NCBI RefSeq assembly: GCF_009663395.1
Contig: NZ_QKNW01000001.1
Coordinates: 1,054,001-1,118,000 of the forward strand
Direction of reading: 5' to 3'
From: Halosegnis longus
GTDB lineage: Archaea > Halobacteriota > Halobacteria > Halobacteriales > Haloarculaceae
DNA length: 64,000 nucleotides
Part shown: one piece after another, positions 1 through 64,000 of the stretch
Layout: each line of letters starts with the position of its first letter
How positions within the stretch are numbered: position 1 is the first letter of the stretch
Notes under the pieces: model-generated
The model's database searches: none
What the model was told of the DNA's origin: nothing
Seen by the model: only the letters and a program-made list of their open reading frames with translations
Translations under genes and position numbers: made by a program

Positions 1-1535
1 ACGCCTTCTCGCTCGGGCTCACGCGGTTCCTCGTCACGGCACAGGCCGCCGGGCGACAGGTCGGGCTGAAACCCACGGCCCGGAAGAACTGGAACGTGCT
101 CGCGGGCGTCGGGTTCCTCACCGGCGCGGTGACGTTCCTGCTCGGCCGAGCGACGTTCGACGGCCAACTCGACGGCGTGATGCGCATGCTGGAGTCGCTC
201 CCGTACTTCGGCCCCTCCTTCGCCGAGCGGTTCCCGCAGACGCTGACGACGGATACGCTGTTCGGCGTCGATGCAGTGGTCGTGGTGGCAGTCGCGGCCG
301 CACTCGTCGCGGCCGTCGCCGCCTTCGCCGTCACGGTCGTGTTGATGTTCCGCGCGCTGGACGCGGTCGCCGACCGCTCGCCCCGCGTCGCGAGCACCGG
401 CGACCCGGCCGATCTCGACCTCTCGGAACTCGACGCCGCCGGCATCCGCGCCGCGCCGCCGGAACCGTTCGAGGCCCTCACCGAGGACGAGGCGCTCGCG
501 CTCGCGAGCGGCGCGCTTGACGACGGCGACGACGCGAAAGCGCAGGCGATTCTCGACCGCTACGACGAGATTGCAGAACAGGAAGAGGATGCGGACACGG
601 ACGCCGACGGAGAGCCCGCGGCCGGAACGACAGACGACCCAGCTCCGACCGAGCCGGTCGAAGCGGAGGAGGAAGGCACCGGTAACGTCGTCAGCGAGAC
701 AGGCGCGGGGATGTTGTCGGCGTTCACGGCCGACGACGTGGACGAGGACGACATCGGCGGCTACTACCACGACATCGCGTTCATCGCCTCCTCGCTGCGG
801 TCGAAGGCGTTCGTCCTCGTCGGGACGTTCATGGTCGTGTTGGCGGCGATGTTCTCGTGGCTCTACACCGGCGGCATCGGCTGGCTGAAGGCCAGCTTCC
901 TCGGGCGGCTTGCGGAGGGCTTTTCGGCCGAGCAGGTGAACACCGTTGCGCTCCACCCGGTCGAGGCGCTCATCTTCGAAATCAAGCTCTCGATTGTGGT
1001 CGGCGCGGTCGCGACGATACCGCTACTGCTGTACTTCGCGTGGCCGGCGCTGAAAGAGCGCGGCTTCGCCAGCGGCGACCGCCGCGTCCTGTTCGTGTGG
1101 GGCGGGAGCGTCCTCGCCACCCTGTCTGCCGGGACGGTGGTCGGCTTCCTGTTCGTCGCGCCGCGAATCATCTCGTGGCTGGCGAACGACGCGCTCACGG
1201 CGTCGATGGTCATCGCCTACCGCATCAACAACTTCGGCTGGATGGTCTTCTTCACCACCGTCGGGGTCGGGCTCCTCTTCTGTATCCCGGTGACGATGTG
1301 GCTGTTCCACGCGGGCGGGCTGGTCAGTTACCAGCAGATGCGCGACCGGTGGCGCGTCGTCACCCTCGCCGTCCTCACCGTCGTCGCGTTCGCCTCCCCG
1401 CAGGGCGTGTTCATGATGTTCCTGCTCGGGATTCCGGTCGTCGGGATGTACTTCCTCGGGCTGGCGGTGTTGCACATCGTCACGCTGGGTGGGCGACGCG
1501 GCGGCTCGGGCGGTCGGCCGCGTGCTGCTGACTGA
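1..1535 (+). CDS. tatC: Sec-independent protein translocase TatC, double-domain type (5' partial)
   Basis: The reading frame is open from position 3, so the gene begins before the window; about 510 residues are visible. It encodes a membrane component of the twin-arginine translocase, which exports folded proteins carrying RR signal peptides and is the main export route in haloarchaea. The visible part shows the last two membrane segments of a first TatC-like unit, an acidic linker of roughly 130 residues rich in D, E and A, then a complete second TatC unit with about six hydrophobic segments, including the loop 'FAWPALKERGF' typical of the family. Two fused TatC units are known for the haloarchaeal TatCt protein, and the layout fits that. 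The stop is followed after 40 bases by a small membrane gene. Confidence 0.9.
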   Translation, partial: AFSLGLTRFLVTAQAAGRQVGLKPTARKNWNVLAGVGFLTGAVTFLLGRATFDGQLDGVMRMLESLPYFGPSFAERFPQTLTTDTLFGVDAVVVVAVAAALVAAVAAFAVTVVLMFRALDAVADRSPRVASTGDPADLDLSELDAAGIRAAPPEPFEALTEDEALALASGALDDGDDAKAQAILDRYDEIAEQEEDADTDADGEPAAGTTDDPAPTEPVEAEEEGTGNVVSETGAGMLSAFTADDVDEDDIGGYYHDIAFIASSLRSKAFVLVGTFMVVLAAMFSWLYTGGIGWLKASFLGRLAEGFSAEQVNTVALHPVEALIFEIKLSIVVGAVATIPLLLYFAWPALKERGFASGDRRVLFVWGGSVLATLSAGTVVGFLFVAPRIISWLANDALTASMVIAYRINNFGWMVFFTTVGVGLLFCIPVTMWLFHAGGLVSYQQMRDRWRVVTLAVLTVVAFASPQGVFMMFLLGIPVVGMYFLGLAVLHIVTLGGRRGGSGGRPRAAD

Positions 1536-1575
1536 CCTGCCGGCCGTTTTTTCTGTTCCCGCGGTGAGTACGGGT

Positions 1576-1731
1576 ATGGACCGGCAGGATGTGGTCGTCG
1601 CGTTGGCGGCAGTTCTCGTGTTCGTCGCCGGGACGCTCGCGTTCGACCCTGTTAGTGGCGCAGCGCTCGCGTTATTTCTCGGATTCGTCTTCGGTGCGTT
1701 CGTTCGTGGGCTCGATATGCGATGGACGTAG
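1576..1731 (+). CDS. small two-segment membrane protein, unknown function
   Basis: A 51-residue protein, MDRQDVVVALAAVLVFVAG at its N-terminus, with two hydrophobic stretches (about residues 6-22 and 28-44) and a short charged end. The ATG at 1576 is preferred over the upstream in-frame start at 1489, which lies inside tatC. It starts 40 bases after tatC and could be cotranscribed with it. I recognise no family. Size, hydrophobic profile and position suggest a minor envelope protein; a role with the Tat system is only a guess from neighbourhood. Confidence 0.55.
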   Translation: MDRQDVVVALAAVLVFVAGTLAFDPVSGAALALFLGFVFGAFVRGLDMRWT

Positions 1732-2124
1732 GAGACGTGTTCTGACGGAATTTAGTTTGAGATAGACAGCACCGTGCTGTTTACTCTGACTTCGACAGCA
1801 CCGCGACCACGCTCGTCGCTTGGCCTCGGGGAACCGCACCACGACCGCGCGCTCGTGGCCGTCGGCCACTCGCCCAACCCTTCCCCGCGACGCACACGCG
1901 CCACGGGCGCGGTGCGTCAGGCCACCGCCACCGTCGCTTACTCAATCGGCGCGGTGCAGTGGCGTGGTCCGAGCGCGCATCGGCGCGCGAGTCAGCGCGA
2001 GGTCGCCGCGAGGGGACCGAGCGGCGGCTTGTCAGCGCTTGCTCTGACAGTGGATGAGCGACCACAGGGAGCGAATCGGCTGGGGAGGCTCGTGGGCGGT
2101 GCGGTCGGGTGGACTGAAAGGGGT

Positions 2125-2178
2125 CCTGAAGTCTGCCGTGGCAGACTTCAGGGTCAGCAAGACGCGCAGCGTCTTGCT
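2125..2178. repeat. two adjacent perfect inverted repeats (hairpins)
   Basis: The first hairpin has 13-base arms CCTGAAGTCTGCC / GGCAGACTTCAGG with a 2-base loop (2125-2152). The second has 10-base arms AGCAAGACGC / GCGTCTTGCT with a 3-base loop (2156-2178). Only three bases separate them. Both are exact. They could fold as cruciforms or RNA hairpins; no terminator-like T run follows. Confidence 0.85.
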
Positions 2179-2266
2179 TAGACGGGCGTGTCGCGCGTGT
2201 TTGGTCGGCTCCGTGACCTCTATCGGGAGCGAGCGAAGCGAGTGACCGATATGTCACGGAGAGACC

Positions 2267-2410
2267 GCGACACGCCCGGGGCTTTCAAGCCGTTCACAAC
2301 AGAGCACTCAGCGAGCGACACGCCCGGGAGTTTCAAACTGAAAACAACAGAGCAGTCAGCGGGCGACACATCCAGCAGTTCCCGGCAGTCAGAGACGAGA
2401 AACCAAGCTG
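2267..2410. repeat. 48-base tandem repeat, three units, upstream of lipA
   Basis: Units begin at 2267, 2315 and 2363, each with GCGACAC; the first two are about 80% identical and the third is degenerate. The period is 16 codons and the frame is open into lipA, giving the peptides DTPGAFKPFTTEHSAS, DTPGSFKLKTTEQSAG and DTSSSSRQSETRNQAE. Whether this is translated is unclear because lipA has a better start downstream. Confidence 0.75.
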
Positions 2411-2469
2411 AGCATCCAACTCCAGCGAGGGGACAGCACGTTTTTGCCGGCAGAGTCGAAGAGCTAGCC

Positions 2470-3411
2470 ATGAGTCGCTCGCGTGACCGGCCTCGAAAGC
2501 CGGAGTGGCTGAAGATGCGTCCCCCCTCTGGCGACCGCTTTACCGACATCAAGTCGACGCTGCGCGAGCACGACCTCCACACGGTCTGTGAGGAGGCGTC
2601 GTGTCCGAACCTCGGCGACTGCTGGTCCGGGCGCAACGGCCCGGGCACGGCGACGTTCATGCTGATGGGCGACCGCTGTTCGCGGGGCTGTAACTTCTGT
2701 GACGTAGAGACCGGCGGGATGGACGCCCTCGACGAGGACGAGCCGGCGAACGTCGCGAGCGCCGTCGCCGAAATCGGGCTGGAGTACGTCGTCCTGACGA
2801 GCGTGGACCGCGACGACCTCGCCGACGGCGGGGCGGGCCACTTCGCGGAGACGATTCGAGAGATCAAACACCGCGACGAGTCCATTCTCGTGGAGGCGCT
2901 CATCCCCGACTTCCAGGGAGACGAAAGCGCAGTCCAGGAGGTCATCGACGCCGGCCCGGACGTGTTGGCCCACAACATCGAGACGGTCGACCGGCTCCAG
3001 TGGCCGGTGCGGGACCGGCGGGCCGGCTACCAGCAGTCGCTCGACGTGTTGACACAGATTGCCGACTCCGACTGCTACGCGAAGACCTCCATCATGCTCG
3101 GCGTGGGGGAGTACGACCACGAGGTTTACCAGACGCTGTCGGACCTCCGGCAGGTCGGGGTCGACATCGTCACGCTCGGGCAGTATCTCCAGCCGTCGAC
3201 GCGCCATCTGGAGGTGTTCGAGTACGTCCATCCGGACAAGTTCGACACGTGGCAGGCCGTCGCGGAAGAGCAGTTCGGGTTCCGCTACTGTGCGTCGGGA
3301 CCGATGGTTCGGTCGTCGTTCAAGGCGGGCGAGTTCTTCGTGGAGGCGGTCGCCCGCGAGGGACTGTCGCCGGCAGAAGCGCGCGAACAGGCCCACGCCC
3401 GGGGCGACTGA
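2470..3411 (+). CDS. lipA: lipoyl synthase LipA
   Basis: A radical-SAM enzyme that inserts two sulfur atoms into protein-bound octanoyl groups to make lipoyl cofactor. The 313-residue product has the LipA-specific auxiliary cluster cysteines C40, C45 and C51 (CEEASCPNLGDC) and the radical-SAM triad C70, C74 and C77 (CSRGCNFC). ATG 2470 is chosen because the family starts shortly before 'KPEWLKMRPPSGDRF'; an in-frame extension to 2188 or 2251 exists and would add repeat-derived residues not expected in LipA. It lies just upstream of the pyruvate dehydrogenase-type operon, whose E2 subunit needs lipoylation, so the context supports the assignment. Confidence 0.95.
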   Translation: MSRSRDRPRKPEWLKMRPPSGDRFTDIKSTLREHDLHTVCEEASCPNLGDCWSGRNGPGTATFMLMGDRCSRGCNFCDVETGGMDALDEDEPANVASAVAEIGLEYVVLTSVDRDDLADGGAGHFAETIREIKHRDESILVEALIPDFQGDESAVQEVIDAGPDVLAHNIETVDRLQWPVRDRRAGYQQSLDVLTQIADSDCYAKTSIMLGVGEYDHEVYQTLSDLRQVGVDIVTLGQYLQPSTRHLEVFEYVHPDKFDTWQAVAEEQFGFRYCASGPMVRSSFKAGEFFVEAVAREGLSPAEAREQAHARGD

Positions 3412-3598
3412 GACGCCATCACGTACCACGCCCCGTCGCGAGAGCCGACAAACACGTGAAAATGCCGAACGCAGCGGCGAGATTTCCGACCGTTCGTCGT
3501 ATATCCTGGCAATAGTCACGGCCTACGAAAGGTATTTACGAAACTACTTTGTCCGGTGGCGCTGACACCACGAGTATGATAGACCGGGTGGTAGGACG

Positions 3599-4702
3599 GT
3601 GAGCGTACTCGATACGGACCCACGCGAGCAGGTGCAGGTGCTCGCAGAGGACGGGTCGGTGGTCGAGGGAGCGACCGTTCCCGACCTCTCCGAGGAGGAG
3701 TTCGTGGAGATGTACCGGACGATGAAGCTGGCTCGCCACTTCGACCAGCGGGCCGTCAGCCTCCAGCGACAGGGGCGGATGGGGACGTATCCGCCGCTGT
3801 CGGGCCAGGAGGCCGCACAGGTCGGCTCCGCGATGGCACTCGACGACCAGGACTGGCTCATCCCATCCTATCGCGAGCACGCAGCGTCGTACGTCCACGG
3901 GCTGACGCTCGAAGGGACGCTCCGCTACTGGATGGGCGACGAGCGGGGGAACAAGCTGGACGATTTGAACATCTTCCCCGTCGCCGTGCCGATTGCCTCA
4001 CAGGTCCCCCACGCCGCCGGGCTGGGGATGGCCGCCAACTACAACGACACCGACGAGGTGTTCATGTGTTACTTCGGCGACGGCGCGACCTCGGAAGGCG
4101 ATTTCCACGAGGGACTGAACTTCGGCGGCGTCTTCGACACGCCGACCGTCTTCTTCTGTAACAACAATCAGTGGGCGATTTCCGTCCCGCGGGAGAAACA
4201 GACCGCCTCCGAGACCATCGCACAGAAGGCAATCGCCTACGGGATGGACGGCGTGCAGGTCGACGGGATGGACCCGCTTGCCGTCTACAAGGTGGCGAGT
4301 GCGGCCGTCGAGCGCGCGCGCAACGGCGAGGAGGACAAACTGCGCCCGACGCTCATCGAGGCGGTGCAGTACCGCTACGGTGCCCACACGACCGCCGACG
4401 ACCCGTCCGTCTACCGGCAGGACGACGAGGTCGAGGAGTGGAAGGCGAAGGACCCGATTCCGCGCATGGAGACGTTCCTGCGCGACCGCGGCACTCTCGA
4501 CGACGAGCGCGTCGCCGACATCACCGAATCCGTCGAGGACGAGGTGGCAGCGGCGATCGAGACCGCGGAAGGGTTCACCCGACCGACGACGGACAGCATG
4601 TTCGAGCACGTCTACGCCGACATGTCGGAGCGACTCCGCGAGCAGAAGGCGTATCTCGACCGACTCCGGTCGGACCACGGCGACGAGGAACTACTGGAAT
4701 GA
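3599..4702 (+). CDS. pdhA: 2-oxoacid (pyruvate) dehydrogenase E1 component, alpha subunit
   Basis: Thiamine-diphosphate-dependent E1 alpha subunit (367 residues), which with PdhB decarboxylates a 2-oxoacid and transfers the acyl group to lipoyl-E2. The TPP motif begins GDGATSEGDFHEG and ends CNNNQWAIS. The start is GTG at 3599: the ATG at 3575 hits a stop within nine codons. A TATA-like AAGGTATTTACG about 65 bases upstream would give a leadered transcript. It is the first gene of a four-gene operon and overlaps pdhB by four bases (ATGA). Substrate (pyruvate, branched-chain 2-oxoacids or both) cannot be told from sequence alone. Confidence 0.93.
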   Translation: MSVLDTDPREQVQVLAEDGSVVEGATVPDLSEEEFVEMYRTMKLARHFDQRAVSLQRQGRMGTYPPLSGQEAAQVGSAMALDDQDWLIPSYREHAASYVHGLTLEGTLRYWMGDERGNKLDDLNIFPVAVPIASQVPHAAGLGMAANYNDTDEVFMCYFGDGATSEGDFHEGLNFGGVFDTPTVFFCNNNQWAISVPREKQTASETIAQKAIAYGMDGVQVDGMDPLAVYKVASAAVERARNGEEDKLRPTLIEAVQYRYGAHTTADDPSVYRQDDEVEEWKAKDPIPRMETFLRDRGTLDDERVADITESVEDEVAAAIETAEGFTRPTTDSMFEHVYADMSERLREQKAYLDRLRSDHGDEELLE

Positions 4703-5682
4703 GCGACACACAGAATCTCACACTCGTACAGGCGGTTCGGGACGGACTGAAAGGCGAACTGGAACGCGACGAAGACGTGGTCGTCTTCGGCGAAGACGTC
4801 GGGAAGAACGGCGGCGTCTTCCGCGCCACGCAGGGACTCTACGACGAGTTCGGCGAGGAGCGCGTCTTCGACACGCCGCTTGCGGAGTCCGGCATCGTCG
4901 GCACCGCGATCGGGATGGCGGCCTACGGGATGAAGCCCGTCCCCGAGATGCAGTTCTCGGGCTTCGCCTACCCCGCCTTCGACCAGATTGTCTCACACGC
5001 CGCGCGGCTTCGCACGCGCTCGCGGAGTCGCTTCTCCGTGCCGATGACACTCCGGATGCCCTACGGCGGCGGCATCCGCGCACCCGAACACCACTCCGAG
5101 TCGAAGGAGGCCTTCTACACCCACGAGGCCGGACTGAAGGTCGTCGTTCCGTCGACGCCGCGCGACACGAAGGGGCTGCTCGCGGCATCCATCCGCGACC
5201 CCGACCCGGTCGTGTTCATGGAGCCGAAGCTCATCTACCGGGCCTTCCGCGAGGAGGTGCCCGACGAGACGTACACGGTCGAACTCGGCGAGGCGAAGAC
5301 CCGGCGTGAGGGGTCGGACGTATCCGTGTTCACGTGGGGAGCCATGACGCGGCCGTCGCTCGAAGCCGCGGAGAACCTCGACGGTGATATCGACGTAGAG
5401 GTCATCGACCTCCGCACGCTGTCGCCGATGGACTGGGACTCGATTGTCGAGTCGTTCAAGAAGACGGGCCGTGCGGTCGTCGTCCACGAGGCCCCGAAGA
5501 CGGGCGGGCTGGGCGCTGAGATTGCCGCCACGATTCAGGAGGAGGCACTCGGCTACCAGAAGGCACCCGTGACGCGGGTCACCGGCTTCGATACGCCCTT
5601 CCCGCTGTACGCGCTGGAGGATTACTACATGCCAGAAGCCGCACGCATCGAGGACGGGATTCGGGAGGCGGTAGAGTTCTGA
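4699..5682 (+). CDS. pdhB: 2-oxoacid (pyruvate) dehydrogenase E1 component, beta subunit
   Basis: Beta subunit (327 residues) of the E1 heterotetramer. It carries the TPP-facing segment GEDVGKNGGVFRATQGL near residue 32 and the transketolase-type pyrimidine-binding and C-terminal domains ('MTLRMPYGGGIRAPEHHSES', 'EAPKTGGLGAEIAATIQEE'). The ATG at 4699 overlaps the pdhA stop, which indicates translational coupling and fixes the start; a longer frame upstream is inside pdhA and is discarded. The stop overlaps the pdhC start by one base. The family length is about 325-330 residues, matching. Confidence 0.94.
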   Translation: MSDTQNLTLVQAVRDGLKGELERDEDVVVFGEDVGKNGGVFRATQGLYDEFGEERVFDTPLAESGIVGTAIGMAAYGMKPVPEMQFSGFAYPAFDQIVSHAARLRTRSRSRFSVPMTLRMPYGGGIRAPEHHSESKEAFYTHEAGLKVVVPSTPRDTKGLLAASIRDPDPVVFMEPKLIYRAFREEVPDETYTVELGEAKTRREGSDVSVFTWGAMTRPSLEAAENLDGDIDVEVIDLRTLSPMDWDSIVESFKKTGRAVVVHEAPKTGGLGAEIAATIQEEALGYQKAPVTRVTGFDTPFPLYALEDYYMPEAARIEDGIREAVEF

Positions 5683-7232
5683 TGGTCCGGAAATTCGAGC
5701 TACCCGACGTGGGCGAGGGACTGGCCGAGGCCGAAATCGTCTCGTGGCTCGTCGAGGTCGGCGACACGGTGACCGAAGACCAGCCGGTCGCCGAGGTCGA
5801 GACCGACAAGGCGGTCGTGGAGGTGCCGTCGCCGGTCAACGGGACCGTGAAGGAAATCCTCGCCGAGGAAGGCGAGATGGTTCCCGTCGGGAACGTCATC
5901 ATCACGTTCGCCACCGAGGAGGACGACGAGGGGACGGACGAGAGCGAGGCCGAATCGGCTGTCTCTGCCGTCTCCGAAGTCGACGACGAGGAGGAGGCCG
6001 AGGAGAGCGAGTCTGGCACGGCCGCGAAGGGCGGCCGCGTGTTCGCCTCCCCGAGCGCGCGCCGACTCGCCCGCGAACTCGACGTGGACATCGCGGCCGT
6101 CGAGGGGAGCGGTCCCGGCGGGCGCGTCTCCGACGCCGACGTGCGGGCACACGCAGACGGCGACGAAGACGAGGGAGTCGAGTCGGCCGTCACGTCAGCG
6201 ACCTCGAAAATCGAGGACAAGGAGGAGGAGCCAGCACCGACAGGCGACGTAGCACGCGCCGGGCGCGACCAGACGCTTGCCGCGCCGGCGACCCGCCGAC
6301 TCGCCGAGGAGGAGGGCGTCGACCTCGACGACGTGCCGACCGACGAGACGCGCGACGGCGAGGCGTTCGTCCGGCCCGAACAGGTGCGTGAGTTCGCGGA
6401 GGCTCAACAGGCCGCACAGGCCGCCGACACGGAGGCGGTGCAGGCCGGCCAGGAGGCCGGCGCGGTCTCGACCACGCCCGAACGGGTCGACCAGCGCGAG
6501 ACGCGCGAGCCGTACACGGGGATTCGCCGCACCATCGGCAAGCAGATGGAGACCTCGAAGTACACCGCGCCACACGTCACCCACCACGACGAGGTGGACG
6601 TGACGAAGCTGGTGGAGACGCGCGCGCGGCTGAAGCAGGAGGCCGAGGAGCGCGGCCAGAAGCTCTCGTACATGCCGTTCGTGTTGAAGGCGGTCGTCGC
6701 CGGCCTGCGCGAGTATCCGGTGCTCAACAGCCAGCTGGACGAGGAGGCAGAAGAAATCGTCACGAAACACTACTACAACATCGGCGTCGCGGCCGCGACC
6801 GACGCCGGGCTGATGGTGCCCGTGGTCGATGCGGTCGACCAGAAGGGGCTGCTCCAGCTGTCCGAGGAGATGAACGAGCTGGTGGCGGCGGCGCGTGACC
6901 GCTCCATCGCCCGCGAGGAGATGCAGGGTGGCACGTTCTCGATTACGAACTTCGGGGCCATCGGCGGCGAGTACGCCACGCCCATCATCAACTACCCCGA
7001 GACCGCAATCCTCGGGTTGGGCGAAATCAAGAAGAAGCCGCGCGTCGTGGACAGCGAGTCGCCACGCGACTCGGAGGCGAACGGCGCAGCCGTGAGCGGC
7101 GAGGTCGTCCCCCGACACGTGTTGACCCTCTCTCTTAGCATCGACCACCGCGTCATCGACGGGGCCGAGGCGGCCGCGTTCACGAACACGGTGAAAGAAC
7201 ACCTGCAGAACCCCGAACTCTTGTTACTCTAA
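5682..7232 (+). CDS. pdhC: dihydrolipoamide acyltransferase, E2 component
   Basis: E2 core of the complex (516 residues). Order of domains: lipoyl domain with the lipoylated lysine K43 in VETDKAVVEV; acidic linker; peripheral-subunit-binding domain at about 120-156 (VFASPSARRLARELDVD); a second, PSBD-like segment at about 199-240 (TLAAPATRRLAEEEGVDLDD); linker; catalytic acyltransferase domain from about 265, ending with the active-site HRVIDG at 489-494. Starts one base inside the pdhB stop (TGATG). The second PSBD-like module is uncommon for E2 proteins and looks like an internal duplication. Linkers are rich in E/D and A as expected in high salt. Confidence 0.95.
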   Translation: MVRKFELPDVGEGLAEAEIVSWLVEVGDTVTEDQPVAEVETDKAVVEVPSPVNGTVKEILAEEGEMVPVGNVIITFATEEDDEGTDESEAESAVSAVSEVDDEEEAEESESGTAAKGGRVFASPSARRLARELDVDIAAVEGSGPGGRVSDADVRAHADGDEDEGVESAVTSATSKIEDKEEEPAPTGDVARAGRDQTLAAPATRRLAEEEGVDLDDVPTDETRDGEAFVRPEQVREFAEAQQAAQAADTEAVQAGQEAGAVSTTPERVDQRETREPYTGIRRTIGKQMETSKYTAPHVTHHDEVDVTKLVETRARLKQEAEERGQKLSYMPFVLKAVVAGLREYPVLNSQLDEEAEEIVTKHYYNIGVAAATDAGLMVPVVDAVDQKGLLQLSEEMNELVAAARDRSIAREEMQGGTFSITNFGAIGGEYATPIINYPETAILGLGEIKKKPRVVDSESPRDSEANGAAVSGEVVPRHVLTLSLSIDHRVIDGAEAAAFTNTVKEHLQNPELLLL

Positions 7233-8659
7233 TGGTCGTCGGAGACATCGCAACTGGCACTGAGGTACTGGTCATCGGCGCGGGACCGGGCGGCTACGTC
7301 GCCGCCATCCGCGCCGCACAGCTCGGTCTCGACACGACGCTCGTCGAGAAGGACGCCTACGGCGGCGTCTGTCTGAATCGGGGCTGTATCCCGTCGAAGG
7401 CACTCATCACCGGGGCGGACACCGCCCACAGCGCCGCGTCCGCAGAGCGGATGGGTATCCACGCCGACCCGGCCGTCGATATGGCCGCGCTGTCGAGTTG
7501 GAAAGACGACGTGGTCGACCAGCTCACCGGCGGCGTCGAGAAGCTGTGTAAGGCGAACGGCGTCAACCTCATCGAAGGAACAGCAGAGTTCGACAGCGAG
7601 GGATCGGTCCGCGTGATGCACGGCGGCGACGGCCAAGGTTCAGAAACCATCGAGTACGAACACGCTATCGTCGCCACCGGCTCGCGACCCATCCAGATTC
7701 CCGGCTTCGAGTACGACGAGGAACACATCCTCTCCTCGCAGGGCGCGTTGAACCTGACGAGCGTCCCCGACGACCTGCTCGTCGTCGGCGCGGGCTACAT
7801 CGGGATGGAGCTGTCGACCACGTACGCGAAGCTCGGGACGAACGTCGAGGTCATCGAGATGCTCGACAGCGCGCTCCCCGTCTACGAGGACGACGTGGCG
7901 CGCGTCGTCCGCACGCGCGCCGAGGAGTTGGGCGTCGGCTTCAACTTCGGAGAGGGCGCGAGTGAGTGGGAGGAAACCGTCGACGGCGGGGTCCGGCTCA
8001 CCACCGAGACCGACGACGGCGAACGGTCGACCTACGAGGCCGACCATGTCCTCGTGGCCGTGGGTCGCCAGCCCGTCACCGACACGCTCGGACTCGACGC
8101 CATCGGGCTCGAACCGACCGATGCCGGCTTCCTCGACACCGACGAGTTCGGCGAGACCGACGTGGCGAACGTCTACGCCGTCGGCGACGTGGCCGGCGAG
8201 CCAATGCTCGCCCACAAGGCCTCGGCCGAGGGCGAGGTCGTCGCCGAGCACATCGCCGGCGAGCCGTCCGCGATGGACTTCCAGTCGATTCCGGGCGCGG
8301 TCTTTACCGACCCCGAAATCGGCACCGTCGGGATGACCGAGGCGGAGGCCGAGGAGGCCGGCTTCGAGCCGGTCGTCGGCCAGATGCCGATGAACGCCTC
8401 CGGACGCGCGCTCACGCTGGACGAGCCCGACGGGTTCGCCCGCGTCGTCGCCGACGCGGAGACCGAGTTCGTGCTCGGTGCCCAAATCGTCGCGCCGGAG
8501 GCCTCCGAACTCATCGGCGAGGTCGGACTGGCAATCGAGATGGGCGCGACACTCGAAGACCTCGCGTCGACCGTCCACACGCACCCGACGCTGTCGGAGG
8601 CCGTGATGGAGGCCGCGATGAACGCACAGGGACACGCGGTTCACACGCTGAACCGGTAG
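7232..8659 (+). CDS. lpdA: dihydrolipoyl dehydrogenase, E3 component
   Basis: FAD-dependent disulfide oxidoreductase (475 residues) that reoxidises dihydrolipoyl-E2 and makes NADH. Visible features: FAD-binding GAGPGG at residues 16-21, redox-active pair C47/C52 (CLNRGC), NAD-binding segment VVGAGYIGMELSTTYAKLG, FAD-binding 'NVYAVGDVAGEPMLAHKA', and the C-terminal interface acid-base pair HTHPTLSE. Start codon overlaps the pdhC stop by one base (TAATG). It completes the pdhABC-lpd operon; no gene follows closely, and an AT-rich stretch begins after its stop. Confidence 0.97.
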   Translation: MVVGDIATGTEVLVIGAGPGGYVAAIRAAQLGLDTTLVEKDAYGGVCLNRGCIPSKALITGADTAHSAASAERMGIHADPAVDMAALSSWKDDVVDQLTGGVEKLCKANGVNLIEGTAEFDSEGSVRVMHGGDGQGSETIEYEHAIVATGSRPIQIPGFEYDEEHILSSQGALNLTSVPDDLLVVGAGYIGMELSTTYAKLGTNVEVIEMLDSALPVYEDDVARVVRTRAEELGVGFNFGEGASEWEETVDGGVRLTTETDDGERSTYEADHVLVAVGRQPVTDTLGLDAIGLEPTDAGFLDTDEFGETDVANVYAVGDVAGEPMLAHKASAEGEVVAEHIAGEPSAMDFQSIPGAVFTDPEIGTVGMTEAEAEEAGFEPVVGQMPMNASGRALTLDEPDGFARVVADAETEFVLGAQIVAPEASELIGEVGLAIEMGATLEDLASTVHTHPTLSEAVMEAAMNAQGHAVHTLNR

Positions 8660-8717
8660 TTTCACCCAAATCTGCTCACAGCGTTTATTAAGCGGAATTA
8701 CGCAAATTTGTCATAGG

Positions 8718-8951
8718 ATGTCAATAATCGGACGAGCAGTGGGCATCGCAGGTGCCATTGGAGTCATTGTTGCTTTGTTGCGTCTACTCCCTTGTTTATC
8801 AAATCTGTTAGAGCCAAATTTCGATATGCTTGCATGCGTCTATCCGTCGGCTACGGGAATTGCAGGTATCAACATCCCGCTGGTGGTGATAATAGCAGTA
8901 GGGTTAGCCATAGTTTACCTGTGGTCGTGGGTAGATGGTCAGGGTTGGTAA
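8718..8951 (+). CDS. small membrane protein in AT-rich islet, unknown
   Basis: A 77-residue protein with two clear hydrophobic segments (about residues 5-24 and 51-70) separated by a loop with two cysteines (LACVYP and LPCLSN). A TATA-like TTTATTAAG lies about 35 bases before the ATG. Base composition is close to 50% GC, clearly below the surrounding ~65%, and codon use is correspondingly different, which suggests recent acquisition. Its 3' end overlaps the convergent next gene by 13 bases. No family recognised. Confidence 0.55.
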   Translation: MSIIGRAVGIAGAIGVIVALLRLLPCLSNLLEPNFDMLACVYPSATGIAGINIPLVVIIAVGLAIVYLWSWVDGQGW

Positions 8952-9283
8952 TTAGTGGCGGCAGTCGTCGTCGCAGTTGCCGTCCGGCTGTTTTCCGGGG
9001 TCAACGCTGATCGGCTGTTCGCTTCCACCGAGCGACTGCCGGGCGTGGGGGGCTGCTGGCCGGCGTGGTGACAGGGCTGTGCGTCGTGGCTTCCATGCGT
9101 GTGTCCGTGCCCACCATGCTCGTGTTCGTGCCCGTGTGGACAGTCACAGCCGGTGTGGTTGCCGTGGCCGTGGTGGTGTGCGGTCGGTTGGGCCTGGGTG
9201 TCCGGTGTCGTGGGGAGCGGAACGCCGGTCGCGACGCCGGCGAGCAGGAGCACGCCGACGAGGGCGATGGCGAGTCGTCGCAT
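8939..9283 (-). CDS. putative secreted histidine-rich metal-binding protein
   Basis: A 114-residue product with a Sec-like N-terminal signal (MRRLAIALVGVLLLAGVAT), then a dense histidine block (about residues 38-70, e.g. HHHGHGNHTGCDCPHGHEH) with a CDC pair and more histidines, and a Ser/Thr/Ala-rich tail. His-rich exported proteins commonly bind zinc, nickel or cobalt, so extracellular metal buffering is a reasonable inference. ATG at 9283 is chosen because it places the signal peptide at the N-terminus; a longer frame to 9394 would run into pheA. It is divergent from pheA and convergent with the small membrane gene. The tail is low-complexity, so it could be partly spurious. Confidence 0.5.
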   Translation of the reverse strand: MRRLAIALVGVLLLAGVATGVPLPTTPDTQAQPTAHHHGHGNHTGCDCPHGHEHEHGGHGHTHGSHDAQPCHHAGQQPPTPGSRSVEANSRSALTPENSRTATATTTAATNYQP

Positions 9284-9384
9284 CACACCGGGGTAGCGGC
9301 GTCGACGGGATGGGCGATACGGCGAACATCTTCGGTCGTTGTGGCCGCCGACACCCTGATACGGGCGTGTCGCGAGACGGGAGT

Positions 9385-10188
9385 ATGAACGCACTCACGC
9401 TCGGTCCCGAGGGGACCTACTCGCACCGCGCGACGCAGGCGGTCGCCGACGACATCGACTTCGCCGAGTCGGTGACGGCCATCGTCGAGGGGGTCGCGAC
9501 GGGCGAGTACGACCGCGGCGTCGTCCCCATCGAGAACAGCATCGAGGGCAGCGTCACGGAGTCGCTCGACGCCTTAGCCGACCAGCGCGTCGCCGTCGTG
9601 CGCGAGGTCGTCACACCGATTCGCCACTCGCTGCTCGCACAGACCGAGACGTTCGAGACGGTGGCGAGCCACCAGCAGGCGCTCGCGCAGTGTCGCGAGT
9701 ACCTGAACCGGGAGTATCCCGACGTGGTGACCGAGCCGGTCGCCTCCACCGCCCGCGGCGTCGAGCGCGCCCGCGAGGACAGCAGCGTCGCCGGCATCGG
9801 CCACCCGGCGAACGCGGGCGATGACCTCCGCGTGCTCGAAAGCGACATCCAAGACCGGAGTTCGAACGCGACCCGCTTCCTCGTCGTCGCGCCCGAGTCC
9901 GAGCGCAGCGACGCCGGCGGCAAGACCTCCTTCGTCGTCTACCCGAACACGAATCATCCGGGGCTGCTGCTCGACCTGCTGGAGCCGTTCGCCGAGCGCG
10001 ACATCAACCTCTCGCGGGTGGAATCGCGGCCCTCGGGCGAGCGACTCGGCGACTACGTCTTCCACATCGACATCGAGGCGGGGCTGTACGAGGAGCGCAC
10101 GAAGGGTGCGGTCACGGAGTTAGAGGAAATCGCGAACGAGGGGTGGGTGCGCGTGCTCGGGAGCTACGACACCGAGCACGTCGTCTGA
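9385..10188 (+). CDS. pheA: prephenate dehydratase PheA
   Basis: Converts prephenate to phenylpyruvate in phenylalanine synthesis (267 residues). The N-terminal catalytic domain opens with LTLGPEGTYSHRA and contains VVPIENSIEGSV and the SNATRFLVV segment that carries the catalytic threonine; a C-terminal ACT domain (about 185-260, ESRPSGERLGDYVFHIDIE) indicates allosteric control by phenylalanine. ATG 9385 fits the family start; the longer frame reaching 8977 passes through the opposite-strand His-rich gene and is rejected. Monofunctional: no chorismate mutase domain is attached. Confidence 0.95.
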   Translation: MNALTLGPEGTYSHRATQAVADDIDFAESVTAIVEGVATGEYDRGVVPIENSIEGSVTESLDALADQRVAVVREVVTPIRHSLLAQTETFETVASHQQALAQCREYLNREYPDVVTEPVASTARGVERAREDSSVAGIGHPANAGDDLRVLESDIQDRSSNATRFLVVAPESERSDAGGKTSFVVYPNTNHPGLLLDLLEPFAERDINLSRVESRPSGERLGDYVFHIDIEAGLYEERTKGAVTELEEIANEGWVRVLGSYDTEHVV

Positions 10189-10271
10189 GCGACACGGAGC
10201 AGACACCCGTCTGACGACAGTTTCACCCTGCTGCCGTCGTGCGATTTCACTTCCGCTCCGGATGGCGGGAG

Positions 10272-10279
10272 TTTATATA
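10272..10279 (+). promoter_or_regulatory. TATA box upstream of ilvA
   Basis: TTTATATA sits in GGGAGTTTATATACCGAC, a good archaeal TATA element. Transcription would start near 10303, leaving a leader of roughly 60 bases before the ilvA ATG. The leader frame is open from an ATG at 10262, but that codon overlaps the promoter. Confidence 0.6.
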
Positions 10280-10360
10280 CCGACGCGCCATATCAACGGC
10301 TGCACACGCTCCTTCCCTTTTGTCGAAACCGATAGGACCCCGGGCGGGGTAGCCGTAGGT

Positions 10361-11572
10361 ATGCTCGACGTTGCAGATGTACTCGAAGCGCGCCAGCGGG
10401 TGATGGAGGTCGCCCGCCGCACCTCGCTCGACTACTCGCACACCTTCTCGAAGACGACCGGCGCGGACGTGTATCTCAAGCTGGAGAATCTCCAGCGCAC
10501 CGGCTCGTTCAAGATTCGCGGCGCGACGAACAAGCTCGCACACCTCGACGACGAGGAGCGCGAGGCGGGTGTCGTCACCGCGAGCGCCGGTAACCACGCA
10601 CAGGGCGTCGCGCTGGCGGCAGACCGCGCGGGCATCGACGCGAAGATCGTCATGCCGGAGTACGCCCCCGTCTCGAAGGTGGAGGCCACCCGCTCGTACG
10701 GCGCGGAGGTCATCCTGCACGGCATCGATTACGACGCCGCACAGGAGAAGGCCCACGAGCTGGAGGAACAGGAGGGCCGCACCTACGTCCACGCGTTCGA
10801 CGACTACGACGTGATGGCCGGGCAGGGCACCCTCGGGCTCGAAATCGTCGAGGACCGACCGGACGTGGAGACGGTCGTCGTCCCCATCGGCGGCGGCGGA
10901 CTCATCTCCGGGGTGGCGACCGCGGTGAAGGCGAACGACCCCGAGACGCGCGTCGTCGGCGTGCAGGCCGAGGGTGCCTCGGCGATGGCCCAGTCACTCG
11001 AGAAGGGCGAGCGCGTCGAGACCGAGGCCGTCGACACCATCGCCGACGGCATCGCCGTCGGCCAACCCGGCTCGCTCACCTTCGAGGTCGTCTCCGAGCG
11101 CGTCGACGAAATCGTCACCGTCAGCGACGCCGCCATCGCACGGACGCTCGTGGACCTCCTCGAACGGTCGAAGACGCTCGTAGAGGGAGCCGGCGCGATT
11201 GCGCTCACCGCCGTCGTGGAGGAGGCCTTCGACTACGAGGAGGGTGAGGTCATCGTCCCGGCGCTGTGTGGGGGCAACATCGACCTGAACGTCCTGCGCA
11301 ACGTCATCACGCGCGGGCTGGTCGAGGACGGTCGCTATCTCAAACTCAAGACGACGCTGGAGGACCGCCCCGGCGCGCTCGAACGGCTCATCGGCATCAT
11401 CGCCGACGCGCGCGCCAACATCTTCGGTATCGAACACGAACGCACCTCCCTGGAGATGAGCGTCGGCGCGACGGAGGTAGAGTTGGACCTCGAAACCCGG
11501 GGCCACGACCACGTCGCCGAACTCATCGCCGCGCTCGAAGCCGAGGGCTACGACGTGGAGATTCTGGTCTAA
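10361..11572 (+). CDS. ilvA: threonine ammonia-lyase (dehydratase)
   Basis: PLP enzyme (403 residues) that deaminates threonine to 2-oxobutanoate, the first step towards isoleucine. The cofactor lysine is K51 in GSFKIRGA, with the PLP-phosphate glycine loop VPIGGGGLISG further on. A C-terminal ACT domain (about residues 325-400, KTTLEDRPGALERLIGIIAD) marks the regulated biosynthetic or short catabolic form. ATG 10361 is preferred; the in-frame upstream ATG at 10262 overlaps the TATA box. Ends 19 bases before the convergent tssA gene, with which it shares an A/T tract. Confidence 0.94.
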   Translation: MLDVADVLEARQRVMEVARRTSLDYSHTFSKTTGADVYLKLENLQRTGSFKIRGATNKLAHLDDEEREAGVVTASAGNHAQGVALAADRAGIDAKIVMPEYAPVSKVEATRSYGAEVILHGIDYDAAQEKAHELEEQEGRTYVHAFDDYDVMAGQGTLGLEIVEDRPDVETVVVPIGGGGLISGVATAVKANDPETRVVGVQAEGASAMAQSLEKGERVETEAVDTIADGIAVGQPGSLTFEVVSERVDEIVTVSDAAIARTLVDLLERSKTLVEGAGAIALTAVVEEAFDYEEGEVIVPALCGGNIDLNVLRNVITRGLVEDGRYLKLKTTLEDRPGALERLIGIIADARANIFGIEHERTSLEMSVGATEVELDLETRGHDHVAELIAALEAEGYDVEILV

Positions 11573-11576
11573 AAAA
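11571..11576 (-). terminator. T-tract terminator of tssA
   Basis: On the minus strand, TTTTTT occurs 16 bases after the tssA stop (CCGTTTCGTTTTTTAG). Archaeal termination commonly uses such T runs. The tract overlaps the last codon of ilvA on the other strand. Confidence 0.5.
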
Positions 11577-11591
11577 CGAAACGGCGACTAC

Positions 11592-12452
11592 TTACTCTGC
11601 GGAGCCGGTCTCGATCGGCGCGCCGACGAGATTACCCCACTCGGTCCACGAGCCGTCGTAGTTGACGGTGTCGTCGTAGCCGAGCAGTTCGTGGAGTGCG
11701 AACCACGCGACCGACGAGCGCTCGCCGATGCGGCAGTAGGCGACGGTCGTCCCCTCGCCGTCGATGCCTTCCTCGGCGTAGAGCGTTTCGAGGTCGTCGA
11801 AGTCCTTGAACGTCCCGTCGTCGTTCGTCACGGCTGCCCACGAGATGTTGCGGGCACCGGGGACGTGGCCGCCGCGCTGGGCAGTCTCCTGCAGGCCCGG
11901 GGGCGCGAGAATCTCGCCGGAGAACTCCTCGGGCGAGCGAACGTCGACGAGCGGAATCTCGCGCTCGATGGCGTTCTCCACGTCGTCGCGGTAGGCGCGG
12001 ATGGACTCGCGCGGCCCGGACGCGGTGTACTCTTGTGCCGGGTAGCTCGGGACCTCGTCGGTGGTCGGGTAGTCGTTCTCCACCCAGTACTCGCGGCCGC
12101 CGTCGAGCAGCTTCACGTCGTCGTGGCCCCAGTACTTGAACTGCCAGTAGGAGTAGGCGGCAAACCAGTTGGAGTTGTCACCGTAGAGGACGACCGTCGT
12201 GTCCTCGGTGATACCGTGGCTGCCGAGCAGATTCTCGAACTCGGACTTGTCGAGGATGTCGCGGGTCTGCTGGTCCTGGAGTTGGGTCTCCCAGTTGAAC
12301 CCGATCGCGCCCGGCGCGTGGGCCTCGTCGTACGCCTCGGTGTCCACGTCGACCTCGACCAGCCGGTGGTCGGGGTCGTCGCTCTGGAACTCGTCGAGGT
12401 GCCCCTCCACCCAGTCGGCGGAGACGAGCACGTCGTTTGCATAATCAGTCAT
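11592..12452 (-). CDS. tssA: two-domain sulfurtransferase (rhodanese), TssA type
   Basis: 286 residues, two rhodanese domains. The C-terminal domain has the active-site cysteine C240 in AYCRIGERSS, a CRxGxR-type loop typical of thiosulfate sulfurtransferases; the N-terminal domain has lost the cysteine (VLYGDNSNW). It moves sulfane sulfur from thiosulfate or a persulfide to an acceptor. A TATA-like TATCTATG about 30 bases before the ATG suggests a leaderless transcript. It is divergent from a second rhodanese gene, the same arrangement of two unequal sulfurtransferases named tssA/tssB in haloarchaea. Confidence 0.9.
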   Translation of the reverse strand: MTDYANDVLVSADWVEGHLDEFQSDDPDHRLVEVDVDTEAYDEAHAPGAIGFNWETQLQDQQTRDILDKSEFENLLGSHGITEDTTVVLYGDNSNWFAAYSYWQFKYWGHDDVKLLDGGREYWVENDYPTTDEVPSYPAQEYTASGPRESIRAYRDDVENAIEREIPLVDVRSPEEFSGEILAPPGLQETAQRGGHVPGARNISWAAVTNDDGTFKDFDDLETLYAEEGIDGEGTTVAYCRIGERSSVAWFALHELLGYDDTVNYDGSWTEWGNLVGAPIETGSAE

Positions 12453-12619
12453 GATTCACCGTAACAACGACCGCCCCCTTCATAGATACCCCCCATTCGG
12501 ACAGTTCGGCCACCACTCTCGTTTTCCAGATACTTTTGCCGCTACAATCGTGTCAACCGCTCGCACGGAAGCGGTGCAAAACGCCGCCGACAGCGCCCGA
12601 TTCGCGCGAGGAGTAAATC

Positions 12620-12640
12620 TACCAGCACAAATTGCTGGTA
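12620..12640. promoter_or_regulatory. palindromic operator candidate between tssA and tssB
   Basis: Exact 8-base inverted repeat TACCAGCA-CAAAT-TGCTGGTA in the 252-base divergent promoter region, 64 bases before tssB. Size and symmetry are those of a dimeric helix-turn-helix regulator site. It could serve one or both genes. Confidence 0.5.
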
Positions 12641-12704
12641 TCGTGGAGTCGCCGTCGACGAGCGATGGCGTCGGGTTCAAGCGCGCGGGCGACGACCGAC
12701 GTGT

Positions 12705-13475
12705 ATGGACACAGTCGTGTCGCCGGCGTGGCTCGCCGACGACGACGGGGCGGTCGTCGTGGACGTGCGAGACGCGTGGGAGTTCGACGGTATCGGCCAC
12801 GTGCCGGGCGCGGTGAACATCCCGTTCGACAGCTTCCGGGGTGACGACGGCGAGGCCGGCAAACTGCCGGGGGCGGCGGTGTTCGCCGCGCTCGTCGAGG
12901 AGGCCGGCATCGACAACGAGGACACGATCGTCGCGTACGACGACCACCACGGCGTCTTCGCGGCCCGGTTTCTCGTGACGGCGGAGCTGTACGGCCACGA
13001 CCCCGACAAGCTCGCCTTGCTCGACGGCGACTTCACCGCGTGGCAGCGCGAGTACGAGACGACGAGCGAGGCGACCGTGCGGACCCCGACCGAGTACGAG
13101 GCGCGGTTCGACACCGACGGCCCGCTCATCGAGATGCACGAGGTGCGGGAGGCAATCGAGGCCGGCGCGACGCTCGTGGACACGCGCGAACAGGACGAGT
13201 ACGACGAGGGCCACATCGAGGGAGCCGTCCGGCTGAACTGGCGGGCGTTCGTCGACGACGAGACCCGGGGACTCAAGCCCGAGTCGGAGCTGCGGGAGAT
13301 TCTGTCCGACCGCGGCGTCGACCCCGAGGACCACGTCGTACTCTACTGTAACACCGCGCGCCGGGTCAGCCACACCTACACCGTGTTGCGCCAGCTCGGC
13401 TACGACCACCTCTCCTTCTACGAAGGGTCGCTCGCGGAGTGGGAACGGGAGGGCGGCGAGCTAATCAGAACGTAG
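12705..13475 (+). CDS. tssB: two-domain sulfurtransferase (rhodanese), TssB type
   Basis: 256 residues with two rhodanese domains; the catalytic cysteine is C215 in LYCNTARRVSHTY, while the N-terminal domain has Asp-Asp where the cysteine would be (VAYDDHHGVFAAR). The active loop differs from TssA (CNTARR versus CRIGER), so the two probably have different donors or acceptors. It is divergent from tssA across an intergenic region with a perfect palindrome, and its 3' end overlaps the convergent permease gene by 11 bases. Confidence 0.9.
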   Translation: MDTVVSPAWLADDDGAVVVDVRDAWEFDGIGHVPGAVNIPFDSFRGDDGEAGKLPGAAVFAALVEEAGIDNEDTIVAYDDHHGVFAARFLVTAELYGHDPDKLALLDGDFTAWQREYETTSEATVRTPTEYEARFDTDGPLIEMHEVREAIEAGATLVDTREQDEYDEGHIEGAVRLNWRAFVDDETRGLKPESELREILSDRGVDPEDHVVLYCNTARRVSHTYTVLRQLGYDHLSFYEGSLAEWEREGGELIRT

Positions 13476-14466
13476 ACTGGTAGCTGTCCTCGTGGATGGA
13501 CGCGAGCGCGACGGCCTCGACGACCAGCGCGACGATGAGCGGCCCGGCGATGAAGCCGATGACGCCGAGCGAGAGAATCCCGCCGACGAAGCCGACGAAA
13601 TAGAGCGTCACGGGGAGGTCCGCGGCGTAGCTGGCGAGTCGCGGCCTGATTATCATGTCCGGGACCAAGCCGACGAGGACGCCGCCGACGACGGCGACCA
13701 GTATCGCCCGCTCGATGTTCCCCGCGAGGATGTCGGCGACCGCGAGCACGCCGAGCAAGACCCCCGGCCCGAGGATGGGGATGAACTGGAGGCCGCCGGC
13801 GATGAGCGCGAGCGTGAACGGCGCGGGGTAATCGAGCGGCACGAACGTGACCAGCGCGACGACGAAGGTGCCGGCCGCGGTGGCCGCCTGCAGGATGTAG
13901 ATGCCGTACAGCGTGTCCCGCGTGCGAAGGTGGAACCGCTCGACGATGCCGTGGTACCGGCGCGGAACCACGGTGAATATCGCCTGTGAGACCGCGGCCG
14001 GCCGGAGCAACAGCCCGTAGACGATGAGGCTGAACAGGAGGAGCTTCAGCCCGAGCACGGGCGCGGCGCTGGCGGCGTTGACGGCCACGTCGCGGACGAT
14101 ACCGGCGAGTGGCTCGACCAGGCCGGCACGCTCTAAGGTGTAGCTGAAGCCGCCGAACTCGAAGGTGAACTCGGCGGGAAACTCGGTGATGAGGTCGATG
14201 ACGGCCTCGCGCCGGCGGTACAGCGAAAAGCCCGCGAGCGCGAGCGCGGTGAGGACGATACCGAAGGCACCGACCGCGAGCGTCGCGGCCGCCCACCGCC
14301 GCGACAGCCCGCGCCGGCGGAGATACTCCCGCATCGGGTGTAACACGTACGCGACCGTAACCGCGAAAAACGCCGTCGTGATGACGGCCCGCAGGAGAAA
14401 CCCCGCGAGCACGAGCAGTCCGACGAGGATGCCAGCGAGCACGTAACGGTTGTTCCGGCGGGGCAC
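13465..14466 (-). CDS. AI-2E family permease (UPF0118)
   Basis: 333-residue integral membrane protein with about eight hydrophobic segments and the family layout: two N-terminal helices (YVLAGILVGLLVLAGFLL), a large soluble loop, and a C-terminal bundle with 'PILGPGVLLGVLAVADI' and 'GLVPDMIIRPRL'. Members transport small molecules or ions (AI-2 in a few bacteria, sodium-proton exchange in others), so the substrate here is unknown. GTG 14466 is chosen because the region upstream is polar, shadow-like and runs into the divergent thiB gene. The start is therefore somewhat uncertain. Confidence 0.85.
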   Translation of the reverse strand: MPRRNNRYVLAGILVGLLVLAGFLLRAVITTAFFAVTVAYVLHPMREYLRRRGLSRRWAAATLAVGAFGIVLTALALAGFSLYRRREAVIDLITEFPAEFTFEFGGFSYTLERAGLVEPLAGIVRDVAVNAASAAPVLGLKLLLFSLIVYGLLLRPAAVSQAIFTVVPRRYHGIVERFHLRTRDTLYGIYILQAATAAGTFVVALVTFVPLDYPAPFTLALIAGGLQFIPILGPGVLLGVLAVADILAGNIERAILVAVVGGVLVGLVPDMIIRPRLASYAADLPVTLYFVGFVGGILSLGVIGFIAGPLIVALVVEAVALASIHEDSYQSTF

Positions 14467-14551
14467 GGCTGTGACTCGCCGCCACGCACGGTAACCTTTT
14501 CCCCGACACCGAGCCGCGCCGCTTAAGACCACGGGGTGAAACCACCCAGTA

Positions 14552-15688
14552 ATGACAGACGAACGCGTGAGCCGACGGGCGTATCTGGCGACTGCCGGCA
14601 CGGGAATCGCGATGTTGGCCGGCTGTTCCAGCGGCGGGGGCGACCCCGGGACCGAGGGGGAGACGGCGACCGACACGCCGGTCACGACGGGAACGCCGAC
14701 GGCGACGCCGGAGTCGCTGTCGGGGACGCTGACGGTCGCGACCTACTCCTCGTGGGTGGAAGACGAGGGCGCGGCCGGCCCGTGGCTGAAACAGACGTTC
14801 GAGGAGCGATACCCCGACGTGACGGTCGAGTACGTCACGCCGGACGGCGAGGTGAGCCACTACGTCCAGCGGAAACAGCAGGGTGCGCCGATCGACGCCG
14901 ATATGTACGTCGGCCTGAACGTGGACCAGCTGATTACGGCAGACAGCAACCTCGACACCGACCTGTTCGACACGCCGCAGCTGTCGAACGGGCGCAAGGT
15001 CAAGGACGGGCTCCGATTCGACCCGCAGGGTCGGGCGATTCCGTACGACACGGGGTACATTTCCGTCGTGTTCGACGAGTCAGAGGTGCCCCGACCCGAG
15101 ACGTTCACCGACCTGACGGAGCCGGAGTGGGAAGACGGCCTGCTCGCACAGAATGCCCAGACGGCCGCGACGGGCCGGGCGTTCCTGCTGTGGACCATCA
15201 AGGAGTTCGGCACCGACGGCTATCTGGACTACTGGCGCGACCTGCAGGCGAACGGCGTCACCATCCTCGATAGCTGGACCGAGTCGTACAGCAACGCCTA
15301 CATGAACGGCGAGCGGCCGATGGTCGTCTCCTACTCGACGGACCAGGTGTTCGCCAACCGCTACGACTACGACATGACGCGCCACCAGGTCGCGGCGCTC
15401 AACGGGCAGGGGTACGCCAACCCCGAGGGGATGGCCCGCTTCGCCGACAGCGACAGCCCGGACCTCGCGGCCGTGTTCATGGACTTCATGCTGACGGCCG
15501 AAGCGCAGGGTGAAATCGCCGTCCGCAACGTCCAGTTCCCGGCGATTCCCGAGTCGGAGGCCGCCCTCACCGAGGAGTTCCAGACGTACGCGAAGGTGCC
15601 CGACCAGCCGGTGACGTTCACCTACGACGAACTCCAGGGGAACGTCGAGGGGTGGGTCGAAGACTGGGCGCGAGAGATTGCCCAGTAA
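14552..15688 (+). CDS. thiB: thiamine-type ABC transporter substrate-binding lipoprotein
   Basis: 378 residues. The N-terminus has a twin-arginine motif (SRRAYL, residues 7-12), a hydrophobic stretch and the lipobox LAGC with C25, so it is a Tat-exported lipoprotein, the normal form for haloarchaeal binding proteins. A Thr/Gly/Pro tether follows, then a periplasmic-binding fold with segments resembling thiamine-binding TbpA/ThiB (LTVATYSSWV, IPYDTGYISVVFDESEVP, GERPMVVSYSTDQVF). First gene of a three-gene ABC import operon with overlapping reading frames. Thiamine is the most likely ligand; a related cation or phosphorylated compound is not excluded. No THI-box riboswitch is seen in the 85 bases upstream. 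Confidence 0.85.
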   Translation: MTDERVSRRAYLATAGTGIAMLAGCSSGGGDPGTEGETATDTPVTTGTPTATPESLSGTLTVATYSSWVEDEGAAGPWLKQTFEERYPDVTVEYVTPDGEVSHYVQRKQQGAPIDADMYVGLNVDQLITADSNLDTDLFDTPQLSNGRKVKDGLRFDPQGRAIPYDTGYISVVFDESEVPRPETFTDLTEPEWEDGLLAQNAQTAATGRAFLLWTIKEFGTDGYLDYWRDLQANGVTILDSWTESYSNAYMNGERPMVVSYSTDQVFANRYDYDMTRHQVAALNGQGYANPEGMARFADSDSPDLAAVFMDFMLTAEAQGEIAVRNVQFPAIPESEAALTEEFQTYAKVPDQPVTFTYDELQGNVEGWVEDWAREIAQ

Positions 15689-17564
15689 GCGGGTCGCCGC
15701 CCCGCTCGCCGGCGTCGCGACGGCCGCGCTGTTGGTCGTGATGTTCTACTACCCCGTCGGGACGGTGCTCGCGGAGGCGGTCACCGACGGCGGCGTCACG
15801 CTCGCGCCGATTCGGGACGTGCTCGCCGACGAGTTCTACACCGGGGCGCTGGCCGACGCAATTCGGTCGCCGGGGTCGATACCCGCGGGCCTCGCGGGCT
15901 GGCTCCTCGCCAGCGCAAGCGACATCGCGAACGCGCTCGCCGTGCTCGTAAACGCGCTCGTCTCGCCGTTCGACGGGGGGCTGGAAAGCTGGCCCGGAGC
16001 GGTCCTCGGCGGCATCGGCGGCGTGCTCGGCGCACTCGCCGGGGTCGTCCCTGGGTTCGGGCTGTTCGGGTTCACGGCGTGGCAGGCGCTGTGCTCGACG
16101 GTCGCGAGTCTCGCGCTCGGGCTGCCGGGGGCGTACGTGCTCGCGCGCTTCGAGTTCCCCGGCCGGCGGACGCTGGAGTCGCTGACGGCCGTCCCGTTCG
16201 TGCTCCCCTCCATCATGGTCGCGGTCGGCTTCGTCGCGGCCTTCGGCGTCAACGGCCCGCTCAACCGCACGCTCGCCGCGCTCGGGTTGCCGACCGTCGA
16301 GCTGTTGTTCTCGCTCGAAATCATCATCATCGCCCACGCCTTCTACAACGCGCCGCTGGTGACCCGTATCGTCGCGGCCGCGTGGGAGAGCGTCGACGCA
16401 CGGGCCGTCGAGACCGCGCGGTCGCTGGGTGCCTCGCCGACCCGGGCGTTTCGCGACGTGGTCGTCCCGCAACTGCTACCGGCGGTGGCGACCGGCGCGC
16501 TGCTCACCTTCATCTTCACGTTCATGTCCTTCCCCATCGTGCTCGCGCTCGGCGGCTTGGAGTACGCGACCGTCGAGGTGTGGCTCTACAACCGGGTCGG
16601 CCAGCTCGACATTCAGGAGGCCGCCGTGCTCGCGGTGCTCGAAACCGTCATCTCGCTCGGGCTCACCTACGCGTATCTCCGGTACGAGGCCGCGACGAGT
16701 CGCGGCGACCGCGTCGGGTCGCCGCTGGACCGCGACCCGCTCTTCCGACTCGACGCGAAGCGGGTCGCGCTCGCCGGCTACGGCGTCGTCGTTGCCGTCG
16801 TCTTCCTCCTTCCGATCGTGAGCATGCTCGCCGCGAGCGTCACCAGCCCCGACGGACTAACCCTGCGCTACTACCGGTTCCTGCTCGAACGGGGCGCGGA
16901 GGCGACGAGCGCGCAGGTGAGTCCCACCCTCGCGGTGCGCAACAGCCTCCTGTTCGGGGCCGGCACCCTGCTCGTCGCGGTCCCGATGGGCGTGCTGTTG
17001 GCGCTGGCCTCGACGCGGGAGGGTCGACTCGCCCGCGCGGTGGGGGTGCTCTCGATGGCCCCCTTCGCCGTCTCCGGGGTCGTCGTCGGACTGGGCCTGC
17101 TCCAGACGCTCGTCTTCGGGACGACCGTGTTGGGCCGCCGCATCGTCGTCGGGGGACCGCTCGCCATCGTCGCGGCCCACGCCGTCGGGGCGTACCCGTT
17201 CGTCGTCAGAAACGTCGCTCCCCTACTGGCGGGGTTGGACCGTCGGCTCGTGGAGTCGGCCCGCGCGCTCGGCGCGACGCGAAATCGCGCGCTGCTCGAC
17301 ATCGAACTCCCGCTTGTTGCACCGGGTATCGCAGCGGGCGCGGCGTTCGCGTTCGCCATCTCGATTGGCGAGTTCGACTCGACCGTGCTGCTGGCGTCGG
17401 CAAGCGGGTCGGACACGAGCCTCTACACCATGCCCGTCGCCGTCGAGCGGTTCCTCGGCAAGCAGACGCTCGGTCGCCCGACCGCGATGGGGTCGGTGTT
17501 GCTCGCGGTGACGGCCGGTGCCTTCATCGTCATCGACCGCGTCGGAGGCCGATACCGTGAGTAG
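15678..17564 (+). CDS. thiP: ABC transporter permease, double-length (ThiP-like)
   Basis: 628 residues with about 12 membrane segments, built of two fused permease halves. Each half has an EAA-type loop that docks the ATPase: 'ETARSLGASPTRAFRDVV' in the first and 'ESARALGATRNRALLDIE' in the second. The start is TTG at 15678 (TTGCCCAGTAAG), overlapping the thiB stop by 11 bases; no nearer ATG or GTG keeps the first helix. It overlaps the ATPase gene by eight bases. A fused permease pair is typical of thiamine and iron importers. Confidence 0.88.
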   Translation: MPSKRVAAPLAGVATAALLVVMFYYPVGTVLAEAVTDGGVTLAPIRDVLADEFYTGALADAIRSPGSIPAGLAGWLLASASDIANALAVLVNALVSPFDGGLESWPGAVLGGIGGVLGALAGVVPGFGLFGFTAWQALCSTVASLALGLPGAYVLARFEFPGRRTLESLTAVPFVLPSIMVAVGFVAAFGVNGPLNRTLAALGLPTVELLFSLEIIIIAHAFYNAPLVTRIVAAAWESVDARAVETARSLGASPTRAFRDVVVPQLLPAVATGALLTFIFTFMSFPIVLALGGLEYATVEVWLYNRVGQLDIQEAAVLAVLETVISLGLTYAYLRYEAATSRGDRVGSPLDRDPLFRLDAKRVALAGYGVVVAVVFLLPIVSMLAASVTSPDGLTLRYYRFLLERGAEATSAQVSPTLAVRNSLLFGAGTLLVAVPMGVLLALASTREGRLARAVGVLSMAPFAVSGVVVGLGLLQTLVFGTTVLGRRIVVGGPLAIVAAHAVGAYPFVVRNVAPLLAGLDRRLVESARALGATRNRALLDIELPLVAPGIAAGAAFAFAISIGEFDSTVLLASASGSDTSLYTMPVAVERFLGKQTLGRPTAMGSVLLAVTAGAFIVIDRVGGRYRE

Positions 17565-18558
17565 TCTCTCGCTTTCGGGGGTCTCGAAGCGCTACGGCGA
17601 CGCCGTCGCCCTCTCGGACGTGAGTCTGACAGTCGAGGACGGCGAGTTCTTCACGCTCGTCGGTCCCTCCGGCTGCGGGAAGACCACGACCCTCCGGACG
17701 ATTGCCGGCTTCGAGACGCCGACCGAGGGGACCGTCGCCTTCGGCGGCGAGCCGATGGGGACCACCCCGCCAGAGGAGCGCAGCGTTGGCGTCGTCTTCC
17801 AGCAGTACGCGCTGTTCCCACATTTGAGCGTGGGCGAGAACGTCGCCTACGGCCTGCGCTTCACCGACCACCCGGACCCCGACGCGCGGGTCGCGGAACT
17901 GCTCGACCTCGTCGGACTCGACGGCTTCCGCGACCGCGAACCCGGAGAGCTATCCGGGGGCCAACAACAGCGGGTCGCCCTGGCTCGCGCGCTCGCGCCC
18001 GAACCGGACGTGCTCCTGCTCGACGAGCCGATGAGCGCGCTGGACGCGCGGCTCCGCCAGCGACTCCGTCGGGAGGTGCGGGCCATCCAGCGCGACCTCG
18101 GCGTGACGACCGTCTACGTCACTCACGACCAGGCCGAGGCACTGGCCGTCTCCGACCGCGTGGCCGTCTTCTCCGACGGCGAAGTGGAGCAGGTCGGGAC
18201 GCCACAGGCGGTGTATCGCAACCCAAAAACGCGGTTCGTCGCGGAGTTCGTCGGCGAGAACAACGTCTTCGACGGGGAGGTTCGGGACGGCCGCTTCCCG
18301 ATTGGCGACGAGCGGGTCCCCGTGGACGCGCCCGACGGCCACAGGACGGTGTGTCTGCGCCCGGACGCGCTCGCTGTCGGCGACGGGGAGTACGCGCTCA
18401 CCGGGACGGTGACGGACGCGGAGTTTCTCGGCTCGTCGGTGCGGGTCACACTCGCGTGGCAAAACAGGGAACTGACGGTCCAGACCGAATCGGTGCCCGC
18501 GGTCGGCGACCGGCTGACGGTCGCGTTCGACCCCGCGGACCTCGTGCTCGTCGGCTGA
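17557..18558 (+). CDS. ABC transporter ATP-binding protein of the thiamine-type importer
   Basis: 333 residues. Walker A GPSGCGKTT at 36-44, Q-loop VVFQQYALFPHLS, signature LSGGQQQR, Walker B LLLDEPMSALD, switch His in VYVTHDQAEALAVSD, and a C-terminal TOBE-like domain (about 250-330), so it belongs to the PotA/FbpC/MalK-like group of importer ATPases. GTG 17557 overlaps the end of the permease gene. It powers uptake by the two products upstream. Ends directly against the convergent hisG gene with no gap. Confidence 0.93.
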   Translation: MSSLSLSGVSKRYGDAVALSDVSLTVEDGEFFTLVGPSGCGKTTTLRTIAGFETPTEGTVAFGGEPMGTTPPEERSVGVVFQQYALFPHLSVGENVAYGLRFTDHPDPDARVAELLDLVGLDGFRDREPGELSGGQQQRVALARALAPEPDVLLLDEPMSALDARLRQRLRREVRAIQRDLGVTTVYVTHDQAEALAVSDRVAVFSDGEVEQVGTPQAVYRNPKTRFVAEFVGENNVFDGEVRDGRFPIGDERVPVDAPDGHRTVCLRPDALAVGDGEYALTGTVTDAEFLGSSVRVTLAWQNRELTVQTESVPAVGDRLTVAFDPADLVLVG

Positions 18559-19419
18559 TTACTCGACGAGTCGCTCGATTTCCGTGACGAGGATGTCGCT
18601 CGCGCCGGCCGCCTTCAGGCTCGTGATGGTCTCGAACACCTCGCGCTCGTTGACGACGACGTGGACGGCCACCATCTCGTCGCCGTTGTCGCGGTCGTCC
18701 TGGATGTCCATGACGGTCGGGCCCCCCATCCCCGGAATCACGTCCTCGACTTCGGTGAGCTTCTTGCGCGGGACGTTCATCATGAGATAGCGCTTCCCGT
18801 CGGCGGTGAGCACGGATTCGAGCGCCGTCGCGACCTGCTGGACCTTCGGGTCCTCGGCGACGGTCTCGGTCGCGAAGAGGTGGACCGACGACTGGAGCAC
18901 CTCGTCCACGATGGCGAGTCGGTTCATCCGGAGGGTCGTCCCCGTGGAGGTGATGTCGATGATGGCGTCGGCAATCTCGACGTGCGGGGTGAGCTCCGTC
19001 GCGCCCGACACCTCGACGATTTCGGGGGAGACGGGCTTGTCCGCGAAGTACTGGCGGGCGATGTTGGGGAACTCGGTGGCGACGGTGCCGTTGGCGAGGG
19101 CGTCGACGCTCTCGATGTCACCGTCTTCCGGCGCGGCGAGGACGAGTCGGCAGCGACCGAAATCCAAATCCAGCAGGTCGACGAGGTCGACGTTCGACTC
19201 CTTCACCTGGTCGAGACCGGTGATGCCGAGCGCGGCGGCTCCGTCGTCGACGTACTCGGGGATGTCGGCGGCGCGGGCGAACAGCACGGACACGTCGGGG
19301 TCGACAGTATCGGCATAGAGCTTGCGGTCCGCACCGCCCTCGATGTGGAGTCCGGCGCGTTCCAGCAGTTCGACGGCTGGGTCGTGAAGGCGGCCCTTGT
19401 TGGGCACGGCGATTCGCAT
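18559..19419 (-). CDS. hisG: ATP phosphoribosyltransferase, long form
   Basis: First enzyme of histidine synthesis: joins ATP and PRPP. 286 residues, the long HisG form with a C-terminal ACT-like regulatory domain (about 210-286) that binds histidine. The N-terminus [19 protein letters not shown] is diagnostic; the ATG at 19419 is chosen over a GTG two codons upstream for that reason. PRPP-binding segment [15 protein letters not shown] lies near residue 150. No other his gene is in the window, so this is a solitary his gene as often seen in haloarchaea. Confidence 0.95.
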
Positions 19420-19509
19420 ACCCACCGTTCAGGCCCCTCCCTCTTCCGCTTGTCGCCATGCGACGGACGGAACCGTGAGCTTTGAGCGGCCGCCCCGAGT
19501 ACGCCGGGT

Positions 19510-20793
19510 ATGCCACTCCTCGTGACCGGTGGGCGCATCCTCCGACCGGACCACACCGTCGAGCGCGCGGACGTCCGCATCGACACCGACGGCTACATCG
19601 ACGCAATCGGCGATCTCGAACAGACCGAACGCGACCAACCCCTCGACGCCGAAGGGAGTCTCGTCACGCCCGGCCTCGTCAACGGCCACGGTCACGCCGC
19701 GATGACCCTGCTCCGTGGCTACGCCGACGACAAGCCGCTTGACGCGTGGCTCCAGGAGGACATCTGGCCGACGGAGGCCGAACTCGGTCCGGAGGATATC
19801 GCCGCCGGCGCGCGGCTCGCGGCCGTCGAGATGATTCGCTCCGGCACGACCGCGTTCGCGGACATGTACTTCCACGTCCCCGAGTTGGTCGACGTAATCG
19901 ACGAGACCGGGCTGCGCGCCCGCGTCGGCCACGGCGTCGTCACCGTCGGCAAGGACGAGGAAGCCGCTGCGGCCGACGTGGACGAGGCACTCGATATCGC
20001 CGCCGAGTACGACGGAGCCGCGGACGGTCGGGTCCGAACCGCCGTGATGCCACACGCACCCCACACCGTCGACACCGAGTCGCTCGAACGGCTCGTCGCC
20101 GGCGCAGACGAGCGCGACGTTCCCCTCCACTTCCACTTCAACGAGACCGAGTCGTACCTCGACCCCGACGGGACGGGCGAACGCCCCGGCGCGTACGCCG
20201 ACCGCCTCGGCCTGCTGGACGACTCGTCGTGGGCCGCTCACGGCGTCCACCTGACCGGCGACGAAATCGACCGGCTCGCCGACACCGGGACGGCCGTCGT
20301 CCACTGTCCGGCCTCGAACATGAAACTCGCCTCCGGGCTCGCACCGGTCGAACGGCTGCGCGAGGCGGGCGTGACGGTCGCGCTCGGCACCGACGGCGCG
20401 GCTTCCAACAACGACCTCGACATGTTCGACGAGATGCGCGACGCCGCGATGGTCGGGAAGCTGGCCGCAGACGACGCGAGCGCCGTGCCCGCGAGCGCGG
20501 TCGTCGAGATGGCGACGCGGGCAGGGGCCGACGCGCTCGGGCTGCCGGGCGGGAGAATTGCGGAGGGCGAACCGGCCGACCTCGCGGTCGTCGACCTCTC
20601 GGGCGCGCATCTGACGCCGGAACACGACCTCGTGAGCCATCTCGCGTACGCCGCCCGCGGGAGCGACGTCCGCCACACCGTCTGTGACGGCGAGGTGTTG
20701 ATGCGCGACGGGAAACTGTTGACGCTCGACCCCGCGGCCGTGAAACGCGAGGCGGACGAGCGCGCACGCGAGGCCGTCGAGCGGGCGTCGTGA
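19510..20793 (+). CDS. S-adenosylhomocysteine / 5'-methylthioadenosine deaminase (amidohydrolase)
   Basis: 427-residue metal-dependent amidohydrolase. Metal ligands visible: H60 and H62 in NGHGHAAMT, the HFHFNETESY segment, and the catalytic aspartate in LGTDGAASNNDLDMFDEMR; HCPASNMKLASG is the usual companion motif. It belongs to the MtaD/DadD/SsnA group, members of which deaminate SAH, MTA, 5'-deoxyadenosine or adenosine to inosyl compounds. The next gene, 43 bases downstream on the same strand, is SAH hydrolase, which favours SAH or its product adenosine as the substrate. Guanine or chlorohydrolase activity is less likely. Confidence 0.85.
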   Translation: MPLLVTGGRILRPDHTVERADVRIDTDGYIDAIGDLEQTERDQPLDAEGSLVTPGLVNGHGHAAMTLLRGYADDKPLDAWLQEDIWPTEAELGPEDIAAGARLAAVEMIRSGTTAFADMYFHVPELVDVIDETGLRARVGHGVVTVGKDEEAAAADVDEALDIAAEYDGAADGRVRTAVMPHAPHTVDTESLERLVAGADERDVPLHFHFNETESYLDPDGTGERPGAYADRLGLLDDSSWAAHGVHLTGDEIDRLADTGTAVVHCPASNMKLASGLAPVERLREAGVTVALGTDGAASNNDLDMFDEMRDAAMVGKLAADDASAVPASAVVEMATRAGADALGLPGGRIAEGEPADLAVVDLSGAHLTPEHDLVSHLAYAARGSDVRHTVCDGEVLMRDGKLLTLDPAAVKREADERAREAVERAS

Positions 20794-20836
20794 GCCGCTT
20801 CGGTAGCGTTTAGGACGCCGCAGTGGTACGCGTAGT

Positions 20837-22132
20837 ATGAGCACACCGACGACGGAGTACGACTCTATCCGGGCGCGTCTCGACGACCCCGAGACGGCCA
20901 TCGAAGACGGCCACCGCAAAATCGAGTGGGCGCGCGAACACATGCCCATCCTGCACGAACTCCGCACGGAGTTCGAGCGCGACCAGCCGCTTGCCGGCGA
21001 GACGGTCGGCATGGCGATGCACGTCGAGGCGAAGACGGCCGCCCTGACCGAACTGCTCGCGGCCGGCGGCGCGGAAGTCGCCATCACGGGGTGTAATCCG
21101 CTCTCGACGCACGACGACGTGAGCGCGGCCCTCGACGCACAGGAGGGTATCACCTCCTACGCCGAGCGCGGCGTCGACGACGACGCCTACTACCGGGCCA
21201 TCGAGGCCGTCATCGGCCACGAGCCGACCATCACCGTCGACGACGGGATGGACATGATTGCGGCCATCCACCAGGACTATCCGGACCTCATCGACACCAT
21301 CGTCGGCGGCTGCGAGGAGACGACGACGGGCGTCCACCGACTCCGCGCGATGGACGAGGACGGGGAACTGCGCTACCCCGTCTTCGCCGTCAACGACACG
21401 CCGATGAAACGCCAGTTCGACAACGTCCACGGGACGGGCGAGGCGTCGCTGGCGAACATCGCCATGACGACGAACCTCTCTTACGCCGGTAAGACGGTCG
21501 TCGTCGCCGGCTACGGCGACTGCGGCCGCGGCGTCGCGAAGAAGGCGAAGGGCCAGAACGCCCACGTCATCGTCACGGAGGTCGACCCGCGGCGCGCGCT
21601 CGAAGCCCACATGGAGGGGTACGAGGTCACGAACATGACCGACGCCGCCAGCAGAGGCGACGTGTTCATCACCACGACCGGCAACCGCGACATCATCACC
21701 GACGACCACTTCCCCGAGATGAAAGACGGCGTCGTGCTCGCGAACGCCGGCCACTTCGACGTGGAGGTCAACCTCGACCAGCTCGAGGAGCTCGCCGTCG
21801 AGACGCGCGAGGCCCGCGAGGGCGTGAAGGCCTACGAACTCGCCGACGGTCGCCGCATCAACGTGCTCGCGGAGGGGCGACTCGTCAACCTCGCCAGCCC
21901 CGTCGCGCTCGGCCACCCGGTCGAGATTATGGACCAGAGCTTCGGCATCCAGGCCGTCGCCGTGCGCGAACTCGTGGAGAACGGCGACAGCTACGAGGCC
22001 GGCGTCCACGACGTGCCCGACGCCCTCGACCGCGAGGTCGCGGAGACGAAGCTCGACGCCGAAGGCATCAGCCTCGACACGCTCACCGACGAGCAGCGCG
22101 AGTACATGGGGTCGTGGGACCACGGAACCTGA
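20837..22132 (+). CDS. ahcY: adenosylhomocysteinase (SAH hydrolase)
   Basis: NAD-dependent enzyme (431 residues) splitting SAH to homocysteine and adenosine and so relieving inhibition of methyltransferases. Clear motifs: 'VAITGCNPLSTHDDVSAAL', 'CEETTTGVHRL', NAD-binding VVVAGYGDCGRGVA, and the C-terminal 'INVLAEGRLVNLASPVALGHP'. Archaeal-length protein. Paired with the deaminase upstream, probably one transcript. Ends two bases before the stop of a convergent membrane gene. Confidence 0.97.
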   Translation: MSTPTTEYDSIRARLDDPETAIEDGHRKIEWAREHMPILHELRTEFERDQPLAGETVGMAMHVEAKTAALTELLAAGGAEVAITGCNPLSTHDDVSAALDAQEGITSYAERGVDDDAYYRAIEAVIGHEPTITVDDGMDMIAAIHQDYPDLIDTIVGGCEETTTGVHRLRAMDEDGELRYPVFAVNDTPMKRQFDNVHGTGEASLANIAMTTNLSYAGKTVVVAGYGDCGRGVAKKAKGQNAHVIVTEVDPRRALEAHMEGYEVTNMTDAASRGDVFITTTGNRDIITDDHFPEMKDGVVLANAGHFDVEVNLDQLEELAVETREAREGVKAYELADGRRINVLAEGRLVNLASPVALGHPVEIMDQSFGIQAVAVRELVENGDSYEAGVHDVPDALDREVAETKLDAEGISLDTLTDEQREYMGSWDHGT

Positions 22133-22134
22133 AC

Positions 22135-22452
22135 TCAGGAGCTGACCGCCTCGCCGGATTCGAAGGTCGCGCCGTTCACGAGGACGAACACGACCGTCAG
22201 GAGCATGCCGACGGTCGCGAGCGCGAGCGCCGCGCGACGCTGCTGGCCGGGCGTGGGGTCGAGTCGCTCACCCGCCCAGCCGGTCGTCACGACGGCTCCG
22301 AGCAGGAACGAGCCGCCGACCGCGAGGCTGTGAACTCCGCCCAGAATCGAGACGGGAATCACGAGCAGTCCGTAGACGGTCGCTAGCACACCGAGAATCG
22401 CGAGCGGGAGCGTCCCGGTGCCGACGGCGGGACGTGTCGTTATCGTACTCAT
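22135..22452 (-). CDS. three-segment membrane protein, haloarchaeal hypothetical
   Basis: 105 residues with about three hydrophobic segments (LPLAILGVLATVYGLLVIP, LAVGGSFLLGAVVTTGW, ALALATVGMLLTVVFVLV). ATG 22452 (MSTITTRPAVG) is preferred to a start nine codons upstream. Nothing identifies a function. It is convergent with ahcY and divergent from hjc, sharing a promoter region of about 100 bases. Confidence 0.7.
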   Translation of the reverse strand: MSTITTRPAVGTGTLPLAILGVLATVYGLLVIPVSILGGVHSLAVGGSFLLGAVVTTGWAGERLDPTPGQQRRAALALATVGMLLTVVFVLVNGATFESGEAVSS

Positions 22453-22550
22453 CAGGCAGGTGACGCGACCCGTGAACATAACCGTTGTGTGACGCGAGAT
22501 GGCGCGCGTGCCGACAGGTGTTTTAACCCGTTCCGTCGCTCGATTCCGGT

Positions 22551-23066
22551 ATGGTCAACGTGAACGCGAAGGGTGACCGCCGCGAGCGCGAACTCGTCAA
22601 TCTGCTAGACGAGAACGGCTTCGCGGTGATGCGGGCACCCGCTTCCGGTGCGGCCACCGACCGGGAACTCCCCGACGTGCTGGCCGGCGACGCCGAGTCC
22701 TTCTACGCCATCGAGGCGAAATCCTCCGGGGGCGACCCCATCTACCTCACCGGCGAGGAGGTGGAGGCGCTCGTCTACTTCTCGCGTAACTTCGGCGCGA
22801 AACCCCGCATCGCCGTCCGCTTCGACCGCGAGGACTGGTACTTCTTCCATCCGGGCGACCTCCACGTCACCGACGGCGGAAACTACCGCGTAAAGAAGGA
22901 GACCGCCCTCGCGGACGGAACGGACTTCGCGGAGCTGGTCGGCGACTCACAGAAGGTCACCCTCGACGAGGTGGCAGTCGAGACGCCCGACGACGAGCAG
23001 TTGGACGTGCTCCGGGCGGTCGAATCGGGCGCGCTCTCGGCGGAGGAGGCAGCCGAGATGCTGTAG
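22551..23066 (+). CDS. hjc: Holliday junction resolvase Hjc
   Basis: Archaeal structure-specific nuclease that cuts four-way DNA junctions (171 residues). Catalytic residues of the PD-(D/E)XK fold are visible: Glu in [12 protein letters not shown] near residue 12, Asp in ELPDVLAG near 46, and Glu-x-Lys in [10 protein letters not shown] near 58-60. The C-terminal 40 residues, acidic with a UBA-like end ([21 protein letters not shown]), extend beyond the core resolvase. TATA-like GTTTTAACC about 25 bases upstream suggests a leaderless transcript. The stop is followed immediately by an ORB-like sequence. Confidence 0.95.
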
Positions 23067-23088
23067 CTTCCACCCGAAACAGAGGGGT
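23067..23088 (+). repeat. ORB-like sequence after hjc
   Basis: TTCCACCCGAAACAGAGGGG matches the origin recognition box seen at the origin (TTCCACYCGAAACnnnGGGG). It is a single copy between hjc and the next gene, far from any orc gene, so it may be an isolated Orc1/Cdc6 binding site. Confidence 0.6.
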
Positions 23089-23135
23089 CACGGCCGGTTC
23101 GAAGGGCTTTTGCGGCGACCGACGGAGTTCGGAGT

Positions 23136-23336
23136 ATGGAACTCGACCGGGAGACAGTCGTCGAGGCGGGCGTCTCGACGGTGGCGGTCATACTGTTCGT
23201 CGCTGCGCTCGTCGGAGTCGGCAGCGCGAACGGCCGTGCGGACCTCACGGCCGTCGGCGGAAAGGGCATGCTCGCGGTGCTGTTCGGATTCATCCTCCTG
23301 ATGACCGTCATCGGCGTCTTCCTCGACCGCCGGTAG
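23136..23336 (+). CDS. small two-segment membrane protein
   Basis: 66 residues: a short acidic start (MELDRETVVEAG), two hydrophobic segments (about 14-30 and 43-61) and a basic end (DRR). It lies between hjc and rfcS on the same strand, with 69 and 39 base gaps. No recognised family. Similar tiny membrane proteins are frequent next to conserved genes in haloarchaea; whether it has anything to do with DNA repair is unknown. Confidence 0.65.
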   Translation: MELDRETVVEAGVSTVAVILFVAALVGVGSANGRADLTAVGGKGMLAVLFGFILLMTVIGVFLDRR

Positions 23337-23375
23337 TCTCGGGGACTTTAACCCGCCCGGCACGGACGATTTCGT

Positions 23376-26300
23376 ATGAGCGAGGCCGACGCCGACGAAC
23401 CAGCCAGCGCCCGCGGGCGCGAGGTCTGGATCGAGAAGTACCGCCCGGAGACCCTCGCGGACATCAAGGGCCACGAGAACATCACCGAACGCCTCCAGAG
23501 CTACATCAGCCGCGACGACCTCCCCCACCTGATGTTCGCGGGGCCGGCCGGCACCGGGAAGTGTGTCACCGGAGAGACACCGGTGTTAACGAACCACGGA
23601 GTCGAGCGGATGGAATCAATCGTCGGGGATGTCGATGGGTTCGGAGACGTACCGTCCGATACCGAAGTCGCGACCTTCACCGACAACGGGAACTTCGAGT
23701 ACACTAATCCGTCTGCCGTCTTTGGGAAACAGACGACCGAGCTACGTCGAATCGAAACCCGTGACGGCGGCAGGATGACAGTTACCCCAGAACACAAGCT
23801 ACTGGTCGCGTCGGCGGACGGACTCGAATGGATTCGCGCAGCAAACCTGTCTGCTGGTGACCGAATCGCGCGCCCACTCAACGCACCGATGCCAAACCCC
23901 GATGCGGAACTGAACTGGCTCACGGCGATGGACGGTGACCGAACGCTCGTGCACGTTACCGCCACATTCGCGAGAGAAAACGAGATACCGGATGCAGAGC
24001 AGTACACCGGAAATCGAAAGCAGGTCGCTGTAGGAATCAGTCGCGGGGACACGGTTTCGGAGTTAGCCGAAGAGACTGGACTTGCAGAGAAGACGGTTCA
24101 GCAGTACCGTCGTGAGACCGTATCGGCGGACCAGCCGAACACAGTGTGTTCGCTCTCGTATCTTCGCGAACTGAATGTGGGTCGTGGCCGTCTCAAGCAG
24201 GCTATTACTGGGATACAGTACGAAAGCGAGAACGGCCACCTATCTGATATCATTAAGCCAGCGTGGGAACTGACTCCAGCGCTCGCGCGATTCGTCGGGC
24301 TGGCGGTGAGTGAAGCCCGAATCGAGGGGGCACGGGTGAAGTTCTACAACACCGACGAGGGGCTACTCACGGCGTTCGAGAACGCCGCTGAGTCCGTGTT
24401 TGGGATAATACCAGAGGCTGGAGAACAGCAGGATGTTCCGTACCGAGAGCTTCGGAACCGGGCGCTAACACATCTACTGGAATCCTGTTTCACGCCGTTC
24501 CACACAGGAGACGAGCAGGCAGACGCGATAGGCACGACACTTGTTCGAGCACCGGCGGAGAGTCGGCGAGCGTTCCTTCAGGCGATGTTCGATGCCGAAG
24601 CACACGTTGCTCCGAACGGGGAAATCGAGTTGACACAGAAGGATGGCCGCACTATTACCCTGCTCTCGTATCTGCTCGCTGGAGAAGGTATCCCGAGCCG
24701 GCGAACCACCACTGACAAAACCGCCTCGAACGGAACAGGAGCCGAACGTGAGTATCACACACTGTACGTCTCAGGGGCTCCACATCTCCAGCAGTTTGAG
24801 AAGAAGATTGGATTCAGGATAGACAGAAAGGCCGAACAGTTAGCGGAAAACGCGGCACGAGCGTCGAATCCGAACCACGACACGATACCGACACAACACG
24901 CGGTCGATACTCTGTGTAACGGACTCAATCTGAGCAAGAAAGATCACATCGCGCCGGAGACCAATCCAGAGACACCAGGACGAAAGCGGTATCTCGACGG
25001 CGTCGATACGCTACTTGACGCGGCCACGGAGCGGTTGGACACTGCACAAGCAGCACTTGAGCGATTGACAGCACTCCAAACCGACATACAGGCAGCTGTT
25101 GGGACACCAACACAGTGGGTTCGTGAACGAAGTAAACTGGAGCCACTTGAAACAAGACGCGAGGTATCTGCCGACACTGGGGTCCGAAGCGACCGACTGT
25201 TAGAGTATGCTGACGGTCGGCGAACCCCGAACGCAGACCGGGCGGCAGAACTGCTCAACCGACTTGATGGAACCGATTCACAGGAGTTCGAGCAGATTCG
25301 AAGCGAACTCGACGATATCATCCACGCGCTCGGCGTCTCGTACGAGCAGGTGGCAGAAGGTACTGAGATGCGTGGAAACGGCATCAATAGCCTTCTCAGC
25401 GAAGGCAACGACCTCTCGTCGCTCACTCGGTTCGAAACCGTGAGCGAGCGGCTCAGGACCCTCGCCACGGAGATGTGTTCACGAGAGACGGTTGCCGCGC
25501 TCGATTCACTCCACCGGCTCACAGCAGGGACACTGTATTTCGACACAGTAGGAGAGGTCAAAACAGTCTCCGAGCCGCAACGAGTGTACGACCTCACGGT
25601 TCCCGAGACGCGCAACTACGTCGCAGGGGCCGTACCGACGGTGATGCACAACACGACTGCGGCGACGGCTATCGCGCGTGAACTCTACGGCGAGGACTGG
25701 CGCGAGAACTTCCTCGAACTCAACGCCTCCGACCAGCGCGGTATCGACGTGGTGCGCGACCGAATCAAGAGCTTCGCGCGCTCGTCGTTCGGCGGCTACG
25801 ACTACCGCGTCATCTTCCTCGACGAGGCGGACGCGCTCACCTCCGACGCCCAGTCGGCACTCCGGCGGACGATGGAGCAGTTCTCCAACAACACCCGCTT
25901 CATCCTCTCGTGTAACTACTCCTCGCAGATTATCGACCCCATCCAGTCGCGGTGTGCCGTCTTCCGGTTCTCGCCGCTGGCCGACGAGGCCGTCGCCGCA
26001 CAGGTCAGAGAAATCGCCGAGGCGGAGGGCATCGAAATCACCGAGGCGGGCGTGGACGCGCTCGTGTACGCGGCCGACGGCGACATGCGCAAAGCCATCA
26101 ACGGGCTGCAGGCCGCCGCCGTCATGGACGACACCGTCGACGAGGAGGGCGTCTACGCCATCACCTCGACCGCCCGTCCGGAGGAAATCGAGGAGATCGT
26201 CGAACTCGCGCTCGGCGGGGATTTCCCGCAGGCGCGGGCGAAGCTCGACACGCTGCTCACCGAGGTGGGCATCGCCGGCGGCGACATCATCGACCAGCTC

Positions 26301-26453
26301 CACCGGTCGGTGTGGGAGTTCGACCTGCCGGACCGCGCGACCGTCGAACTGATGGACGAAATCGGCGAGGTCGATTACCGCATCACGGCCGGCGCAAACG
26401 AGCAGGTGCAACTGGAGGCGCTGTTAGCTTCCCTCGCGCTGGACGAGGAGTAG
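23376..26453 (+). CDS. rfcS: replication factor C small subunit, with intein
   Basis: Clamp-loader ATPase that opens PCNA rings for DNA polymerase. The reading frame is 1025 residues because a 697-residue intein is inserted after K62 of Walker A. Removing it restores GPAGTGK-TTAATA and leaves a 328-residue protein of normal length. Extein motifs: [14 protein letters not shown] at the N-terminus, Walker [21 protein letters not shown], sensor LSCNYSSQI and the SRC motif [14 protein letters not shown]-like GACTTTAACC about 30 bases before the ATG. The intein is AT-richer than the extein. Protein splicing is required before it can bind ATP. Confidence 0.97.
23562..25652 (+). other. RfcS intein (697 residues) with LAGLIDADG-type endonuclease domain
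   Basis: Begins with the splicing cysteine in [13 protein letters not shown] and ends VPTVMHN before extein Thr. Block B is [11 protein letters not shown] (TxxH). The two LAGLIDADG-like helices are visible as [13 protein letters not shown] and [15 protein letters not shown], in both of which the usual D-G is replaced by E-A, so endonuclease activity is uncertain. It is longer than most inteins: an HTH-like segment ([20 protein letters not shown]) lies before the first helix, and a helical, Q/L-rich region follows the endonuclease. Insertion in Walker A is a known RFC intein site. Confidence 0.95.
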
Positions 26454-26462
26454 CATGAAAAT

Positions 26463-26489
26463 CGGCTTCGTGGTGTGCACACGAAGCCG
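26463..26489. terminator. hairpin after rfcS
   Basis: Exact 10-base arms CGGCTTCGTG / CACGAAGCCG with a 7-base loop, starting ten bases after the rfcS stop. It may help end rfcS transcription or stabilise its 3' end; no long T run follows, so it could equally be a regulatory element in the 196-base region before alaS. Confidence 0.45.
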
Positions 26490-26649
26490 GCGGGAGCGTG
26501 TGACGAGTACTCCCATCGGTAGATACGTGACCCTGCTACAAGAGTCTCCGGTAACACCGGGGTAATCGAGCGACGAGGGCTGTACGGTCCGAAATCGGCG
26601 GGTGTGAACCTTCGGAATGCTTTTGCACAGTCGCCCGCTCGTGACGCTA

Positions 26650-29424
26650 ATGAGCGATCTCACTGCGGAATACGAACTCGACTACTTCTACGAGAACGGG
26701 TTCACGCGGTCGGAGTGTGCGTCCTGTGGCGTCCACTTCTGGAGCCGCGACGAGGAGCGTGAGACCTGCGGCGAGCCGCCCTGCGAGCAGTACGACTTCA
26801 TCGGCGACCCCGGCTTCGACGAGAGCTACACGCTCGAAGAGATGCGCGAGGCCTACCTCTCCTTCTTCGAGGAGCACGGCCACGAGCGCATCGAGCCGTA
26901 TCCGGTCGCGGCGAACCGCTGGCGCGACGACGTGCTCTTAACGCAGGCGTCGATTTACGACTTCCAGCCGCTCGTCACCAGCGGGAAGACGCCGCCGCCG
27001 GCGAACCCCCTCACCATCTCACAGCCCTGCATCCGGATGCAGGACATCGACAACGTCGGCAAGACGGGCCGCCACACGATGGCCTTCGAGATGATGGCCC
27101 ACCACGCGTTCAACGCGAAGGAGGAGGTCGGCGACGAGTACGCATACGAGGGCGAAGTGTACTGGAAGAGCGAGACGGTCGCCTACTGCGACGAGCTGTT
27201 CGAGTCGATGGGCGCGAACCTCGATGAGATCACGTACATCGAGGACCCGTGGGTCGGCGGCGGCAACGCCGGTCCGGCAATCGAAGTCATCTACAAGGGT
27301 GCCGAACTCGCGACGCTCGTCTTCATGAAGTACGAGCAGGACCCCGACGGCGAGTACGAACTGAAAGACGGCAACACGTACTCGGAGATGGACACCTACA
27401 TCGTCGACACCGGCTACGGGTTAGAGCGGTGGACCTGGATGAGCCAAGGGACCCCGACGGTGTACGAGGCCATCTACCCCGAGAGCATCGACTTCCTGAA
27501 GGACAACGCCGGCATCGACCTCACCGAGGACGAACAGGAGCTCGTCCAGCGTGCAGCCACGCTCGCGGGCGGGATGGATATCGACGAGGCCGAGGACATG
27601 GAGACGGCCCGCGGCGACATCGCCGCGGAACTCGGCGTGGAGCGCGCCCGCCTCGAAGCGCTGATGGAGCCGCTGGAGACCATCTACGCGATTGCCGACC
27701 ACGCCCGCACGCTGGCGTACATGTTCGGCGACGGCATCGTCCCCTCGAACGTCGGGACGGGCTATCTCGCACGGATGGTGCTCCGGCGGATGAAGCGGCT
27801 CACCGACACGGTCGGCGTCGACGCGCCCCTCGACGAACTCGTCGACATGCAGGCCGACCGGCTCGGCTACGAGAACCGCGACACGGTCCGCGATATCGTC
27901 CGGACTGAGGTGGAGAAGTACCGCGAGACGCTCGACCGCGGGAGCCGACAGGTCCAGCGGCTCGCCGAGGAGTACGCCGAAAGCGGCGAGCCGATTCCCC
28001 TCGACCGGGTCATCGAGCTGTACGACTCCCACGGCATCCAGCCGGATATGGTCGAGGAGATCGCCGAGGAGACCGGGGCGGACGTGGAGATTCCCGACGA
28101 CTTCTACTCGCAGGTGGCAGACCGCCACGGCGGCGAGACGGCAGAGGAGGAGCCGGCGACCGAGGAGACCGAACGCGTCGCCGACCTGCCGGACACGGAC
28201 AAGCTGTTCTACGAGGACCCCGAGCGGGCCTCCTTCGAGGCGGTCGTGCTCGACGTGCTCGACCGCGAGGAGGGGTACGACGTGGTGTTAGACCAGACGA
28301 TGTTCTACCCGGAGGGCGGCGGCCAGCCGGCCGACACGGGGACGCTCGCCACCGACGACACCACCGTCGAGGTGGACGACGTACAGGAGGAGTCTGGCGT
28401 CGTGCTCCACCGCACCGACGAGGACCCCGGCAAGGGCGAGTTCGTGCGCGGCCACGTCGACATGACCCGCCGGAAGCGGCTGATGGCCCACCACACCGCG
28501 ACCCACATCATCGGTCACGCCACCCGGACCGTGCTCGGCGAGCACATTCGACAGGCGGGCGCACAGAAGGGGACCGACTCCTCGCGGCTCGACGTGGCCC
28601 ACTACGACCGCATCTCGCGGGAGGAAATCAAGCGCATCGAGCGGGTCGCCAACGACTACGTGCGCGACAACATCTCCGTCACCGACGAGTGGATTCACCG
28701 CAACGACGCCCAAGACGAGCACGGCTTCGACCTCTTCCAGGGCGGGATTCCGCCGGGCGAGGAGATTCGACTCGTCCACGTGGACGACGACGTACAGGCG
28801 TGTGCCGGCACCCACGTCGCCAGGACCGGCGACATCGGTCTCATCAAGGTACTCGCGACCGAGCGCGTCCAGGACGGGGTCGAGCGCATCCAGTTTGCGG
28901 CCGGCGACGCCGCGGTCGAGGCGACACAGGCGACCGAGGATGCTCTCTACGAGGCGGCCGACACGCTCGACGTGGAGCCGAGCGCCGTCCCCGAGACGGC
29001 AGAACGGTTCTTCACGGAGTGGAAACAGCGGGGCAAGCGCATCGACGAGCTGAAAGAGCAGCTCGCGGAGGTGCGGGCTGCCGGCGGCGGCGACGCCGAG
29101 ACCGTCGAGGTCGGCGACACCGAGGCGGTCGTTCGGCGCATCGACGGCGACATCGACGAACTCCGGACGACGGCGAACGCGCTCGTCGCGGACGGGAAGG
29201 TCGCCGTCCTCGGCTCCGGGCAGGACAGCGCGACCTTCGTGGTCGGCGTTCCCGACGGTGTTCCCGTCAACGCCGGACGGCTGGTGAGTGAACTCGCCGG
29301 CCGCGTCGGCGGCGGCGGCGGCGGTCCGCCGGACTTCGCACAGGGTGGCGGTCCCGACGTCGAGGCGCTCGACGACGCGCTCGACGCCGTCCCCGAACTG
29401 CTCGAACAGCAGTTGGACGCGTAG
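26650..29424 (+). CDS. alaS: alanyl-tRNA synthetase
   Basis: Class II synthetase charging tRNA-Ala (924 residues, archaeal type). N-terminal CxxC segment ([11 protein letters not shown]), catalytic core with '[20 protein letters not shown]' and '[17 protein letters not shown]', editing domain with the zinc-binding [11 protein letters not shown] and [13 protein letters not shown], and a C-terminal DHHA1 domain ending in the glycine-rich segment [21 protein letters not shown] 26650 is chosen over a start 11 codons upstream because [18 protein letters not shown] is the family N-terminus. The next gene follows after two bases. Confidence 0.97.
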
Positions 29425-29426
29425 CC

Positions 29427-30164
29427 GTGCCCCGGGCGCGACACGAGGGTATCGACCTCTACTACGAGCAGGTCGGCAGCGGCGACACCGTCGTCTTCCT
29501 CCCCGAGGCCGGACTGGGCGCGTGGTCGTGGGGGTGGCAACACGACGCCGTCGCCGGCCCGTTCGAGTCGCTCGTCGTCGACCCGCGCGGGACCGGCCGC
29601 TCCGACGCAGCCGACGACTACGCGGTCGAGACGCTGGCCGCCGACCTCGAAGCCGTGCTCCGGGACGCCGACGTACGCAGCGCCCACCTCGTCGGGCACG
29701 GACTCGGCGGAGCGGTCGCGTTGGCCTACGCCCGCGAGTACAACCGGGCGCGGAGTCTCGCGCTCGTGACGACACCCGCCGCCGGCGACGTGGTGGACAC
29801 GGACGCCCTCGAACGGCTCTTCTCCGAGGAGTGGCCGTCGGTCGCCTTCTCCGAGTCGTACGTCGGGGTCGCGCCCCGCGACGAAATCGAGGGGTGGCGA
29901 CGGCTGGACGATGCGGACGCCGACGCGCGCGAGCAGCTGTTTGCCGCCTACCGCGCGTTCGACCCCGGCGCGCTGTATGAGATTACCGTCCCGACGCTCG
30001 TGCTCGGGGCGCTCGATTCGCCGGTGGTTCCCGAACCGGCCTGTGAGACGCTCGCGCAGGGGCTTCCCCGCGGCGAGTACGAGCAGGTGGAGGGGCGACA
30101 CCTCGCCCATCTCGAACACAGTCGCGCGGTGAACGACCGACTGCTGCAGTTTCTGGAGGAGTAG
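29427..30164 (+). CDS. alpha/beta hydrolase fold protein lacking the nucleophile serine
   Basis: 245 residues with the alpha/beta hydrolase fold: SLVVDPRGTGRSD after strand 4, a nucleophile elbow LVGHGLGGAVALAYA, and later VLGALDSPVVPE (acid) and EGRHLAHLEH (histidine). The elbow reads G-H-G-L-G, so the usual Ser at residue 92 is Gly (codon GGA). The acid and histidine positions remain. It may be a non-catalytic binding protein, or use a different chemistry. GTG start two bases after alaS; ATG alternatives are absent nearby. Probably cotranscribed with alaS. Confidence 0.85.
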   Translation: MPRARHEGIDLYYEQVGSGDTVVFLPEAGLGAWSWGWQHDAVAGPFESLVVDPRGTGRSDAADDYAVETLAADLEAVLRDADVRSAHLVGHGLGGAVALAYAREYNRARSLALVTTPAAGDVVDTDALERLFSEEWPSVAFSESYVGVAPRDEIEGWRRLDDADADAREQLFAAYRAFDPGALYEITVPTLVLGALDSPVVPEPACETLAQGLPRGEYEQVEGRHLAHLEHSRAVNDRLLQFLEE

Positions 30165-30203
30165 CAGGGAAACCGACTTTCGGGCGGGGCACGAACAGCG
30201 GGT

Positions 30204-30893
30204 ATGACTCGGCCACGAATTGCACTGCTCAACACCGCCCACACCACACAGGACACCAGCCGGAACTTCCGGCGGGAACTCGACGCTGACCTCGTGGAGT
30301 TCCGACTCACCGACGGCGACCGCCCCGAGGGGTTCGAGTACGACGGATTCGTCGTCACCGGCTCCCGGTCGGCCGCCTACGACGACGACGAGTGGATACG
30401 GGCGACGAAGGCGTGGTGTCGGGGGGCCATCGACCGCGGCCTCCCCGGACTCGGCATCTGTTTCGGCCACCAGCTGCTCGCGGACGTGCTCGGCGGGCGC
30501 GTCGAGGCGATGGGCGAGTACGAACTCGGCTACCGGACGGTCAGCCGGGTCGCCGACGACCCGGTGCTGGAGGGGTTGGGCGATGAGTTCCTCGTGTTCA
30601 CGACCCACTCCGACGTGGTGGTCGAACTCCCCGAGAGCGCGACGCTCATTCTGGAGAACGACTACGGGATTCACGGCTTCCGCGACGGCAACGTCGTCGG
30701 GATTCAGGCCCACCCCGAATACGACATCGACTCCGCGCGGATGGTGACGGAAGGGAAATCGCTCCCCGAGGAGCGAATCCAGTCCGTACTCGACGAGATT
30801 ACGGAGGAGAACTACCGGCGCGCCTGCCGGTCGAAGCAGGTGTTCGAGAACTTCCTCGCGACCGTCAGGGAGCGCCAGCGGGCCTCGGCGTAG
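30204..30893 (+). CDS. class I glutamine amidotransferase (GMP synthase-like)
   Basis: 229 residues, stand-alone GATase1 domain. Catalytic cysteine C86 in GLGICFGHQLLA, with H170 and E172 in QAHPEYD completing the triad. Related proteins are annotated as GMP synthase-like glutamine amidotransferases; some in bacteria act on gamma-glutamyl compounds. Oxyanion segment VTGSRSAAYDDD is like that of GuaA-type proteins. No synthetase partner gene is adjacent, so the acceptor of the released ammonia (if any) is unknown. Transcribed with the same orientation as its neighbours. Confidence 0.85.
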   Translation: MTRPRIALLNTAHTTQDTSRNFRRELDADLVEFRLTDGDRPEGFEYDGFVVTGSRSAAYDDDEWIRATKAWCRGAIDRGLPGLGICFGHQLLADVLGGRVEAMGEYELGYRTVSRVADDPVLEGLGDEFLVFTTHSDVVVELPESATLILENDYGIHGFRDGNVVGIQAHPEYDIDSARMVTEGKSLPEERIQSVLDEITEENYRRACRSKQVFENFLATVRERQRASA

Positions 30894-30952
30894 AAATCCG
30901 ACGCGTTGTGGGGAAAGGAGTGTTTTTACCCCTCGACTTCTCATCCTCGTCC

Positions 30953-32116
30953 ATGCTCGATTATGTCGATTTGGAGGCCGACCTCGACGCGGAGGAGCGA
31001 CTCATCCGCGACACCGCCCGCGAGTTCGTCGAGGAGAAGGTCCGTCCCGACATCGGTGACCACTGGATAGCGGGGACCTTCCCGACGGAACTCATCGAGG
31101 AGATGGGCGAGCTCGGCTTCTACGCGCCGAATCTCGACGGCTACGACCTACCGAACGTCTCCGAGACGGCCTACGGCATCCTGATGCAGGAACTGGAGGC
31201 CTGCGACTCCGGACTTCGCTCGATGGCGTCCGTGCAGGGTGCCCTCGTCATGTATCCGATTCACTCCTACGGGAGCGAGGCGCAGAAGGACAAGTGGCTG
31301 GAGGCGATGGGTCGCGGCGAGAAGATCGGCTGTTTCGGCCTGACGGAGCCGAACCACGGCTCGAACCCCTCGGCGATGGAGACCCACGCCGAGGCCGACG
31401 GCGACGGCTACGTGCTCAACGGGACGAAGACGTGGATTACGAACTCGCCGCTGGCGGACGTGGCGGTCGTCTGGGCGAAAGACCACACCAGCGAGGATGA
31501 TCCGGTGCGGGGCTTCCTCGTCGAGACGGACCGCGACGGCGTCGAGACGCCGAAAATCGACGAGAAGCTCTCGCTGCGTGCGTCCATCACGGGCCAGATC
31601 GAGCTCTCGAACGTCCACGTCCCCGAGGAGAACGTCCTGCCGGGCGTCGAGGGCATGAAGGGGCCACTCTCGTGTCTCACGCAGGCGCGATTTGGGATTG
31701 CGTGGGGCGCGGTCGGCGCGGCCCGCAACTGCTTCGAGACCGCCCGCGAGTACGCCACCGACCGCGACCAGTTCGGCAAGCCGATCGGCTCCTTCCAGCT
31801 CCAACAGGAGAAGCTCGCCGAGATGGCGACCCAGATTACCACCTCGCAGCTGCTCGTCCACCGGCTCACCGAACTCAAGGAGCGCGGTGACCTCCGACCG
31901 GAGCAGGTGTCGATGGCGAAGCGCAACAACGTCCGGATGGCGCGCGACCAGTCGCGCATCGCTCGCGAGATGCTCGGCGGGAACGGCATCACCGCCGACT
32001 ACTCGCCGATGCGTCACATGGCGAATCTCGAAACCGTCTACACCTACGAGGGGACCCACGACATCCACTCGCTCATCATCGGCCACGACCTGACCGGGAT
32101 TCCGGCCTTCCAGTAG
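30953..32116 (+). CDS. acyl-CoA dehydrogenase, glutaryl-CoA dehydrogenase-like
   Basis: FAD-dependent acyl-CoA dehydrogenase (387 residues). FAD/substrate segment CFGLTEPNHGSNPSAMET and 'KTWITNSPLADVAVVWAK' are characteristic, and the catalytic base is E366 in YEGTHDIHSLIIG. The EGTHDIH context and the 'ARFGIAWGAVGAA' segment resemble glutaryl-CoA dehydrogenases more than short-chain enzymes. The start MLDYVDLEADLDAEERLI at 30953 is preferred; an earlier in-frame start adds non-homologous residues. Electron acceptor would be ETF. No other beta-oxidation gene is adjacent. A GC-rich stretch follows the stop. Confidence 0.9.
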   Translation: MLDYVDLEADLDAEERLIRDTAREFVEEKVRPDIGDHWIAGTFPTELIEEMGELGFYAPNLDGYDLPNVSETAYGILMQELEACDSGLRSMASVQGALVMYPIHSYGSEAQKDKWLEAMGRGEKIGCFGLTEPNHGSNPSAMETHAEADGDGYVLNGTKTWITNSPLADVAVVWAKDHTSEDDPVRGFLVETDRDGVETPKIDEKLSLRASITGQIELSNVHVPEENVLPGVEGMKGPLSCLTQARFGIAWGAVGAARNCFETAREYATDRDQFGKPIGSFQLQQEKLAEMATQITTSQLLVHRLTELKERGDLRPEQVSMAKRNNVRMARDQSRIAREMLGGNGITADYSPMRHMANLETVYTYEGTHDIHSLIIGHDLTGIPAFQ

Positions 32117-32282
32117 AGTTGGCGAACAGGTGGCCCGTGGCCGGCGGCGACGGGCGGGCCACGCTCCCGCCGTGACCCGTCGACGCGACAGTTACGTCAC
32201 GCGCGGATTGCTTCGGTTTCGGATTTGAACGTACGCCGTCGCGTTTGCGTGGAATTAAGCCGGCGGGTGCAAATTTTGCGAC

Positions 32283-33284
32283 ATGGAGACGCTACTGCTC
32301 GACCCCGACGACGTGTCGGCGGGCGCACACACTTCGGAGCTCATCGTGGCCGTCGAAGAGGCGTTCGCGGCCTACGAGCGCGGCGACATCAAGATGCCCG
32401 CGAAGTCGTACATCGACCTTCCGGAGTACAACGGCGACTTCCGGTCGATGCCGGCGTACATGAAAGCCGACGACTGGGACGCCGCCGGTATCAAGTGGGT
32501 GAACGTCCACCCGGACAACCCCGACGACTACGACCTACCGACCGTGCTCGGGACGATGATTTACTCGGACCCGACGAACGCCGTCCCGCTCGCCATCATG
32601 GACGGGACGACGCTGACGCGCAAGCGCACGGGCGCAGCGGCCGCCGTCGCGACCGACCACCTCGCCGTCGCAGACGCCTCGACGCTCGGCATCATCGGCG
32701 CGGGCGTCCAGTCGTACACCCAACTGGAGGCCATCAGCGAGGTGCGCGACATCGAGACGGTCGTCGTCTCGGACCTGCGCGAGGAAGCCGTCGAGCGGTT
32801 CATCGACCGCTTCGGCGACGAGTTCGACGTGCGCGAGGGGTCACCCGCGGAGGCCGCCGCCTGTGACATCCTCTCGACGGTGACGCCCGTCGAACACCCA
32901 ATCGTTCCCGACGAGGCCGTCGGAAAGCACACCCACATCAACGCGATGGGAGCCGACGCGCCCGGCAAGCACGAAGTCGAGGACGCGCTCTTACAGCGGG
33001 CGACGCTCGTCATCGACGACTACGAGCAGTGTACCCACTCCGGAGAAATCAACGTCCCATGGTCGCAGGGACTGCTCGACGACGAAGATATCTACGGTGA
33101 GCTCGGTGCCATCGTGACCGACAAGCTCCCCGCCCGCGGCGAGGAGGGCGGCCCGACCGGCGTCACCGTCTTCGACTCGACCGGCCTCGCGATTCAGGAC
33201 GTGGCCGCGGCCCACGTCGTCTACGAGCAGGCGACCGAGCGCGATATCGGCACACCGTTCCAGCTGGTCGACACGCGCGTTTAA
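32283..33284 (+). CDS. ornithine cyclodeaminase / alanine dehydrogenase family protein
   Basis: 333 residues of the OCD/mu-crystallin family. Rossmann motif LGIIGAGVQSYTQLEAI at about 137-153, substrate lysine in 'GIKWVNVHPDNP', and catalytic Asp region 'HINAMGADAPGKHEV'. Archaeal members act as NAD-dependent L-alanine dehydrogenase; bacterial ones convert ornithine to proline. Which reaction applies here is not decided by sequence. A TATA-like GAATTAAG is about 27 bases before the ATG, so the transcript is probably leaderless. Its stop overlaps the convergent TRIC-like gene by four bases. Confidence 0.88.
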   Translation: METLLLDPDDVSAGAHTSELIVAVEEAFAAYERGDIKMPAKSYIDLPEYNGDFRSMPAYMKADDWDAAGIKWVNVHPDNPDDYDLPTVLGTMIYSDPTNAVPLAIMDGTTLTRKRTGAAAAVATDHLAVADASTLGIIGAGVQSYTQLEAISEVRDIETVVVSDLREEAVERFIDRFGDEFDVREGSPAEAAACDILSTVTPVEHPIVPDEAVGKHTHINAMGADAPGKHEVEDALLQRATLVIDDYEQCTHSGEINVPWSQGLLDDEDIYGELGAIVTDKLPARGEEGGPTGVTVFDSTGLAIQDVAAAHVVYEQATERDIGTPFQLVDTRV

Positions 33285-33910
33285 GCAAGCAACTCTTTCA
33301 TCGGCGGCAGGTCCCAGCCTCTCGACACCGCGAGCAGCCGCGTGCCGACCGTCACGACCACGCAGACGACGGTCGCCCCCCGGAGACCAAGACCCGTCAC
33401 GGCGACGTAGCTTATCCCGCCGAGCACGGCGGGTATCGCGTAGATATCCTCAAGCAGGACGAACGGCGAGCGGTCAAGCAGCAGGTCGGTCAACGCGCCG
33501 CCGCCGACGGCGTTGATTGTCGCGACGGCGACGACACCGAACGCAGACAGTCCGGCGTCGGTGGCGACGATACTCCCCGTGGCGGCGAACGCGCCGAGGC
33601 CGGCGGCGTCGGCGAACTGCGTCGCCGGGTGTCTGTCCGGGTCGCTGATGACGAGCGCGAGGCCGACGGCGAGCGCGACGCCGAGCAGCCCGTAGCTGAG
33701 ATTCGACGCCGTCTGCACGGACAGCGGGATTCGGTTGACGAGGATATCCCGTGTTGTCCCGCCCCCGAAGGCCGTGACCAGCCCGACGACCACGACGCCG
33801 AAGGGGTCGAAGCCGGCACGGATGCCCTTCGTCGCACCGACGAGGGCAAACGCCACCAGTCCGATTGCGTTGACGACGGCGAAGGCGGAGTCGACGACCA
33901 CCTCACTCAC
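33281..33910 (-). CDS. trimeric intracellular cation channel (TRIC/UPF0126) family protein
   Basis: 209-residue membrane protein with about seven hydrophobic segments and the duplicated glycine-rich motif of the family: VTAFGGGTTRDILVNRIP in the first half and INAVGGGALTDLLLDRSP in the second. Prokaryotic TRIC-type proteins form trimeric monovalent-cation channels; bacterial members of the family have also been linked to glycine uptake. GTG start at 33910 overlaps the end of the helicase gene by eight bases, implying cotranscription with it. Confidence 0.9.
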   Translation of the reverse strand: MSEVVVDSAFAVVNAIGLVAFALVGATKGIRAGFDPFGVVVVGLVTAFGGGTTRDILVNRIPLSVQTASNLSYGLLGVALAVGLALVISDPDRHPATQFADAAGLGAFAATGSIVATDAGLSAFGVVAVATINAVGGGALTDLLLDRSPFVLLEDIYAIPAVLGGISYVAVTGLGLRGATVVCVVVTVGTRLLAVSRGWDLPPMKELLA

Positions 33911-36290
33911 CCCAGAACTGTTCGAGGCCGAACGAGAGCATATCCGGCGAGACCGGCTGGAACTCCTCGCGCTCGGGGCCGAGATACTCCCGGACCGAGT
34001 CCCACGAGTCGCGGGCGTACCGCGCGTCGAGCAGGACGCGCACGCCCACCTCCTCGGGACCGCGAATCACTCGTCCGATTGCCTGTCGCGCCTTCCGGAC
34101 CGCCGGCACCGTCAGCGCCGTCTCGAACCCGTCGCCGAACTCGCGGTCGTAGGCCGTCCGCACCGCGCGCGTCCGCGGCGACGCCGTGTTCACGATTGGG
34201 ACCCCACAGACGACGGCGGCGGCGAGTCGGTCGCCGCGATAATCGACTCCTTCGGTCAACGTTCCCCGCAGCGAGGTGACGAGCACCTTCCCCTCGCCGC
34301 GGAAGAACTCGGCCTTGAGCCGTTCGGTGGCGTCGTCGCCGCTGGACTCGTCGATGAGCACCTCCTTGTCGAGGGAGTCGAGCACGCCGGCGGCCCACTC
34401 AGCCTCGGCGTATGAGGGCATCCCGACGAGGACGTTGCCCGGCGACTGTGCCACCTCGCGGAGCGCGTTCGCGTACGCGCGGCGCGTCTCGTTCTGTGGC
34501 TCCGCTCCCGCGTCTGCCGGCGCGGTCGCCGGCGGAGAGCCGCGGTTGTCGTGGGTGAACTTCGGCACGTCGACGGCGAAGGAGGCGCGATTTGCTTCGG
34601 GGAAGCTCAGTCCGTACTCCCGCTGTTCGACGGGTCGGCCGTCCGCTGCGAGGTCGGCGAGTCCGGACACCTCCTCGAACACGTCGAGCGGGGCGAGGGT
34701 CGCGCTCATCAGGACGCCGCCGCCGAACTCGCCGAGTCGCTCGGCGATGGCGTCGCCGGGGACGCAGTTGTGGACGGCGAGCGCGGCGTTGTAGACACCC
34801 CGCCAGCCGTTGGTCGCGTCGGCGTCGGCGTACGTACGGTCGAGTTCGATTTCCCGGAAGTGGTCGGTGTGGTCGTTGCGGTACCACGCGCCGAGCACCC
34901 GGCCCGCACCCGGAGCGGCGCGGCGGGCGTCCTCGTCTTCGGCCTCGTCGAGGATGCGCCCGACGACCGCCCCGACCGTTTCGGCGCGCGACCAGACGGC
35001 GTCGGTGTAGCCCTCGGACTCGGCCCACTCCGTGATGGCGTCCACGCCGGGCTGTTCGGGGTCACGGAGGGGAATCTCCTCGTCGGGGAGGTCGGTCGGG
35101 TCCGCGCGCCAGCCGCGGTGTTCGGCGTCGAGATGCGACTCGACGCGGTCGGCGATTTCCTCGCGAAGGTCGCGGATGAACTCACGGAGGGTCGCGAGTT
35201 CGTCGACGGACACGTCGCTCTCTTCGAGTTCGGCGCGAATCAGGTCACGCGCCTCCGACAGCCCGGCCGTCGTGCGTTCACCCTGCTTTCCGTCGAGGGT
35301 GAGCGGCTGGAGGACGCGCGCGAGTTCGCTCTCGGCGTCGCGCAGGGTGGCGTCGCCGACGCGCTCGGAGACCAAGTCCCGGACGCGGGGTTCGAGCATG
35401 TGCGCCTCGTCGCAGACGACGAACGTCGAGTCGTCTAAGAGCGCGCCCGTGAAGGAACCGACCGTCGTCGGGTCGAAGGCGTGGTAGTAGTTGCCGATGA
35501 CGACCTCCGCGTGTCCCAAGATTGCGCCCATCATCGAGTGGGGACAGGTGCCGTGGCTCGCGGAGAGACGCACGAGGTCGTCGCGCTCGATGAGTCCCTC
35601 GTCGGTGAAGTCGAACGGGACGGCCTCGGCGGGGTCACCCTCCTCGGGCAGGTCGTCGAGATACTGGGCGTAGAAGGGACAGTACTCCACGCCGCCGTCG
35701 GTCTCGACCGTGTCGGGGGGATACGGCGTCGGCTCGCCGAGCACCTCCATGAACTGCGCGGGCGTGTCGGTACCGGAGTCCGCGAGCCCGACCTGCTGGC
35801 TCCGGGCGCGGCTGGCGAGCGAGCCGGCTGTCGTCTCGTCAGTCAGCCCGCGGGTGCGGTCGCGCAGCCCCTCACACCGGTCGTAGACGTTCGTATCGTC
35901 GATACCCGCCCGCGATTCGATGTTGTACGGGCACACGTCGGCCTTGCCGACGAGCGTCATCGCGGTGACGGGGTCGTAGTCGGCGGGCAGATTCTCGTTG
36001 AGCGTCCGGAGGTCGGTTTCGAACTGCCGTAGCTGCTGTTTGACGCTCGTGAGGACGACGACGCGCTCGTAGTCGGAGTCGGGGTCGCGGGTGAGGTGGA
36101 TGCCGGCGGTGAGGGCGAGCATCGTCTTGCCCGTGCCGCAGGCCCCTTCCAGCGAGAGGAAGCCTGAATCGCGGGCGACGCTAACGGCGGCGTCGATGCC
36201 GTCTTCCTGTTCGGAGTACGGCTCGTCGTGGCCGAAGATGTCCCGCCAGTCGTCGCGCGTCACGGTCGCCTCGTCGTCTGGTCTGGCCAC
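33903..36290 (-). CDS. XPD/Rad3-like ATP-dependent DNA helicase with Fe-S cluster
   Basis: 795-residue superfamily 2 helicase. Walker A GACGTGKT at 49-56, Walker B DEAH (VVCDEAHMLEP), helicase motifs VLMSATLAPLDVF and 'AIGRVIRG'. Four cysteines between motif I and II (DVCPYN, YDRCEG, EYCPFY, GTCPHS) are spaced as in the 4Fe-4S domain of XPD/DinG proteins. It probably unwinds DNA 5' to 3' in repair; haloarchaea have several such paralogues and this one is not necessarily XPD proper. GTG start; no ATG fits. Linked to the TRIC-like gene by overlap. Confidence 0.9.
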   Translation of the reverse strand: MARPDDEATVTRDDWRDIFGHDEPYSEQEDGIDAAVSVARDSGFLSLEGACGTGKTMLALTAGIHLTRDPDSDYERVVVLTSVKQQLRQFETDLRTLNENLPADYDPVTAMTLVGKADVCPYNIESRAGIDDTNVYDRCEGLRDRTRGLTDETTAGSLASRARSQQVGLADSGTDTPAQFMEVLGEPTPYPPDTVETDGGVEYCPFYAQYLDDLPEEGDPAEAVPFDFTDEGLIERDDLVRLSASHGTCPHSMMGAILGHAEVVIGNYYHAFDPTTVGSFTGALLDDSTFVVCDEAHMLEPRVRDLVSERVGDATLRDAESELARVLQPLTLDGKQGERTTAGLSEARDLIRAELEESDVSVDELATLREFIRDLREEIADRVESHLDAEHRGWRADPTDLPDEEIPLRDPEQPGVDAITEWAESEGYTDAVWSRAETVGAVVGRILDEAEDEDARRAAPGAGRVLGAWYRNDHTDHFREIELDRTYADADATNGWRGVYNAALAVHNCVPGDAIAERLGEFGGGVLMSATLAPLDVFEEVSGLADLAADGRPVEQREYGLSFPEANRASFAVDVPKFTHDNRGSPPATAPADAGAEPQNETRRAYANALREVAQSPGNVLVGMPSYAEAEWAAGVLDSLDKEVLIDESSGDDATERLKAEFFRGEGKVLVTSLRGTLTEGVDYRGDRLAAAVVCGVPIVNTASPRTRAVRTAYDREFGDGFETALTVPAVRKARQAIGRVIRGPEEVGVRVLLDARYARDSWDSVREYLGPEREEFQPVSPDMLSFGLEQFWGE

Positions 36291-36327
36291 GGATGTGTAG
36301 TGGTCACGGCTTCGGACAAAAACCTCC

Positions 36328-37986
36328 TCACCGTCGCCGCGGCGATTCGACGTCGATGTCCAGCTCCTCGAGCACGGGCCGCATCTCCTCGCGCTTCTCC
36401 TGGTGCTCTTCTAAGAACTCGGCCATGAGTTCGGCGGCCTGCTCCTTGCAGCCGCCACAGAGCCGCTCGCCGCCGACACACTCCTCGTACACCTCCGTCG
36501 CGAACTCGTCGTCCTCGCCGGCCAGCAGGTAGGTGTACAGCTCGTAGACGGGACACTCGTCGGCTTTTCCGCCGAGTTCACGCTGCTTTTCGGCGCTGGT
36601 GCGCCCGCCCGTCGTCGCGGATTTCACCTTCTCGTAGCCGTCCTCCGGGTCGTCGAGCAGGCTGATGTGGGAGGCCGGAATCGAGGAGGACATCTTCCCG
36701 CCGGTCAGCCCGGTCATGAACCGATTGTAAATCGAGGAGGGGGCGATGAAGCCGTAGCCGCCGTGGTCGAGTTCCACCTCGCGGGCGAGCTCCTCGGCGG
36801 CGTCGGCGTCGAGGTCGAAGGTGTCGATATGGCCCTCGAAGACGCGTTTCTCCCCGTCGATGGCCTCGATGAGCGCCTCGAAGGCCTCGTCGGTGGCGTT
36901 GCGATTGAGGAACCGGACGCGGGGGCGAATCGGCTCCTTGCCCGCGTTGTCGAGTTTGGGGAGGACGCTCGTGCCGGCCTCGTCGGCGTGGTGTTCGCGG
37001 AGATAGTCGGCGGCGTCCTCACACCGGATATCGTCGTCCTCGATGGCGTCGTAGGCCGCGCGGATGAGCACGCGCTCTGCGGGGTCGGCCTCGAAGCTGG
37101 CGTACGCCTCCGTCACGCCGAAGTAGCGGGTCCGGTCCGCGAGGTCGCGCGCAAACCGCATGTGGGGGTCCTGGTCCGGGCCGACCGGGATGACGGTCGG
37201 CTTCGGCTCGTCGAGTTGCGGGTAGAGGATGTCGGCCATCTGGGTGACGACCGACTGCATGTGTGAGATGTTGGTCTCGCCGTCGAAGCCGTACAGCGCC
37301 TGCATCTCCGAGAAGTTCGCTTCCGCACCCAACTCGAAGGCGAGGTTCTGGAGCCGCTCGTTGCCCGACTGTCGATAAATCTCGCCGTCCTCGGGGTCGA
37401 AGCCGAGCGCGAGCAGCGAGAGCAGATACTCCTCGGTGTGGCGGTCGATTTCCGCCCACGAGAGCCCGCGGGCGGAATTGGCTTCGAGGTCGGCCACCAG
37501 CGCGTAGGCGTCGCCGCCCTGCTGTTGGTGGTAGATGATCTCCTCGATCATCAGCTTGTGACCGATGTGTGGGTCGCCGGTGGGCATCCACCCCGAGAGG
37601 ACGGCGAAGGGGTCGTCGTTGGCCATCGCGTCGGCAATCGGGCCGTAGTCGCGGTGGCCGAAGACGACGCCCCGGCGCATCAGGTAGTGGGGGTTGGGCA
37701 CCTGCGGGAGCACGTCGTCGAACTCCTCGATGCCGAACTGCTCGAACAGCTTTCGGTAGTCGTCGACGCTCGCGGACCCCCACGGATCGAGGGTCACGTC
37801 GTCGGCACCGGCTGCACTCCCGCCGTCGGGCATCGCCCGCCCTCCGTCGTGGTCGTCGTCGGACCACTCGCTTCCGTCGGAGTTCGTCCGACGAGCCTCG
37901 TGGTCGCTTCCCGACCACTCACTCCCGTCCGATAACACGTTCTCGCGGGACGGAAGCGACTCACCCTCGTCGTGGTCGTCGTTCAT
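36328..37986 (-). CDS. trpS: tryptophanyl-tRNA synthetase with repetitive acidic N-terminus
   Basis: Class I synthetase (552 residues). HIGH motif at 140-143 (GDPHIGHKLM) and KMSKS variant GGKMSSS, with 'VIPVGPDQDPHMRFARDL' for tryptophanyl-adenylate chemistry. The core starts near residue 66 (LDPWGS). The first 60 residues are disordered, acidic and contain the repeat SDGSEWS twice (residues 19-25 and 36-42), each followed by an acidic DH segment; a shorter product from M52 is possible. A C-terminal cluster of cysteines (EECVGGERLCGGCKEQ) is present. It is upstream of the helicase on the same strand with a 37-base gap. Confidence 0.94.
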   Translation of the reverse strand: MNDDHDEGESLPSRENVLSDGSEWSGSDHEARRTNSDGSEWSDDDHDGGRAMPDGGSAAGADDVTLDPWGSASVDDYRKLFEQFGIEEFDDVLPQVPNPHYLMRRGVVFGHRDYGPIADAMANDDPFAVLSGWMPTGDPHIGHKLMIEEIIYHQQQGGDAYALVADLEANSARGLSWAEIDRHTEEYLLSLLALGFDPEDGEIYRQSGNERLQNLAFELGAEANFSEMQALYGFDGETNISHMQSVVTQMADILYPQLDEPKPTVIPVGPDQDPHMRFARDLADRTRYFGVTEAYASFEADPAERVLIRAAYDAIEDDDIRCEDAADYLREHHADEAGTSVLPKLDNAGKEPIRPRVRFLNRNATDEAFEALIEAIDGEKRVFEGHIDTFDLDADAAEELAREVELDHGGYGFIAPSSIYNRFMTGLTGGKMSSSIPASHISLLDDPEDGYEKVKSATTGGRTSAEKQRELGGKADECPVYELYTYLLAGEDDEFATEVYEECVGGERLCGGCKEQAAELMAEFLEEHQEKREEMRPVLEELDIDVESPRRR

Positions 37987-38067
37987 ACATCGACCTCGGC
38001 GGTTCGGACAAAAAGCGGTTCGTTCGCGTGCACTCGTTCACACGCGGGGACAAGAGCCAAATACGGG

Positions 38068-39105
38068 TCAGGGCGTGAGCCGCTGGACCGAGAGCCACGC
38101 CACCTCGCCGTTGGGGTCCACGTCGGAGCCGTGGCTGGTGCCGTCGGTGAGGGCGAACACCATCTCCTTGCGGACGCCGTGGGCGAGTCGCACGTCAAGC
38201 GAGAGGTCGCGGGGGGCGAAGGTGTGTCCGTCCGGGAGCACGCGGACGAGCCGCTCGGAGTGCCCGAGGTCGTCGACGGACGAGACGTCCGCGTAGGTGC
38301 GGAAATCCGCGCCGAACTTGAATCCCGTCTTGGGGACGATACCGCGGGCACGGAGCGCGGTGTAGACGGTGAGCCGGCGGTCGAAGCGGTCGCCTTCCGT
38401 CTCGCGTCCCAGTTCGAGGACGGCCTCGCGTCCGCCCGGAAACGAGAGGACGCCCTGCTCTGCGAGGTACGCGGCCTCGACGAGCGAGAGCTGGATGGCG
38501 GTGCGGTCGTCGTCCAGCGGCTGCCCGTAGAAGCCCTGCGCGTAGAGCCACTCCGGAGGTTCCCAGACGGCGACGCGGTCGTCGAGGAGCGCGGCCTCGA
38601 TGCCGTGTTCGGTGTGGTCGGTCGCGGTACCGGACACTTCCGGCACGCTCGTCTCCAGATACGTCAGCTCGGACTCCTCGTCGACGACCGCGAGCACCAC
38701 GTCGCCGAGGTCGGCGGCGGGGACGGTCTCGCGCTCGGCGACGACGCGGACGCGGTACTCGACGGCGTCGTCCCACGGTCCCTTGCCCCGGGGGTAGACG
38801 ACGAAGTCGATGCCGTCGGCGTCGTCGGCCCAGCCGTCGCGGGCGGGCGTGAGATAGAAGCCGCGGTCGCGGAGGTCCTTGTAGACGAGAAACCGGGAGG
38901 CGAGACCGCCCTCGGCCTCGAAGAACTCCCGAAACCCCATCCCCTCGACGGCGTCGAGGTCGCCGCGAAAGAGGAGGTGGGCGGCTTCGACGCGCGAGAG
39001 GTGGAGTTCACCGTCGACAGGGTGGCCGTAGCCGCGAGCGTCGTAGAACTGCTCGCGGCCGGCGTGGCCGACCTGCACCGTATCGCCCTCGACGTGTGCC
39101 TGCAT
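38068..39105 (-). CDS. endA: tRNA-splicing endonuclease EndA, double-length form
   Basis: Cuts introns from pre-tRNA. 345 residues, the tandem-duplicated (epsilon2) archaeal form, with an inactive N-terminal repeat and a catalytic C-terminal repeat. In the latter, 'IVPKTGFKFGADFRTY' carries the catalytic tyrosine, GHSERLVRVLP the histidine, and GVRKEMVFAL the lysine. ATG 39105 (MQAHVEGD) is chosen; the frame continues 93 codons upstream, but that part overlaps the neighbouring gene and is shadow sequence. Same strand as trpS, so this block (zinc-finger gene, endA, trpS, helicase) may be a long transcription unit. Confidence 0.94.
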   Translation of the reverse strand: MQAHVEGDTVQVGHAGREQFYDARGYGHPVDGELHLSRVEAAHLLFRGDLDAVEGMGFREFFEAEGGLASRFLVYKDLRDRGFYLTPARDGWADDADGIDFVVYPRGKGPWDDAVEYRVRVVAERETVPAADLGDVVLAVVDEESELTYLETSVPEVSGTATDHTEHGIEAALLDDRVAVWEPPEWLYAQGFYGQPLDDDRTAIQLSLVEAAYLAEQGVLSFPGGREAVLELGRETEGDRFDRRLTVYTALRARGIVPKTGFKFGADFRTYADVSSVDDLGHSERLVRVLPDGHTFAPRDLSLDVRLAHGVRKEMVFALTDGTSHGSDVDPNGEVAWLSVQRLTP

Positions 39106-39136
39106 ACCTGGCCCACAGACGCGCCCCGTCAAAAAC

Positions 39137-39841
39137 CTACGGAGACGCGCATGCGGCGTCGAGACACCGACCGTCGACGGTCGGCAGCCCGCAGTCGCAG
39201 ACGCCGTCACACACCTCGTTCGGGAGCGGGACCGACACGTCACAGTCGGGGTAGCCGTCACACCCGAGCAGGAGTCCGCCCGCCCGAACGACGCGCATGT
39301 CTCGCCCGCAGTCGGGACAGTCGAACTGTCCGTCGAGTTCCGCCTCGATTGCGGCGTCGAGTGGCTCGCAGGCGCGGTCGGCACACACCTCGACGGTGAC
39401 GCCCCGCGTCACCTCGATACGCGGTAGCCCACACGCGCAGGCGTCATCGAGGACGGTCGCGCCCGCAGGTAGGGCGTGCTCGCGGTCGCAGTCCGTGCAC
39501 GCGAGCCGCCCAGAGCGCTCGACCAGCGCGCCGGTGCAGTCGGGACACGGGCCGGCGGCCTCCCCGGCGGGCGAGACGGGAATCCGCACGTCGACGCTGG
39601 TCTCGTGGAAGGTGACGCGCAGGCGGTCGTCGCCGTCGCGAGCCTCGACCGTCGGCGGGGAGCCGACCGCCATCGAGGTGTCCGGACGGGTGAGCCACGC
39701 GACGGGGCGGTACCCCGCGGCGTCGTGGACGAGAAGGGTGTCGTCGGGCTTGCGCAGACAGACGACGCGGCCGCGCTTCTCGTAGGAGCGGTTGCCGTCG
39801 AACGTCGTCGTGCAGTCGCCGGCCAGCAGGTGTGCGTGCAT
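39137..39841 (-). CDS. NucS-like N-terminal domain fused to C4 zinc fingers
   Basis: 234 residues. The first ~75 resemble the DNA-binding N-terminal domain of NucS/EndoMS (DUF91): CLRKPDDTLLVHDAAGYRPV followed by AWLTRP. The nuclease C-terminal domain of NucS is absent; instead there are many CxxC-type pairs (CPDCTG, CTDCDR, CACG, CPDCGRDM, CDGYPDC, CDCG), including one segment like the topoisomerase C4 zinc finger (FDCPDCGRDMRVVRAGGLLL). It probably binds single-stranded or damaged DNA, or RNA ends. It lies 31 bases upstream of endA on the same strand. Confidence 0.75.
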   Translation of the reverse strand: MHAHLLAGDCTTTFDGNRSYEKRGRVVCLRKPDDTLLVHDAAGYRPVAWLTRPDTSMAVGSPPTVEARDGDDRLRVTFHETSVDVRIPVSPAGEAAGPCPDCTGALVERSGRLACTDCDREHALPAGATVLDDACACGLPRIEVTRGVTVEVCADRACEPLDAAIEAELDGQFDCPDCGRDMRVVRAGGLLLGCDGYPDCDVSVPLPNEVCDGVCDCGLPTVDGRCLDAACASP

Positions 39842-39866
39842 GGGGCCGGTGGCGCGGCATCATATA

Positions 39867-40118
39867 TCAACCGTCGCCGACGAGCCGCTCCTTCTGGCGG
39901 CGCGAGAGCTGTTTGATTTCGTACTCGCGGGACATGGCCGCGCCCTTGGTGTCGAACGCCTCGGTGTGGCGGAGTTCGACCGGCGTGCGCCCGCGGGTGT
40001 ACTTGCTCCCCTCGCCGGCGTCGTGTTCGGCGACCCGCCGCTGTACGTCGGTCGTGTAGCCGGTGTAGAAGCTCCCGTCGGCACACTCGATGACGTAGAC
40101 GTAGTGTGGTGTCGTCAC
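39867..40118 (-). CDS. GIY-YIG domain protein
   Basis: 83 residues, a single GIY-YIG nuclease domain of the small YhbQ/UPF0213 type. It starts HYVYVIECADGSFYTGYT, in which YVY...YTG replaces GIY...YIG, with the catalytic Arg in DVQRRVAEH (about residue 27-28) and a conserved Glu-like position in REYEIKQL. Such proteins cut branched or damaged DNA in some cases, but roles are not settled. GTG start. It is 25 bases upstream of the NucS-like gene in the same direction. Confidence 0.88.
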   Translation of the reverse strand: MTTPHYVYVIECADGSFYTGYTTDVQRRVAEHDAGEGSKYTRGRTPVELRHTEAFDTKGAAMSREYEIKQLSRRQKERLVGDG

Positions 40119-40137
40119 TGGCCGGTCTAAGAGGGCA

Positions 40138-40155
40138 CCCCCGTTAGTTTGGGGG
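40138..40155 (-). terminator. hairpin after the mini zinc-finger gene
   Basis: CCCCC-GTTAGTTT-GGGGG stem-loop just beyond the stop of the 40169-40324 gene and before the GIY-YIG gene. On the minus strand it is followed by TGCCCTCTTAG, a weakly pyrimidine-rich tail. Likely a terminator separating the two genes. Confidence 0.45.
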
Positions 40156-40168
40156 CAGTACGACGCCG

Positions 40169-40324
40169 TCAGATTTGCGACTGAAACGCACGTTCCTGTG
40201 AAACCTCGGCGATGCCTGCGTTCGCCGAGCAGTTGGGACAGGCGCGGAGCGCGCCGTTGTCGTCGGTGAAGACGCGGGCGAATCGCTCCGAGACGTGCGC
40301 GTCACAGTGGTCACACGTTGGCAT
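40169..40324 (-). CDS. mini zinc-finger protein (DUF7563-like), copy 1
   Basis: 51 residues: MPTCDHCDAHVSERFARVF, then a CPNC pair (RACPNCSANAG). Two CxxC pairs about 28 residues apart form a single zinc ribbon. ATG 40324 gives the CxxC at residues 4-7, as in the paralogue at 44336-44494. These tiny proteins are common in haloarchaea; roles as transcriptional or nucleic-acid-binding adaptors are plausible but unproven. Confidence 0.75.
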   Translation of the reverse strand: MPTCDHCDAHVSERFARVFTDDNGALRACPNCSANAGIAEVSQERAFQSQI

Positions 40325-40415
40325 GGTCACCCGACGCGGAGGAAGCCGCATCGGTATTAAGACTGTGGGGTCGAGCACTCATATACCCTCGCTCGGCGGT
40401 CATCGAACTGACCGT

Positions 40416-41183
40416 TCATTCGGTTCGTGCTCGGTCGATTGCACGAGCGATAAGCCCCGCCTGTGCTCCGGCGACGAATCCCGCATCGATGTTGACGACG
40501 GACAGCGGGGTACACGACTGTAACATCCCGTCGAGGGCCGCTTCGCCCTCGCCAGCGTGCCCGTAGCCGTTTGATACCGGGAGTCCGATGACCGGCGCGT
40601 CGACGAGACCCGCGGTGACCGTCGGAAGCGCGCCCTCTCTGCCGGCGGCGACGACGAGTACGTCCGACTCGCGAATGCGGTCGAGCTGGTCGAACAGCCG
40701 GTGGATGCCGGCGACGCCCACGTCGTCGACGCGGTCGATGGTCGCCCCCATCTCGCCGGCGACGACGGCGGTCTCGCCGGCGGGAATCGCGTCGGACGTG
40801 CCCGCGGTGACGACCCCGACGGTCGCGTCGAGGGTCGGGGGGTCGTAGTCGGACGCGTGGACGACGACGGTCCGGGCGCGGGCGTCGTGGTCGACGGTCG
40901 CGTCGGGAACCTCGTCGCCGACCGCGCGGTCGATGGCGTCGGCCGTCTCGTCGTCGAGTCGGGTGACGAGCGCGTGGCCCGTCGCGTCCACGGCGTCGAG
41001 CGCGAGCGCGACGATTTCGGCGGTCGTCTTCCCGTCCGCGAGGATACCTTCGGGGATGCCGGTGCGGCTGGTGCGGGCGGCGTCGAAGCGACCGCCGTCG
41101 CCGGTCGCGTAGCCGCGCAGTCGGCTCTCTGCGGCCGCGGGCGAGCAGTCGCCCGCCGCCACGCGTTCGAGGAGTTCGCGCAT
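40416..41183 (-). CDS. larB: nickel-pincer cofactor biosynthesis protein LarB
   Basis: 255 residues. The C-terminal part is an AIR-carboxylase-like (PurE) fold with the LarB signature: VGVVTAGTSDAIPAGETA, 'VVVAAGREGALPTVTAGL' and 'GLPVSNGYGHAGEGEAALD'; the N-terminal helix region has the HHDxxR-equivalent 'RFDAARTSRTGIPEGI'. LarB carboxylates and hydrolyses nicotinic acid adenine dinucleotide in the first step of the pincer cofactor of lactate racemase. Its usual partners larC and larE are not in the window. Confidence 0.9.
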   Translation of the reverse strand: MRELLERVAAGDCSPAAAESRLRGYATGDGGRFDAARTSRTGIPEGILADGKTTAEIVALALDAVDATGHALVTRLDDETADAIDRAVGDEVPDATVDHDARARTVVVHASDYDPPTLDATVGVVTAGTSDAIPAGETAVVAGEMGATIDRVDDVGVAGIHRLFDQLDRIRESDVLVVAAGREGALPTVTAGLVDAPVIGLPVSNGYGHAGEGEAALDGMLQSCTPLSVVNIDAGFVAGAQAGLIARAIDRARTE

Positions 41184-41298
41184 AACCGTCGTTCGGGACG
41201 GGGGGTTACGGACCTGTCGTCGTTATCAGAGGGTTCTGCCTGATTCTACAGCGGAAAACGGGGGTGTGACGGCCCCTACCGCCAACGAATCAGGAAAG

Positions 41299-41305
41299 TA
41301 TATAA
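41299..41305 (+). promoter_or_regulatory. strong TATA box of the histone-fold gene
   Basis: TATATAA in GGAAAGTATATAAGTCGG, preceded by a purine-rich BRE-like segment. It is 27-33 bases before the ATG at 41332, so the transcript is leaderless or nearly so and probably abundant. Confidence 0.75.
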
Positions 41306-41331
41306 GTCGGCTCGAAGTACGCCGTGGTGTA

Positions 41332-41499
41332 ATGGCAGACCTAATCGTCAAGGCCGCAGTGAAGGACGAACTCGATGAGATGAACGTCGCCTCCGACTTC
41401 TACGAGGCACTCGACGCGGAAGTCGAGGAGCTGCTCGAGGACGCAGCGCGACGCGCCGACGCGAACGACCGGAAGACGGTCCAGCCGCGCGACCTCTGA
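41332..41499 (+). CDS. minimal histone-fold protein (NFYB/HAP3-like)
   Basis: 55 residues: MADLIVKAAVKDELDEMN, then a long helix (ASDFYEALDAEVEELLEDAA) and the ending NDRKTVQPRDL. The last segment aligns with the loop and start of helix 3 of archaeal histones (RKTIxxxDI), so it is a histone fold truncated after helix 2. It is strongly acidic (many D/E, few K/R), unlike DNA-wrapping histones, and so may act as a regulator or dimer partner. An excellent TATA box gives a leaderless transcript. ATG 41332 is chosen because upstream in-frame codons lie inside the promoter. Confidence 0.85.
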   Translation: MADLIVKAAVKDELDEMNVASDFYEALDAEVEELLEDAARRADANDRKTVQPRDL

Positions 41500-41531
41500 T
41501 AACGGCTCCCCGCGTTTCCATTCTTTCGACG

Positions 41532-42224
41532 CTACTCCGACAGCGGCGGCGCTCGCCGTTCGACGCCGTCCGCGCGCCCGACGAACACCGCGTCGGCCAG
41601 CCCGACGAACAGCCCGTGCTCGACGACGCCCGGAATCGCCGACAGCGTCGCGGCCAACGGTTCAGGGTCGATGGCCTCGAACGCGCAGTCGAAGACGAGG
41701 TTTCCGTTGTCCGTGACGACGGGACCGTCCTTGCGTTCTGCGGCCCGGAGCGTCGGCTCGCCGCCGGCCTCGCGAATCGCCGCCGCGACCGGCGCGCGCG
41801 CGTCCGGCAGGAACTCGACCGGCACCGGTCCGGCGAGCGCGTCGGTTAGCTTCGAGTCGTCGGCGACGACGAGCAAGCGGTCGGCCGCGCTGGCGACGTA
41901 TTTCTCGCGGGCGTGGGCCGCGCCCCCGCCCTTCACGAGGTCGAAGCCCGCGACCTCGTCGGCCCCGTCGATGGCCACGTCGGGCGTCGCCTCGTCCAGC
42001 GTCGTCAGCGGAATCCCGACCTCGCGAGCGAGGTCGCGCGACTGGAACGAGGTCGGTACCCCCCGAATGTCGAGCCCCGAATCGACCGCCCGCCCGAGCG
42101 CGCGAATCGCGTGAGCGGCGGTGCTCCCGGTGCCGAGTCCGACGACCTCGCCGTCGGTCACGCGGTCGGCGGCCGCCTCGCCGGCCCGTCGTTTCGCCTC
42201 GTTCGAGCCACCCGTCCGTTTCAT
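41532..42224 (-). CDS. rpiA: ribose-5-phosphate isomerase A
   Basis: Interconverts ribose 5-phosphate and ribulose 5-phosphate (230 residues). Motifs: VVGLGTGSTAAHAIRAL for phosphate binding, DVAIDGADEV with the catalytic Asp pair, and LVKGGGAAHAREKYVA with the catalytic Glu/Lys. ATG 42224 (MKRTGGSNEAKRRAGE) is the family start; the frame to 42335 is discarded. It is convergent with the histone-fold gene and divergent from the SDR gene. Confidence 0.95.
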   Translation of the reverse strand: MKRTGGSNEAKRRAGEAAADRVTDGEVVGLGTGSTAAHAIRALGRAVDSGLDIRGVPTSFQSRDLAREVGIPLTTLDEATPDVAIDGADEVAGFDLVKGGGAAHAREKYVASAADRLLVVADDSKLTDALAGPVPVEFLPDARAPVAAAIREAGGEPTLRAAERKDGPVVTDNGNLVFDCAFEAIDPEPLAATLSAIPGVVEHGLFVGLADAVFVGRADGVERRAPPLSE

Positions 42225-42335
42225 GTCGAGTCGTCCACCCGCATCCGTGGAAAAGCCTCGGATAGTTCCTGTCGCCGTCGATACAGAATCACGCGTCAGG
42301 AACGACTCTTTGTGCTCGCGGCCGTCTACTCGCAC

Positions 42336-42980
42336 ATGACGCGGACACTCCTACTTGCTGGCGTGGGCGAGCGAATCGGTGCCGGGGTCGCGCGGCGGTT
42401 CGGTGCGGCCGGCTGGCAGGTGGCGCTCGTCTCGCGGTCCGGAGCCGAGGAACTGGCGGACGACCTCGATTCGGCCGTCTCGATTCGGGCCGACATCACC
42501 GACGAGGGCGAGGTGAACCGGGCGGTCGCGGAGACGCGGGAGGCGTTCGGAAGCGTCGACTGTCTCGTCTGTAACGCCAGCGGCGGGGGCGGCAACCCCA
42601 TCGAGTCGGCCGACGCCGCGACGCTCGAACGGCTGTGGCAGGTTCGGACGCTCGGCACCTTCCGCCTCGTGCAGGCGTGTCTGGATGACCTCCGCGACGG
42701 CGGGACGGTGCTCGTCTCGGGCACCACCTACGCGAGCGAACCGGCTCCCGAGCAGGTGGAGTGGGCCAGCGCCGCGCCCGCGACCCGCGGATTGTCTCGG
42801 ACCCTTGACGCCGCAGTCGAGGGAGTGCAGGTGACCTACGTCGAGATTGCGACGGCGGTGCGACCCCCGGACAGCGACTTCCCCGGCGCGGTCGGGAGCG
42901 ACGACCTCGCCGACCGGTATCTCGAACTCGCGGAGGCGTCGGGCGCGGTCCCGACTCGGGTGCGGCTGGACACCCAGTAG
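42336..42980 (+). CDS. short-chain dehydrogenase family protein without the catalytic Tyr-Lys
   Basis: 214 residues, Rossmann fold of the SDR type: AGVGERIGAGVARRF at 8-22 replaces TGxxxGIG, the NAG-like motif is CNASGGG, and S128 in VLVSGTTYASEP fits the catalytic serine. The YxxxK motif expected near 143-147 reads W143-A-S-A-A147, so both catalytic Tyr and Lys are missing. It is also shorter than typical SDRs (about 250), with no clear substrate-binding lid. It may bind NAD(P) or another nucleotide without being a dehydrogenase. Followed after 27 bases by the phosphohexomutase gene. Confidence 0.8.
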   Translation: MTRTLLLAGVGERIGAGVARRFGAAGWQVALVSRSGAEELADDLDSAVSIRADITDEGEVNRAVAETREAFGSVDCLVCNASGGGGNPIESADAATLERLWQVRTLGTFRLVQACLDDLRDGGTVLVSGTTYASEPAPEQVEWASAAPATRGLSRTLDAAVEGVQVTYVEIATAVRPPDSDFPGAVGSDDLADRYLELAEASGAVPTRVRLDTQ

Positions 42981-43007
42981 TTTTGTCGCGGGCCACGAAG
43001 CGGAGCC

Positions 43008-44339
43008 ATGTTCGGAACGAGCGGAATTCGCGGGCCGGTCGGGGAGACGGTGACGGCGGCGGTCGCACTCGACGTGGGACGCGCGCTCGGAGCGCACCTC
43101 CGGACGCGCGGCGACCCCCGCCGCGTCGTCGTCGGCCGGGACCCCCGAGAGTCGGGCACGCTCCTCGTCGATGCGCTCGCCGCGGGCCTGCGCGAGACGG
43201 GCGTCGACGTGCTGGACGCCGGCGTCGCGGCGACCCCGACCGTCGCGCGGGCCGTCGGCCCGATGGACGCCGGCGCAGGTGTCGTCGTCACCGCGAGTCA
43301 CAACCCCGCACCCGACAACGGCATCAAGCTGTGGCAGCCGTCGGGACAGGCGTTCGACGCCGACCGCAGGGACGACATCGAGCGCCGCGTCACCGCGAGC
43401 GACTGGGACCTCGAAGCGTGGGACGGACTCGGCTCGCGGACGACGGTCGAGGCGACGACAGCTCACCGAGAGCGACTGGTCGAAGCGACCGCCCCCCTCG
43501 CCGAGCAGGTGGTCGTCGACCTCGGGAACGGGGCCGGCGGCGTCACCGTCGACGCGCTCACCGACCTCGGCTGTGCGGTCGAGACGCTGAACGCCCAGCC
43601 GGACGGAAGCTTTCCGGGACGACCCTCCGAGCCGACGGCAGCGAACTGCGAGTCGCTGGCCACGCTCGTCCGCGAGTCGGACGCGACGGTCGGGGTTGCT
43701 CACGACGGCGACGCCGACCGGCTGCGCGCCGTGGCTGGCGACGGGACCTACCTCTCGGGCGACGTGACGCTGGCGCTGTTTGCGGCCGACGCCGCGAGCG
43801 CGGGCGACCGGGTCGCCGTGCCCGTCGACACGAGTCTCGCCGTCGAGGAGTATCTCGCCGAGCGCGGCGTCGGTGTCGAGCGCACGCCCGTCGGTGACAC
43901 GTACGTCGCGGCGGCGGCGACAGCCCCGGACGTGGCCTTCGGCGGCGAGCCGTCGGGCGCGTGGATTTGGCCGGACGAGACCCTGTGTCCCGACGGTCCC
44001 TACGCGGCCTGTCGGCTGGTCGCGCTGGCAAGCGAGCGTCCGCTCGCCGAGCGCGCGAGCGAGATACCGACCTACCCAATCGAGCGGGGGAGCCGCACGG
44101 TCGAGGGGAAGACGGCGGTGATGGAGCGGGTGCGCGAGCGGCTGCTCGCGGCGTACGACGAATCGCGCGTCTCGACGCTCGACGGGGTGCGCGTCGAGAC
44201 GGACGACGGGTGGTTCCTGCTCCGGGCGAGCGGGACCCAGCCGCTGGTCCGGGTGACGGCCGAGGCCCGCGAGAAAGAGCGGGCCGCGGCGCTGTTCGAG
44301 GAAGCGAGCGAGTACGTAGAAACCGCGAGCGGGCGTTAG
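43008..44339 (+). CDS. glmM: phosphohexomutase (phosphoglucosamine/phosphomannomutase)
   Basis: 443 residues of the alpha-D-phosphohexomutase family. Phosphoserine S97 in VTASHNPAPDNGIKLW, metal loop AHDGDADRLRA, sugar loop GGEPSGAW and phosphate loop RASGTQPLVRV are all intact. It opens with MFGTSGIRGP. Archaeal members convert glucosamine 6-P to 1-P for UDP-GlcNAc, or handle mannose phosphates for glycosylation; sequence does not decide between them. Its 3' end overlaps the convergent mini zinc-finger gene by four bases. Confidence 0.88.
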   Translation: MFGTSGIRGPVGETVTAAVALDVGRALGAHLRTRGDPRRVVVGRDPRESGTLLVDALAAGLRETGVDVLDAGVAATPTVARAVGPMDAGAGVVVTASHNPAPDNGIKLWQPSGQAFDADRRDDIERRVTASDWDLEAWDGLGSRTTVEATTAHRERLVEATAPLAEQVVVDLGNGAGGVTVDALTDLGCAVETLNAQPDGSFPGRPSEPTAANCESLATLVRESDATVGVAHDGDADRLRAVAGDGTYLSGDVTLALFAADAASAGDRVAVPVDTSLAVEEYLAERGVGVERTPVGDTYVAAAATAPDVAFGGEPSGAWIWPDETLCPDGPYAACRLVALASERPLAERASEIPTYPIERGSRTVEGKTAVMERVRERLLAAYDESRVSTLDGVRVETDDGWFLLRASGTQPLVRVTAEAREKERAAALFEEASEYVETASGR

Positions 44340-44494
44340 GTTCGCCGGGTCGAGCGGGCCTGCCGCACGTCTGCGCCGTCGCGAATCTTGTCCTCACACT
44401 GCGGACAGACGCGCGGGGCGTCGACGCCGTTCGGTGTGAACACACGAGCGTACGCTGCCGTCACGAACGAACTGCAGTTCTGGCATTCCGGCAT
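44336..44494 (-). CDS. mini zinc-finger protein (DUF7563-like), copy 2
   Basis: 52 residues: MPECQNCSSFVTAAYARVF, then VCPQCEDKIRDG. Same two CxxC pairs and the shared sequence xARVFTxxG as the protein at 40169-40324; about 40% identical over the zinc ribbon. Chosen ATG 44494 matches the paralogue's start. A TATA-like GTTATTATG lies about 30 bases upstream on the minus strand. Confidence 0.75.
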   Translation of the reverse strand: MPECQNCSSFVTAAYARVFTPNGVDAPRVCPQCEDKIRDGADVRQARSTRRT

Positions 44495-44643
44495 GTGTGT
44501 AAACGAACAGCACAGTTCATAATAACGGTACTGTGTCAACTGGTACCACGATTCGTGGACGGCGGGACGACGGTTCCGGTCGTTTCACCGTATTTTATCA
44601 CCGATGACACAACGTTCATAGCTCGGTAGCCCCGTTTTGATGT

Positions 44644-45462
44644 ATGAACGAGTCTGTGGTGGGGAGGCTCACGGACCAAGCGACGTTCGCGGCGGCGGCG
44701 CAGGACCCCGGAACCCCGGAGTGGGTGCGAAATCACTGGGAGACGTTCGAGGAGAGCATGACCGGCGAGGTCGACGGCTCGCCGTTCCCGTGTTTCTTCG
44801 GCGCGGAGTCGGTCCGCCAGGGCGACCCGCTGTACACGGCCGTCGGGTCGATGTCCGACCCGGACGCGCTCCGGCAGTTGGGAACGACGCTGCTGGAGTA
44901 TCTCGACACGTGGGAAAATCACAGCGACCGGGCCTCGCTCGTCGCCGTGTTCCGCCCGCCCGCAGAGCCGTGGACCGAACGCGAGTACCACGAGGCGCTG
45001 TGGAACATCCTCCAGTTCCTCCACGTCCACGACCCGGAGCCGTGGCCGACAGGGATTCCGACCGACACCGATCACCCGGAGTGGGAGTTCTCCTTCGGCG
45101 GCGAGCCGATGTTTCCGACCTGTCGGGCCCCCTTCTACGAGGAGCGCCAGAGCCGCTACTGTCCGGTCGGACTCGAAATCACGTTCCAGCCGCGCGCGCT
45201 GTTCGAGAAGCTGAACGTGACCGCAGACCACCCGACCGGCGAGCAGGCGCGTGAACTCATCCAGCGCCGACTCGAGGAGTACGACGGCGTCGCCCCCCAC
45301 CGGTTCCTCGGCGACTGGGGCGTCGAGGGCGACCGCGAGTGGCACCAGTATATGCTCCCGGACGACGAGTCGCTCGCCCCCGATTCCCCGCCGATTCACA
45401 TCACGCGCGACCACCCGAAAGGCGAGCCAATCGAGCGCCCGGAGCGGGAGCTACTCGCATGA
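44644..45462 (+). CDS. YqcI/YcgG family protein
   Basis: 272 residues. Shows the family's early segment '[16 protein letters not shown]' and the central '[20 protein letters not shown]' followed by [11 protein letters not shown]. YqcI/YcgG proteins are about 250-280 residues and have no established reaction; some neighbour redox or metal genes. A TATA-like GTATTTTATCACC lies about 50 bases upstream. It overlaps the isochorismatase-family gene by four bases (ATGA), so the two are cotranscribed and coupled. Confidence 0.8.
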
Positions 45463-45995
45463 GCGTCCTGTTGCTCGTCGACCTCCAGACCGGCTTCGAC
45501 GAGCCGCGGTGGGGCGAGCGCAACAACCCCGACGCCGAGGCGCGCGCTCGCGAGCTGCTGACCGCGTGGCGCGAGCGCGGCGACCCCGTCGTCCACGCTC
45601 GCCACGACTCGACGGAACCGGACTCACCGCTTCGTAGCGATGCCTCGGGCTTCGCGTGGAAGGAGGGATTCGAACCCGAGGGCGAACACGTCGTCACCAA
45701 GCAGGCCAACAGCGCGTTCATCGGGACCGGGCTGGCCGAGTGGCTCCGCGAGCACGACGAGGAGTCCATCGTCATCGTCGGGCTGACGACCGACCACTGC
45801 GTCTCCACGACGGCCCGGATGGGGGAGAATCTCGGCTTCGACGTGCGGGTCGTGCGCGACGCGACGGCGACCCACGAGCGCGACCTCGACGGCGAGCGGT
45901 TCGACCCCGAGACGGTTCACCGGACCGCACTCGCACAGCTCTCGGGTGAGTTCGCAGACGTCGTGACGACCGAGTCGCTACTCCAGCCGCTCTAA
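45459..45995 (+). CDS. isochorismatase-family cysteine hydrolase
   Basis: 178 residues. Catalytic triad D8 ([12 protein letters not shown]), K81 ([12 protein letters not shown]) and C114 ([13 protein letters not shown]), with the cis-peptide region before the cysteine. Family members hydrolyse nicotinamide, isochorismate, N-carbamoyl amides or peroxyureidoacrylate; there is no metal-site pattern D-x-H-x-H of nicotinamidase, so another small amide is more likely. Translationally coupled to the YqcI/YcgG gene. Its last 18 bases overlap the convergent orc/cdc6 gene. Confidence 0.87.
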
Positions 45996-47096
45996 GACGG
46001 CCTCGGCGTCGTAGGACGAGGAGAGTTCCCGCGAGCGACCGCGTCCCTCCACCTCGGCGTACTCGGCGTCGATGAGACCGAGCTGGTCGAGTTTGTTGAT
46101 AATCTCGGAGTAGCGGGTGTAGCCGAGGTCGGTGGCGTCGTGGAAGGGGTCGTACACGTCGCCGGCGCGCTTCCCGTCGTGTTCCGCGAGCGTGCGGAGG
46201 AACGCCTGTTCGGACTCCGAGAGCCCGCGCAGATGTCGCGAGAGGTGGACGTGTTTCGCCTTCTCGTACGCTTTCTCCACGTCCTCGACGCTCACCTCAG
46301 TGGAGCCGCGCATCTCGGCGTTGAGCCCGGCCCGCCGGAGGAGGTCGATACCCACCCGGAGGTCGCCCCCGGAGTCGGCGGTGCGTTCCGCGACGGCATC
46401 GAGAATCTGTGGACCGACCGCTCCGTCCACGAAGCCGCGTTCGACGCGCTCGCGAAGGATATCGACGATTTCCCGCTCGCCGTAGGTGTTGAAGTACACC
46501 TCCTCGGGCCGGAACACCGACTGGACGCGCCCGTCGAGGTCGGCGATTACGTCCAAATCGAGGTCGGAGGAGACGACGACGACGCCGATTTTCGCGCCCG
46601 ACTGCGCTTCGTGAGCGCGCAACAGCGAGTAGAGCGTCTCGGAGGCCTCGTTCTCGTAGAAGAGGTAGTTCACGTCGTCTAACGCGACGACGAGCACCTC
46701 GTCGTCCTCGACCAGTCGCTCGGTGATCTGGCCGAACAGCTTCTTGAACGAGATGCCCGAGGTCGGCGGCTCGTAGTCGAACAGCCCCTCGAAGACCCGC
46801 GAGAAGACGGAGTAGCGGGTCGCGTCCACCTGACAGTTGACCCGCACCGTCTGCACGTCCGAGACGCCCGCGAGTTCGTCGAACAGCTTCTGGACGGCGG
46901 TCGTCTTCCCCGTGCCCGGGGGACCGCGCGCGAGGACGTTCAGGGGGCGCGAGCCGCGGACGGCGGGCCGGAGCGCGTACTTCAGCGTCTCCATCTGCTC
47001 GCCGCGGTGTTGGAACGTCTCCGGGACGTACTCGAAATCGAAGACCGTCTCGTCGCGGAATACGGACTCGTCCCACCCGAGCATATCCCCGCTCAT
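45978..47096 (-). CDS. Orc1/Cdc6-family AAA+ protein, second copy
   Basis: 372 residues: AAA+ domain then winged helix (about 285-372). Walker [10 protein letters not shown] at 58-66; Walker B reads [11 protein letters not shown], with D140-D141 instead of the usual D-E; sensor 1 region VVVVSSDLD and '[15 protein letters not shown]' for the GxRxAxD/lid helix. It lacks the long acidic N-terminus and the insert of the Orc1 at 59910. No ORB array is adjacent. Haloarchaea carry several Orc1/Cdc6 copies, many not essential for initiation; this one may be regulatory. The ATG at 47096 sits in a short promoter region shared with no divergent gene. Confidence 0.9.
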
Positions 47097-47172
47097 TCTA
47101 CTTTCACCTCGCTACCCGGACATGATAAAGCTGTGGGCGGAGCGGGGAGTCGGTTCGCCGTCGCTGTGGCAG

Positions 47173-49143
47173 TCACTCGAACTTGTCCAGTAGGTCGTCG
47201 TAGAACATCTCACCCGAATCCTCCGCTAATTTCTCGACGATCAGCTCCGGGGTCGAGCGCGCGAGCTTGTTCTTGACGGGCGAGCGATTCACGCGGAGTT
47301 CCCCGTCCTCCAAGCCGACGGCCTCGATACCGTCGACCTGTACGTCGAACGCGCAGGCGTCGCGAATCTCGCCCGCGAGGTGGGAGACGAAGACGGCAGT
47401 CGAATCCGACTCGTGGAGCGCTTCGAGGATGCCGGCGATGATGAGCGCGCTCGCACCCGGCTCGGTGATGGATTCGAGTTCGTCCACGAGCACGAGGCGG
47501 GTGGCGTCGCCCGTCGCGAGGTCGCCGAACTCCCGGAGCGTGGACTCGAAGGCTCCCGCATCGAGGGTCCCCTGCGACTTGGCCTGATAGTGGAGCGCCT
47601 CGAACTGCTCGATTCGGACCTCGTCGGCGGGCACGGGCATCCCCATGTGTGCGAGCACGGCTACGAGCCCGACCAAATCGAGCGTCGAGGTCTTGCCGCC
47701 GGAATTGACACCCGAGAGCAGCGCGACCCCGCCGACGGCGTAATCGACCGGCTCCACGTCCTCGAAGGCCACGTCGAGCAGGGGCGACCGACCGCCCTCG
47801 ATGGCGACGCCGGAGCCACCCATCTCGGCGACGGTGCAGTCGTACCGGTCCGCGAAGCGGGCGACCGCGAGTTCCACGTCGAGTTCGAGCGCGGCGTCCA
47901 CGAGGTCGGCGGCCGGCTCACGGAGGTCGGCCAACTGCTCGGCGAGCTCCTGTTTGAGCCGGGTGGCGCGGCGGTCACGCTCGGCGGTGAGCTCCTCACG
48001 GAGTTTGCTCACGACGCGCTCGTCGTGCTCGACGGGGAAGGTGGGGTCGTCGGGGAAGGCGGTGCGGGCGCGGGCGGCGTGGTCAGAGAGCGAGAGGGTT
48101 TCGACCAGTTGGTCGCGGGCGGCCTCGATGGCGTCGCTGTACTCGTCGGCGAGTTCGCGGTCAAGCAAGGAGTCGACGCCGGCACCGCGTTCGACAAGCG
48201 AGAGCAAGTCCCCACCCTCGATGGTCACGTCCCGCTCCTCAATGGCCTCGCGGAGGCGGTCGTTGGCGGTGTTTTCGGCCATCGAGACGGCGGCGTCGAG
48301 GTCGTCGACGGCGACGGAGAGCCGGTCGAGTTCGTCGTCGTCGGCGACGGTCCCCTCCTCGGTGAGTCGCGAGAGGGCATCCTCGACGGTGTCGGTGTCG
48401 AGGGGCGCGTCGATGCCGGCGGCGTCGTGGACGCGTGCCGCAGCCCGGACGGAGTCGCGGTTGCGGGCGAAGAAGGCGAGTGCACGCTCGGGGACGACCG
48501 AGACGGGGTCGTCGAACGCGTCGGGTTCGACGCGCACGTCACCCTCCACCTCGATGCCGGCGAACGACTCGTCGAGCGCGATAACGGTCGCGTAGCCGCG
48601 CGCGAGTTCCGCTAAGTCGCGGGCGTCGTCAACGAGTTCGACGGAGAGTTCGGGGAAGGCGTCGCTCGCTCGCGAGTAGGTCTCGGCGTCGCTGGTGGCG
48701 AGACAGCGGTCACGCACGCGCACGTCACGCGGCTCTGCGAGCGGCGTCACGTCGGCGAGGGCGTCGGCCACCTCGGGTGTGGGGTCGCGGGCGAGCGCGC
48801 GGTCGGTGAACTCCCGGGTCTCGGCGAGGCGGCTCTCGCTCGCCGATGGGTAGAACGTTTCCAACCGCTTGGCGGCGTAGTCGGTGACGGTTTCGGCCTG
48901 CAACAGGGCGAGCGCGTCGTCGTAGAGTTCGCGGGCGCGGTCGGTTGCCAGGAAGTCGTCGGCGTCGCCGTGGCGGGCGCGGATGGCACCTCTGGCGATG
49001 CGGGCGGCCTGCCCCTCCGAGACCTGTGGTGCGCGGGCGATTGCGGCCACGTCGCCGCGTTCGAGGGCGGCTTCGGCGTCGTCGAGTTCGCGGAGCCGCG
49101 CGGCGGTCTTCGCTCCGACGCCGGGAACCGATTCCAACTCCAT
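47173..49143 (-). CDS. MutS-family ATPase with N-terminal helix-hairpin-helix
   Basis: 656 residues. N-terminal HhH-like segment MELESVPGVGAKTAARLREL, a long helical, acidic middle (coiled-coil-like levers and clamp, about 190-440), and the MutS ATPase at the end: Walker A LLSGVNSGGKTSTLDL (near 475), Walker B RLVLVDELESITEPG, and VFVSHLAGEIRD. There is no mismatch-binding N-terminal domain, so it is a MutS5/MutS2-like protein without Smr nuclease. Such proteins act in recombination rather than in mismatch recognition. Same strand as the Orc1/Cdc6 gene, 76 bases upstream of it. Confidence 0.88.
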   Translation of the reverse strand: MELESVPGVGAKTAARLRELDDAEAALERGDVAAIARAPQVSEGQAARIARGAIRARHGDADDFLATDRARELYDDALALLQAETVTDYAAKRLETFYPSASESRLAETREFTDRALARDPTPEVADALADVTPLAEPRDVRVRDRCLATSDAETYSRASDAFPELSVELVDDARDLAELARGYATVIALDESFAGIEVEGDVRVEPDAFDDPVSVVPERALAFFARNRDSVRAAARVHDAAGIDAPLDTDTVEDALSRLTEEGTVADDDELDRLSVAVDDLDAAVSMAENTANDRLREAIEERDVTIEGGDLLSLVERGAGVDSLLDRELADEYSDAIEAARDQLVETLSLSDHAARARTAFPDDPTFPVEHDERVVSKLREELTAERDRRATRLKQELAEQLADLREPAADLVDAALELDVELAVARFADRYDCTVAEMGGSGVAIEGGRSPLLDVAFEDVEPVDYAVGGVALLSGVNSGGKTSTLDLVGLVAVLAHMGMPVPADEVRIEQFEALHYQAKSQGTLDAGAFESTLREFGDLATGDATRLVLVDELESITEPGASALIIAGILEALHESDSTAVFVSHLAGEIRDACAFDVQVDGIEAVGLEDGELRVNRSPVKNKLARSTPELIVEKLAEDSGEMFYDDLLDKFE

Positions 49144-49233
49144 TGGCGGGTGTGACGGCCCCCGCGAGAAAAACCCTTAGTCCTCGTGGGCGTCCGTGCC
49201 GGGACCACAGCAAGCGGTCCGTCGACCCGACCG

Positions 49234-50040
49234 TCAGCGACGGAACACGTCGTAGCGTATCGTCACGAGCGGGACGCCACAGAGCCGGATGTACTGGCGG
49301 GCGACGGCGGCCGGCTCGCCGGGGGCCGGCTGGACCCGAAACCGCTGGTCTGCCGGGAGTGATATCGCCCCGACCGGCGTGGTGAGATACAGCCCGCCGT
49401 CCGGACAGTCGGTCGTGAGTTCGATTCCCGCGTCGTCGTTGTGGACGGCGAGCACCGTCGAGAGGTTCGCGCTCGGGAGCGGAACGGCGATGTCGACGCG
49501 GCGGTCGTCCTCGCGCTCGTAGCTGGCGTAGATGGCCGTGAAGACGCCGGTGCCGTCCGGCTCGGTCCGAATCCAGAGTCGCGGGGCCTCGCGCGGGTCG
49601 CGGCTCGCGGCCGGCTCGGCGAGGGTCGCGAGGTCGCTCTCGACGCGTTTCGCCGCGTCGCCTGGCCCGGGGAGATTTAGCTGTTCGACCCGGCTCGTCA
49701 GCCGGGAGGCGGCTCGTGCGCCGAGTCGGAACGGCCGATACCACGTCGCGTCGACCCGCATCTCGAACTCGCTCGTCTGTTCGTACAGCGCGCGCACGTC
49801 GGGGTGGACGCGGTCGGGGTCGAACGACTCGCTCTCGTACGCGTCGAGGGAACCCATCTCGCCGGGGACGGACGCCCCGCGGAGGTCGCGGCGGTCGGCC
49901 CAGTCGCCGCCGATGTAGCTGTCGCCGAGAATCGGGCTGAGGGGGACCTCGCGTGCGCGACGGCGAGCACGAATGAGGGCGACAATCCCGGCTACCGCGG
50001 CGAGGATCACGCCGGCGAGGAGGCGTCGAATGCGGGACAC
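49234..50040 (-). CDS. membrane-anchored haloarchaeal hypothetical protein
   Basis: 268 residues: one N-terminal membrane segment (RLLAGVILAAVAGIVALI), a basic stop-transfer (RARRRAREV), and a soluble domain of about 235 residues with beta-rich patterns (VDIAVPLPSANLSTVLAVHN, GGLYLTTPVGAISLP) and no catalytic motif I can name. The GTG at 50040 is the only start that keeps the anchor. It is divergent from ridA; 54 bases separate them. Unknown function. Confidence 0.7.
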   Translation of the reverse strand: MSRIRRLLAGVILAAVAGIVALIRARRRAREVPLSPILGDSYIGGDWADRRDLRGASVPGEMGSLDAYESESFDPDRVHPDVRALYEQTSEFEMRVDATWYRPFRLGARAASRLTSRVEQLNLPGPGDAAKRVESDLATLAEPAASRDPREAPRLWIRTEPDGTGVFTAIYASYEREDDRRVDIAVPLPSANLSTVLAVHNDDAGIELTTDCPDGGLYLTTPVGAISLPADQRFRVQPAPGEPAAVARQYIRLCGVPLVTIRYDVFRR

Positions 50041-50093
50041 GCCGGAGCTACGTCTCCACCGGAGTTAAGAGCGGGCCACGCCTGCCCCCGGAT

Positions 50094-50474
50094 ATGAAGA
50101 GAATCCTCCACACCGACGACGCGCCGGAAGCCGTCGGCGCGTACAGCCAAGCGACGACGAACGGCGACCTCGTCTTCACCGCCGGCCAGATTCCGCTCAC
50201 CCCCGACGGTGAGCTTCGCGACGAGGCGTCCGTGGCCGAGCAGACCGAACTCGCGCTCTCGAATCTGGAGGCCGTGCTGGCGGAGGCGGGCGCAGCGCCG
50301 ACGGACGTGCTGAAGACGACGGTGTTTCTCGCGGATATCGACGACTTCGACGAGATGAACGCGGCGTACGCAGAGTTCTTCGACTCGGAGCCGCCGGCGC
50401 GATCGGCGGTGCAGGCGGGCGCGCTTCCGAAGGGCGTGGCCGTCGAAATCGAGGCGGTCGCCAGCGTCGAGTAA
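50094..50474 (+). CDS. ridA: RidA-family reactive intermediate deaminase
   Basis: 126 residues, full-length RidA. It hydrolyses reactive enamines/imines (2-aminoacrylate, iminobutanoate) released by PLP enzymes such as the threonine dehydratase also encoded in this window. Signature 'ARSAVQAGALPKGVAVEIEA' near the C-terminus carries the conserved Arg and Glu; 'AYSQATTNGDLVFTAGQIPL' opens the fold. The stop overlaps the next gene's start (TAATG). Confidence 0.93.
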   Translation: MKRILHTDDAPEAVGAYSQATTNGDLVFTAGQIPLTPDGELRDEASVAEQTELALSNLEAVLAEAGAAPTDVLKTTVFLADIDDFDEMNAAYAEFFDSEPPARSAVQAGALPKGVAVEIEAVASVE

Positions 50475-50662
50475 TGGAGCCGGTCGTCCGGGAGAGCGCG
50501 CTGTGGGGAGTCACGAGCGGGCTGCTGTTCGTCGTGCTCGCGTTCGGCTACCGGCTGGCGACCGACGCCGACCTCTCGGTGCTGTTGGCGCTCGTCGTCG
50601 GATGCCTCGTCGGCACCACCACCGCGGGGCTGTCGTATCTCGTGGACAGACGCTTCCCGTGA
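50474..50662 (+). CDS. small two-segment membrane protein
   Basis: 62 residues with two hydrophobic segments (about 9-25 and 35-55) and a basic C-terminus (DRRFP). It starts one base inside the ridA stop, so it is translationally coupled. Similar tiny proteins following ridA occur in haloarchaea as far as I recall, but function is unknown. Confidence 0.65.
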   Translation: MEPVVRESALWGVTSGLLFVVLAFGYRLATDADLSVLLALVVGCLVGTTTAGLSYLVDRRFP

Positions 50663-50707
50663 CCGTCTCGAAACGCTTTACACGACGAACGGGGTAGGAA
50701 CGACCGG

Positions 50708-50788
50708 GCCGGGATGGCCGAGTGGTAAGGCGCACGCCTGGAAAGCGTGTTCCATTATGGATCCAGGGTTCAAATCCCTGTCCCGGCG
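50708..50788 (+). tRNA. tRNA-Ser (anticodon GGA)
   Basis: Folds as a class II tRNA: acceptor stem GCCGGGA / TCCCGGC with discriminator G, anticodon stem CACGC / GCGTG with loop CTGGAAA (anticodon GGA, reads UCC/UCU), long variable arm TTCCATTATGGAT, and T arm CAGGGTTCAAATCCCTG. CCA is not encoded. No intron. TATA-like CTTTACAC about 30 bases upstream. Confidence 0.96.
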
Positions 50789-51009
50789 TTTTCACCGACG
50801 AACTACGTCGAGAGCGGTTCGCTCGGCGTTCGCTGTGAGGAACCGTTCTGGAGTGTGTATGAGTATATAAACACTCGTTCGGATCCCGCAGTGGGTACGA
50901 TACGACACACCATACCAATGTATACGACAGTGAAGAAATCCGGTGTCTGCTGTCGGTTTTCTGGTGGTGACGGCTCCGCGTCACGCGGACGCCGGAGAGC
51001 CAACACCAT

Positions 51010-51021
51010 TATATTTATATA
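51010..51021 (+). promoter_or_regulatory. TATA box of the thermosome gene
   Basis: TATATTTATATA, 26-37 bases before the ATG at 51047, so the transcript is leaderless or has a leader of a few bases. Very AT-rich against a GC-rich background. A second TATA (GAGTATATAAACACTC near 50866) lies about 150 bases further upstream. Confidence 0.75.
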
Positions 51022-51046
51022 GAACCGTGAGCAATTCTCCAACCAC

Positions 51047-52714
51047 ATGAGTCAACAGCGAATGCAGGGCCAGCCGATGGTAATTCTCGGTGAGGACTCC
51101 CAGCGGATGAAAGACGAGGATGCGCAGGGACACAACATCTCGGCGGCACGCGCCGTCGCCGAGGCCGTGCGTTCGACCCTCGGTCCGAAGGGGATGGACA
51201 AGATGCTCGTCTCCTCGATGGGCGACGTGACCGTCACGAACGACGGCGTCACCATCCTCCAAGAGATGGACATCGACAACCCGACGGCCTCCATGATCGT
51301 CGAGGTCGCCGAGACACAGGAAGACGAGGCCGGCGACGGCACGACGACGGCCGTCGCGGTCGCGGGTGAACTCCTCAAGAACGCCGAGGACCTCCTCGAG
51401 CAGGATATCCACCCGACGGCCATCATCAAGGGGTTCCACCTCGCGAGCGAGCAGGCCCGCGAGGAAATCGGCAACCTCGCCGAGTCCGTCGACCCGACCG
51501 ACACCGAGCGGCTTCGCAAGGTCGCGGAGACCTCGATGACGGGCAAGGGCGCGGAACTCAACAAGGAGCTGCTCAGCCGGCTCATCGTCGAGGCCGTCGA
51601 GAGCGTCACCGTCGAGGCCGAGGACGGCAGCCACGTCGTCGACCTGGAGTACATCAACATCGAGACCCAGACCGGCCGTTCCGCCAGCGAGTCGGAACTC
51701 CTCAACGGCGCCGTCATCGACAAGGACCCCGTACAGGAGTCGATGCCGACGAACCTGACGGACGCGAAGGTGCTGCTCACGAACTCGCCCATCGAACTGG
51801 ACGAAACGGACGTGGACGCCGAGCTCCAGCTCGACTCCCCGGACCAGCTCCAGTCGTTCCTCGACAGCGAGGAAGAGCAGCTCCGCGCGAAGGTCGACGC
51901 CATCGCCGACACCGGCGCGGACGTGGTCTTCTGTCAGAAGGGCATCGACGACATGGCCCAACACTACCTCGCCAAGCGCGGCATCCTCGCCGTGCGCCGT
52001 GTCAAGAAGTCCGACATCGCCTTCCTGAAGGAGGTCACGGGCGCGAGCGTCGTCTCCGACATCGAGAACGCCACCGCCGACGCGCTCGGCACCGCCGACA
52101 TCTCGCGTGACGACGAGGACGAACTGTTCTACGTCGAGGGCGAGAACAGCCACGGCGTGACGCTCCTGCTTCGCGGCTCCACCGAGCACGTCGTCGACGA
52201 GCTCGAACGCGGTATCGGCGACGCGCTCGACGTGGTCGCGACGACCGTCTCCGACGGCCGCGTGCTGTCGGGCGGCGGCGCAGCGGAGGTCGAGGTCGCT
52301 TCCCGACTCCGCGACTACGCCGACTCCGTCGAGGGTCGCGAACAGCTCGCCGTCGAGGCGTTCGCCGACTCGCTCGAACTCATCCCGCGCGTGCTCGCCG
52401 ACAACTCCGGGCTCGACTCCATCGACACGCTCGTCGACCTGCGTGCGGCCCACGCAGACGGCGACGTGCACGCCGGACTCGACGTGTTCACCGGCGACGT
52501 GGTGAACACCTACGACGCCGGCGTCGTCGAGCCGGCCCACGCCAAGGAGCAGGCGATTTCGTCCGCCACCGAGGCCGCGAACCTCGTGCTCAAAATTGAC
52601 GATATCATCTCCGCCGGCGACCTCTCCACCGAGGGTGAGGAGGACGAAGGTGGTGCACCCGGCGGCATGGGTGGCGGCATGGGCGGTATGGGTGGCATGG
52701 GCGGCATGATGTAA
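51047..52714 (+). CDS. thermosome subunit (group II chaperonin)
   Basis: ATP-driven protein-folding chamber subunit (555 residues). Motifs: 'STLGPKGMDKMLVSSMGD', TVTNDGVTIL, the ATPase segment GDGTTTAVAVAGELL, 'GRVLSGGGAAEVEVASRL' and the C-terminal GGM repeat tail (GGMGGGMGGMGGMGGMM). Haloarchaea have two to three cct/ths genes; the numbering cannot be set here. The strong AT-rich promoter suggests abundant and heat-responsive expression. It ends at the left inverted-repeat arm, whose first bases CCCCACTTTTTGCAC hold a T run that may terminate it. Confidence 0.97.
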   Translation: MSQQRMQGQPMVILGEDSQRMKDEDAQGHNISAARAVAEAVRSTLGPKGMDKMLVSSMGDVTVTNDGVTILQEMDIDNPTASMIVEVAETQEDEAGDGTTTAVAVAGELLKNAEDLLEQDIHPTAIIKGFHLASEQAREEIGNLAESVDPTDTERLRKVAETSMTGKGAELNKELLSRLIVEAVESVTVEAEDGSHVVDLEYINIETQTGRSASESELLNGAVIDKDPVQESMPTNLTDAKVLLTNSPIELDETDVDAELQLDSPDQLQSFLDSEEEQLRAKVDAIADTGADVVFCQKGIDDMAQHYLAKRGILAVRRVKKSDIAFLKEVTGASVVSDIENATADALGTADISRDDEDELFYVEGENSHGVTLLLRGSTEHVVDELERGIGDALDVVATTVSDGRVLSGGGAAEVEVASRLRDYADSVEGREQLAVEAFADSLELIPRVLADNSGLDSIDTLVDLRAAHADGDVHAGLDVFTGDVVNTYDAGVVEPAHAKEQAISSATEAANLVLKIDDIISAGDLSTEGEEDEGGAPGGMGGGMGGMGGMGGMM

Positions 52715-52946
52715 CCCCACTTTTTGCACTTCCTTCGCGCGCTTGCAGCGCGCTCAGTCTCTGCTCACGGGCGCAATGCGCCCGTTCGCACGGCCTGCGG
52801 GAACTGCGTTCCCGCATCGAGGCAAAAACTGGTTGAAAATATGCGGTCGTGCTCCCGTCACGAGCCTCCCTGCGGTCGGCTCGTGGTGGTCCGCGCGCCC
52901 TACGGCTCACGCCTCCGGCGTTCGCCGCGTAGTTTCTTTCGATGCT
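52715..52946 (+). repeat. left arm of a 232-base inverted repeat
   Basis: Starts right after the thermosome stop with CCCCACTTTTTGCAC and is the inverted counterpart of 54603-54834. Positions 52758-52845 (88 bases) match the other arm exactly; the rest is about 80-85% alike. It contains several internal palindromes: GCGCGC-TTGCA-GCGCGC, GGGCGC-AAT-GCGCCC and GCGGGAAC-TGC-GTTCCCGC. Open frames in it are shadows shared by both arms. Looks like a dispersed palindromic element. Confidence 0.9.
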
Positions 52947-53009
52947 GACTGTACAGCAGCCGCGACGGCACAGCCACAGCAACGGCACAGCCACAGCGAC
53001 GACAAAATC

Positions 53010-53529
53010 CTACTCGGGAGCCTCGTACTCCTCGGCGAGCAGGCCGTATCGGAGCACGTCGATGCGCTCGCCGTCGACGAACGCCTCCTTTCGGCGGCGA
53101 CCCTCCTGCACGAACCCGACAGACTCCATCACGCCGGCCGAGGCGTCGTTCGTCGCGTACACGTCACCGGTGAGCTTCGCGACGCTCGCGGAAGGCGTGT
53201 TGTGCGAGTAGATGCAGCGCCTCGCTCGTGTAGCCGTTCCCCCAGTGTTCGGGGTCGAGATAGTAGCTGATGTTCGCAGCCCCCCACGTACCGGGGTCGT
53301 CCATCCCGACTGTGCCGATTCCTTCGCCGTCGAGACCGATGAGTAGCGTAGTGCCGTCGTCGTCGCTCGTAATCCACTCCTTTTCGTCGTGGAGGGCAAC
53401 CGGAGTCGTCATCCCGAGGTCCTGTCGGACGGCCGGCTGATTGACCAACTGCTGGATGGTCTCGGCGTCCGACTCCTCGATGACGTGGAGATCGATGCGG
53501 TCACCCTCGATGAACACGGGACCGGGCAT
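53010..53529 (-). pseudogene. GNAT acetyltransferase, frameshifted
   Basis: Two frames together make one RimJ/RimL-like N-acetyltransferase. The first (53529 down to 53164) begins MPGPVFIEGDRIDLHVIEES and includes ISYYLDPEHWGNGYTSEAL; it breaks in HAFRERREAHR. The second continues from about 53190 with KLTGDVYATNDASAGVMESV and GFVQEGRRRKEAFVDGERID to the end at 53010. A single +/-1 shift near 53180-53200 separates them; joined, the product is about 173 residues, normal for the family. TATA-like CTATATACC lies upstream. It lies inside the inverted-repeat islet. Confidence 0.8.
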
Positions 53530-53588
53530 ACCCTCGCTGGGACGCGGGCCGCAAAGAAGCTACTTCGAGTGTGGTACGCGAACGCACA

Positions 53589-53610
53589 TTTCCACCCGAA
53601 ACGGTGGCGT
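53589..53610 (+). repeat. ORB-like sequence (weaker) inside the islet
   Basis: TTCCACCCGAAACGGTGGCG matches the first 13 bases of the origin boxes perfectly, with a poorer G tract. It lies between the acetyltransferase pseudogene promoter and the DCC gene. Confidence 0.45.
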
Positions 53611-53634
53611 TTTCGGTATATAGCCGACCCCTGT

Positions 53635-54015
53635 TCAGTTGCGACGAACGGGAGTCTCCTGTCGGGCGAACTTCCCCCAGAGCGCGCGGCGGTCGGCCGC
53701 CTCGCGGTACAGCCGTTCGCGCAGGCGGTTGTAGTCGCTGAACTGCCGGAGGAAGTCGAGCGTCTCGTCGGATTTCGGCGGCGCGAGGTCGCTCCGCTCG
53801 AACGCCTGCTCGATGGCCTCGCCGAAGGAGTACACCTGCTCGTCGGTGATGAGGTGTGCCCCCTCGCGCCAGTCGTCGGGCAGCCGCTCACGCTGCTCGT
53901 CGTCGAGGTCGGAAAAGCCGATGACGGCGAGCTCGGAGTGGTCGATGAGCCGCTGTGCACACCACGTGCAGAAACCGCACTCGTCGTCGTACACGAACGT
54001 CGCTGACTCCGTCAT
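53635..54015 (-). CDS. DCC family thiol-disulfide oxidoreductase-like protein (DUF393)
   Basis: 126 residues. N-terminal strand and active-site pair: TFVYDDECGFCTWC with C13 and C16 (plus C19), the YDxxCxxC signature of the DCC family, a thioredoxin-like fold. The family's reaction is not established; a thiol-disulfide exchange role is inferred. It lies on the minus strand between the acetyltransferase pseudogene and the cupin gene, inside the islet. Confidence 0.85.
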   Translation of the reverse strand: MTESATFVYDDECGFCTWCAQRLIDHSELAVIGFSDLDDEQRERLPDDWREGAHLITDEQVYSFGEAIEQAFERSDLAPPKSDETLDFLRQFSDYNRLRERLYREAADRRALWGKFARQETPVRRN

Positions 54016-54056
54016 GAGTCGAAATACGCGGGCGATAGCCTTCCGTGTTTCCCGAC

Positions 54057-54530
54057 TCAGTCCCAGTACTCGACGGCGTCGCCGCGCTGATAAAACCCCG
54101 ACACCGGCCGCTCGCCGTCGCCCCCGGGCGGCGAACCGGCCATCACACCCAGTCCGTTTACCTCGGGATAGATGAGCACGTCCGGCTCGTGCATCGTCGA
54201 GATAGCAAGATACCGCAGCGGTTCGTCACCGTCGTTCACGATTTGGTGTGCGCCCGAGGCGTCGGCCGGACAGGCGACGTACTCCCCCGGTTCGAGCGCC
54301 ACGTCCTCGCGCTCCTCGCCGCGCCGGAGCGTCCCCTCGCCGGCGAGCACGTAGAACGCCTCCTCGTTTCCGGTGTGGTAGTGCAGCGGCCACGGTCGGT
54401 CGCCGGGGTCGAGTTCGTACAGCGAGCAGCCGAGGTCCTCACCGTCGCTCGCTGCGGCCAGTTTCTTCCGGCGAAACGCCGTCTCCTCGCCCTCGTGGTC
54501 GGTCCACTCGATATCGGCTTCGTTGACCAT
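54057..54530 (-). CDS. cupin-domain protein
   Basis: 157 residues with one cupin barrel. Metal ligands: H50 and H52 (LHYHTGNEEAFYVLAGEG) with E56/E57, and H95 (SGAHQIVND) in the second motif. A further C-terminal segment (MHEPDVLIYPEVNGLGVM) is found in haloarchaeal cupins of this sort. Substrate unknown; the fold is used by dioxygenases, isomerases and sugar-binding proteins. First gene of the three-gene islet if read as a minus-strand unit. Confidence 0.85.
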   Translation of the reverse strand: MVNEADIEWTDHEGEETAFRRKKLAAASDGEDLGCSLYELDPGDRPWPLHYHTGNEEAFYVLAGEGTLRRGEEREDVALEPGEYVACPADASGAHQIVNDGDEPLRYLAISTMHEPDVLIYPEVNGLGVMAGSPPGGDGERPVSGFYQRGDAVEYWD

Positions 54531-54602
54531 ACGGGAGAGAATGACACACAGTTACTAAATTATCGCGAGCGGTCGTGGTGGCTGTGCTGTCACTGTGCGG
54601 GG

Positions 54603-54834
54603 AGCGTCGAACGAAACTGTGCGGCGAACGCCGGAGCCGGGAGCCGTAGGGCGCGCGGACCACCACGAGCCGACCGCAGGGAGGCTCGTGACGGGAGCAC
54701 GCCCGCGCATATTTTCAACCAGTTTTTGCCTCGATGCGGGAACGCAGTTCCCGCAGGCCGTGCGAACGGGCGCATTGCGCCCGTGAGCAGAGAGCGAGCA
54801 GCCGGAGGCTGCGAGTGATGTGCAAAAAGTGGGG
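54603..54834 (-). repeat. right arm of the 232-base inverted repeat
   Basis: On the minus strand it begins immediately after the polC stop with CCCCACTTTTTGCAC, as the left arm does after the thermosome stop. 54706-54793 is identical to 52758-52845 in inverted orientation. It carries the same internal hairpins apart from the first, which is replaced by GCAGCCTCCGGCTGC. Confidence 0.9.
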
Positions 54835-57800
54835 TCACATGAAGTCGCTGATGCTTCCCTGCTTGTTCTTGTCGTTCTCGAAGATGGACTCCAGTGAGCG
54901 TTCGAGAATCTTCAGCCGCTGTTTGGTGTACTCACGGCAGCCGAACTCCTCGGCCACGCGGATTGCCACGTCCATGTACTTGTTGACGGAGCCTTCGTGT
55001 ACCGTGAGATTCACGCGCCCACCACACTCCCGGCAGTCGCCGGTCAGGGGCATCCGGCGGTACTTCTCGCCGCAGTCGAGACACCGCGTCTCCTGCCGGC
55101 TGAACGCGCGCAGATTCCCGATGAGATCCGGCAGGAAGTGGTACTCGATGACCCGTTCGGCCACGTCCGTCTCGTCGACAGCGCGGAGCTTCCGCGCCAG
55201 TTCGAGTTGCGCGTCCATCTTGTCCATCATGCTCCCGAGAGTCTTGTACGCCGAGAGGTCGGGGCCGAGCGCGATATCCGTCGTGTCGTGGGTGTGGTCG
55301 AAGCCGCTGTACTCGTCGGGCGTACCGAGGGTGTCCTCCGCAATCTGGATATCCACGTCGCCGGGGTCGGCCTGCTCGCGCGTCGCCTCGTAGAACTCCC
55401 GCGGATACCGGTCCACGATGTCCATGTTGTGCGCCTCGTCGTCGATTTCCGAGGGGTCGATGCGCGAGGACATCACCAGCGGCGCGTCCATCTGGCCGCC
55501 CCGCTGGTCGGGCAGATACTCCTTCGAGAAGTTCAGAAGACCGTCCATCAGGAGCATCACACAATCTTCGTCGCCGTCACACTGCGCGACGTACGTATCG
55601 TTCGCGACGAGCGTATGCGTGTCTGCAACCGTGAGGCAGTAGGTGTAGTCGGTGTCACTCTGAACGATTTCGACAGACGAGACGGTATCTGTCACGACAC
55701 CACCATCAGCGACGGCAGTTCGGGAGGCTTCCGTGTAGTTACCTGATTGGTGTGTCGGAACAGCGAGAGTATCGCCGGCAGTAACCGTGCTTGCCTCGAT
55801 TTTTTCCATGGCTCCATTCCACCGGCAGAGACGGTGGTCAGGAGTAACGGTCAGCGTTCGTCCCCCCTCGGTTTCGACACGAATCATGTGGTCGGGAGCC
55901 GGGTGTTTCGAGACAGCCTCAACCGGCTTCAGCGTCTCAGTTTCGTTATCGGTCACAGACGGAACGAACACGTCACCGTCGAGTTCCTGAACGAGCGTCC
56001 CGAAATCGTCCTCGCGGGCGGTCGCGGGGTCGAGCCGAGATTCGACGAACTCGTCGATACGACCGTGGTGCCACTCGTCACTCTCGTCACGGTACCACAG
56101 CTTCGTCTCGGGGTGGAAGCAGTTGCGGCGCTTCGCGGCGTGGAAGTACGGATGCGCGTAGCCGACGGCCGCGGAGGTGAAGCCGATGACGCGGCCGACG
56201 ACGGCCGCCGAGGTGTGGGGAGCCATCCCGAAGACGAGTTCGCCGACGAGCTCCTCGCGGTCGTCGAGTTCGTAGAAGGCGTCCAGCCCGTAGTAGCGTT
56301 CGAGCAGGTCGTCGACGTAGTCGGCGGTGCGGAGCATGTGTTCGGCTGCACCGTCGGGGAGGACGATATCCTGCACCTGTAGCTCGACGAGTTGGTCGTC
56401 GTGGCGCAGCGGCTCGCCGTCGATGTCAGTCTCGTACCCCAGCTCCCGCAGCTGGTCGACGGTCACGTCGAGTTCCGCCGCCCGGACCGAGGTGACGGGG
56501 AGGTCGGTCATGTCGTAGCGGACGGTGCCGTCCTTGAACGACGACACGTCGTTTTTCGCGCGGAGAATCCCCTTTTCGAGCGGCTCGGGTATCTTGTGCG
56601 TCGAGGTGAGTCCCTTCACGCCTTTGAGGATATCGTAGGAGCCGGCGCGTTCACCGACCGCCTCGTGAGCGTCACGGAGTTCCTCGTTCAAATCGAGGTT
56701 GCGGTACTCGGTGGAGCGGGCGAGCGTCTCACACCGGGGACACTCGGCGCGGCCCGACTCGTCCGGCTCCACGTCGCGCTCACAGTCGGGACAGACGTAG
56801 TGTGGCTCCGTCCACGAGCCGCAGTCGCGACAGCGACCGCGGAAGGTGTCGTTGTCGCAGTCCGGACACCGGCGGCGCGCGACCTCCACGTCGACCTCGC
56901 CGGGGGAGGCGGCCGACACGTCGCGCTGTTTGGCCGCGCCGGTCACGTCGCGCTGGCTTCCCCCCGCCTCGCCGATGGGGAAGAGGGTGTGGACGGCCGG
57001 CGACATCTCGCGCTGTTCGGACTTCTCGGGGCGACCCATTCGGTTGCCGATGCGGGTGGGCGCTCGCTCTTGGAGGTCGAAGGGCGCGACCTCGGTCGCG
57101 GCGCGGTGGGCGTTCTCGCCGTCGGCCCACTCGCGCGCCTCGCGCGAGAGCGTTTCCCACGTCCGGTCGAGGTCGTCGGTCAGCCCGAGCGAGCGGACGA
57201 ACGGGAGGGCGTCGGGAACGGAGACGGTCTCGTCGCCCTGCGTGTGCTCGACGACGAGCGTCTCGAGCGCGTCGGTGACCGCCTCGGTGTTCGGAAGGAC
57301 GAGCGTCTGTGTGGCCGACGGCTCGGTCGGGGCTTCGAGCAGGCCGCCGTCGGCCTCGGCGAAGCGACCCGACTCCGCGACCGTCGCCGCCAGCGACTCG
57401 AACGCCTCGACGGAGAGGTCGTGCCAGAGGTAGGTGTAGGTCGGATGGAGCGGGGCGTCGAACTCGTCGGCCCACGCGAGCGCCTGCTCGGCGTCGGGGG
57501 AATCGAGGTCGACGGCGGGGTCGTCGGCGAGCGCCTGCACGTCCGCGCCCGCGGCCGCGAGGTCCTGTTGCCACCACTCGGCGACGTAGGAGGCCGGCAC
57601 GAGCGGGTGATTGTTCTCCACGAACTCGCCGTAGTTGACGAGATACTCCCCCAGGTCGAGAATCTCGACGACGCCGTTGCGAACCTCCTTCGCCTCCGCC
57701 GGGTCGTCGATGCGGCGCACGTCGCCGTTGGCGAGTTTGACCGTCGGCCCCTCGATGGAGTCGACGGGAATGACACCGCCCGCCTTCCCCGGGCGTTCGG

Positions 57801-58953
57801 TCTTGATCTGTGTGCCGGTCGCGAGGAAGTCGTCGACGATGTGCATCGTCGCGGGGTGGACGCCGGCGGTCGCGAAGCCGTGATTTCTGGCGCGACCGTA
57901 GCGGAGTCGAAACCCGCCGCTCTCAGAGGGGTGACTGAACACCGGCCGCCCGGCGATGAGGTCACGCAGGAACTTCTGTGACGGCTCCGCGCGGGGAGGT
58001 CCGACTGGCTCGGGCTGGCCGTCACCGGCTTCGGCGTCCGATTGTCCGTCGTCGGTCTCGGTCTTGGTCTCGGCGTCGTCCCCGTCGGTTTCGTCTGGAC
58101 TCGCCTCGTCCGTGTCCTCGTAGTAGGTGCCGTCGATGAGGTCCTGCAGCCACGGCCAGTCGATTTCGTCGAGCTGGCGGGTGTAGCGTTGAATCTTCGG
58201 GGCCTTGAGCGCGATTCCCTCGGCGAGCACGAGACACATCCCGCCGCGGGCGGAGTTGGTGTCGACGCGTTCGAGGTCGCGAAAGCCAGAGACCTCCTCG
58301 TCGCCCGTCGGCTCCCCGTCCAACATCACGGGCATGTGCTTGGCGATGAACTTCGTCTCCTTGTCCTTCGGCGTGTACTGGAGCCCGGTCTCCTTGTCGT
58401 AGAGGGCGATTTCCTCGGCGTAGCGTTCCGTCTCGTCGGTGCGGGCGTTGTACTCCTCGATGCCAAGCAGCGCGCGGGCGTAGTCGCCAACGAGGACGGA
58501 CAGCGCCTGTGCCGTCCCGCCCGCGGACCGAATCGGGCCGGCGTAGTAGATGTTGATGAACTCCGTGCCGTCGTCGTTTTCCAGCAGTTCGACCCGGTCG
58601 ATACCCTCGATCGGGGCCGCGACGACACCTTCGGTGAGGAGCGCGACGGCGGTTCGGACCGCCCCTTCCACTTTCCCGGCGCGGGAGTCGTAGTCGCCGA
58701 CCGTCCCCTCGACGAAGTCCGTCACGAGTTCGAGGGCGGCCTCCTCGCGTGACATCTCGCCTTCGAGTTCGCGCACCCGTTCCGCGACCCCCTCGATACC
58801 AAGGATGTTCTCGACGCGGTCGGCCATATCCTTCGCGACCGGAATCTCCACCTCGGGCTTCGGGTCCTCGCCGCGCGTCTTGGCCTCCTCGGCCACGTCG
58901 AAGGCGGCATCGAGCTGTCGTTCGAGCTGTGCGAAGTACGCCTCGTCGTCCAT
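54835..58953 (-). CDS. polC: DNA polymerase II (PolD) large subunit DP2, with intein
   Basis: Catalytic subunit of the archaeal D-family replicative polymerase. 1372 residues as encoded, 1192 after removal of a 180-residue intein. The intein interrupts the most conserved active-site segment: RRN before it, CDGDEDCVMLLMDGLLNFS after it, which holds the catalytic Asp residues. Zinc-binding pairs include CPDCDNDTFRGRCRDCG, CPDCERDVEP and CLDCGEKYRRMPLTGDCREC. N-terminus MDDEAYFAQLERQLDAAF; C-terminus ends SISDFM, a PIP-like tail before which lies an acidic-basic stretch. It directly abuts the upstream PPC-domain gene, so the two are cotranscribed. The small subunit is not in the window. Confidence 0.97.
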   Translation of the reverse strand: MDDEAYFAQLERQLDAAFDVAEEAKTRGEDPKPEVEIPVAKDMADRVENILGIEGVAERVRELEGEMSREEAALELVTDFVEGTVGDYDSRAGKVEGAVRTAVALLTEGVVAAPIEGIDRVELLENDDGTEFINIYYAGPIRSAGGTAQALSVLVGDYARALLGIEEYNARTDETERYAEEIALYDKETGLQYTPKDKETKFIAKHMPVMLDGEPTGDEEVSGFRDLERVDTNSARGGMCLVLAEGIALKAPKIQRYTRQLDEIDWPWLQDLIDGTYYEDTDEASPDETDGDDAETKTETDDGQSDAEAGDGQPEPVGPPRAEPSQKFLRDLIAGRPVFSHPSESGGFRLRYGRARNHGFATAGVHPATMHIVDDFLATGTQIKTERPGKAGGVIPVDSIEGPTVKLANGDVRRIDDPAEAKEVRNGVVEILDLGEYLVNYGEFVENNHPLVPASYVAEWWQQDLAAAGADVQALADDPAVDLDSPDAEQALAWADEFDAPLHPTYTYLWHDLSVEAFESLAATVAESGRFAEADGGLLEAPTEPSATQTLVLPNTEAVTDALETLVVEHTQGDETVSVPDALPFVRSLGLTDDLDRTWETLSREAREWADGENAHRAATEVAPFDLQERAPTRIGNRMGRPEKSEQREMSPAVHTLFPIGEAGGSQRDVTGAAKQRDVSAASPGEVDVEVARRRCPDCDNDTFRGRCRDCGSWTEPHYVCPDCERDVEPDESGRAECPRCETLARSTEYRNLDLNEELRDAHEAVGERAGSYDILKGVKGLTSTHKIPEPLEKGILRAKNDVSSFKDGTVRYDMTDLPVTSVRAAELDVTVDQLRELGYETDIDGEPLRHDDQLVELQVQDIVLPDGAAEHMLRTADYVDDLLERYYGLDAFYELDDREELVGELVFGMAPHTSAAVVGRVIGFTSAAVGYAHPYFHAAKRRNCFHPETKLWYRDESDEWHHGRIDEFVESRLDPATAREDDFGTLVQELDGDVFVPSVTDNETETLKPVEAVSKHPAPDHMIRVETEGGRTLTVTPDHRLCRWNGAMEKIEASTVTAGDTLAVPTHQSGNYTEASRTAVADGGVVTDTVSSVEIVQSDTDYTYCLTVADTHTLVANDTYVAQCDGDEDCVMLLMDGLLNFSKEYLPDQRGGQMDAPLVMSSRIDPSEIDDEAHNMDIVDRYPREFYEATREQADPGDVDIQIAEDTLGTPDEYSGFDHTHDTTDIALGPDLSAYKTLGSMMDKMDAQLELARKLRAVDETDVAERVIEYHFLPDLIGNLRAFSRQETRCLDCGEKYRRMPLTGDCRECGGRVNLTVHEGSVNKYMDVAIRVAEEFGCREYTKQRLKILERSLESIFENDKNKQGSISDFM
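55582..56121 (-). other. PolC mini-intein (180 residues) ending in glutamine
   Basis: Starts CFHPETKLWYRDESDEW, has block B LTVTPDHRLCRW (TxxH) and ends NDTYVAQ before extein Cys. Too short for a homing endonuclease domain and none is visible. The last residue is Gln and the penultimate is Ala, instead of the usual His-Asn; Gln-ending PolII inteins are known from Pyrococcus and do splice. The insertion site is the known pol-II position. Confidence 0.93.
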
Positions 58954-59376
58954 CTACAGTGGCCAGAGGTCGAGGTCGGTCGTCTCGTCGTGCTCGCGCA
59001 CGAGGTCCGCGTCGAACGCCCGGACGTACAGCTCGCCGGCAAAGACCGTCGCGCTGTTCAGGTGGCCGGCGACCGTCGTGCCGTCCTCGCGGGAACAGAC
59101 CGCGTGGGTGTGGGCGAACGGCTCGCCGTCCAGCGTCGAGATGTTGCCGACGCAGGCGGCCACCTCCAGCGGCTCGTCGAAGTACTCGGGGTAGTACTCC
59201 TGGTCGTCCTGGTCGTAGAAGTAGAACTCGACGTCCTGCACCGCGCCGAGTCCCACGAAGAAGGCCGCGCCGATGTCCTCGGCGGCGGCGAACGTCTCGA
59301 TCTGTGCGCGCCAGTCGCCGCCGTGGTCGAGCCCCGCGACGAACTCGCGTGTTCCTTCGAGTTCGCGGTAATCCAT
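58954..59376 (-). CDS. PPC (DUF296) domain protein
   Basis: 140 residues, single PPC/DUF296 domain, found alone in prokaryotes and with AT-hooks in plants. Typical segments: 'IGAAFFVGLGAVQDVEFYFY' and the metal-binding FAHTHAVCSREDGTTVAGHL. ATG 59376 (MDYRELEG) is chosen over a GTG five codons upstream. The stop codon TAG is followed directly by the polC ATG on the same strand, so the pair is cotranscribed. Biochemical role unknown; a DNA-binding role is suggested only by the plant relatives. Confidence 0.88.
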   Translation of the reverse strand: MDYRELEGTREFVAGLDHGGDWRAQIETFAAAEDIGAAFFVGLGAVQDVEFYFYDQDDQEYYPEYFDEPLEVAACVGNISTLDGEPFAHTHAVCSREDGTTVAGHLNSATVFAGELYVRAFDADLVREHDETTDLDLWPL

Positions 59377-59425
59377 GTCCACAGCGAACACTCCTGCAGA
59401 CTAAAGCCTACCGTGAGAACTGGTA

Positions 59426-59447
59426 GTTCCACTCGAAACGGAGGGGT
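59426..59447 (+). repeat. ORB element between the PPC and globin genes
   Basis: GTTCCACTCGAAACGGAGGG(GT) is a near-perfect match to the origin box at 62306, including the G tract, in plus orientation. It lies 2.1 kb from the main origin cluster, on the other side of orc1 and in the divergent promoter region of the PPC-polC operon and the globin gene. Confidence 0.8.
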
Positions 59448-59526
59448 CTGCGAGGAGCCGAGAGGCTCGGGGGACAGCACACAGGCTGGCCGGAACAGTT
59501 TAGCCTCCGCGCTAGAACGCCCAGTC

Positions 59527-59901
59527 ATGTCAGGAGAGCGGCTGTACGACCGACTCGGCGGTCGGGAGGGAATCGCCGACGTGGTCGATGACTTCTACGC
59601 GCAGTTGGTCGGCGACGAGGAACTGGGCGAGTTCTTCGCCGACGCGAACATCAAGCGGCTCCGCGAGACGCAGACCGACTTCCTCTGTGAGGCGGCCGGC
59701 GGCCCGGAGACGTACGACGGCCCGCCAGTTCGGGAGGCACACCTCCACGTGCCGTTCACTCCCGAACACATCGACCGCGCCGTCGAGCTACTGTATCAGA
59801 GTCTCGAGGAACACGGCGTCCCGGACGAGGACGCCGACGCGGTGGTCGAGGCCGTGGCAGCGTATCAGGAGGAGCTGCTGGCCCGTCCCGAGGACGCGTA
59901 A
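59527..59901 (+). CDS. truncated hemoglobin, group I-like
   Basis: 124 residues with the 2-on-2 globin layout: LYDRLGGREGIADVVDDFY at the N-terminus, B10 tyrosine near Y24, and proximal histidine H72 in VREAHLHVPFTPEHID. Roles of such globins include NO detoxification and oxygen handling. ATG 59527 is preferred to the long upstream frame, which lies over the opposite-strand PPC gene. Its 3' end is nine bases from the convergent orc1 stop. Divergent from the PPC-polC operon across a region holding an ORB. Confidence 0.9.
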   Translation: MSGERLYDRLGGREGIADVVDDFYAQLVGDEELGEFFADANIKRLRETQTDFLCEAAGGPETYDGPPVREAHLHVPFTPEHIDRAVELLYQSLEEHGVPDEDADAVVEAVAAYQEELLARPEDA

Positions 59902-59909
59902 TCGTCGGT

Positions 59910-61553
59910 TCAGTTGTCGAAGCGCGCCTGAACGAACGGCTGTGCGTCCTCAACCTCGCCGATGCGGGAGTCCGACAACAGGACCGCCTCCGTCTCTTCG
60001 AGTGGGACCGACATCGAGATTTCCTTCGTGCGGCCGTACCGGCCCTTCGAGACGACGACCGCGTTGACGATACCCAGCATGTCGAGTTCGGAGATGAGGT
60101 CGGTGACGCGGCGCTGGGTGAGCACGTCGGCGTCGATTTCCTCACACAGCCGCTTGTAGATGTTGAACACCTCGCCGGTGTTGATGTTGTGAACGCCGTT
60201 CTTCTCGAGGAGGACCGTCGCGTACAAGACGAGTTTCGACTGCATCGGCAGGGTGCGGACCACCTCGACCACGCGGTCGAGTTCGATTTTCTCCTGTGCC
60301 TTGCGGACGTGTTCCTCGTGGACCTTCTCGGTGCGGTCGCGCTCGGCGAGTTCGCCGGCGGTTCGCAGGAGGTCGAGGGCGCGGCGCGCGTCACCGTGTT
60401 CCTGTGCGGCGAAGGCCGCACACAGCGGAATCACGTCGTCGCCCAGCGAGTCGGGTTTGAACGCGACCTCCGAGCGCTGCTGGAGGATGTCGCGCAGCTG
60501 GGTGGCGTCATAGGGTGGAAAGACGATCTCTTCCTCGCCGAGAGAGGATTTAACGCGAGGGTCGAGGAACTCGGTGAACTTCAGGTCGTTCGAGATACCC
60601 ATGATGGAGACGCGGGAGTTGTCGAGCTGTGAGTTCATCCGCGAGAGATTGTACAGGGTGTCGTCGCCGGACTTCTCGACGAGCTTGTCGATTTCGTCGA
60701 GCATGATGACGACCACGCGCTCGTGGTAGTCGACGGCGTCGAAGAAGGTCTGGTAGACGCGGTCGGTGGGCCAGCCGGTCATGGGGGCCGGCTCGAACTC
60801 CTCGTAGTCGGTCTCCAGCTTCTCGATGCGGGCGTCGAGATCGTCGATGCTCTCGAAGGGACCCTCCGACACGTCGAGGTCGCTGGCGAGCACGGCCTCG
60901 ACGGACGGGCCGTCGTCGAGGTCGTCGGTCGACTCCTCGTCGGTGCGGGCGTCGGCGGCACGCTCACGGAGGTCCCGCAGCGCGTCGAGCTTCTCCTCGA
61001 CGAGCTGTTCGTTCTCGTCGATGAACTTGTTTGCGAGCTGTGTGAGCACGCGGTACTGGGTGTCGGTCACCTCACAGTTGATGTACTGGACCTCACAGGG
61101 CACCTCGTACTTCTTCGAGGTGGTCTCCAGCTCCTCGGAGACGAACTTCGCGCTCGCGGTCTTGCCCGTCCCGGTCTTCCCGTAGATGAGGATGTTGGAG
61201 GGGGTGTCCCCGCGGAGGGCGGTGACGAGGATGGTCGCCATGTTGTTGATCTGCTCCTCGCGGTGGGGGAGCTTGTGGGGAGTGTAGGAAGGGCGAAGCA
61301 CCTCCTTGTTCTCGAAGATGGGTTCTCCCTCCAGCAGGTCGTCGAAGAGCCCCCGCGACGCCTCGTCCGGCTCGTCGGCCGGCTCGTCGAGGACGATATC
61401 GTCGAGGTCGATGTCGGCGGTGTCGATGGAATCGCGTCCGCCGGCGGCGTCGTCGCTGCTGTCGAGACCGAACTCCCCCGTCGTTTCGTCTGCGGGAGCC
61501 GGCTCTGTGGCGGGCGATTCCTCGTCCTCGGCGTCGGGAGTGTCGTCTGTCAT
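59910..61553 (-). CDS. orc1: Orc1/Cdc6 replication initiator next to the origin
   Basis: 547 residues. Acidic N-terminus of about 75 residues, then AAA+ domain with Walker A GKTGTGKT at 125-132, Walker B IMLDEIDK at 284-291, an acidic insert (about 192-258) between them, sensor 1 GISNDLKF, and a C-terminal winged helix (about 455-547) including LTQRRVTDLISELDMLGIVN. It resembles the origin-linked haloarchaeal initiators, which bind ORBs in the adjacent origin. A TATA-like element (minus strand AATACTTAATAG) lies about 145 bases upstream. It is divergent from oapA across the 1.4 kb origin region. Confidence 0.96.
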   Translation of the reverse strand: MTDDTPDAEDEESPATEPAPADETTGEFGLDSSDDAAGGRDSIDTADIDLDDIVLDEPADEPDEASRGLFDDLLEGEPIFENKEVLRPSYTPHKLPHREEQINNMATILVTALRGDTPSNILIYGKTGTGKTASAKFVSEELETTSKKYEVPCEVQYINCEVTDTQYRVLTQLANKFIDENEQLVEEKLDALRDLRERAADARTDEESTDDLDDGPSVEAVLASDLDVSEGPFESIDDLDARIEKLETDYEEFEPAPMTGWPTDRVYQTFFDAVDYHERVVVIMLDEIDKLVEKSGDDTLYNLSRMNSQLDNSRVSIMGISNDLKFTEFLDPRVKSSLGEEEIVFPPYDATQLRDILQQRSEVAFKPDSLGDDVIPLCAAFAAQEHGDARRALDLLRTAGELAERDRTEKVHEEHVRKAQEKIELDRVVEVVRTLPMQSKLVLYATVLLEKNGVHNINTGEVFNIYKRLCEEIDADVLTQRRVTDLISELDMLGIVNAVVVSKGRYGRTKEISMSVPLEETEAVLLSDSRIGEVEDAQPFVQARFDN

Positions 61554-61565
61554 AGTTGGGTCGTG

Positions 61566-61587
61566 ACCCCGCTGTTTCGGGTGGAGT
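61566..61587 (-). repeat. ORB element 1
   Basis: Minus strand TCCACCCGAAACAGCGGGG: the core CCACCCGAAAC and the G tract match the other boxes; only the first bases differ. It starts 13 bases upstream of the orc1 ATG, so binding there could autoregulate orc1. Confidence 0.8.
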
Positions 61588-61748
61588 GCCGACGCGCGTG
61601 TCCTGACTTCCCCGTAGGGCCGGGCAAAGCCGGCTGTATCGGGGGTGCGTGCTGTCGGTAGGGGTCAGTGAGTGCAAACGAACCGGTGGTGGTACGACTA
61701 TTAAGTATTACGGAGACAGCGTCGAAGAATGAGGGGTTACGGTGTCGA

Positions 61749-61770
61749 ACACCAGCGTTGCGGGTGGAAC
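61749..61770 (-). repeat. ORB element 2 (degenerate)
   Basis: Minus strand GTTCCACCCGCAACGCTGGT: one mismatch in the core (GCAAC for GAAAC) and an interrupted G tract. Confidence 0.6.
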
Positions 61771-62056
61771 GGCGGCCGCGCCAGCACATCTCAGTGGATC
61801 ATAAAATCATCAACGACGACAGCGTAGCCGCGAAGGCGTCGGCTTCGACTCGAACAGCCGCTACAGCCACTCGGGAGTGACCGCTGAAGGGGCTTGCAGT
61901 GATAGAGAACGCGCAGAGTTACTAGAGGCGAAACGGTGCTTGCTAGGTGTCCCTAGGGATACTAGTACTCATGTAGGATACGGTGTGGTACTAGGAGTCT
62001 ACCGTCGTTACGTCCGTCGGTTCTAGGAATGGGGGAGACGAGAGGGTCAAACCCCC

Positions 62057-62078
62057 ACCCCGTCGTTTCGGGTGGAAC
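62057..62078 (-). repeat. ORB element 3
   Basis: Minus strand GTTCCACCCGAAACGACGGG(GT): a full match to the box including the G tract. It points away from the AT-rich palindrome 56 bases downstream in plus coordinates. Confidence 0.88.
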
Positions 62079-62133
62079 ACGAATCATACCCGGGGTGGGG
62101 GGGTCGGAACGCGTCGAACTAGGCCTAGACAAG

Positions 62134-62158
62134 CCGGTATCTTTAATATAGATACCGG
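62134..62158. other. AT-rich palindrome, candidate DNA unwinding element
   Basis: Arms CCGGTATCT and AGATACCGG around TTAATAT: an exact 9-base inverted repeat with an AT-only centre. It is between inverted ORBs 3 and 4, where strand opening is expected at an archaeal origin. It could also be a TATA promoter. Confidence 0.65.
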
Positions 62159-62305
62159 GTAACCAGACCCGTACTAGACAAAGCGGTCTGTCGAGTGGGG
62201 TTGTGGTTGTTTCGTTGTGGCTATCGTCGTCTTCGTCGTTTAGGAGCCTTCTACTGCCGGTATCCTATTTCACCGCTATTCGCGGGTGGGGTGGGCAGCT
62301 GGCGG

Positions 62306-62327
62306 GTTCCACTCGAAACGAAGGGGT
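62306..62327 (+). repeat. ORB element 4
   Basis: GTTCCACTCGAAACGAAGGG(GT), followed by an extended G tract (GGGGGTCGG). Inverted relative to ORB 3, with 227 bases between them. Confidence 0.88.
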
Positions 62328-62621
62328 GGGGGTCGGCGGCCGGCTTCCCCGATCGGTTCGAACGTCGGGCGTGGCCGTCGACAGTTTCGTCTCACAGATT
62401 CGCTACGGAGTAGCGACATCCCTGCTGACTGTCCCTTTTGCTCTCGCCATCATCCATTCGAAGTCGTCCGCCGCTTGACCGACGAGCGACAGCCGCACGT
62501 CTGACAGCGCGCCGTGAACAAGCAGCTCGGGTGAGTGTCGAAAAGGGCCATCCCCACTCTCCGGGCGACCGCTTCGGGTCGACTCGGCTAGCGTGCGCGC
62601 CCGTGGTACAAGTACAGGGCA

Positions 62622-62707
62622 CGAAAGTATACGGCACGAAAGTATACGAGCCGAAAGTACACAGGCCGAAAGTATACGAGCCGAAAGTACACAGGCCGAA
62701 AGTACAC
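62622..62707. repeat. six iteron-like 15-base tandem repeats
   Basis: The core CGAAAGTAYAC begins at 62622, 62637, 62652, 62667, 62682 and 62697, an exact 15-base period. Copies alternate between GTATAC and GTACAC. Linkers are GGCA, GAGC or AGGC. They lie between ORB 4 and oapA. Confidence 0.9.
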
Positions 62708-62970
62708 GAGACGAGAAGCGCCCGACCGGAACGGCTACGACGACTAGACGAGACGCGAGAACAGACCAGACGTGCAACCAGACGTAAGCGAAGGCGGTGA
62801 ATCCGACGGAGAAACGACGCGCGCGGCTCTGGAACGTCGGGCACGTTCGACCGGAACACGGCCGACAGACCGCGGGCAGACGGCAGTTTGACACCTGTTG
62901 TCTGACACAAGCTTAAGTGCGCGTAGCGAAGTGATACGGACAGAGCGGCCCACGTCACAGACGGGCTGTC

Positions 62971-62975
62971 GGAGG
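62971..62975 (+). promoter_or_regulatory. Shine-Dalgarno of oapA
   Basis: GGAGG five bases before the ATG at 62981, in CGGAGGAACGGATG. Most genes here are leaderless, so a clear SD is unusual. A TATA-like CTTAAG near 62912 would give a leader of about 40 bases. Confidence 0.6.
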
Positions 62976-62980
62976 AACGG

Positions 62981-63622
62981 ATGGGACTACTCACCAATAT
63001 CAAATCAAGCATCTCCACGGTGACGTCGAGTCTGTTCGCCGGGTCGGAGCCGAAGCGAATCGGTATCTATGGCCCGCCGAACGCAGGCAAGACGACACTC
63101 GCGAACCGTATCGCCCGCGACTGGACCGGCGACGCCATCGGTCCCGAGAGCCACGTGCCACACGAGACGCGCCGCGCTCGCCGCAAGGAGAACGTCGAAA
63201 TCAAACGCGACGGCCGCACCGTCTCCATCGACATCGTCGACACGCCGGGTGTCACGACCAAAATCGACTACGAGGAGTTTCTCGAACACGACATCGAGAA
63301 GGAAGACGCCGTCCGCCGGTCCCGCGAGGCCACGGAGGGCGTCGCCGAGGCGATGCACTGGCTGCGTGAAGACGTCGACGGCGTCATCTACGTGCTCGAC
63401 GCCACGACCGACCCGTTCACGCAGGTGAACACGATGCTCATCGGCATCATCGAGAGCCAAGACCTCCCGGTTCTCATTCTCGCCAACAAGACGGACCTCG
63501 AGGACGCGTCGGTCAAGCGCATCCGCGACGCGTTCCCCCAACACGAGACGATTCCGCTCTCCGCACTGGAGGGTGACAACATGGACGAAGTGTACGACAA
63601 AATCGCGGAGTACTTTGGATAA
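62981..63622 (+). CDS. oapA: Era-like GTP-binding protein, origin-associated
   Basis: 213 residues, one GTPase domain. G1 GPPNAGKTTLANR at about 31-43, G3 DTPGV, G4 NKTDLE, and a G5-like PLSALEGDNMDEV. An arginine-rich stretch (HETRRARRKENVEIKRDGR) lies in the switch region. This gene follows the orc1-linked origin in many haloarchaea, and with the next two genes has been called origin-associated (oapA-oapB-oapC; also the Arv family). Its role in replication is not established. It has a Shine-Dalgarno and overlaps oapB by one base (TAATG). Confidence 0.9.
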   Translation: MGLLTNIKSSISTVTSSLFAGSEPKRIGIYGPPNAGKTTLANRIARDWTGDAIGPESHVPHETRRARRKENVEIKRDGRTVSIDIVDTPGVTTKIDYEEFLEHDIEKEDAVRRSREATEGVAEAMHWLREDVDGVIYVLDATTDPFTQVNTMLIGIIESQDLPVLILANKTDLEDASVKRIRDAFPQHETIPLSALEGDNMDEVYDKIAEYFG

Positions 63623-63999
63623 TGCCCGAATCACAACGCTCCGACGACGGCGTCCAAATCGACATGATCAGCGCCGAGCGGATGGACGGACTCCGCACGA
63701 TGGAGAAAATCCGGCTCATCCTCGACAGCGTCCACGAGGGGAACATCGTCATCCTGGAGAAGGGACTCGACCCCGACGAGGAGTCGAAGCTCATCGAGGT
63801 GACGATGTCCGAGATCTCGCCAGACGGCTTCACTGGCATCGAAATCGAGACCATCCCGACCGGCGAGGAGACCGGTCTGTTCGGGAAGCTGATTGGCAAA
63901 TCCTCGAAGGGGAAACTGACGGTCATCGGGCCGGCAAACCGCATCGAGACGCTGCACAAAGACGAGAACCTCATCAGCACCCTCATCCACGACCAGTAG
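63622..63999 (+). CDS. oapB: OapB/ArvB family protein (DUF2073)
   Basis: 125 residues, one DUF2073 domain: a helix with RMDGLRTMEKIRLILDSVHE, then 'NIVILEKGLDPDEESKLIEV' and a glycine-rich loop GLFGKLIGKSSKGKLTVIGP. It has no catalytic motif I recognise. Starts inside the oapA stop, so the pair is translationally coupled. The gene ends at the edge of the window; a zinc-ribbon partner gene (oapC) would be expected next. Forms a likely functional unit with the GTPase. Confidence 0.9.
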   Translation: MPESQRSDDGVQIDMISAERMDGLRTMEKIRLILDSVHEGNIVILEKGLDPDEESKLIEVTMSEISPDGFTGIEIETIPTGEETGLFGKLIGKSSKGKLTVIGPANRIETLHKDENLISTLIHDQ

Positions 64000-64000
64000 A

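Follow-up and report, generated by a model that had tools for sequence, protein, structure and literature searches.

The window analysed here comprises 64,000 nucleotides of Halosegnis longus (contig NZ_QKNW01000001.1, positions 1,054,001 to 1,118,000). Between the converging genes for the thermosome and polC it contains an islet of three minus-strand genes, coding for a GNAT acetyltransferase, a DCC1-like thiol-disulfide oxidoreductase and a cupin, which is enclosed by two inverted arms at 52715-~52960 and ~54590-54834 (Table 1). Aligned from both stop codons, the arms are 87% identical over ~270 nt. Their longest exact inverted match, of 88 nt (52758-52845/54706-54793), which had already been described in an earlier note on this DNA, is accompanied by a second exact block of 61 nt (52848-52908/54641-54701), with a small indel and a mismatch separating the two. 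As had also been noted, the arms start at the stop codons of the thermosome and polC genes, both with CCCCACTTTTTGCAC. This motif has two sites in the window and no others at up to two mismatches, and 0.02 are expected from shuffling, so that the likeness of the arms is not due to chance. The arms had further been said to be full of small palindromes; indeed, several were folded in each, and their folding as DNA agrees with the reading as DNA palindromes given below.

Table 1 Features of the two arms, the enclosed islet and the adjacent genes in the window.
Feature	Position	Strand	Remark
Thermosome (Cpn60_TCP1) gene	51047..52714	+	TAA stop at 52712-52714; left copy at 3' end
Left element copy (left arm)	52715..52945	+	sense to thermosome; directly after stop
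Start motif CCCCACTTTTTGCAC, left arm	52715..52729	+	T5 at 52721-52725, 6 nt past stop; left half of outer helix P1
Homogenised tract	52758..52908	+	88 + 61 identical bases interrupted by one small indel; common to 54641-54793
Optional module B, left arm	52762..52790	+	TGC-TC-ACGG[hairpin]CCGT-TC-GCA
Module C hairpin, left arm	52796..52816	+	TGCGGGAACTGCGTTCCCGCA
Conserved motif GCAAAAACTGGTTGAAAATATGC, left arm	52822..52844	+	right half of P1; its two A-runs read as T-runs on the opposite strand
Hairpin D, left arm	52859..52885	+	CACGAGCC...GGCTCGTG, within CTCC...GTC internal loop; swapped as a unit in G002
GNAT acetyltransferase gene (PF13302)	53010..53529	-	frameshifted; first 121 codons open
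DCC1-like thiol-disulfide oxidoreductase gene (PF04134)	53635..54015	-	intact
Cupin gene (PF07883)	54057..54530	-	intact
Right element copy (right arm)	54604..54834	-	sense to polC; directly after stop
Hairpin D, right arm	54664..54690	-	
Conserved motif GCAAAAACTGGTTGAAAATATGC, right arm	54707..54729	-	
Module C hairpin, right arm	54735..54755	-	
Module B, right arm	54761..54789	-	identical to left
Start motif, right arm	54820..54834	-	6 nt from stop codon to T5
polC (DP2, with intein)	54835..58953	-	TGA stop at 54835-54837; right copy at 3' end

The islet had been called decaying, which fits one of its three genes: compared with the sister genome G002, GNAT has lost 5 nt and is broken, whereas it reads through in G002 and in the related genome G003, while the DCC1-like and cupin genes are 98% and 94% identical to those of G002. 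The polC-cupin order is also present in G013. In G003 (L046 4300-4520), the cupin beside polC is apparently reduced to its last codons, with a different cupin-like gene next to it, and the right-arm region is gone together with this cupin. The polC region of G002 (L063 5418-6388) is longer by about 970 nt at the place of the intein, which makes a larger intein there and a mini-intein in the polC of the window seem likely.

The earlier note had also proposed that the segment could invert by recombination between the arms, and homologous inversion is physically possible, as the arms are long and near-identical. However, gene order and orientation of the islet are the same in H. longus, G002 and G003, no recombinase is encoded among the islet genes, and G002 has one arm only. 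An invertible cassette, in which arm recombination flips the islet as a switch, is therefore very improbable.

Relatives of the arms in haloarchaea

A search with an arm in its own genome and in other haloarchaea, in line with the check suggested in the earlier note, revealed relatives throughout the order, so that the arms are not unique to this locus. In the own genome, arm-length matches were limited to the two arms, plus two short matches (L003 and L004); matches to an arm were found in 43 of 97 related genomes. These relatives match separate pieces of the arm, with query 1-49 in many cases running straight into query 110 onwards, and query 50-109 standing alone elsewhere. The 20 relative places that were read all have a single architecture. 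It begins after a stop codon or a tRNA end with CCAC or similar, followed by TTTTT (T5), hairpin A and the optional modules B and C; then comes AAAAA-xTGG-xxAAAA, in which the block after the first A-run (A5) pairs to the bases before T5 and which includes a second A-run, and finally additional hairpins (D and E), which linkers such as GTGAACCG connect. Both arms represent copies of this modular haloarchaeal multi-hairpin DNA element.

The module B pattern was present in 70 of 146 genomes of the order, with a maximum of 29 copies in one genome and one hit in the reversed control. It was absent from all of the ~124 non-haloarchaeal genomes in a draw of 148 from the phylum, in which all 9 positive genomes were haloarchaea. 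Likewise, 36 of 195 genomes had the A-run pattern AAAAACKTGGGNGAAAA, the richest of them with 22 exact copies, and the control gave no hits. The hallmarks of the element thus span many haloarchaeal genera, and their per-genome maximum is 22-29. For the 20-nt module C pattern, the matches listed among genome contigs (11) were all chance matches outside the haloarchaea. A regular expression free of pairing requirements had 12 hits in 400 kb of G024, some of which represent one element counted on both strands; they correspond to about 10 distinct elements, versus one in the reversed control. No further copies came up with this expression in 400 kb sampled from the own genome, which is thus poor in elements. 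Its short matches L003 (T5 near 1436) and L004 (T5 near 1415) are members with another type of P1, GCACC-TTTTT ... AAAAA-TCTGC, and share the hairpin D sequence GCCGAGCCTCCCTGCGGTCGGCTCGG, which is partly common to the arms as well. Copies within a genome do not form near-identical families.

Several further occurrences were observed. Tandem arrays of 2-3 element copies with units of 148-182 nt are present in L299, L300, L301 and L302, and in at least some of these the unit seems to take in the final codons of the convergent gene on the other strand. Near-identical inverted pairs of the element, with 2.8-2.9 kb between the copies, lie in two other families of the order (L297 2117-2188/4955-5026 and L298 1656-1740/4636-4720), and 19 viral contigs (L151-L169) match the module B pattern.

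In Rfam, the arms matched only a CRISPR repeat, far below threshold, and 16 relatives matched only tRNAs, with no element family at gathering score. No description of the element was found in the open-access papers searched; most subscription journals were outside this search, so that "undescribed" is provisional.

Placement at gene ends and pairing of the stems

In 36 of 50 collected copies, T5 is located 1-10 nt past the stop of an in-frame ORF of at least 100 aa on the same strand. A stricter ORF test was passed by 28 of the 50 copies versus 41 of 4000 random positions. Five further copies follow a tRNA 3' end (two of these tRNAs by Rfam, the others by sequence). Some of the 50 copies are orthologous and hence not all independent; the placement at gene ends is nevertheless an independent result, since the regular expressions required a T-run but no stop codon. 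A T-stretch shortly past the stop codon is also the feature of archaeal T-tract terminators. For Haloferax volcanii, termination of 95% of the transcripts at a T5C tract has been shown in a reporter; T-stretches mark intergenic ends, and hairpins are located upstream of some termination sites (PMC7237163). The element resembles these terminators in that its T5 comes right behind the gene and is followed by G/A/C; unlike them, it has its hairpin array downstream of T5, which is itself paired to A5 in a helix.

Concerning the downstream neighbours, 26 are convergent and 18 co-oriented, with a background of about 42-51%. This weak convergent bias is near background and no clear excess, and a specifically two-way terminator is thus not supported. 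The presence of the element at the ends of thermosome and polC genes is patchy between genera.

The outer helix P1, formed by the bases before T5 and those after A5, occurs in versions such as CCAC/GTGG, GCAC/GTGC, CGA/TCG, GTA/TAC and CTAAA/TTTAG, and it covaries. Among 42 distinct copies, 39 cells were changed on both sides, compared to 16.4 +/- 2.7 after shuffling (0/500), and a single cell was changed on one side only. The covariation score was 0.170 versus 0.060 for shuffled copies, and the duplex energy of P1 with its own partner was better than with swapped partners in 200/200 shuffles. The pairing of T5 with A5 itself is no evidence, because it was built into the sample.

The strong covariation of P1, together with the conservation of the unpaired linkers and the sense orientation, could indicate a structured 3'-UTR or small RNA conserved by compensatory changes. 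In an RNA that evolves under pairing, however, one would look for wobble steps and a strand preference. Here, single strands of either sense have folds far below those of shuffled sequences, and in 47 of 49 copies the antisense strand equals or slightly outdoes the sense strand, which is thus not preferred. G-T pairs are scarce to the same degree on the two strands (160/3088 and 152/3158), and wobble intermediates are almost missing, given a ratio of two-sided to one-sided changes of 39 to 1. In addition, the T5 terminator lies before the structure, and Rfam gave no match at gathering score save the tRNAs. Hence, we consider a selected RNA to be improbable. The two-sided changes and the equal folding of both strands instead point to DNA palindromes, which appear to be rewritten on both sides at once.

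Turnover and history of the arms

Stems are exchanged between species: at three pairs of loci (L007/L085, L018/L141 and L053/L058), stems including P1 were replaced while the element was kept at the same gene end, and stems are also replaced at the polC ends of three congeners (L185/L186/L187). The thermosome end, at which homologous copies are present after the same gene in G002, G003 and G005, provides a further example, since H. longus and G003 have hairpin D in common and the closer sister G002 has another. As the left arm is present in H. longus, G002 and, without modules B and C, in G003, it is, judging from this comparison, old.

The two arms were homogenised recently. The cores of the left arms of H. 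longus and G002 differ at 4 of ~92 sites, with 88.7% identity of the thermosome third codon positions, while the left and right arms of H. longus differ at 0 of 88. From this we conclude that the homogenisation took place after the split from the sister, which supports the suggestion of the earlier note that one 3' flank was copied onto the other. The right arm moreover contains sequence of the thermosome flank, TTCGTTCGACGCT, beyond the hairpins, so that the donor was probably the left flank. Near-identical inverted element pairs 2.8-2.9 kb apart are also found in G116 and, after a protein gene and a tRNA, in G122, which indicates that local homogenisation of inverted copies recurs.

The origin of the right arm can be approached from the matching polC position in G002, which lacks the body of the right arm and contains only CCCCACTTTTTGC joined to GCTAACTGCACAGC. 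This flank can be read as an unfilled site or as the ends of an arm that has lost its core. In G013, polC lies beside the cupin without the element, which favours a later gain. For the arms only, it is a realistic possibility, although somewhat short of an even chance, that the entire thermosome 3' flank was copied once, and recently, into the polC-cupin gap via short homologies, giving the right arm with no ancestral right copy; the short G002 flank, the G013 arrangement and TTCGTTCGACGCT all fit this course. Against it, the identical core combined with a differing hairpin A and differing outer ends is what a conversion tract within older copies would produce, and the residue in G002 resembles both arm ends, as a core deletion would leave it.

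The other proposal of the earlier note, that a palindromic element had inserted twice, holds as far as the element is present in two copies and has relatives throughout the order, mostly at gene ends. A simple double insertion with target duplication is not supported: the right flank of G002 contains no duplicated target and the H. longus genome no Y1 transposase. The ends of P1 are inverted repeats, but this missing duplication does not fit an IS-derived MITE, although the comparison rests on one site, at which G002 possibly represents a core deletion.

Relation to known systems and interpretation

The nearest described systems are the PATEs and SMRs of Haloquadratum (PMC3119063) and the bacterial REPs (PMC3733652). 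With the PATEs, MITEs and SMRs the element shares that it is a transposase-free haloarchaeal palindromic repeat without target duplication, that core-deleted forms exist and that elements are nested in palindromes. PATEs are defined by near-terminal palindromes common to IS605-type transposons (PMC3119063). The element differs by its position at gene ends and, going by description, seems distinct from PATEs and SMRs; the Y1 loci surveyed, from four genomes, did not contain its hallmarks. Bacterial REPs and BIMEs (GTAG/CGTC REPs; PMC3733652) resemble the element in being scattered extragenic palindromes whose complementary stems vary and which form dimers and complex arrays. The element, however, is a far larger and ordered multi-hairpin unit at a fixed place a few nt past stops, with few G-T pairs and without a linked RAYT. 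Bacterial intrinsic and clustered-hairpin terminators also place hairpins just past stop codons (PMC8355165). The bacterial intrinsic terminator, however, has its GC hairpin right before the T-tract, whereas the T-tract of the element precedes all hairpins on the sense strand.

These similarities raise the question whether the element could be a selfish palindrome of the REP or MITE type that integrates beside T-tract terminators, with the arms as two insertions. The many dispersed copies, their patchy presence at the same gene across genera, modules that seem to be inserted into one another, tandem duplicates in some genomes and the precedent of the transposase-free Haloquadratum repeats (PMC3119063) all fit such an element. 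On the other hand, apart from the missing target duplication against G002, the copies within a genome are too dissimilar for near-identical families, the outer helix takes in the bases between stop codon and T5, and a sensitive plasmid search with one element returned a single record, a partial Natrinema match. No Y1_Tnp was found in H. longus or in the copy-rich genomes G050 and G029, despite 18 and 16 A-run copies in the latter two, and none of 12 Y1 loci in other genomes had element hallmarks nearby. A RAYT-driven REP origin is unlikely on these grounds, and the selfish reading as a whole is rather doubtful, though the origin may be selfish by means other than a Y1 transposase.

We therefore favour, with modest confidence, that the arms are copies of modular multi-hairpin DNA elements that mark the 3' ends of haloarchaeal genes, each a terminator-anchored boundary whose hairpins are turned over. 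By analogy to Haloferax, the upstream gene's mRNA would end at T5, and the A-runs may act as T-tract terminators for the opposite strand, so that the element would form a boundary between transcription units. If the transcript does end at T5, termination would not require the hairpins; these may act, or be tolerated, as DNA palindromes, i.e. as cruciforms or single-stranded DNA hairpins, and not as RNA. The stems could stay perfect through template switching in hairpins and ectopic gene conversion between copies, both of which would rewrite the two sides. The inverted pair of the window may have been homogenised by conversion after the polC copy had been seeded from the thermosome flank, or alternatively by conversion between two older copies, one of which would have lost its core in G002. 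The patchy presence at a given gene between genera, which also fits a selfish element, speaks against the boundary reading.

A more far-reaching version of the boundary reading is possible, though we advance it only tentatively: the elements might represent an undescribed, order-wide class of gene boundaries, in which a DNA cruciform array anchored on a T5 terminator is maintained at the ends of genes and tRNAs because its DNA shape is under selection, while template switching and conversion rewrite both sides of its stems; a nucleoid protein or a junction-binding protein might recognise it.

If this is right, haloarchaea hold a large and so far unnoticed family of structured gene-end elements, in which palindromes could be watched while they are rewritten on both sides at once. 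Annotators would then stop calling such arms one-off inverted repeats or broken genes, and the family would offer a natural system for the effect of hairpins past a T-tract on archaeal termination, read-through and supercoiling.
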